Shown here in pieces: positions 1-25,867 of a stretch of 25,867 nt of DNA; the stretch's first letter is position 1; each line of letters starts with the position of its first letter. The stretch spans positions 1 through 25,867 of the forward strand of contig LWCA01000487.1 in the NCBI GenBank assembly GCA_001642005.1. The letters are read 5' to 3'. Source of the DNA: Intoshia linei (lineage: Eukaryota > Orthonectida > Rhopaluridae). The notes under the pieces are model-generated. The model was not told the DNA's origin. It made no database searches and was given only the letters and a program-made list of their open reading frames with translations. The position numbers and the translations under genes were made by a program.

Positions 1-1
1 G

Positions 2-595
2 CAAGTTTTTGTTAAGGAAACGAATAGATATGCAAAACAAAAAAATAGACAAAAATTTAAAACTAATTTATCAGAATTACGAGTAAATGTATTACGATAA
101 AATGATAACTCAGTTGTAACATTTGCTAGCAACGTTTGTGGTGTAGAACCTATTGGAAAGGTCAAAAGATGGAGTAAAAAATATAATCACGGAATGGATG
201 GCGTTGATATATTTGACAGAGCGGCTTCGGATTATCGACCCTTGATTAGAGCTAAGAAGTGGTATTTCCCCTTAATGATCCATGGCATTAATGCTCTAAT
301 GGTTTACGCATGGCGTATGTACCAAATGATTCATCAATGTAAAATGCCTCAATTACAATTTCGAAGAAGCGTAGTTCTTGGTGCAATTACTACATCATTT
401 CCTCGCCCAATTACAGGGCCTCAGTTAACAGTATCGACTCCATCTCGATTTGATGCAGTCGACCATGTACCTATTAGTATTCAACCAAGAAGGTGTATTC
501 TGTGTAAAAAGAATTGTCGCATAAAATGCAATAAATGCCAAAAAGCCTTACACATTAATACTTGTTTTCAAAATTATTATTCAGAATTTGAATAA
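2..595 (+). pseudogene. piggyBac transposase, C-terminal part with internal stop
   Basis: The frame is open from base 2 to the TAA at 593-595 except for an in-frame TAA at 98-100. The sequence fits the end of a PGBD-type DDE transposase: a stretch beginning MDGVDIFDR from base 194, then YRPLIRAKKWYFPL, a Leu/Trp-rich helix (HGINALMVYAWR), and a C-terminal Cys-rich zinc-finger-like tail (CILCKKNCRIKCNKCQKALH...C) as in active piggyBac proteins. The stop at 98-100 falls where relatives usually have Trp, in the segment before the conserved GVDxFD block, so the copy is probably dead. The ATG at 194 is internal, not a real start. The catalytic Asp residues of the central domain would lie before the window, apart from that in GVDIFD. 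An AATAAA overlaps the stop region at 592-597. Confidence 0.85.
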
Positions 596-830
596 TAAAG
601 TTTTATTTTAATGCTTTTGACTGTAATAATTTAATTTTGTTAATTACAATTCGTAAAAAGTTAAAATAATCAAATTAATTTGGTCGTTACAAATATTGAA
701 TATAAACTTTTTTAAATAGCTGTTGCTATATTGACACTTAGTCCTATTGGTTAAATTTTAATTCTGAGTCATAATGAATATCAAGATATATATAACTAAA
801 GTCATTAATGTTTTTTTCCGGTTAGCGGCT

Positions 831-852
831 AATGACTACATATGTAGTCATT
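831..852. repeat. perfect 22-bp palindrome in piggyBac right end
   Basis: AATGACTACAT is followed immediately by its exact complement, with no spacer. It lies about 130 bp inside the TTAA-adjacent end. Subterminal inverted motifs occur in piggyBac ends and can bind transposase; that role is inferred here. Confidence 0.7.
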
Positions 853-982
853 CTCAGTTTACCCAGTTTTAGTATCTCAAACCCTTAGTAATTTTACACA
901 TATTTAAATATGCATATATAAATAACACATTTCGAAAATTATAATGTTTGACCAAGTATAAAGGGTGTCGGTCACTAATGGG

Positions 983-1309
983 TTAAGTTAAACTTTAACT
1001 TAAAGTGCTATATAATTTTTGTTTTCACGTTTTCAAATCAATTACATCATGTTTAATTTCGCATCAATTTGAATAATATTTTTATATTTTTCGGAAAAAT
1101 TAGTTTACATTTATTTTAATGTTTTTTTCAAAAATTTCAAATTTCTAAATGGATGAATCTTTTCATGGGATACATTATATAGTTTAAAATAAATATTAAG
1201 ACATGTTAAAGTTTTACTGATGGTTATGTGGTGATAACTGTTTTTAATGTTTAAATTAACATGTTATTATAGAATTATTAATATTAATTAAGTTATTAAA
1301 TGTAATTAG
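983..1309. other. AT-rich sequence between piggyBac and HAP-A exon
   Basis: After the TTAA there is low-complexity AT-rich sequence running to the splice acceptor ...TGTAATTAG at 1301-1309. A short frame near 1200-1235 (reading KVLLMVMW) could be a decayed copy of the preceding HAP exon, but its phase does not join to the exon at 1310. Confidence 0.4.
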
Positions 1310-1517
1310 ACAAAGACGAATATAATATCTCAACTTTTAATGTTTAAATCTTTTAATAATATGTTTCCTGGACCAATGGCTTCATTAATATATGAGTTGG
1401 TTGTTGTAAAGGGCGATAGCTTAAAAAATGGTGAAAAATTTGTTAGAATGTATTACAGAGATACAAACGGATCGAACAATACACTCATTGAATTGTCTCT
1501 TGACATTGATGGACAAA
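1310..1517 (+). CDS. HAP-A, histidine acid phosphatase-like, antepenultimate exon
   Basis: An exon bounded by acceptor TTAG (ends 1309) and donor A|GTAATA at 1518, phase 0 in and phase 1 out. It encodes the C-terminal core of a histidine acid phosphatase (lysosomal/prostatic type): residues aligning just after the catalytic HD (TKTNIISQLLMFKSF), then PGPMASLIYEL and GEKFVRMYYRDT. These match the family pattern PxxASxLxxEL...VRxYYRN. HAP-B in this window has PGFTDALIYEL and GEKFIRLYYRKT at the same places. Without a splice the frame would stop at 1541. The next exon with matching phase is at 6242. The catalytic N-terminal exons would lie upstream of the window, so activity cannot be judged. 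The ATG at 1340 is internal. Confidence 0.72.
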
Positions 1518-2649
1518 GTAATACTTACACTATTAAATTATAATTATAACTTATCCGTTATATGGTAAAATACGACTATCACGCATTTGACACTTATATT
1601 AACGCTTATATGTTTTTATTATACAGTATTATTTCCACAACTCACCAACTCTATAGCTCGCCAATTGATTATTACTGCAATATGGAAATATTAACGATTT
1701 ATTCTATAACTCTTCAATTCTCTTACTCGTCATTAATTTAAAATATAAAACTAAAAGTTTTAAACCTATTTTTCAAAATTAGTGACAATTTTATGTACTT
1801 AAGTTTTAAATCAGGTTGAAATTCAAAATTCCTTTAAATCGTAAAAGAGAAGGTTTAATAATGCACATTAATAATACCTTTATTTAAAAAAGGGAATATG
1901 TATATTACACTATTATAATAATACATAATATATAATATATATTACGCTTACAAAAATTGTATTTATATTCTATTCTATTTAATTATTTACTATTTATTAA
2001 ACTCATTATTGAATTCAAATGTAATTTTTAGAAAATATTGAATTTAAAAAATAATTAATTAATTTCAGTTGTAAAAATTAATTTTTTGATAGGATAGATT
2101 TTAATTATTTTGTATTAAATTTTCCAATTTATGTTACAATTCATATTTTATTGCAATTTAACCTTTCATTCTTTAACATCTGTTAGTTCTATAGTATTAA
2201 ATTCTCTATCTCGCGCCAAAATTTTCGAAATCCCAAGAATGGCGAGTTATAGAAAGAATACTACATATTCCTCATTATATAGAAAATTTTACATTAATTT
2301 TGAACTGGTAGCTAAGCTACCGTAGCTTCTACGGCGTAATTAAATTAATTATTCATTTAAAACATACTTATGGCAAACTACTAATACCATCTCTCGCTCT
2401 AAGAAAAACTAAAAAACTATTCTTATAGATCGAGTTTACTTAGTTTATTTTACTGTATATGCTTCATTGAGCATTTCTCAACTCAAATTTACAATATAAA
2501 AATTTTCATTGTATATTTATGAAAAAATATCTTTAGGGTTAAAATTGTCACTTTCAAATTTCAAGTACGATATAAATCTCAAAAATGATTTTATAAAATG
2601 AATTAATTATTTTCAGGTGTACATTGTAGGTTAAATTGAATTAAAGTTA
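1518..2649. other. HAP-A intron, AT-rich part without recognisable element
   Basis: Low-complexity AT-rich intronic sequence. The small ORF at 2131-2325 has no family signature and no flanking splice logic, and is judged to be chance. Confidence 0.4.
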
Positions 2650-2937
2650 TTAACCTTTACGAGACAATTGCATGTACATATGTATATGCACATGTGTATA
2701 TGCCAAAAACTATACTCATAAATTTATATTGGTTGGTATAGATGCCAAAAACTAATCATAAATTTACATTGGTTTGTATACAAACCAAAATAAGGCGGTA
2801 CCAATATAAATTATGAACAAATTACTGCTCATACAATCCTAACTTATATAAAATGCAACGCGATTTTTGTTTGTATATGTGTTTGTCTAAAATTTTGCTA
2901 TCAATTTTGAAAATCAGCATCGTCTCGTAAGGGTTAA
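2650..2937. mobile_element. piggyBac-type MITE with TTAA sites
   Basis: A 280-bp non-coding element between TTAA at 2650-2653 and TTAA at 2934-2937. Its ends are inverted: left CCTTTACGAGAC, right (reverse complement) CCCTTACGAGAC, 11 of 12 matching. There is no ORF. TTAA flanks and CC-starting ends are the hallmark of piggyBac-mobilised elements. The ends differ from those of the element at 1-982, so it belongs to another subfamily. It lies in the large HAP-A intron. Confidence 0.82.
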
Positions 2938-2955
2938 GAATGAACTTATTATATC

Positions 2956-3106
2956 AAGTGACCAGAAAAAATACGTACTATCAATTTTAGTTAATTTTGT
3001 GTTAAATGTAAAGCCAAAAATACTTATCTATGATGAATAAAAATTTTCGGCTTAAAATGTATTACAAATAAACTAAAAGTGATAGTACGTATTTTTCTGG
3101 CCACTT
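2956..3106. mobile_element. Tc1/mariner-type MITE, 151 bp
   Basis: The ends are inverted repeats of about 27 bp. The left starts AAGTGACCAGAAAAAATACG, the right (reverse complement) AAGTGGCCAGAAAAATACG, and both continue TACTATCA. A TATA follows on the right; the left flank is TATC. There is no coding capacity. The size, GTGxCCAG-type terminus and TA-rich flanks suggest a Tc1/mariner-mobilised MITE, but the left TA is not clean. It lies only a few bases from the hAT element at 3113. Confidence 0.72.
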
Positions 3107-3112
3107 TATATT

Positions 3113-3717
3113 ATATAGAGCAGTGTTTCCCAACCTTTTTTATGCTAGGCCCCACTTTTACTCTTAAAAAAATCGAGCGAATTATAATAAAATAATCATA
3201 AAAACAATAATGTATTTATTTTTTAGAATTAATGAGACAATTGAGGCTGACGATTCTGACTTTTGATTCTGAGTTTATTAATATTAGGTACATATACTAA
3301 TGTTGTAAGCTTTAATCGTAGATCTCCCCTTTTTGAAATTTGTAGTCTATTTATTTTTTTGTCAGTAAGTCTAAAACTGCATTAAACCCGCAATCTGCTA
3401 AATAAGAGGATGGAAATGACAACAAAGCAATCCTAGCAAAAGTAGTTAAAGTCGGATAATTTTGTAAATTTGGCATTTTGCATATACTCATTAATTTAAT
3501 TAAAATTGAATTAAATAGCCCACGATCATTAAAGATATATTTGTTTTTTGTCATTTTAATAATTTAATAATACAATTAATTGGTTCAAGTATCACATAAC
3601 CACTTATAAACCTGAGGATATTATATAAAATTAACAATAAATTAATCTAAAGTTTTCATAATCCTATAAATTTTTAATATTTCCCAGGCCCCACGGTTGG
3701 GAAACACTGATATAGAG
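3113..3717. mobile_element. hAT element with perfect 8-bp target duplication
   Basis: The element spans 3121-3709 (589 bp). The terminal inverted repeat is CAGTGTTTCCCAACC, identical at both ends (15 bp), and both ends carry a GGCCCCA block slightly further in. It is flanked by an exact 8-bp duplication, ATATAGAG, at 3113-3120 and 3710-3717. CAG..CTG ends with an 8-bp duplication define hAT transposons. It keeps a fragment of transposase on the minus strand, so it is an internally deleted derivative of an autonomous hAT. It is inserted in the HAP-A intron. Confidence 0.93.
3228..3554 (-). pseudogene. hAT transposase C-terminal (dimerisation domain) remnant
   Basis: Reading minus from 3554, the frame gives the C-terminal hAT dimerisation motif: ALLSFPSSYLADCGFNAVL then DLLTKK, where the frame stops in an A-run near 3351. 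A +1 shift restores NRLQISKRGDLRLKLTTL. The order SFPSSYLxxxGF-DLLTKKxNRL-RGDLRL is typical of the hAT lineage that includes ZBED5- and SCAND3-like domesticated proteins. The catalytic domain is missing, so this copy cannot code for active transposase. It lies inside the 589-bp element whose ends carry the duplication. Confidence 0.8.
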
Positions 3718-3986
3718 TGTCCAGATTTTATAAGTACTAAATAAGTACTTTTCGAAATGTCTTAGAAACAAAAAGAACAATAAAATTTGAATTGAAAGTT
3801 CTAAAAATTTGATATTTAAAAAGAATTAACAATTTAAAAAGAATTAACAATTTAAAATATGAAATGTAAATGTTAATTTTATTGGTATTTATCATTGCAA
3901 ATTATTTTTTTACATAATTATCTATGATTTTTCAAATGTTTGTAAAAATCAGTACTTTTGTTAAAATAATTACTTATGGACACACT
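3717..3986. repeat. possible short inverted-repeat element next to the hAT
   Basis: The left begins TGTCCAGATTTTATAAGTAC. The right, read in reverse, begins TGTCCATAAGTAATTATTTT and later reaches AAAAGTACTGATTTTT. The two share TGTCCA and AAGTA/GTACT blocks, but with gaps, and no target duplication is clear. It could be a decayed MITE or an outer end of the hAT pseudogene that follows. Confidence 0.3.
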
Positions 3987-3987
3987 A

Positions 3988-5629
3988 TTTGATATTAAAT
4001 TTAATTAAAGCGTCAATTTTTCATAAGTAGAAAATAAGTAGATTTTACTAAGAAACAAAAATAAACTAATCTTTCAAATTGAAACAAATTACATAATTAT
4101 TACGGATGCATATTTTAAAGTTTAATTATATTTATCACCAGAATATCTTATGACACAATTCTGTCATTTAATAATGTTTTATAGAATTCTGTGCAAGTTT
4201 CTATACTGTTTTATCTCAGTAAAATTACAGATTTTAATGTTTTCACATTTAAATTTGTTTTTTGATCAGTCCAATAATTATTGGCCATTGTAAAAATTCC
4301 TTCTACATATGCATTAGATGAATGTAAAGAGTAATAGAATTGAAATAATTTCTTAAATTCAATATTTTCATAGAACTCTTTCCAAAGCATTATAGATTTC
4401 AAGTTTTGAATTGAAGATTCAACTAAATTATAAATTATTACAATGATTATAATATATTACTAATCACGAATTTATTGAATATGTCATCACGACATATATG
4501 ATTTAATTTGTTGATATCATTATAAATATTTACACATTGTTCTACGTTTGTCCATGTAAAATCAGTTCTATCAATTATATATAATAAAGGAGACAAAAGT
4601 GTTACAGAAAGTGTCCATTTTTTTAAATAATTGAGCAATGCCTCATAAAATCCAATTATTTTAGACTTTAAGAATAATTGTTGGTTATTATTGAATGATA
4701 ATAAAATTGGAATAAATTTTGACGGTAAAAAATATGCTTTCATTCGACATTCAACGTTGTCTATTAGAAATGAAATTTTTTTTGCAGCAATTCCGAATTC
4801 AACCTAGTTAAGAATATATTTTATATATATATATAAATAAAATACCTGGTTTCCCTCAACTCTTAAAACACATTTGTGTACTAAACTACCAATATTTTCA
4901 AGAAATAATATCCAGAAAAAAGAATATTGATTTTCAAAGAATGTTTTTAATTTGATTGATGCATCAGTATGTACAAAATAATGTTTCAATGAATACATCA
5001 TATATTATTCTATTCAATGATGGAGCTAATGCTAACCACCGTGTAGCACTGTACCACAACAATGGTTTGTATTCTATTTCTAGATCTTGACATATTTTTT
5101 TTAAGATTAATGTTCGAGATGTGTATGTATGAAAGTGAAAATAAATATTAATGATAATTTTTTTTAAATCAATTTGTAATAAATTTGACGCATTTTTAAT
5201 AGCATTATTCAAAATATGCGCGTTGCACCCAGTTGCAATTAATTTAGCATCAAAAAATTGATTGAGTCTAGATAAAACATTGTTTGTTCCAGCTTGATTG
5301 ATACCTCCAAAGTTGCCATTGGTATTATCAGCTGAAATGATACATTTGTATTGAACAACCCAATCATTATTGAAAATATTAGAATATTTTGGCATTTTTA
5401 TATTGACAATAAATGAAAATTTAAATTTAATATAAATATAAAATATCAGTAAATATACAGTTTAAATTGAGCCAATATCATTTTATTATGTAATATTTGG
5501 TTAAATATATCCATAGTATTTATAATCTACTTATTTTCTACTTATTTTACATGTCAAAAAATAAGTAGTTTTTCAAAAATTAGTAGATATAAACGCTTTA
5601 ATTTAAATTGATATTTAACTTAAATAAAA
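3988..5629 (-). mobile_element. degenerate second hAT element
   Basis: This covers the transposase pseudogene at 4200-5395 plus flanks sharing inverted blocks. The left flank has ATTAAAGCG then ATAAGTAGAAAATAAGTAGA. The right flank, reverse complemented, has ATTAAAGCG and AATAAGTAGAAAATAAGTAGA. The spacing differs between sides because of indels, and I find no clean target duplication, so the boundaries are approximate. Confidence 0.5.
4200..5395 (-). pseudogene. hAT-family transposase, frameshifted
   Basis: Three shifted frames together read as one hAT transposase. 5395-4964 starts MPKYSNIFNNDW and contains the catalytic-core block SADNTNGNFGG...GCNAHILNNAI and then a conserved ATRWLALAPSLNRI block. 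5001-4804 continues with HYFVHTDASIKLKTFFENQY...SFFWILFLENI. 4743-4447 and 4402-4211 give the C-terminal portion, ending SSNAYVEGIFTMANNYWTDQ. The order matches the large insect-type hAT proteins that resemble zf-BED transposases. At least two frameshifts and several stops break it, so it is not functional. No BED zinc finger is visible upstream of 5395. It lies antisense inside the HAP-A intron. Confidence 0.8.
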
Positions 5630-6241
5630 TTTTGAACTTCATTGTGAAATTCACAATAAACATTTGAACAATACATTGTATTGTAGTATTGTATTGCTGT
5701 AACCAAGTACATTGAGTTCGTATTTATTTCTATTAAACTACAGTAGTTACTTATAGTTTCAAAAAATGACGTAATTATGGATTTTTATATTTAGTTTAAA
5801 TGCAAGTTTAGTGTATTTGCATTTTCTAATATTTTAATCTTATTTTGGCTTTCAAAACAAGAAAAATATAATAATACCTACGATATGTAAATTTGAAATT
5901 TTGTTTTTACCGAGTGTATTTTTTATTATTTTTGTAAACAGGAAATTTTATTATACAGTATTTTAATTGTTTAATATAGTTTTTTTTGAATTCGAGTCAT
6001 TTATAGAATAAACATGGAAATGGCTTCTGAATTGCTTAGCTATGTTTATGTGTGATAAAAATCTAATCACCCTACATTAGTATAGTTGAAACGACTCAAA
6101 TATGTTTAAACTGTGTTTAAATATTTTATCCATATTTATCGCTTTTACACAATGTATCTCTACAATTTTACTAAATTTACACTTAAATAATGAAATCTCT
6201 TTTGTGTACAATAAAATATGTATATAAAATATTATGTTTAG
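5630..6241. other. HAP-A intron, 3' part
   Basis: AT-rich sequence with no recognised element. The short ORFs at 6077-6346 (-) and the start of 6190-6390 (+) are by-products of the exon at 6242. The region ends in the acceptor ATTATGTTTAG at 6231-6241. Confidence 0.4.
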
Positions 6242-6578
6242 AATGTTCTCACATTTGCCCATATAATTCATTTGTTTCCATATTGTCAAAATATAGAAAG
6301 AGCATGGAAGTAATAGAAGATATTTGTGAAATTGAAACATATCCACGTAGAATATATTTATTATATTATTTAACCATCAAAATAATTTAGAATTTTACAA
6401 GTATCTTTCTTTTTTTTTGATATTTTTGATAGTATTGGTATTTACTGGAATTGTTGCTGTCGGAATAAAGTCTTATGCCAACAGAATAGATGAGATTCCA
6501 ATAGAATATGAAGAAGTTATAACCAGCACAAATAATGATGAGGTTGACAGTTTAGATATAAAAACAAACATTAATTAA
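6242..6578 (+). CDS. HAP-A, last two exons: C-terminal motif, membrane span, tail
   Basis: Exon 6242-6346 enters in phase 1, matching the phase-1 donor at 1517. It encodes CSHICPYNSFVSILSKYRKS, which fits the family's conserved GCxxxCPLxxFxxL block that closes the phosphatase domain and carries two disulphide cysteines. A 44-nt intron (GTAGAA...TTTAG, 6347-6390) leads in matching phase to exon 6391-6578. That exon gives a hydrophobic span (FFLIFLIVLVFTGIVAVGI), a basic stop-transfer residue and a 37-residue acidic tail ending ...DIKTNIN at TAA 6576-6578. The product is therefore a type I membrane phosphatase like lysosomal acid phosphatase. It is convergent with HAP-B and has a poly(A) signal 26 nt after the stop. 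The same intron positions and phases occur in HAP-B. Confidence 0.72.
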
Positions 6579-6603
6579 TTATTATTAAAAATTTAATTAA
6601 ATT

Positions 6604-6617
6604 AATAAATATTTATT
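6604..6617. promoter_or_regulatory. palindromic poly(A) signal shared by two convergent genes
   Basis: AATAAATATTTATT is a perfect 14-bp palindrome, so AATAAA can be read on both strands. On the plus strand it lies 26 nt past the HAP-A stop. On the minus strand the AATAAA overlaps the HAP-B stop codon (6615-6613). Use by both genes is inferred. Confidence 0.5.
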
Positions 6618-9600
6618 CTTTGATATCGTCATTTTCGTCTTTATTTAATTCATTTTCATTTTCTTCGTTATCATTTGTCATTTCACGTTTTTTTCTCATA
6701 AATGTTACGACTATTAATCCAAAAAATACTAATATAGACAGCCCGAGAATGCTTGCCAAAATTACCGATAAAATTTGAAAAATGTCTAAATTTTTAATCA
6801 GTTAAGTTTAAATACATTTGAACCAAGCATTAAAAATGGCAATGAAAATGTTTACCGTTTTCGTCGTCTTTTGATTTGCAGTGCAATTGTACATCAGTAT
6901 CATCCAATTTAGTATGTTTATTTAATATTTTGTAGAAAGTGTTAAGAGGACACAATTTTTCACATCCTATTATTAAAATATAAAGTTATATTATATTACA
7001 TCTTATTATTATTATTAGGCAAACTTTCACATACGTATATTATCAAAAATATGTATTTATGATCACACTAGTTAAACATGAAGGAAGTAAAAAAGTATTT
7101 TGAGGTTAAATCAAAACCAAAAAAAGTATGTAGCGTAATCGTCAAATATTTTTTGAGTTTATATGCGTAATCACGACAAAGATAATGTCTATAAATATTA
7201 AAAGAAGTTACTTTAATCTGAAAATATGTTACCTTCAATTTTTTGCAAAATTAACTGAGAATCTTCATTGACTGTTTTTCTGTAATACAATCTAATAAAT
7301 TTTTCGCCTTTTTTGTTGTCCTCTAAGATATTTTCTTCAACTAATTCATAAATTAATGCATCTGTAAAGCCAGGCATTCCATCTGTTCCAACATTTAAAA
7401 TTTCCATTTGAACTAATAGACTCACCATTCTCTAAATATTTATTATACATTATTATTATATTTAATAAGTGATATTACAGCGACATTAATTGTCATGACC
7501 ACATTAGATGTTCCATTGGTGAAACTTTCAAATTGGTCCTTAATTTTGTGCATTAAATAACCTAAAAAATACATTTTTTATTTAATAATATGAAAAATGC
7601 TCATTGAACATTGATCATTTACAATATAAACGGCTATGTCTGAAACTAATGGACTAAAAACTTTCTGCTAATTAATATAAATTATAATTGGCAACTCCAA
7701 TGAAAAAGTTTTTATCAAATGGATTTAAATTGTTTATTAAAACTGGTCATTAATTTAATAATTCTTTTTACAACATTTTATTCGTTATCAACCAACTATC
7801 ATATCTTAGCAATGTTAAATAGTTGTCAACATTCGGCGATGTAAAGATAAATGAATTACCATACTTAAAAATACATTAGCCTATAAATAAAAAATATTTA
7901 AATACTAGCTGAACATACGAAATATTATATATTATCATAATAGCAATGAAATGCCAATACCCCAAAGTGATCCTCGCTCAAGTTTTCTTTGAAAGGGTTA
8001 TAATTTGATATATCTAATTGAAAATAATAATTAAATATACTGCTCATAAAATTAGTGATTTCTTTATCTTTGAATCCAAAAGTCTCCTTAATTTCATGTA
8101 AACGGATTATCATCTGGCCATATGTACTGTTTTTATATTTCTGATTTGCCCAACTGGGGTATTTAATATCTCCATAATGCTAATTTCAAAAATAAATATA
8201 ATAATTTATATATTCTATATAATTTGTAATTTGTAAATTATAAACTTTTGAACGTAAATTATCTCCTATTATAGCAATAGATTCCATGTCTATAGGTTGT
8301 TTCATTTTATCACTGACCAGTTTGAATAATTCCTATAAAGTTAATTAAAATTGAAGATAATTAAATTACAGGATATTCATCTTCGTATTTCTTTAATACC
8401 GGACTCTGTTCCAAGTCAGCCATATGTTCTATTAACTTATGACATGCACCAGGGTTTAAATACTAAAAATTATTAATTATATTATATTTTTTAGATGAGT
8501 CCAATTTATAAAATGGTTAACTATAATTAATTATAAATAACTCATTTAGAATTTTAAGTGAAAAATCGGACGGTTAACGATAAACTTATATGCATGAATT
8601 ATATAAATAATATACTCCAAACATAAAGTATATTGTATCTGTACACTAGGGTCACACGTATTTTAGGATCAAGGACGAACGGAACGCATTCTGTGCATTT
8701 TCTACCACAACGAATTACTAAAAGTAATAAAACTTTTTTTATTATCATTTTTATATTTATTACAATCCTTTTCAATATTATATAATTCACCTTAGATATG
8801 TTTATAAAGCGCTGATTCTGTTAATTATTGATACATAATTGGTATATTTAAGTAAAAAGTAATGTGATATGACGGTTCCACCTAAAACAAGTTTTGGAAC
8901 CACTCTTTTAAAGGATTGGTAATAATGAATAGTACGATTTTTAAGTTAGATTTTCAACGTGAATTTATTTTTTTGGTAGAATAAAAGTGTGCCCTCGGCA
9001 GAGCTAGGTGCTGTTTTTACGTAGTACATAACAGTCAACCTAGTATAATATAATATGGAGGCCACATAAATGTTTAATAACCGATAAATATGGATATGAC
9101 GTTATGAGTCGAATAAAGCTCAGTTTTAATTTTTCTATAACATTTTTATATAAGAGATTTAAAATGATTAACCCCGACTCAATACTTACTATATAATAAT
9201 TATTATATAGTAATATACAGTGGTCGCTCCCTAAATTGAACAGAATTTAAATACACTCAGCGATCACTATACATGGTAAAAACATACATTTCGGCTCTTG
9301 AACATGAACACAATTTATTGTGATTTTTCTTATAAATTTGTTGAAATTTAATTAATTTTCTATATAATTTAAGAAATTTATAAGAAAATGCGAGTTTTTC
9401 AATCTGAAAAATTCATTCATTTTAAAATTTTGATTTTTCTCATAAATTTCACAATAAATATAGTATGAAATAATTAACTACAGTGTTCAATCTCTAAAAC
9501 TTGAACACCATCCATTTTTTTGCAGTTAGTGTTCAATTTAGAGAGCGATCACTGTAACTATATATGAATATTCCATAATTGCACAGAATGCAGTTCGTCC

Positions 9601-10702
9601 TTAAAATTCTTAAATTTTTGAAAAAATGTGATACACTATTGTATACAATACTGTTGCACAAATAAAATCAATTCTAAACTGGCATAATTGATACAATTAA
9701 TTTTACAATGGCATTTTTAACCATTTCGGTGATGTTACAGTTTTCCCATTCAGATTGATCATGTCTAATATTGCTCCAAGGGTATTTTAAAAAACTGGGA
9801 TTAACTATTTAAATTTTAAAATTAAAAATTTAAAATATGACAGTAGACCTGGGGAAATACTGATTTTTCGTTAGAACAAAATTATTAAATAATGATATTA
9901 GAGAAAAAATTATTTTAAAATTTAGTCATCCAAAACATAGTATTTAATTAAATTAAATTATTTTTATGTTTAATATATGGTAAAGTTTTGATTCGCTACG
10001 AATGTCTGTCAATGAAAACAGCTTATATCACTGTAAATAAATTTATATCAGAAATTAGTTTAAGATGTTACATAATCATAATCATCATTTAAAGTAGTAA
10101 CAGGTATCGGTTTCCATAGTTTAGAGTCCCATAAATTGGTTACTGACGACTTGAATAGTGCTACGTTTACTAAAAAAAAATGTTAACATCTTATGTTCAA
10201 ATAAAGAACTTAAATTGGCAGTTGCTAAACAGGCATTCATATCAACACTTCGAATCTTCACCTAAATAACCAAAAGTTAATGAATAAATTACATGTTACT
10301 CTAATTGGATTATAAATTCCAGCAATAAAGTTTTCGTTAACGTATCGATTTCTTACAAATTTTCCAAAAGCATAACTTTGAATCTCTCCTTGCTATAATT
10401 AATAAAACATTATTTCATACATTTCATTACTTTGGTTAGTTCTTTTAAACCTTGTGGCCAAATCTTTTCATCTCCATCAAGACTAAATTGTGAGGTTCTT
10501 TCGGCATTATGCACAAACTGAATGAAATACGTAATATATTTGTTTAAATAAATATTACCATTATAACTTTTAAAAACTTGTATTTGTCAAATTTTAAACC
10601 AATATTGTCTTCTTTCGTAACATGATCAGTATTCTTTGCTGATATGACCATTAAAAGTGCATAAATGCACGATACTGGTAAAAAATGAAAAATATTTTTC
10701 AT
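6613..10702 (-). CDS. HAP-B, catalytically dead histidine acid phosphatase paralogue (11 exons)
   Basis: Exons, high to low: 10702-10559, 10517-10431, 10392-10300, 10261-10072, 8462-8370, 8332-8246, 8179-7961, 7561-7479, 7431-7233, 6966-6856, 6785-6613; about 490 residues. It starts with a signal peptide (MKNIFHFLPVSCIYALLMVI). Family landmarks follow in order: WPQGLKELT, QGEIQSYAFGKFVRNRY, VKIRSVDMN, LWKPIPV, YPSW, PGFTDALIYEL, GEKFIRLYYRK and GCEKLCPLNTFYKIL. A membrane span (ILSVILASILGLSILVFFGLI) and an Asp/Glu/Asn-rich tail complete it. The RHGxRTP motif reads HNAERTS, DxDR reads DMNA, and the HD region reads TINVA, so the nucleophile and acid/base residues are gone. Two frame problems exist: a 1-nt excess in exon 4 at a run of nine T, and a 1-nt phase mismatch between exons 7 and 8. 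It is a pseudoenzyme gene or a young pseudogene. Most introns are 37-70 nt. Confidence 0.75.
7044..7075 (+). repeat. short dispersed repeat, copy in HAP-B intron 9
   Basis: AAAATATGTATTTATGATCACACTAGTTAA here corresponds to AAATATACGTATTTATGGTCACACTAGCTAA at 15206-15236, with few differences over about 30 bp. Shared sub-blocks are GTATTTATG and TCACACTAG. It is probably the end of a transposon family, but no partner end is seen. Confidence 0.45.
8849..9050 (+). repeat. 190-bp dispersed repeat, copy 1
   Basis: Closely similar to 13441-13603 (+) and to the reverse complement of 19844-20054. Conserved blocks are ACAAGTTTTGGAACCACT, GATTTTTAAGTTAGA, TCAACGTGAATTTATTTTTT, GGCAGAGCTAGGTG and ACGTAGTACATAACAGTC. 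There is no real ORF. The GGAACC/GGTTCC inverted motif at one side recalls hAT ends. Confidence 0.8.
9216..9556. mobile_element. pogo/Tc1-type MITE, 337 bp, TA target
   Basis: The left end is TA|CAGTGGTCGCTCCCTAAATT (from 9218). The right end read in reverse is TA|CAGTGATCGCTCTCTAAATT (to 9554). Both continue GAACA, so 22-23 of 25 bases agree. TA dinucleotides flank both ends (9216-9217, 9555-9556). Further copies of the motif lie inside (near 9259 and 9481-9508). CAGTG ends of this composition are typical of pogo/Tigger-like non-autonomous elements. It is inserted in the older element at 8647-9640. Confidence 0.85.
9641..10071. other. HAP-B intron 4, upstream part
   Basis: AT-rich sequence without recognisable coding or repeat structure, running up to the exon 4 donor. 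Confidence 0.4.
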
Positions 10703-10755
10703 TAAACTGATATCTTTTAAATAAACGTTAAATAAATAGCAATAGTAATAAACTT

Positions 10756-12030
10756 TTAAAAGTAAACACTGTATACATTTTCGATTTTTGTGATATAATC
10801 ATTAAACCTCCCCGTTTTCAGTCGTAGGGTAATTTTTTTAAATGATGGAGAATTCTTAATACTTTCCGATCTCTTTGTATCGAGAATTAAATTTTGACAT
10901 TTTTGGATTATAAGGAAGAAATTTTTCATTATGACTGGAACCGAGCTTCTTAGCTCTCTTATCATGATTACGTTTCGATTGATTCGCGTCAAATATTTAA
11001 TCACATGTTCAGCTCGTTTATTCCCGCGATTGTAATGTTAAGTTAGTTTCATCAATTCTACAGGAGCACATTTGTTTCTTTTAGAGAGAGAAAATTGAAT
11101 ATTTTCCATTATATTGTCTGTACTTAAATCCCATTCATTTTCATTTTTACATATAATTCTCAGTCTATCGCGAACAATACGATTTGTCTTTTTACTTTGC
11201 CATTTTCTTGATTGTGATAATCTCTATATAGCCTTAGGGCAGGGGTTGCCAAACTTTTACATACCATGCGCCACATTTTTATCATGCGATCTCAGACGCG
11301 CCAAAAATATTTGTGAAAGTCCAGCTATTAATATAATTTATACGTATAGAAATATAAACTATTTTAATTTTTTTACAATACAACGATACATGTATACTGT
11401 GTAGTCACTATAACTCATACTATACTGTAGTGGTCTTTAATAAATGAGACTTTTTGGGTTTTTTTGATCACGCTAGTTTTTCAATATTTGGATTTAAATG
11501 AGTTTATGAGAGCATAATGACGTTCTTCAAAAAATATAATAAATCATTAATAAATTAAGACTTAATTATTAAAGTGCCGGTAAATCAATAATTAAGATTA
11601 CCTTGCTAATTAAAAATTAAGGAATATAAGGTGAACGGATTTTATAGTAGATTCGCAAAGTTTTCAGGTTATTTCTCCACTACCACAGATTACTGAAATA
11701 AAATGAATCTTATTACAATTTAAATTATCTAATTATCTTCCTCTATCAAAAATGTAGTACTCGATCGTATTTGCATATTATCAGTGAATAAATTAATTTT
11801 GCGTCTGTGATTGCATCGATTCAATTTACAGGTAAATATTCTAAATGTCCACTATAATGATTGACTATAATTATAATATATATTTTTTCATGTGCCGAGC
11901 GAGGCATATGTCTCATTATGTCCATTTGCCAAAGATCATTAAATTTATGGACTTGAAGTGTCTTTAGTGGAGAATCTTCTCCACTATTCCTTACTTTTTG
12001 TGTATTAAACGTCACACATTTATACATGTA
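10756..12030 (-). pseudogene. LTR-retroelement integrase, broken in several pieces
   Basis: The minus frame at 12030-11821 reads ...LKTLQVHKFNDLWQMDIM and then HEKIYIIIIVNHYSGHLEYL. This is the start of an rve integrase core: the first catalytic Asp in WQMD and a DHxSG-like block, here NHYSG. A TGA at 11821-11823 interrupts it, after which IDAITDAKLIYSLI continues to 11746. The C-terminal part resumes at about 11230, with HNQENGKVKR, a 1-nt frameshift, then NRIVRDRLRIICKNENEWD and SLSKRNKCAPVELM, stopping at 11040. A Lys-rich segment follows (11004-10756). The central part with the second catalytic Asp and the Glu is missing or replaced by the insertion starting at 11240. A Gypsy-like Pol is most likely. 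No LTRs or reverse transcriptase were recognised here. It is not functional. Confidence 0.72.
11240..11330 (+). mobile_element. hAT-like terminus inserted in the integrase
   Basis: CAGGGGTTGCCAAACTTTTA followed by a CATGCGCCACA block resembles the start of non-autonomous hAT elements. It lies where the integrase frame is interrupted. No matching inverted end (GGCAACCCCTG) is present before 11746, so the other end is lost or diverged. The plus-strand ORF at 11114-11404 spans this boundary and is spurious. Confidence 0.5.
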
Positions 12031-13142
12031 TGTATAATAAATACAATACAGTATTTCGAGAATGATGCAGTATCGCAACTTTCATTATTAATCTTCATAA
12101 TTTATAGTTTTGATTAAAATAAATTTTTATATAAATACAATTAAATTTTTTTTATACAAACTAAATTTTATCGCGGGCACGATAACCCTGGTACATATGC
12201 ATTGCAAATTAATGAAAAAAATTGTTGAAACTTTTTAAATTCTTAAAATTATCTTTAAATTATCAATGAATATGAGAAACCTTATAAAAAATTAATTATT
12301 CACTTGTTCAACCAAATTTGTTTAAATTTGAATAAATATATTGTAGTGTGAATATTTTTTTATAAATGCAGTTTAATGAACCAATTATTCTAATTTTATC
12401 AAAATTAATTGTCAATTTATTTAAAACATAATAAACACATTTTTATATCGAAATAAACTGTACACAATTTTTCTAACCAAATTGACCCGACATCAATAAT
12501 TAAAAATAGAATATCGATTTTTACATTAATGATCGTAATATGTTACATCGTTACATTAATGATTAATAATATCGTAATATTATTTTAAGATATTATTAGG
12601 GCTATAATTATAAAAGGTTTATTTAAGATATATATAAAAATAAAAGCATTATACTTATAGTTAAATTTTAAAATATGTAATCGATTTATTGTACATTGCA
12701 CTACAAATTTTAAGTTTAATATTACTTTTATTACATCCATTCCATATGTTTTAATATTTGAAAATATTTTTTTCAATGTTATTATGCAGGACTGTTGTTG
12801 GAGCATTGTCTATTGTACTGACCACAAGTATCATTATAATTGTTATAAGTTAAATTAATTATTCACGTTTTGTATTAATAAAATTAAGAATAATAATAAT
12901 ATATGTATAAAATGCATTAATATCTTTAATTTGATTGTGAAATATAATATTAATATTCTATAAATTTTAAAAATAATATTTATGGTGTTGAAATTCGTAC
13001 GTAATCATACAGGTTCAAATAGAACAGACAAACTGAGTATTTTTATTTTTTTTATACTAAATATTAAACAAATGATATATTACTGGTTATTAAATTTGAA
13101 ACTCCAGGACCATTTTATTTCAACCAATTTTTTTAAATTATC
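12031..13142. other. intergenic AT-rich stretch
   Basis: No gene family is recognisable. The minus ORF at 12585-12806 is low-complexity. A plus-strand acceptor ATGCAG near 12790 is followed by a short hydrophobic open frame (TVVGALSIVLTTSIIIIVIS) ending in TAA near 12852. It could be the last exon of a small membrane protein, but no upstream exon was found. Confidence 0.3.
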
Positions 13143-13145
13143 TTT

Positions 13146-13200
13146 ACTTATATATGCTTTGTCTGTCTGTCTGTGTTATCGTTTATTTCAATAACTACCA
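13146..13200 (+). repeat. ACTTATATA/TG-rich dispersed repeat, copy 1
   Basis: It has ACTTATATATG, then (TCTG)n, GTTATCGTTTATTTCAATAA and a CTTAGAATTTT tail. The same order of blocks is seen at 14418-14515 and 24318-24395. It resembles the 5' parts of some insect Helitrons, which I cannot verify here. Confidence 0.45.
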
Positions 13201-13440
13201 GTCTTAGAATTTTATAAAGTCTCATTTCTATTAAAGTTTTTTCCGGGTGTTAGTAAGATACATTTCAACCTCCCCAACTTACATCTTACGGGTCAAAAAG
13301 TCCAGTTTTTTTTTTGAAAATCAAAATGAGTTCGAGAATTTAAAAAAAATTACAGGTGGTACAGTTGTATTCTGTTAACACACACAAAAAATTTCAATCT
13401 GAATAAGTGACGCCTTCACGTCCAAAAAAGCACTTTAGTA

Positions 13441-13603
13441 TCTACCTATAACTAGTTTAGGAACCACTCCTTTAAAATATTGATAATGATGAATAGTAGG
13501 ATTTTTAAGTTAGACTTTCAACGTGAATTTATTTTTTTGGTAGAATAAAAATGTACCCTAGGCAGAGCTAGGTGATGTTTTTACGTAGTACATAACAGTC
13601 TAG
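13441..13603 (+). repeat. 190-bp dispersed repeat, copy 2
   Basis: It matches copies 1 and 3 over GAACCACTCCTTTAAA, GATTTTTAAGTTAGACTTTC, AACGTGAATTTATTTTTTTG, GGCAGAGCTAGGTGATG and ACGTAGTACATAACAGTC. It is truncated on its left compared with copies 1 and 3. Confidence 0.8.
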
Positions 13604-14107
13604 TAAACGTATAAAATGCAAAAAATGATTTTTTAAACATTAAAATAATATATAGTTGACACCAGATTAAGAAACATTCATTTACAACGTACTATATAAT
13701 AATATATTAATGTTAATGTTATGTATATATAAATATATACTGTATATATGCAATGTAATTATTTATGACAAAAATCCAATTATAATAAAAATTTTCAGGC
13801 ACAATTAATTACATACAGTTGCTTTTTACCAAATTATTTAAAAAATTACAATAAAAATGTTCACCCTATATTCAATATGACGAATTCGATTGAAATTGGA
13901 TTATCTTTCTTCATTACACACTTACTACGTTTAATATAATTTAAAAATAAACTGGTTTATATTGTATGTTTATGTACATTGGGGTGTTCCATTTGAATTT
14001 TTTCAACTTTTTTATACTGAAAATATTATATATCTATTAGGAATATATAGTCTTAACAATTTTAGTGGTCTGTTAACATCGATAAATTATTTATAATTTA
14101 CAAATGC
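13604..14107. other. AT-rich spacer upstream of small membrane-protein gene
   Basis: No ORF or repeat is recognised. It presumably contains the promoter of the gene starting at 14108, but no definite element can be called in such AT-rich sequence. Confidence 0.3.
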
Positions 14108-14867
14108 ATGTCGATGAAATATTTATATTTTTTAATTTTAATAAATTTAAAAATTTGCAAAATAAATCTCAATACGATAATAACAAATTATACTGCATTT
14201 AATCATAATCTTGAAAGTTTTTAAAATGAGAAATTGGATAGCAATGATAAAAAAAACAGAAGAATTTATATATGAGACTAAATTTTATATTTTTATGTTT
14301 AAAATGTGTATAAGTCAATTAATATAATTTTAAAATCACAATTTTAATCTTATTAAATTAATCAATTAAAAAATTTGAAAAATATTTATTGTACAATGTA
14401 CATTATTGATATCCAATACTTATATAAAAATGAATTTCTGTGTGTGTGTTTGCGTGTGTATAACCATTTATTGAACAAATTGATAGTCGCAAAATTTTAA
14501 AAAAACCCAACTTCTCATACCATCATATTTTTAAAATAAGTCAAAATTTTACAATTATGACAGAGTTTGTTATCTAAGTAACATAAAATACGTATTATCT
14601 AAGTATAAAATATGGCCACACTAACTATAATAATGTGGCCCGCTTAATCTGTCACTATTAAGTATGTATTTTTCTATAATTATTAAAATAATAAATTAGG
14701 AATTTATATCTATTATATATATATATTTATTATATTTATATATTTTATTATATTATTATATTATATATATTTATATCCCAGTTGTCATAATACTTATATC
14801 ATTATCTATAATTGTGACTGTTATAATATTAAATTGCCATCATAAAAACACCAAAGTTCCAGTTTAA
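14108..14867 (+). CDS. small single-span membrane protein, three exons
   Basis: Exon 1, 14108-14216, encodes a signal-peptide-like start (MSMKYLYFLILINLKICKIN) and potential N-glycosylation site NYT. A 43-nt intron (GTTTTTAAA...AAACAG) leads to exon 2, 14260-14307 (EFIYETKFYIFMFKM). Its donor GTATAAGT is near consensus. Exon 3, 14782-14867, starts after ATCCCAG and gives a strong membrane span (VVIILISLSIIVTVIIL) followed by a short basic tail NCHHKNTKVPV and TAA. All junctions are phase 1 to phase 1. AATAAA overlaps the stop (14867-14872). The product is about 80 residues: secreted N-terminus, tiny ectodomain, one span. The family is not recognised. The second intron contains a TG-rich repeat and an AT microsatellite. 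The model rests only on frame and splice consistency. Confidence 0.45.
14418..14515 (+). repeat. ACTTATATA/TG-rich dispersed repeat, copy 2
   Basis: ACTTATATAAAAATGAATTT, then CTGTGTGTGTGTTTGCGTGTG, ATAACCATTTATTGAACAA and a run ending AAAAACCCAAC. It shares block order with 13146-13200 and 24318-24395 and lies in the second intron of the small membrane-protein gene. Confidence 0.5.
14705..14775. repeat. TA/TTA-rich microsatellite
   Basis: About 70 bp almost wholly composed of TATAT and TTATATTA units, just upstream of the exon 3 acceptor at 14781. Confidence 0.7.
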
Positions 14868-15205
14868 ATAAATGTTCTGTTACAAATATTTGATACATAT
14901 ATGCTTTCAACCACATTTTTTATTTAAAAATCACTGTCATGCCGTCGATTATTTCAATGCACCATGTATAAAGTTTTCTTTAAATAGGTATGTATATTTT
15001 TACTATATATAAACCGCCTAAACAACAATGCCGAACCTACTGTATCTGAGGTCCCTCTTCGATTAGGCTAAATAATTGTAATATGATGGCATCGTTTTTG
15101 CAAATTGAGAATTAAGAAAATTATATTGTTGAGTATCATATTAATACATTCATCTATTTTTTCGGTAAAATTTTGTTTAATTTTAAATTCTGTTTTGATT
15201 TATTT

Positions 15206-15236
15206 TCAAATATACGTATTTATGGTCACACTAGCT
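15206..15236 (+). repeat. short dispersed repeat, second copy
   Basis: It matches 7044-7075 over GTATTTATG.TCACACTAG.TAA. It sits at the left edge of the GC-richer block. Confidence 0.45.
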
Positions 15237-15408
15237 AAGATCTAAAAGTTGTTTATAATAATTTTGCTGTGTAAGTCGTTGAGCTGTCACTAAAAGAAAC
15301 GCTATCGATTGCTATAACAATTCTAAAAATAGAAATTTGTATCTCAAAGACACACCTTGTTATGGAAGTTAATTGAGCGGTTTAATAAAATTTTTTATGA
15401 AATTTACA

Positions 15409-15603
15409 TTAAACCACAAGGAAGATGCAGAAAAAATAGAAGCTCCCACAATTATTTAGAGACAGGCTGTCTGAATTGAAACCGGTACACATTTTGAGTA
15501 TGGGTTTCGCATAGTTTACGTGACAACAACTAAAATTAATGTTCTTCAATCTCCATTGGTTTGCTTGCTCTTCGCCGCTCAATTCATGAAAACAATGAAG
15601 AAT
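15409..15603 (-). other. unrecognised open frame in a GC-richer island
   Basis: The minus frame from 15603 to TAA at 15411-15409 is open for 64 codons with balanced composition. It reads ELSGEEQANQWRLKNINFSC, then CHVNYAKPILKMCTGFNSDS, and ends in a hydrophobic stretch SFYFFCIFLVV. There is no Met at the start and the upstream codon is TAA, so it would need a splice acceptor (AATTGAG near 15577 is possible). The surrounding block, about 15270-15710, is visibly less AT-rich than its neighbours. It may be a decayed exon or a transposon piece; no family is recognised. Confidence 0.3.
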
Positions 15604-15671
15604 TTTTTACCTAATTTTATAGGCTACGAAAAATGGCACATTTTTATCAAAATAAAGTAGCGCTAGGAATG

Positions 15672-15712
15672 ACTTAACCCTGGTAAAAATGATGCACCGC
15701 AAGAAAGCGGTG
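15672..15712 (+). repeat. TTAACCC end with hairpin
   Basis: TTAACCCTGGTAAAAATGATG precedes a hairpin CACCGC-AAGAAA-GCGGTG. The TTAACCC start resembles the other piggyBac-type ends in this window, but no partner end was found. Confidence 0.3.
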
Positions 15713-16217
15713 TCATATTATAAATTTACATGTTTTAATTATTGTTTAATGCAATTCAATTAAAGTAAGTATTAATTAATCGTATTGGATTATACAGTGT
15801 AAATCACCATTGAAGATATGTAAAATTTTAATAAAGATCTAAATTATTAATATTATATTTATGATTCTAAATGTTAATAACTCTAAAATAGCCTAATATT
15901 GTAATTTTACTACCAAATTTTCTCATATTTATATTTCTTTGACACGCGGATATTGAATTTTTTAAAAAATAAAGGAAAACAAGGGTGCGTATTTAATGGT
16001 TCAAACCCACGATAAATATTAATTTTGATTACGTTATGTTAGGATATTAGACAATAATAGATAACAAATATTTTTGACTAAGTATATTAAATAGAGCGCA
16101 ATATCTAGTGTAAAACAAAATTATAAACTAAAAATAAAATGTCTTCATTTTCCAATCAATCCATCCTGGCATGTGACAAATATTTTTACAGAATTATTTA
16201 TTTTAAATTAATGTAAA

Positions 16218-16896
16218 TTATTTCTCTATATCAATATTTTCATTAGACTTTTGAATCAAACATTCCATTATTTTTTTCATTTTTGTAACATTTGTTTTGC
16301 CATCTAACAGTTCAAATCTGCGAGAATATCTCTTTTTGTGTAGAGGTTTTTTACTGATTTTAAAATGTACAATTATTAGTAAAATTGCTCCAAATATAAT
16401 AAAAGAAAATAGTACTACAAGGACACAAAAGAATATAGTTTTGTAACTATCCGACTTTACTACATTGTAGATTATCGGAGTGTGATTATAGAAATTATTA
16501 TTCTTCAATTGGATATTTTCATCGTCTTCTTGAGTTGTATTGACATTACTTTCATCTATATTTCCATTTATAATTACATTTTCATCATTTTTGTCCACTT
16601 GATTATTTTTAATTCCATTATTGATATTATTATTGCTTTTTGTTTCACTACTACCATTATCTTTATTTATTTCAGTTACATTATTCATATTGCCAACATC
16701 GGAGCTTGTACAATCGATATTAAACTTTTTAGATACATCATCATAACATTGATTCATATATAATTTGTACATATCCTAAAATGTAATTCAAATTTTTAAA
16801 TAATAAGGTGATGAATAGTTACATTTTAAAATTTAAAACCACCATGTTTTGGTCACATTTTCTTCTGATTACTTTTAATTGCTCATTTAGATAGCC
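16218..16896 (-). CDS. HAP-C, C-terminal exons of an Asn-rich single-span membrane protein
   Basis: The last exon, 16775-16218, follows acceptor ATTTTAG and stays open for 185 codons. It encodes a Cys-containing segment (MYKLYMNQCYDDVSKKFNID, then C), then about 80 residues rich in Asn, Asp and Glu with several Nxx(S/T) sites, then a membrane span (FFCVLVVLFSFIIFGAILLI) and a basic 47-residue cytoplasmic tail. A phase-0 exon at 16896-16843 (LNEQLKVIRRKCDQN) can be joined by a 67-nt intron with donor ATG|GTGGTT. Aligned by eye, NEQLxxIxxxC...YKLY...DD...C resembles HAP-B NEDSQLILQKIEGC...YKIL...DD...C, so it may be a very diverged phosphatase paralogue; that is a weak inference. The ORF on the opposite strand (16482-16763) is a shadow. 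Upstream exons were not found. Confidence 0.55.
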
Positions 16897-16975
16897 CTAC
16901 GCTATAAACCAGACATTCCCAATTGTTTTATTTTTTATACCTTTAAAAGTTTAAAATCTGGATTTAAAAAGAATT

Positions 16976-17180
16976 TTAACCCTTTCACTGTCCACTGACT
17001 TTTATGTACAATCACCACACGTCTGGAATTTATGTTTTAATTTAAACTTGTATTATTTTAAATTACCAATGTGAAAATATATATAAAATAATATAAAAGA
17101 ATAAAGTTTATATTATATAAAGTTATATAAAGAAATTGCTGTGTATATAATATAGTTTACACAAACAGTGAAAAGGTGAA
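16976..17180. mobile_element. piggyBac-type MITE, second family
   Basis: The left end is TTAA|CCCTTTCACTGTCC (TTAA 16976-16979). The right end read in reverse is TTCA|CCTTTTCACTGTTT (to 17180). The right TTAA has mutated to TGAA on the plus strand. About 197 bp, no ORF. It lies upstream of HAP-C, possibly in one of its introns. Confidence 0.55.
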
Positions 17181-18133
17181 AAAAATCGTAAATCATTTGC
17201 TTATTCACGAGAATGGGTCCTTGTTTAAAATTTAAATTTAATATTTTACGATTGCAATATGTTACTCAATAGGTAAAGTAAACTAGTGTAGTACTAAATT
17301 TAAACAAATAAAATATAATATTATTATGGCCTTACTTGGAAAAGTTTTGATATATTACTGCATAATTTCAACACTAATATCACATTATGTTTATCTAAAA
17401 TTTACAATAAAACAGATCAGTTTTTTGTCAGTACTTTTAGATATACTTGATATCTATTAATAAGTCATAAAAATTTTAAATATTTAGTTCCCATTACAAT
17501 TTTCTAAAACTAAATTAGTTAATTAAATCTATGCATTTCTCGGATATAAATTGTGATGCGAAAATAATTAATAAATTAACTAACTAATAAATAAATAAAA
17601 AATAATTAATTAATTAATTAAAGTTAAAATTATTAACAAATAATGAAAAATAGACCTATTTACTGTACACTGGGTTATTGTAATTTATGCTAATTAGTTT
17701 AATAATTATTGAAGATTCCTAGGAAAAAATATATACAGGGACAGTCAAATACTGTTTGAACATATTTAAAATTAATAATATATATCAATAAATATATTTA
17801 AACTTAGAATGAATTATACAATAATAATATTATCAGAAGTATATGAATGTATAATGTCACTTAAAAAGTAGATTTAATTATTGGTAAATTAATACAACAA
17901 TATAAATAACAATATTCGCATGAATAAACATGCTTCACCACTTTAATTTATTAATGTGATACTAAATTTCTGCTTCCCGAAATCATGTGTTTTTTTGATA
18001 GGAATAATTTCATTTTGTGCTATGTTCGTTTTATTAGTTGATACAATATACAAGAAAAATGTTATAAATATATTCAAATTTAAAAGAAACATAATATAAA
18101 ATATATATTCAAATATTTATACAAATTAAATTG
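17181..18133. other. AT-rich intergenic stretch
   Basis: No gene family or inverted-repeat element is recognised. A 44-codon plus ORF at 17326 starts hydrophobic (MALLGKVLIYYCIISTLIS) but has no supporting second exon. Simple ATTA runs occur near 17570-17625. Confidence 0.3.
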
Positions 18134-19529
18134 TCATAGTTGGTCCAATTCTTTAACTTCATGATAGAAATCCTTAAAAAATAAACATTAAATATTAAGT
18201 AAATATGTTTTAATAAATAAAGTTTCATTTATGAACATAATTTTTGACATTTTATATTACACTAGCTTGATGTTATATACTTCTTACATACACTAGCTAG
18301 ATCTGCAAAAAATAACTGTATAAGAAATGGGAATATAAATCTATTATTTTACCTATAATAAATTCACAATATTCAATTCTTTAATCTACTTTCAGTGTTA
18401 TTGAAATATCCAATAAAAAGTGTTCCAAATTTTGAAGTGATTTGAAGTGGTTTATTTTTTTAATTGGTCATGCTAAACACCTTTCCCGCAAATTAATTTG
18501 GCAAGGATTCAAATCAAAACTGGTCAAATTATTTTTGATTAGAATATTTTTTGAAGAATAACATGTTTTTTTATACAAAGTGGAAAAAAATTAATTTACA
18601 AATTATTAATTGTTAATATAATTAGCCCAGTGTTCAGTATATTTTGTAAATAGATATTATGTTAAAATAGAAAAATTTAAATCACACAATCTCAAAATAA
18701 AAACTTTTATATTTATCCATTGGTTAGTTTTATTAGTTTGATAATTAATCACGTTAATATATATATAATTAATTACAAATAGTAAAATTAAATAATTACT
18801 AATCCCAGCATGGACATTTCCAAAATGTAAGGCACAAGTGTCAATGAGAAATAGTTTAATGTGTCGGCTATATTTTAAAATTAGATAAAATGTAATACAA
18901 TGTGCTGTACGGTGTCAATCATATCAAAGAATCAAGGACGGTTGAAAATGGTGTATTTTAGTTAAAAATCAAATTCAAAAAAATATTTAACAAAGATCTC
19001 TAGTCGATTTGCAATGAACAAAAAACTAATTAAAAATTAATATTAAAACACAATAAATTATTAATTATTAGAAACTACTAGCTGCCCTGTTATGTACATT
19101 GTACAAAAAGCATCCCAGCTCTGCCGAGAATGCAGTATGCAAAAATATTTATTTTGAGGTTTCAAAGTTTAATTTGAAACCTTTAATTTATGATAATGCT
19201 TATGATTTTATAAACTGACCCCGAATTTGTGTTTTTTAAATTTTACGATTCGTCGTTTTAAAATTTTTTTTACGGTTTTTTTTGTCAAGAGGATAATTTC
19301 CTATGTTGAAATTTGACTTACTTTCTACACCGGCAAAAACTTGTATATATAAAAAGTATAATTTATACTTTTAACAATTCTGGGACTGTCAGTTTTATGA
19401 ATAAATACTTAAAAAATTACTAATAAATTTTTGTTTTTTCCCACTGGTTACTGCATTAGCATATCTTTCAAATATACTGATATCATCAAGAGCATCATTC
19501 ACTCTGAATAAATACAGAAGTAACACCAT
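18134..19529 (-). CDS. possible tiny two-exon gene, unrecognised
   Basis: Candidate exon 19529-19452 reads MVLLLYLFRVNDALDDISIF then ERYANA up to donor GCA|GTAACC (phase 0). Alternatively it begins at acceptor TATTCAG near 19503. A phase-0 terminal exon, 18172-18134, follows acceptor TTTTTTAAG and reads DFYHEVKELDQL and TGA. The joined sequence is helical and well balanced in composition, unlike chance AT-rich ORFs. However, it is short, the intron is 1.28 kb and holds a repeat fragment, and no family is recognised. Confidence 0.25.
19079..19134 (-). repeat. 190-bp dispersed repeat, partial copy 4
   Basis: In reverse complement it shares TCGGCAGAGCT, TTTTTGTAC and TGTACATAACAG with the right third of copies 1-3, but is more diverged. 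Confidence 0.5.
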
Positions 19530-19843
19530 GAAAACTAAATTGTATTATAATAATTACAGTTTTAAAGTTAACCCTAAAACAACCGAACCAAAAATATAAC
19601 GATAACTACTAGCGGTGTTTATTTTAACTATATTTTTCGTTTTAAGACTAATTTTGAGTTATAAATATTATACTATACAATGCTATACTACAATTTATGT
19701 ATAATGATGTATAACATACGTTTTTGTACGTCTATCGAATTTCGGATATTCACAATCGAATCCATTCATTGAATTCCAAAAAATATCATTTTTATCAAAG
19801 CATTAAAGATTTGTATCGATTCCAGTGGATATATTGAATACTG

Positions 19844-20054
19844 TTGATAATATAATAAACTAGGTTGACTGTTATGTACTACGTACAAACAGCACCTAGC
19901 TCTGCCGAAAGCACATTTTTCTTCTACCAAAAAAATAAATTCACGTTGAAAATCTAACTTAAAAATCCTACTAGTCACTATTATCAATCCTTTAAAAAAG
20001 TGGTTCCCAAACTTGTTTTAGGTAGAATTTGCATATCACATTACTATTTACTTT
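19844..20054 (-). repeat. 190-bp dispersed repeat, copy 3
   Basis: It is the reverse complement of copy 1 over nearly its full length, including AAGTAA..AGTAATGTGATATG at one edge and ACATAACAGTCAACCTAGT at the other. On the plus strand it contains AGTGGTTCCCAAACTTGTTT, a hAT-like motif. The minus ORF 19766-19987 runs through it and is not a gene. Confidence 0.8.
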
Positions 20055-20255
20055 AAAGTGAATTATTCCATTTTAATTTTGTTTTGTTAACATTTGTGTA
20101 AAGAATTTTAAAAATAATTTTTATCTTATTTTTTTAATTTATTAGACAGAATGTGTGTATAATCTTTACTTATATACAAAGTAAAAAATAAATAAATACA
20201 AACAAACTAAATAATAAAGTAAAATGGTTAAAAATGTCTGTTTATTTGTTCCAGC

Positions 20256-20477
20256 TTATTTAAGAAAGTAATGGGATTCGAGTTTTACTAATTCCATATT
20301 CTTACAACCGTTTTTCCAGTGTGTTGTTTTATTGCAAATTTTAATTTCAGAAATTGTGTTCTTCAAGATTAAAAATCCCAATTGTGCTTTGTTTTTAAAT
20401 TCAAACCCGTCCTAGAGTTATAAAAATACACATTCTAATGAAGTTTTAAATTCATCAATATTATGATAATTTTCAAC
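20256..20477 (-). CDS. unrecognised C-terminal exon(s)
   Basis: The firm part is 20411-20256, after acceptor ACTCTAG. It has 51 codons of balanced composition: DGFEFKNKAQLGFLILKNTI, SEIKICNKTTHWKNGCKNME, then LVKLESHYFLK and TAA. Directly upstream another open stretch (VENYHNIDEFKTSLEC, about 20477-20430) ends at GT, and the GT...AG segment between them is only 18 nt (20412-20429) and contains in-frame stops. Either this is an ultrashort intron, or the real donor lies further upstream (for example GTTAAAG, giving about 72 nt) and the second stretch is chance. No protein family is recognised. No signal peptide or start codon is visible, so the 5' exons are missing from this model. Confidence 0.42.
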
Positions 20478-20988
20478 TTTAACATTTAGAAATTTAATTT
20501 TGACGTTTATTTATGTCAAAGCATCAGTTATAAATATTTATATATTCACTAATATAATATATATTTTTATATCATTTTTACATATAGACGTATTTATAAT
20601 AAAATTTACAAGCCAAATTTTTTATTATTATTGTATGGAGTTTAATAGTTAACAATTACTAAAGTTTTTTTTTTGTTAATGAAAATATGATTTACTAAAA
20701 AAACATAATACATTTGAAAATGTTTAGCATTTCTATATTTTCCAACTACTGCAAATGAATTTACGTGATTTATGACAAATTTATTTAAATTACGAGAGAA
20801 AGTGAAAAATACAACTTTCCATTATTAAATATATGAGGATCCATCGCATCCATCCATCCATGGATAATATCAATAAATTATGATACATATTATGTATATA
20901 CGTTTTCAATCGTTAAGACTATGTTTTCAGCAATAAGATTATGTTTGCAATCAATAAAATTTTATTATGGAAATGTACATATACAACC
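20478..20988. other. AT-rich stretch without recognised gene
   Basis: It contains a CATC-repeat run near 20839-20863 and imperfect repeats of ATGTTTTCAxCAATAA near 20900-20960. Nothing else is evident. Confidence 0.3.
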
Positions 20989-21117
20989 TAACTCAATTTT
21001 TTGGATTTTTGCTAAATTATATAGAATGCATATTATGCATTGAATACAATTTAAATAATGTAAATTGTCAGAATTCGAGAAATTAAATCGTTAATAAAAT
21101 CCAAAAAAATTGAGCTA
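20989..21117. mobile_element. Tc1/mariner-type MITE, 125 bp
   Basis: The left is TA|ACTCAATTTTTTGGATTTTT (from 20991). The right in reverse is TA|GCTCAATTTTTTTGGATTTT (to 21115). The inverted repeats are about 19 bp and TA is duplicated at both ends. It is non-coding. Confidence 0.7.
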
Positions 21118-21212
21118 GAAACAAATTTAAAAAAATAAACTGTATAACTAAACATGGAGAACAATATTATAAAGTCGGTACTACATTTAAAAGCTCACAC
21201 ACCAATTTCCGT

Positions 21213-21401
21213 TAAAATAAAGTTCAGTTTTAATTTCATCCATAATATTTTTAAAGTGATGTTAAAAATGACAAACGCAACTCTATTAGATAGCGTTAAA
21301 TGTTTTTGATTGCGAATTAGTTTATTTATTTTAAAAACACACACTTTTAGTGCTAATTTTCCATCAAATTCTAAAATTTTTGAAAAAATGTGACACCCTA
21401 A
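21213..21401. repeat. partial relative of the 8647-9640 transposon
   Basis: AATAAAGTTCAGTTTTAATTT and CTAAAATTTTTGAAAAAATG, then TGACACCCTA, match 9105-9170 and 9605-9640 of the intronic element. This copy lacks the MITE that interrupts the other one. Confidence 0.6.
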
Positions 21402-22786
21402 TATACATATATAATATACATGTAGTGATGAGAATTTATATTTTAATAAAATTTTAAATTAAAAATTGCCATAGTAATGACTGTATAAGAAATTTACTAT
21501 ACAATTTTGAATATAAATCGTTCATTGTCATCGAAATTAATTATTGACTGAATTCATTATAGACGGATAGACTTATATTATTTGGTGGTTAACAGGGTTG
21601 ATATATTGTATGGTATAGTTAATATATACTTATGTGCTAATTCAAAATTTATACCTATAAAAATCTTTGTGTGTCTTGTTTGCATATATAACTTTATAGC
21701 TGGAATGTATTGTTTACACTAATAATCAGTCTGAAATAAATAGTTAAACCTATAATTACCAAAAAAAAATACGAGAAATATTTTATGAAGCTCATCAAGT
21801 GAAACTTTATGTACTATACCCGTATATACCACTTAATCAATTAAATTAAACAAAATTAAAACATTTTACAAAGATTTGTATGAAATGCTTATCATTAAAT
21901 AGCTGACATTTTTGTAGTCGATATAATGACCGTTATTGGTCTGAAATTTCGATGTTCGATAACAGTGGAACCACCACTATTGACTGCTTCCGTTAGTTTC
22001 TCCAAAAAAATTAATTTTTAGCATTTTTCATATAAAGATTCCGTTATTGGCCTGTTTCTATTATTGGCTGTCATTTTTGAAATAAACATTGGTGCCCTGG
22101 TACAAAATAATGTTGAAGATTGTGAAAATTTATATAAATTGAGGGAGTTATTTAAGTTGTATCTAACGTGATCACCATGATCACTTTATGATTTTTTACG
22201 ATAATAATGTTTAATTTGTAAAAATCTTTAAATAACATTACACCAGTATCATATATAAATATAATTATCACGTTTGCATCAAATACAAACCTGTTTTTCA
22301 CTGTCGCATATGTAAAAAATTCGTCTCTTTACAACGGGTGAATTTGAAAATTAATTTAATTTCAGTAATATTATCTGATAAAGGAATCTAAAAGATACTT
22401 CTATAGAAATACACAACGGATCAAAATTTTTATCTCCATCAAAAATTTTCATTATTCATTAATGATATTACATTGTTCTTAATTTTGTCTAAAATGATAC
22501 CATTTACTAGTAAAATCTCTTCCAGTGAATGTATACTTTTGATTTGAGATAAATTCGGCAAATTTAGTGATATGGTCATAATATGGTCATAATATGGTTA
22601 AAAATGTTTGAATATGACACGTTCTGAAAACATTGGTTTAATGTAGTGACAACAATTATTCTACGAAAGTTTCTATTCCTAATTAACCCAATTAACTGAC
22701 TTTAAATTCTACAATGTAAAACTATCATATTTTGTATAACCAAGGGTATAGTGTTAAAAGACAATTTAACATTTATGACATCATTC
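21402..22786. other. intergenic, with one pogo-like end
   Basis: Mostly featureless AT-rich DNA. At 21963 CAGTGGAACCACCACTATTG resembles a pogo/Tigger terminus, and GTTATTGG(T/C)CTG occurs twice nearby (21933, 22043), but no matching opposite end was found. A small inverted repeat GTGATCA..TGATCAC lies at 22170-22186. Confidence 0.35.
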
Positions 22787-24220
22787 TTAATTAATATTTA
22801 TTTTTTCACGTTCATCATTTTTTCTTGATTCCAGTTGTTGTTTTAATTCTTTTATAATATATTTATTACGTTGGTTTTCTGTTTTCAGTTTCAAACTTGA
22901 GACAGATTTCTAATATAGAGAATTAATATTTATGTAACTAGTAAAATCATTAAATTCGTATTTATAGTAAATAATAAACCTTTTGAGTATCGTAGCAATT
23001 GACGAAACATGAATGTTTGGACCATCCTTTCGATAAATCAAGCGATTGAACCATCATCTAATATATAATTTTTTAATTGGATTTTGAGATTAATTTATAT
23101 GAAATCATGGTAGCACTTTTTTTTCAATAAGTTAAGTTTTTGCTAGCTTTAGAGTCAATAATTACTATTTTCACGATCTCACACTAATACCTAGAGTATT
23201 TATCTAATTTAATTTAGTATACAAAATATCAATCTGATCTAGAAAGGCTAGTTAAATTTTTACCCTCTAAGGCAGTGATTCTCACTTTTTTACCATAGCG
23301 CATACTTAGCATAAACCACCTAATTTGTAATTTTATAGATTATTTTTTCGAATGAATCAATGATTTGTGTGATGGGCAACCAATGTAAAAATGTGCGCAG
23401 AAGATCATGCGAATCGTCAAGGCCAGAATGCATCATACAAACAGTAAAATTTTCTAACAAAAGTAATGGTTTTGGGGATATATCTTCTGTGGGAATGGGT
23501 GAATTACAGATTTGTGAAGGTATAATGAACCAGCATACCTATAAAAATGTATTAAAAAATTTTTTTGATGAAGTGACACAACGGCACATTGATCAGAAGT
23601 ATATATTCCAACATGATTCCGCTCCATGTCACAAAGCCGAATCTGTAACTTCATATTTCCAAAATGAAGGTATTGCCATTCTTGAATGGCCCGGAAATTC
23701 CCCAGATATGAACCCAATCGAAAATTTGTGGGCAAAATTGAAAGAGGAAGTTCATACAATTCCAATAAGATCAAAATCGGAACTGATTATTCGCCTACAT
23801 ACAGTATGGAACAATTCTTCTAATTTGAAAAAACTGGCAAAAGACGTATTAATAGTATGCCGCGGAGAGTTATGGCTCTCATACATGCTGAAGGAGGTGT
23901 TACAAAATATTAATTAATTTTAATTAATCATAAATATATATGTAACTTATATTCAAAATTTTATTTAATTTCATCAACTCATTAGTGAATTAATAACAAA
24001 AGAATATATAAAAAATAATTATTATAATCTTATGATCAACACTATTATGCATCGTGGAGAAATGGATTAAAACATTTCATAACATCTTTGCATATAAAAT
24101 TATTACTTGACCCTTCTTTGCAGCACAATTTCTAGATTTTTCCAATAATAATTTTTCTTGAGTTTCTGTCAATATTTTTAAAGTATATTGATAATTTGTT
24201 CGACTGTCGCTCAATTCATT
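22787..24220 (-). CDS. Lys/Glu-rich, probably coiled-coil protein, three 3' exons
   Basis: Exon 24220-24107 reads NELSDSRTNYQYTLKILTET, QEKLLLEKSRNCAAKKGQ, from acceptor GTTTAG to donor CAA|GTAATA. Exon 23057-22980 reads MMVQSLDLSKGWSKHSCFVN, CYDTQK, to donor AAG|GTTTAT. Exon 22909-22787 reads KSVSSLKLKTENQRNKYIIK, ELKQQLESRKNDEREKININ and TAA. All junctions are phase 0, so 38+26+40 residues join without shift. The first and last exons are highly charged and helix-prone with Leu/Ile spacing suggesting coiled coil; the middle exon has two Cys. No family is recognised. The 1049-nt intron contains a Tc1 transposase remnant; the other is 70 nt. The 5' exons lie at higher coordinates, not identified. 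Confidence 0.5.
23277..23350 (+). other. hAT-like terminus abutting the Tc1 remnant
   Basis: GGCAGTGATTCTCACTTTTTT, then ACCATAGCGCA, resembles a hAT end. No opposite end or target duplication was found, so it is only suggestive. Confidence 0.25.
23339..23917 (+). pseudogene. Tc1-like transposase, C-terminal two thirds
   Basis: The frame is open from 23339 (after TAG 23336-23338) to TAA 23915-23917. It covers most of the DDE domain of a Tc1-type transposase: IIFFSNES, NVRRRS, TVKFSNKSNGFGDISSVGMG, EGIMNQHTYKNVL, IFQHDSAPCHKAESV, and EWPGNSPDMNPIENLWAKLK. The second catalytic Asp (FQHDSAPCH) and the final Glu (PIENLW) are present with DD34E-type spacing. The first catalytic Asp, usually FSDES, is Asn here. 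The N-terminal paired-type DNA-binding domain and both inverted repeats are missing. It is therefore a 5'-truncated, inactive copy, lying antisense in the intron of the minus-strand gene 22787-24220. The overlapping minus ORF 23454-23774 is a shadow. Confidence 0.88.
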
Positions 24221-24317
24221 CTAAACATAAAAATCCATATTATTTTAAATTTTACAGGAATATCGAGTTTATTAAGCGTAATTTACAACATTCATCACAG
24301 TTGTGATTACATCCTTT

Positions 24318-24395
24318 ACTTATATAAAATTAAATATCTGCGTGTGTGTTACCGTTTATTTAAAAAAATAATAATGTTAGAATTAAAAAACCCAA
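24318..24395 (+). repeat. ACTTATATA/TG-rich dispersed repeat, copy 3
   Basis: TTACTTATATAAAATTAAAT, CTGCGTGTGTGTTACCGTTT, ATTTAAAAAAATAATAATG, AGAATTAAAAAACCCA. It keeps the block order of copies at 13146 and 14418. Confidence 0.5.
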
Positions 24396-24587
24396 ATATT
24401 AATTAATTTACTTTAGGCTTTACTTTATGAATGCCAAAATTAAACTTTTCTATGATTCAACATAACTTAGTGCGCTAAGTTAACTAACGCTACGACCATA
24501 TATACGAAATGTACGAATTGAAAATCTTACGAGTTCGAACTCCAATTCTTATTAAATAAAACGTGACAAATACCAAAATAGTATATT

Positions 24588-25181
24588 GCAGTGTTAGAGT
24601 TATAATGTTCTATCTGCATTTTTGTAAAAAATGAGGTTTTTGATGAAAAATGTTTTAAATCATATTTTACATTTTTACCAAAAAAATTAAGCTTGAAACC
24701 GTATTATTTTATGATATAACGAACATTTACTGGTTCAATTACTAAATCTCAACTTGATAATTCCTTAAAAAATTATCAAATTCCTATTAAAAATAACCTC
24801 GCAGATTCTAAAAAATAAGATATAAGTATGTTAATCAAAATAGACAATGAGTAAATAATTTTATAATTTAAACATATAAGTTAATAAAAATGTTAAATGT
24901 TAACAGTTTCTATAGAATAATGTTCTATTTGAATTTTTTTCAAATCAAATAGTTAGATAGATTGTTCTATTAGTGAAATTCAAGTTCTGAAAAACCCTTA
25001 TGTTTTTATTTTTATCGTACGAAACTTTTCAATATACTTTAACAAATATTAAAAAACTAAATTGTATAATTAAATTTCAACATAAAAATTATATTTTAGG
25101 CAATATAGTACTTTTAAACTTTAAAGTCGATTTATAAAAAACTATGTTTTTGCAGATAGAACATTATAACTCTAACACTGC
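24588..25181. mobile_element. MITE with 31-bp perfect terminal inverted repeats
   Basis: Both ends read GCAGTGTTAGAGTTATAATG then TTCTATCTGCA inward, identical over 31 bp. The total is 594 bp with no coding capacity. The ATGTTCTAT motif recurs inside (about 24918). CAGTG ends suggest hAT or pogo mobilisation. However, the flanks (ATATTG left, CGATAT right) show no clear 8-bp or TA duplication, so the superfamily is open. Perfect long repeats indicate a fairly recent insertion or strong constraint. Confidence 0.85.
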
Positions 25182-25818
25182 GATATAGCACTGGTCGAAG
25201 GTCAAAATTATCGATAATTTTAATTATTACTAAACGATAGAGCATATCATTTTACATAGAAAAATGAAATATTATAAAAATTAATCGCGTAGATTTCATA
25301 CAGTTCACCTTTGAAAATGCCATTTATCCATTTTTTTAATATTAATAACTATGGTTAAAGTAATATATAAGAATATATTTTATATTATATGTCATTAAAT
25401 ATTGTAAACTAAACTAAATTATAATTGTAGTGGATTCTTCACACATTAATTATAAAATAAATAAAAATTAAATAATTAGTGTCTACAGCATATTCGAGAT
25501 TAAATAAACTTAATTTATATATTATAATATCGTTAAAATTAAGGAATCATCTTTTTATAATTTTTTTTTTAATCTGCTGTTTTTAAATAAACTTGTATCC
25601 AATGTTATTTTACTATAAATATGCTCTATTTTGGCTTCTAACAAAATCTTCTAATGGATATAACTTTTATTCTAGTGAATGAAAAGTTTTAATATTTTGG
25701 CATATCATTTTATTCATATATTAATATGTAGATACATTACATTACTTACATTTTGTTATTCAAATACAATATAATTCAAATATAATATATTATAGTTTTT
25801 GAGAAGTGTCAAATAATG
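25182..25818. other. AT-rich intergenic stretch
   Basis: No gene or repeat is recognised. A minus ATG at 25299 opens a short hydrophobic frame (MKSTRLIFIIFHFS) ending at a GTAAAA donor. It could be a signal-peptide exon, but no second exon was found. Confidence 0.3.
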
Positions 25819-25867
25819 TATTAGGTCGTTTCATAAGTAATGTCGTTTTTATTGTAACTTTATTATA
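25819..25867 (+). mobile_element. left end of a mariner transposon (runs out of window)
   Basis: TA (25819-25820) is followed by TTAGGTCGTTTCATAAGTAA and TGTCGTTTTTATTG. This matches the characteristic mariner inverted repeat pattern TTAGGT..(x)CATAAGTAATG next to its TA target. The body and transposase would lie beyond 25867. Confidence 0.8.

What the first reader, a model, noticed from the sequence alone, without database searches (positions are those of the whole stretch)
6613..10702. Membrane-anchored acid phosphatase paralogue with a dismantled active site
HAP-B keeps the signal peptide, family landmarks, C-terminal CxxxCPL block, membrane span and tail. But RHGxRTP reads HNAERTS (nucleophilic His to Asn, preceding Arg to His), the downstream DxDR reads DMNA (Arg lost), and the HD proton-donor region reads TINVA. 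Changes confined to catalytic positions with structure kept are what a pseudoenzyme recruited to binding would look like. The alternative is a recent pseudogene.
Basis: partly seen in the sequence, partly recalled or inferred. Interest (0 to 1): 0.75.

Follow-up and report, generated by a model that had tools for sequence, protein, structure and literature searches.

The report
Membrane-anchored dead acid phosphatase family
In the genome of the tiny parasitic worm Intoshia linei, one of several related genes for acid-phosphatase-like proteins reads open from start to stop but has lost five of the six residues the enzyme uses for catalysis, so its protein is predicted to keep the fold without the activity and likely binds some molecule instead.

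Summary
The gene is real: 12 exons, 11 GT-AG introns, 452 codons, no lesion. It is deposited as A3Q56_04022 of the orthonectid Intoshia linei, with the same residues at the catalytic sites. Five of six catalytic residues are replaced (R11H, H12N, R79A, H257R, D258M); R15 stays. "Changes confined to catalytic positions" is wrong: 33 of 69 other conserved positions changed too. The acid-phosphatase fold is still predicted. A recent dead gene is less likely: in neutral simulations, 8 distances with 2,000 runs each, no gene with five or more losses kept frame and splices. Of four other copies whose HD exon was found, A, E and F lost HD and C keeps all six residues. Flea saliva has acid-phosphatase-like proteins without catalytic histidines that bind amines and leukotrienes (PMC10728186), so the kind is known; a membrane-anchored family in another phylum is a new variant. 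Expression, selection against orthologues and ligand are untested.

The parts
10559..10702 (-). HAP-B exon 1: start codon and hydrophobic signal-peptide-like segment (residues 2-23)
   Evidence: model; Kyte-Doolittle peak 2.06
10431..10517 (-). HAP-B exon 2 with HNAERTS (10511-10491) in place of RHGxRTP: R11H, H12N, G13A, R15 kept, P17S
10300..10392 (-). HAP-B exon 3
10210..10261 (-). HAP-B exon 4 with DMNA (10243-10232) in place of DVDR: R79A
10072..10169 (-). HAP-B exon 5 with WKPIP block
8370..8462 (-). HAP-B exon 6 with a conserved cysteine (C129 of the human enzyme, number recalled)
8246..8332 (-). HAP-B exon 7
8041..8179 (-). HAP-B exon 8; the deposited model has extra small exons, 44 residues net, between here and exon 9
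   Evidence: model residues 271-309 of the deposited protein have pLDDT under 50
7479..7561 (-). HAP-B exon 9, ends ...TINVA (aligns with the residues before HD)
7233..7431 (-). HAP-B exon 10; first two codons R-M (7431-7426) replace the proton-donor dyad HD
6856..6966 (-). HAP-B exon 11 with CEKLCPL (6964-6944)
6613..6785 (-). HAP-B exon 12: membrane span (about 6783-6700), acidic tail, stop codon
   Evidence: hydropathy peak 2.87
1310..1517 (+). HAP-A exon starting T-K where HD should stand (C-terminal part of a second paralogue)
6242..6346 (+). HAP-A exon with CSHICPY block
6391..6578 (+). HAP-A last exon: hydrophobic span and tail with YEEV; stop 34 bases from the HAP-B stop (tail to tail)

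Best explanation
HAP-B is an open-framed member of the branch-2 histidine phosphatase family that has lost five of its six catalytic residues, is predicted to be a type I membrane protein with a normal acid-phosphatase fold, and likely works as a ligand-binding, non-catalytic surface or endosomal protein. Shown by sequence: the intact spliced frame, the substitutions, the hydrophobic segments, the kept cysteines, the sibling genes. Predicted: the fold, the membrane topology and the lack of phosphatase activity (no nucleophilic His, no R79, no His-Asp dyad). [quoted passage not shown]
Against: No expression data seen, no orthologue compared, no ligand tested. Catalytic loss in HAP-B alone is not significantly more frequent than change at other conserved positions (p 0.20), and it keeps only 3 of 7 conserved glycines and 6 of 13 prolines, so generally relaxed constraint fits too. 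Within-genome dS is saturated, so dN/dS near 0.5 is weak. The AlphaFold alignment was made of active HAPs, which favours the HAP fold, and residues 131-160 of the model sit at pLDDT 60-66. HAP-A's first exons were not found in the window and HAP-D's second half was not found, so some copies may be decaying. HAP-E and HAP-F keep the nucleophile His, so their inactivity is less sure than that of HAP-B. HAP-F's start did not reach the hydropathy cut-off used for a signal peptide. Tree rows are long-branched and the program warned of it. The control starts from the present sequence and excludes that the losses built up in an already neutral gene, not silencing after they were fixed.
Confidence: 0.62

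Rival explanations
1. A gene silenced very recently: catalysis was lost earlier under some other constraint, and the gene is now unexpressed but has not yet gathered lesions.
For: HAP-B is the faster evolver (36 of 69 other conserved columns kept against 54 of 69 in HAP-C); HAP-A's 5' exons were not found in the window, and a HAP-G fragment on C750 suggests that copies decay.
Against: 452 codons and 22 splice ends intact; in the simulation 5% of genes keep frame and splices at 0.02 substitutions per site and 0.1% at 0.05, indels ignored.
Confidence: 0.15
2. A phosphatase or other hydrolase with altered chemistry that uses residues other than the canonical ones.
For: The flea paper notes that substituted catalytic residues do not always abolish activity (PMC10728186, section 7 passage); R15 is kept.
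Against: Nucleophile, R11, R79 and the HD dyad are all gone at once; three flea proteins without both histidines did not process pNPP (PMC10728186, passage).
Confidence: 0.05
3. A regulatory partner: HAP-B pairs with the active-looking paralogue HAP-C (prostatic acid phosphatase is a dimer, recalled) and tunes or tethers it.
For: An intact, also membrane-anchored paralogue exists; the Trp of WKPIP, recalled as W106 at the dimer contact, is kept.
Against: The conserved His of PIPVHT, recalled as H112 at the dimer contact, is Thr in HAP-B; no co-expression data.
Confidence: 0.13
4. A gene-model or assembly artefact, with alternative exons restoring RHG and HD.
For: The deposited model and mine differ between exons 8 and 9.
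Against: Both models read the same catalytic codons. A six-frame pattern scan of open stretches of at least 15 codons found no AHD or HDT peptide in the window, and for the RHG pattern only HNAERTS and a KNADRT stretch at 24603-24659, outside the gene.
Confidence: 0.03

Closest known systems
[quoted passage not shown] PDB 8gdl is labelled acid phosphatase pseudoenzyme from flea and taken to be one of them)
   Same: HAP fold with catalytic residues replaced (H12G; H257S or P); a clade that mixes copies with both, one or no catalytic histidine
   Different: [quoted passage not shown] HAP-B has a predicted membrane anchor and tail, loses 5 of 6 catalytic residues, lies in an orthonectid, and has no tested ligand; 13% identity over 317 aligned residues to 8gdl
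Lysosomal acid phosphatase (ACP2) and membrane-spanning prostatic acid phosphatase
   Same: Signal peptide, HAP ectodomain, CxxxCP block, one membrane span, short tail (architecture recalled; names from the hits)
   Different: Catalytic residues kept in 113 of 119 such hits; the HAP-B tail holds no tyrosine, so no YxxPhi sorting motif (motif recalled)
PPIP5K/Vip1 phosphatase domain
   Same: Branch-2 histidine phosphatase domain that departs from the canonical motifs (recalled)
   Different: Cytosolic kinase-phosphatase whose phosphatase domain breaks down inositol pyrophosphates (PMC11836120, start of abstract in the listing); the C277 domain of this genome (936-codon frame) is taken to be of that kind, untested
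HAP-C of the same genome (A3Q56_01878)
   Same: Same intron before HD, anchored, full-length sibling, 32% identical
   Different: All six catalytic residues intact

Membership tests
Histidine phosphatase branch 2 (PF00328) | Profile score above Pfam's cut-off | tested here: met
   26.6 bits against 23.6, over residues 55-141
Histidine phosphatase branch 2 (PF00328) | HAP fold | tested here: met
   [not shown]
Active histidine acid phosphatase | RHGxRxP with nucleophilic His | tested here: not met
   HNAERTS
Active histidine acid phosphatase | DxDR arginine (R79) | tested here: not met
   DMNA
Active histidine acid phosphatase | HD proton-donor dyad | tested here: not met
   RM
Active histidine acid phosphatase | Phosphatase activity | not testable with these tools
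   needs purified protein
Pseudoenzyme | Intact open frame with catalytic residues lost | tested here: met
Pseudoenzyme | Expressed and under purifying selection after the loss | not testable with these tools
   no RNA reads; no orthologue found in three protein searches; within-genome dS saturated
Flea-type HAP ligand scavenger | Both catalytic histidines lost | tested here: met
   H12N, H257R
Flea-type HAP ligand scavenger | Soluble secreted protein | tested here: not met
   C-terminal hydrophobic span, peak 2.87; hydropathy only
Flea-type HAP ligand scavenger | Amine and eicosanoid pockets | not tested
   no coordinates of the model were at hand for a pocket comparison
Pseudogene | Stops, frameshifts or broken splice sites | tested here: not met
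   none

The most novel reading that the evidence does not exclude
Orthonectids have turned a small family of membrane-anchored acid phosphatases into surface or endosomal receptors: the catalytic site was dismantled in at least four copies (A, B, E, F), in different ways, while HAP ectodomain and membrane anchor were kept, giving the parasite a set of diversified ligand traps at its interface with the host, a second animal lineage besides fleas in which this fold became a binding protein.
Probability: 0.35. Interest if true: 0.68.

Novelty: new variant of a known kind. Interest (0 to 1): 0.5.

Why it matters
If true, loss of catalysis with retention of fold happened in the same enzyme family in fleas and in a phylum of highly simplified parasites, and here the altered copies carry membrane anchors. 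That would make the HAP fold a repeated source of binding proteins in parasites and give orthonectids a concrete set of surface candidates to test. Keeping several such copies in a small genome (34.65 Mb held here) would itself be informative.

Tried and rejected
Recent pseudogene: put second by the intact frame and the simulation. "Confined to catalytic positions": rejected by count. The first Fisher test used an off-by-one table; one search repeats it with the right one (p 0.20). Pooled A, B, E, F gives 15 of 20 catalytic against 100 of 215 other conserved sites changed, p 0.019, but the rows are not independent.

Rows dropped before the 119-row count: the two I. linei proteins and P0002 of Meloidogyne graminicola, which keeps RHG but shows no HD; by eye it lacks the whole stretch from HD to PPY, as if an exon were missing.

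One origin of the HD losses: the best tree splits A+B from E+F; holding the four together is not rejected (p-AU 0.18), so it stays open whether HD was lost once or more often. dN/dS within the genome: saturated, of little use. Other HAP copies in the window: at E under 0.1 the profile found only HAP-B and HAP-A pieces (listing cut near E 0.8). Searches with HAP-B, HAP-C, HAP-A, HAP-E and HAP-F in the same genome gave matches on C1113, C1304, C83, C630 and C750 only, and the Pfam search C277 and C83; these searches score only the best candidates. The HAP-G piece came from the profile scan. HAP-E was not modelled end to end: an exon between the DYDC exon and the RFFNLL exon was not recognised in the scan. 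The first HAP-A model took a wrong last acceptor and read stops; it was dropped for the one.

Orthologues: three protein searches showed no other orthonectid protein in their listings (one search lists 120 of 347). Papers: none held histidine acid phosphatase + pseudoenzyme, orthonectid + pseudoenzyme or acid phosphatase + pseudoenzyme + histidine phosphatase; orthonectid + phosphatase gave 3 papers, not on this subject by title; some searches gave 8, 9 and 7 papers, of which only PMC10728186 was opened. A fold that is not listed is not thereby excluded.

Full report
What the window is. The window is C1113:1-25867 of a genome of 34.65 Mb in 1,319 contigs; the window itself is 24% G+C. The protein of this span is deposited as hypothetical protein A3Q56_04022 of Intoshia linei, on a contig of 25,867 bases, so the window is very likely the whole contig. 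I. [quoted passage not shown] Most of its introns are short but longer than 30 bases (PMC6543705, passage).

The gene. On the minus strand from 10702 to 6613 twelve exons join into 452 codons with 11 introns, all GT-AG, in frame, without a stop. Seven introns are 37-66 bases; the others 70, 266, 479 and 1,609. The deposited protein (496 residues) shares the first 264 and the last 187 residues with this model and differs only between exons 8 and 9, where it has extra small exons; residues 271-309 of it, in that stretch, have pLDDT under 50. Both models read HNAERTS, DMNA and TINVA|RMVS, so the finding does not depend on the choice. The same way of splicing gave the sibling HAP-C exactly as deposited, 403 of 403 letters.

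Catalytic residues. Numbered as in human prostatic acid phosphatase (R11, R15, R79 and D258 recalled; H12 and H257 so numbered in PMC10728186): R11 to H, H12 to N, R15 kept, R79 to A, H257 to R, D258 to M. Of 119 outside relatives 113 keep all six, 4 have gaps there and nothing replaced, 2 have replacements (P0023, and P0050 with gaps too). These 119 are the listed best of 347 hits to HAP-C without HAP-C itself, so divergent HAPs are under-sampled; a Meloidogyne protein without HD, apparently lacking an exon, was left out of the count. The intron is shared: HAP-C reads IYNSA|HDTT, HAP-B TINVA|RMVS, and the phmmer alignment agrees.

Not confined to the active site. Of 69 other columns at least 90% conserved, HAP-B keeps 36, HAP-C 54. 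The excess of change at catalytic sites in HAP-B alone is not significant (5 of 6 against 33 of 69, p 0.20). Kept are 4 of 4 cysteines and 3 of 3 tryptophans, but only 3 of 7 glycines and 6 of 13 prolines. By eye both members of a third disulphide pair of the human enzyme (C183 and C281, recalled) are gone. So HAP-B evolved fast overall.

Dead gene or dead enzyme. I simulated neutral change from the present coding sequence at eight distances, 2,000 runs each; "changed" there means changed from the present residue, a stand-in for the real loss. To change five of six named codons with appreciable probability takes 0.3 substitutions per site or more (15.5% at 0.3, 43% at 0.5), where 20-27 stops and 12-18 splice lesions are expected. 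No run had five or more changes with no stop and no splice lesion. This argues that the catalytic losses did not build up in an already neutral gene. It does not exclude silencing afterwards.

The family. The same genome holds HAP-C (C1304), all six residues intact; HAP-F (C630), a 13-exon, 423-residue model with one GC-AG intron, not checked against a deposited protein, R11A, R15I, HD to DK, H12 and R79 kept, Pfam 57.7 bits; HAP-E (C750), RHG kept, R15S, R79C, HD to GK, incomplete model; HAP-A in this window, last three exons only, HD to TK; HAP-D (C83), N-terminal half with R11, H12, R15 and R79 intact, C-terminal half not found by the profile at E up to 1 in about 12 kb downstream; and a fragment HAP-G on C750. 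So of five copies in which the HD exon was found (A, B, C, E, F), four lack HD; only HAP-B also lacks the nucleophile His among those whose RHG exon was found. With catalytic columns removed the six I. linei rows form one group against 26 outside rows (99/98), A joins B (95/91) and E joins F (95/93), with long-branch warnings and with HAP-E and HAP-F entered as composites. A, E and F end in tails with YEEV, YTLI and YELI, which look like YxxPhi sorting motifs (recalled); the tail of HAP-B has no tyrosine. The start of HAP-F did not reach the hydropathy cut-off used for HAP-B and HAP-C.

What is known. In the rat flea, abundant salivary acid phosphatase-like proteins lack H12 and H257, do not process pNPP and bind serotonin or histamine and leukotrienes; sequences with both, one or no catalytic histidine form a clade seen only in fleas among the blood feeders compared (PMC10728186; outline, passages and section 10 seen). 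HAP-B works like these by inference; it is not shown to be one of them, and its predicted membrane anchor sets it apart. The kind, a HAP pseudoenzyme, is therefore known. I saw nothing on an anchored, multi-copy version in an orthonectid in the listings, which search an open-access library by words only.

Verdict. The best reading is a membrane-anchored acid-phosphatase pseudoenzyme from an intact gene, one of several altered copies in this genome, likely binding a ligand. Expression, selection and ligand remain untested.

Noticed in passing
window 1310-1517, 6242-6346, 6391-6578 (+): HAP-A, a second paralogue tail to tail with HAP-B (stops 34 bases apart); only its last three exons were found, and HD reads TK.
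   Followed up: partly
L034/L040 (contig C750), minus strand: HAP-E: RHGSSTP, DYDC and GKEI at the three catalytic motifs, with a hydrophobic span and a tail holding YTLI; a further HAP fragment (HAP-G) lies downstream of it.
   Followed up: partly
L033 (contig C630), 8994-3613, minus strand: HAP-F: 13-exon model with AHGEIEP and with DK in place of HD; one intron is GC-AG (GCAAGT).
   Followed up: yes
L020 (contig C83), minus strand 6046-4640: HAP-D: RHG and DVDR intact but no C-terminal half found in about 12 kb downstream.
   Followed up: partly
window 16200-16790 (-): Open frame of about 185 codons with an Asn-rich stretch and a hydrophobic span; no Pfam match up to E 1.
   Followed up: partly
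window about 12790-12853 (+) and 14785-14870 (+): Short open stretches after an AG that read, by eye, as a membrane span and a stop, like last exons without the rest of a gene.
   Followed up: no
window about 8880-9060 (inside intron 5 of HAP-B), 13440-13600, 19860-20035; also L034 and L040: A dispersed repeat (...GTTGACTGTTATGTACTACGTA...CAGCACCTAGCTCTGCCGA...), seen by eye, recurs in the window and near HAP-E.
   Followed up: no
window 1-600 (+) and 23340-23920 (+): Transposase-like remnants, by eye of piggyBac type at the contig start and Tc1/mariner type near 23,500.
   Followed up: no
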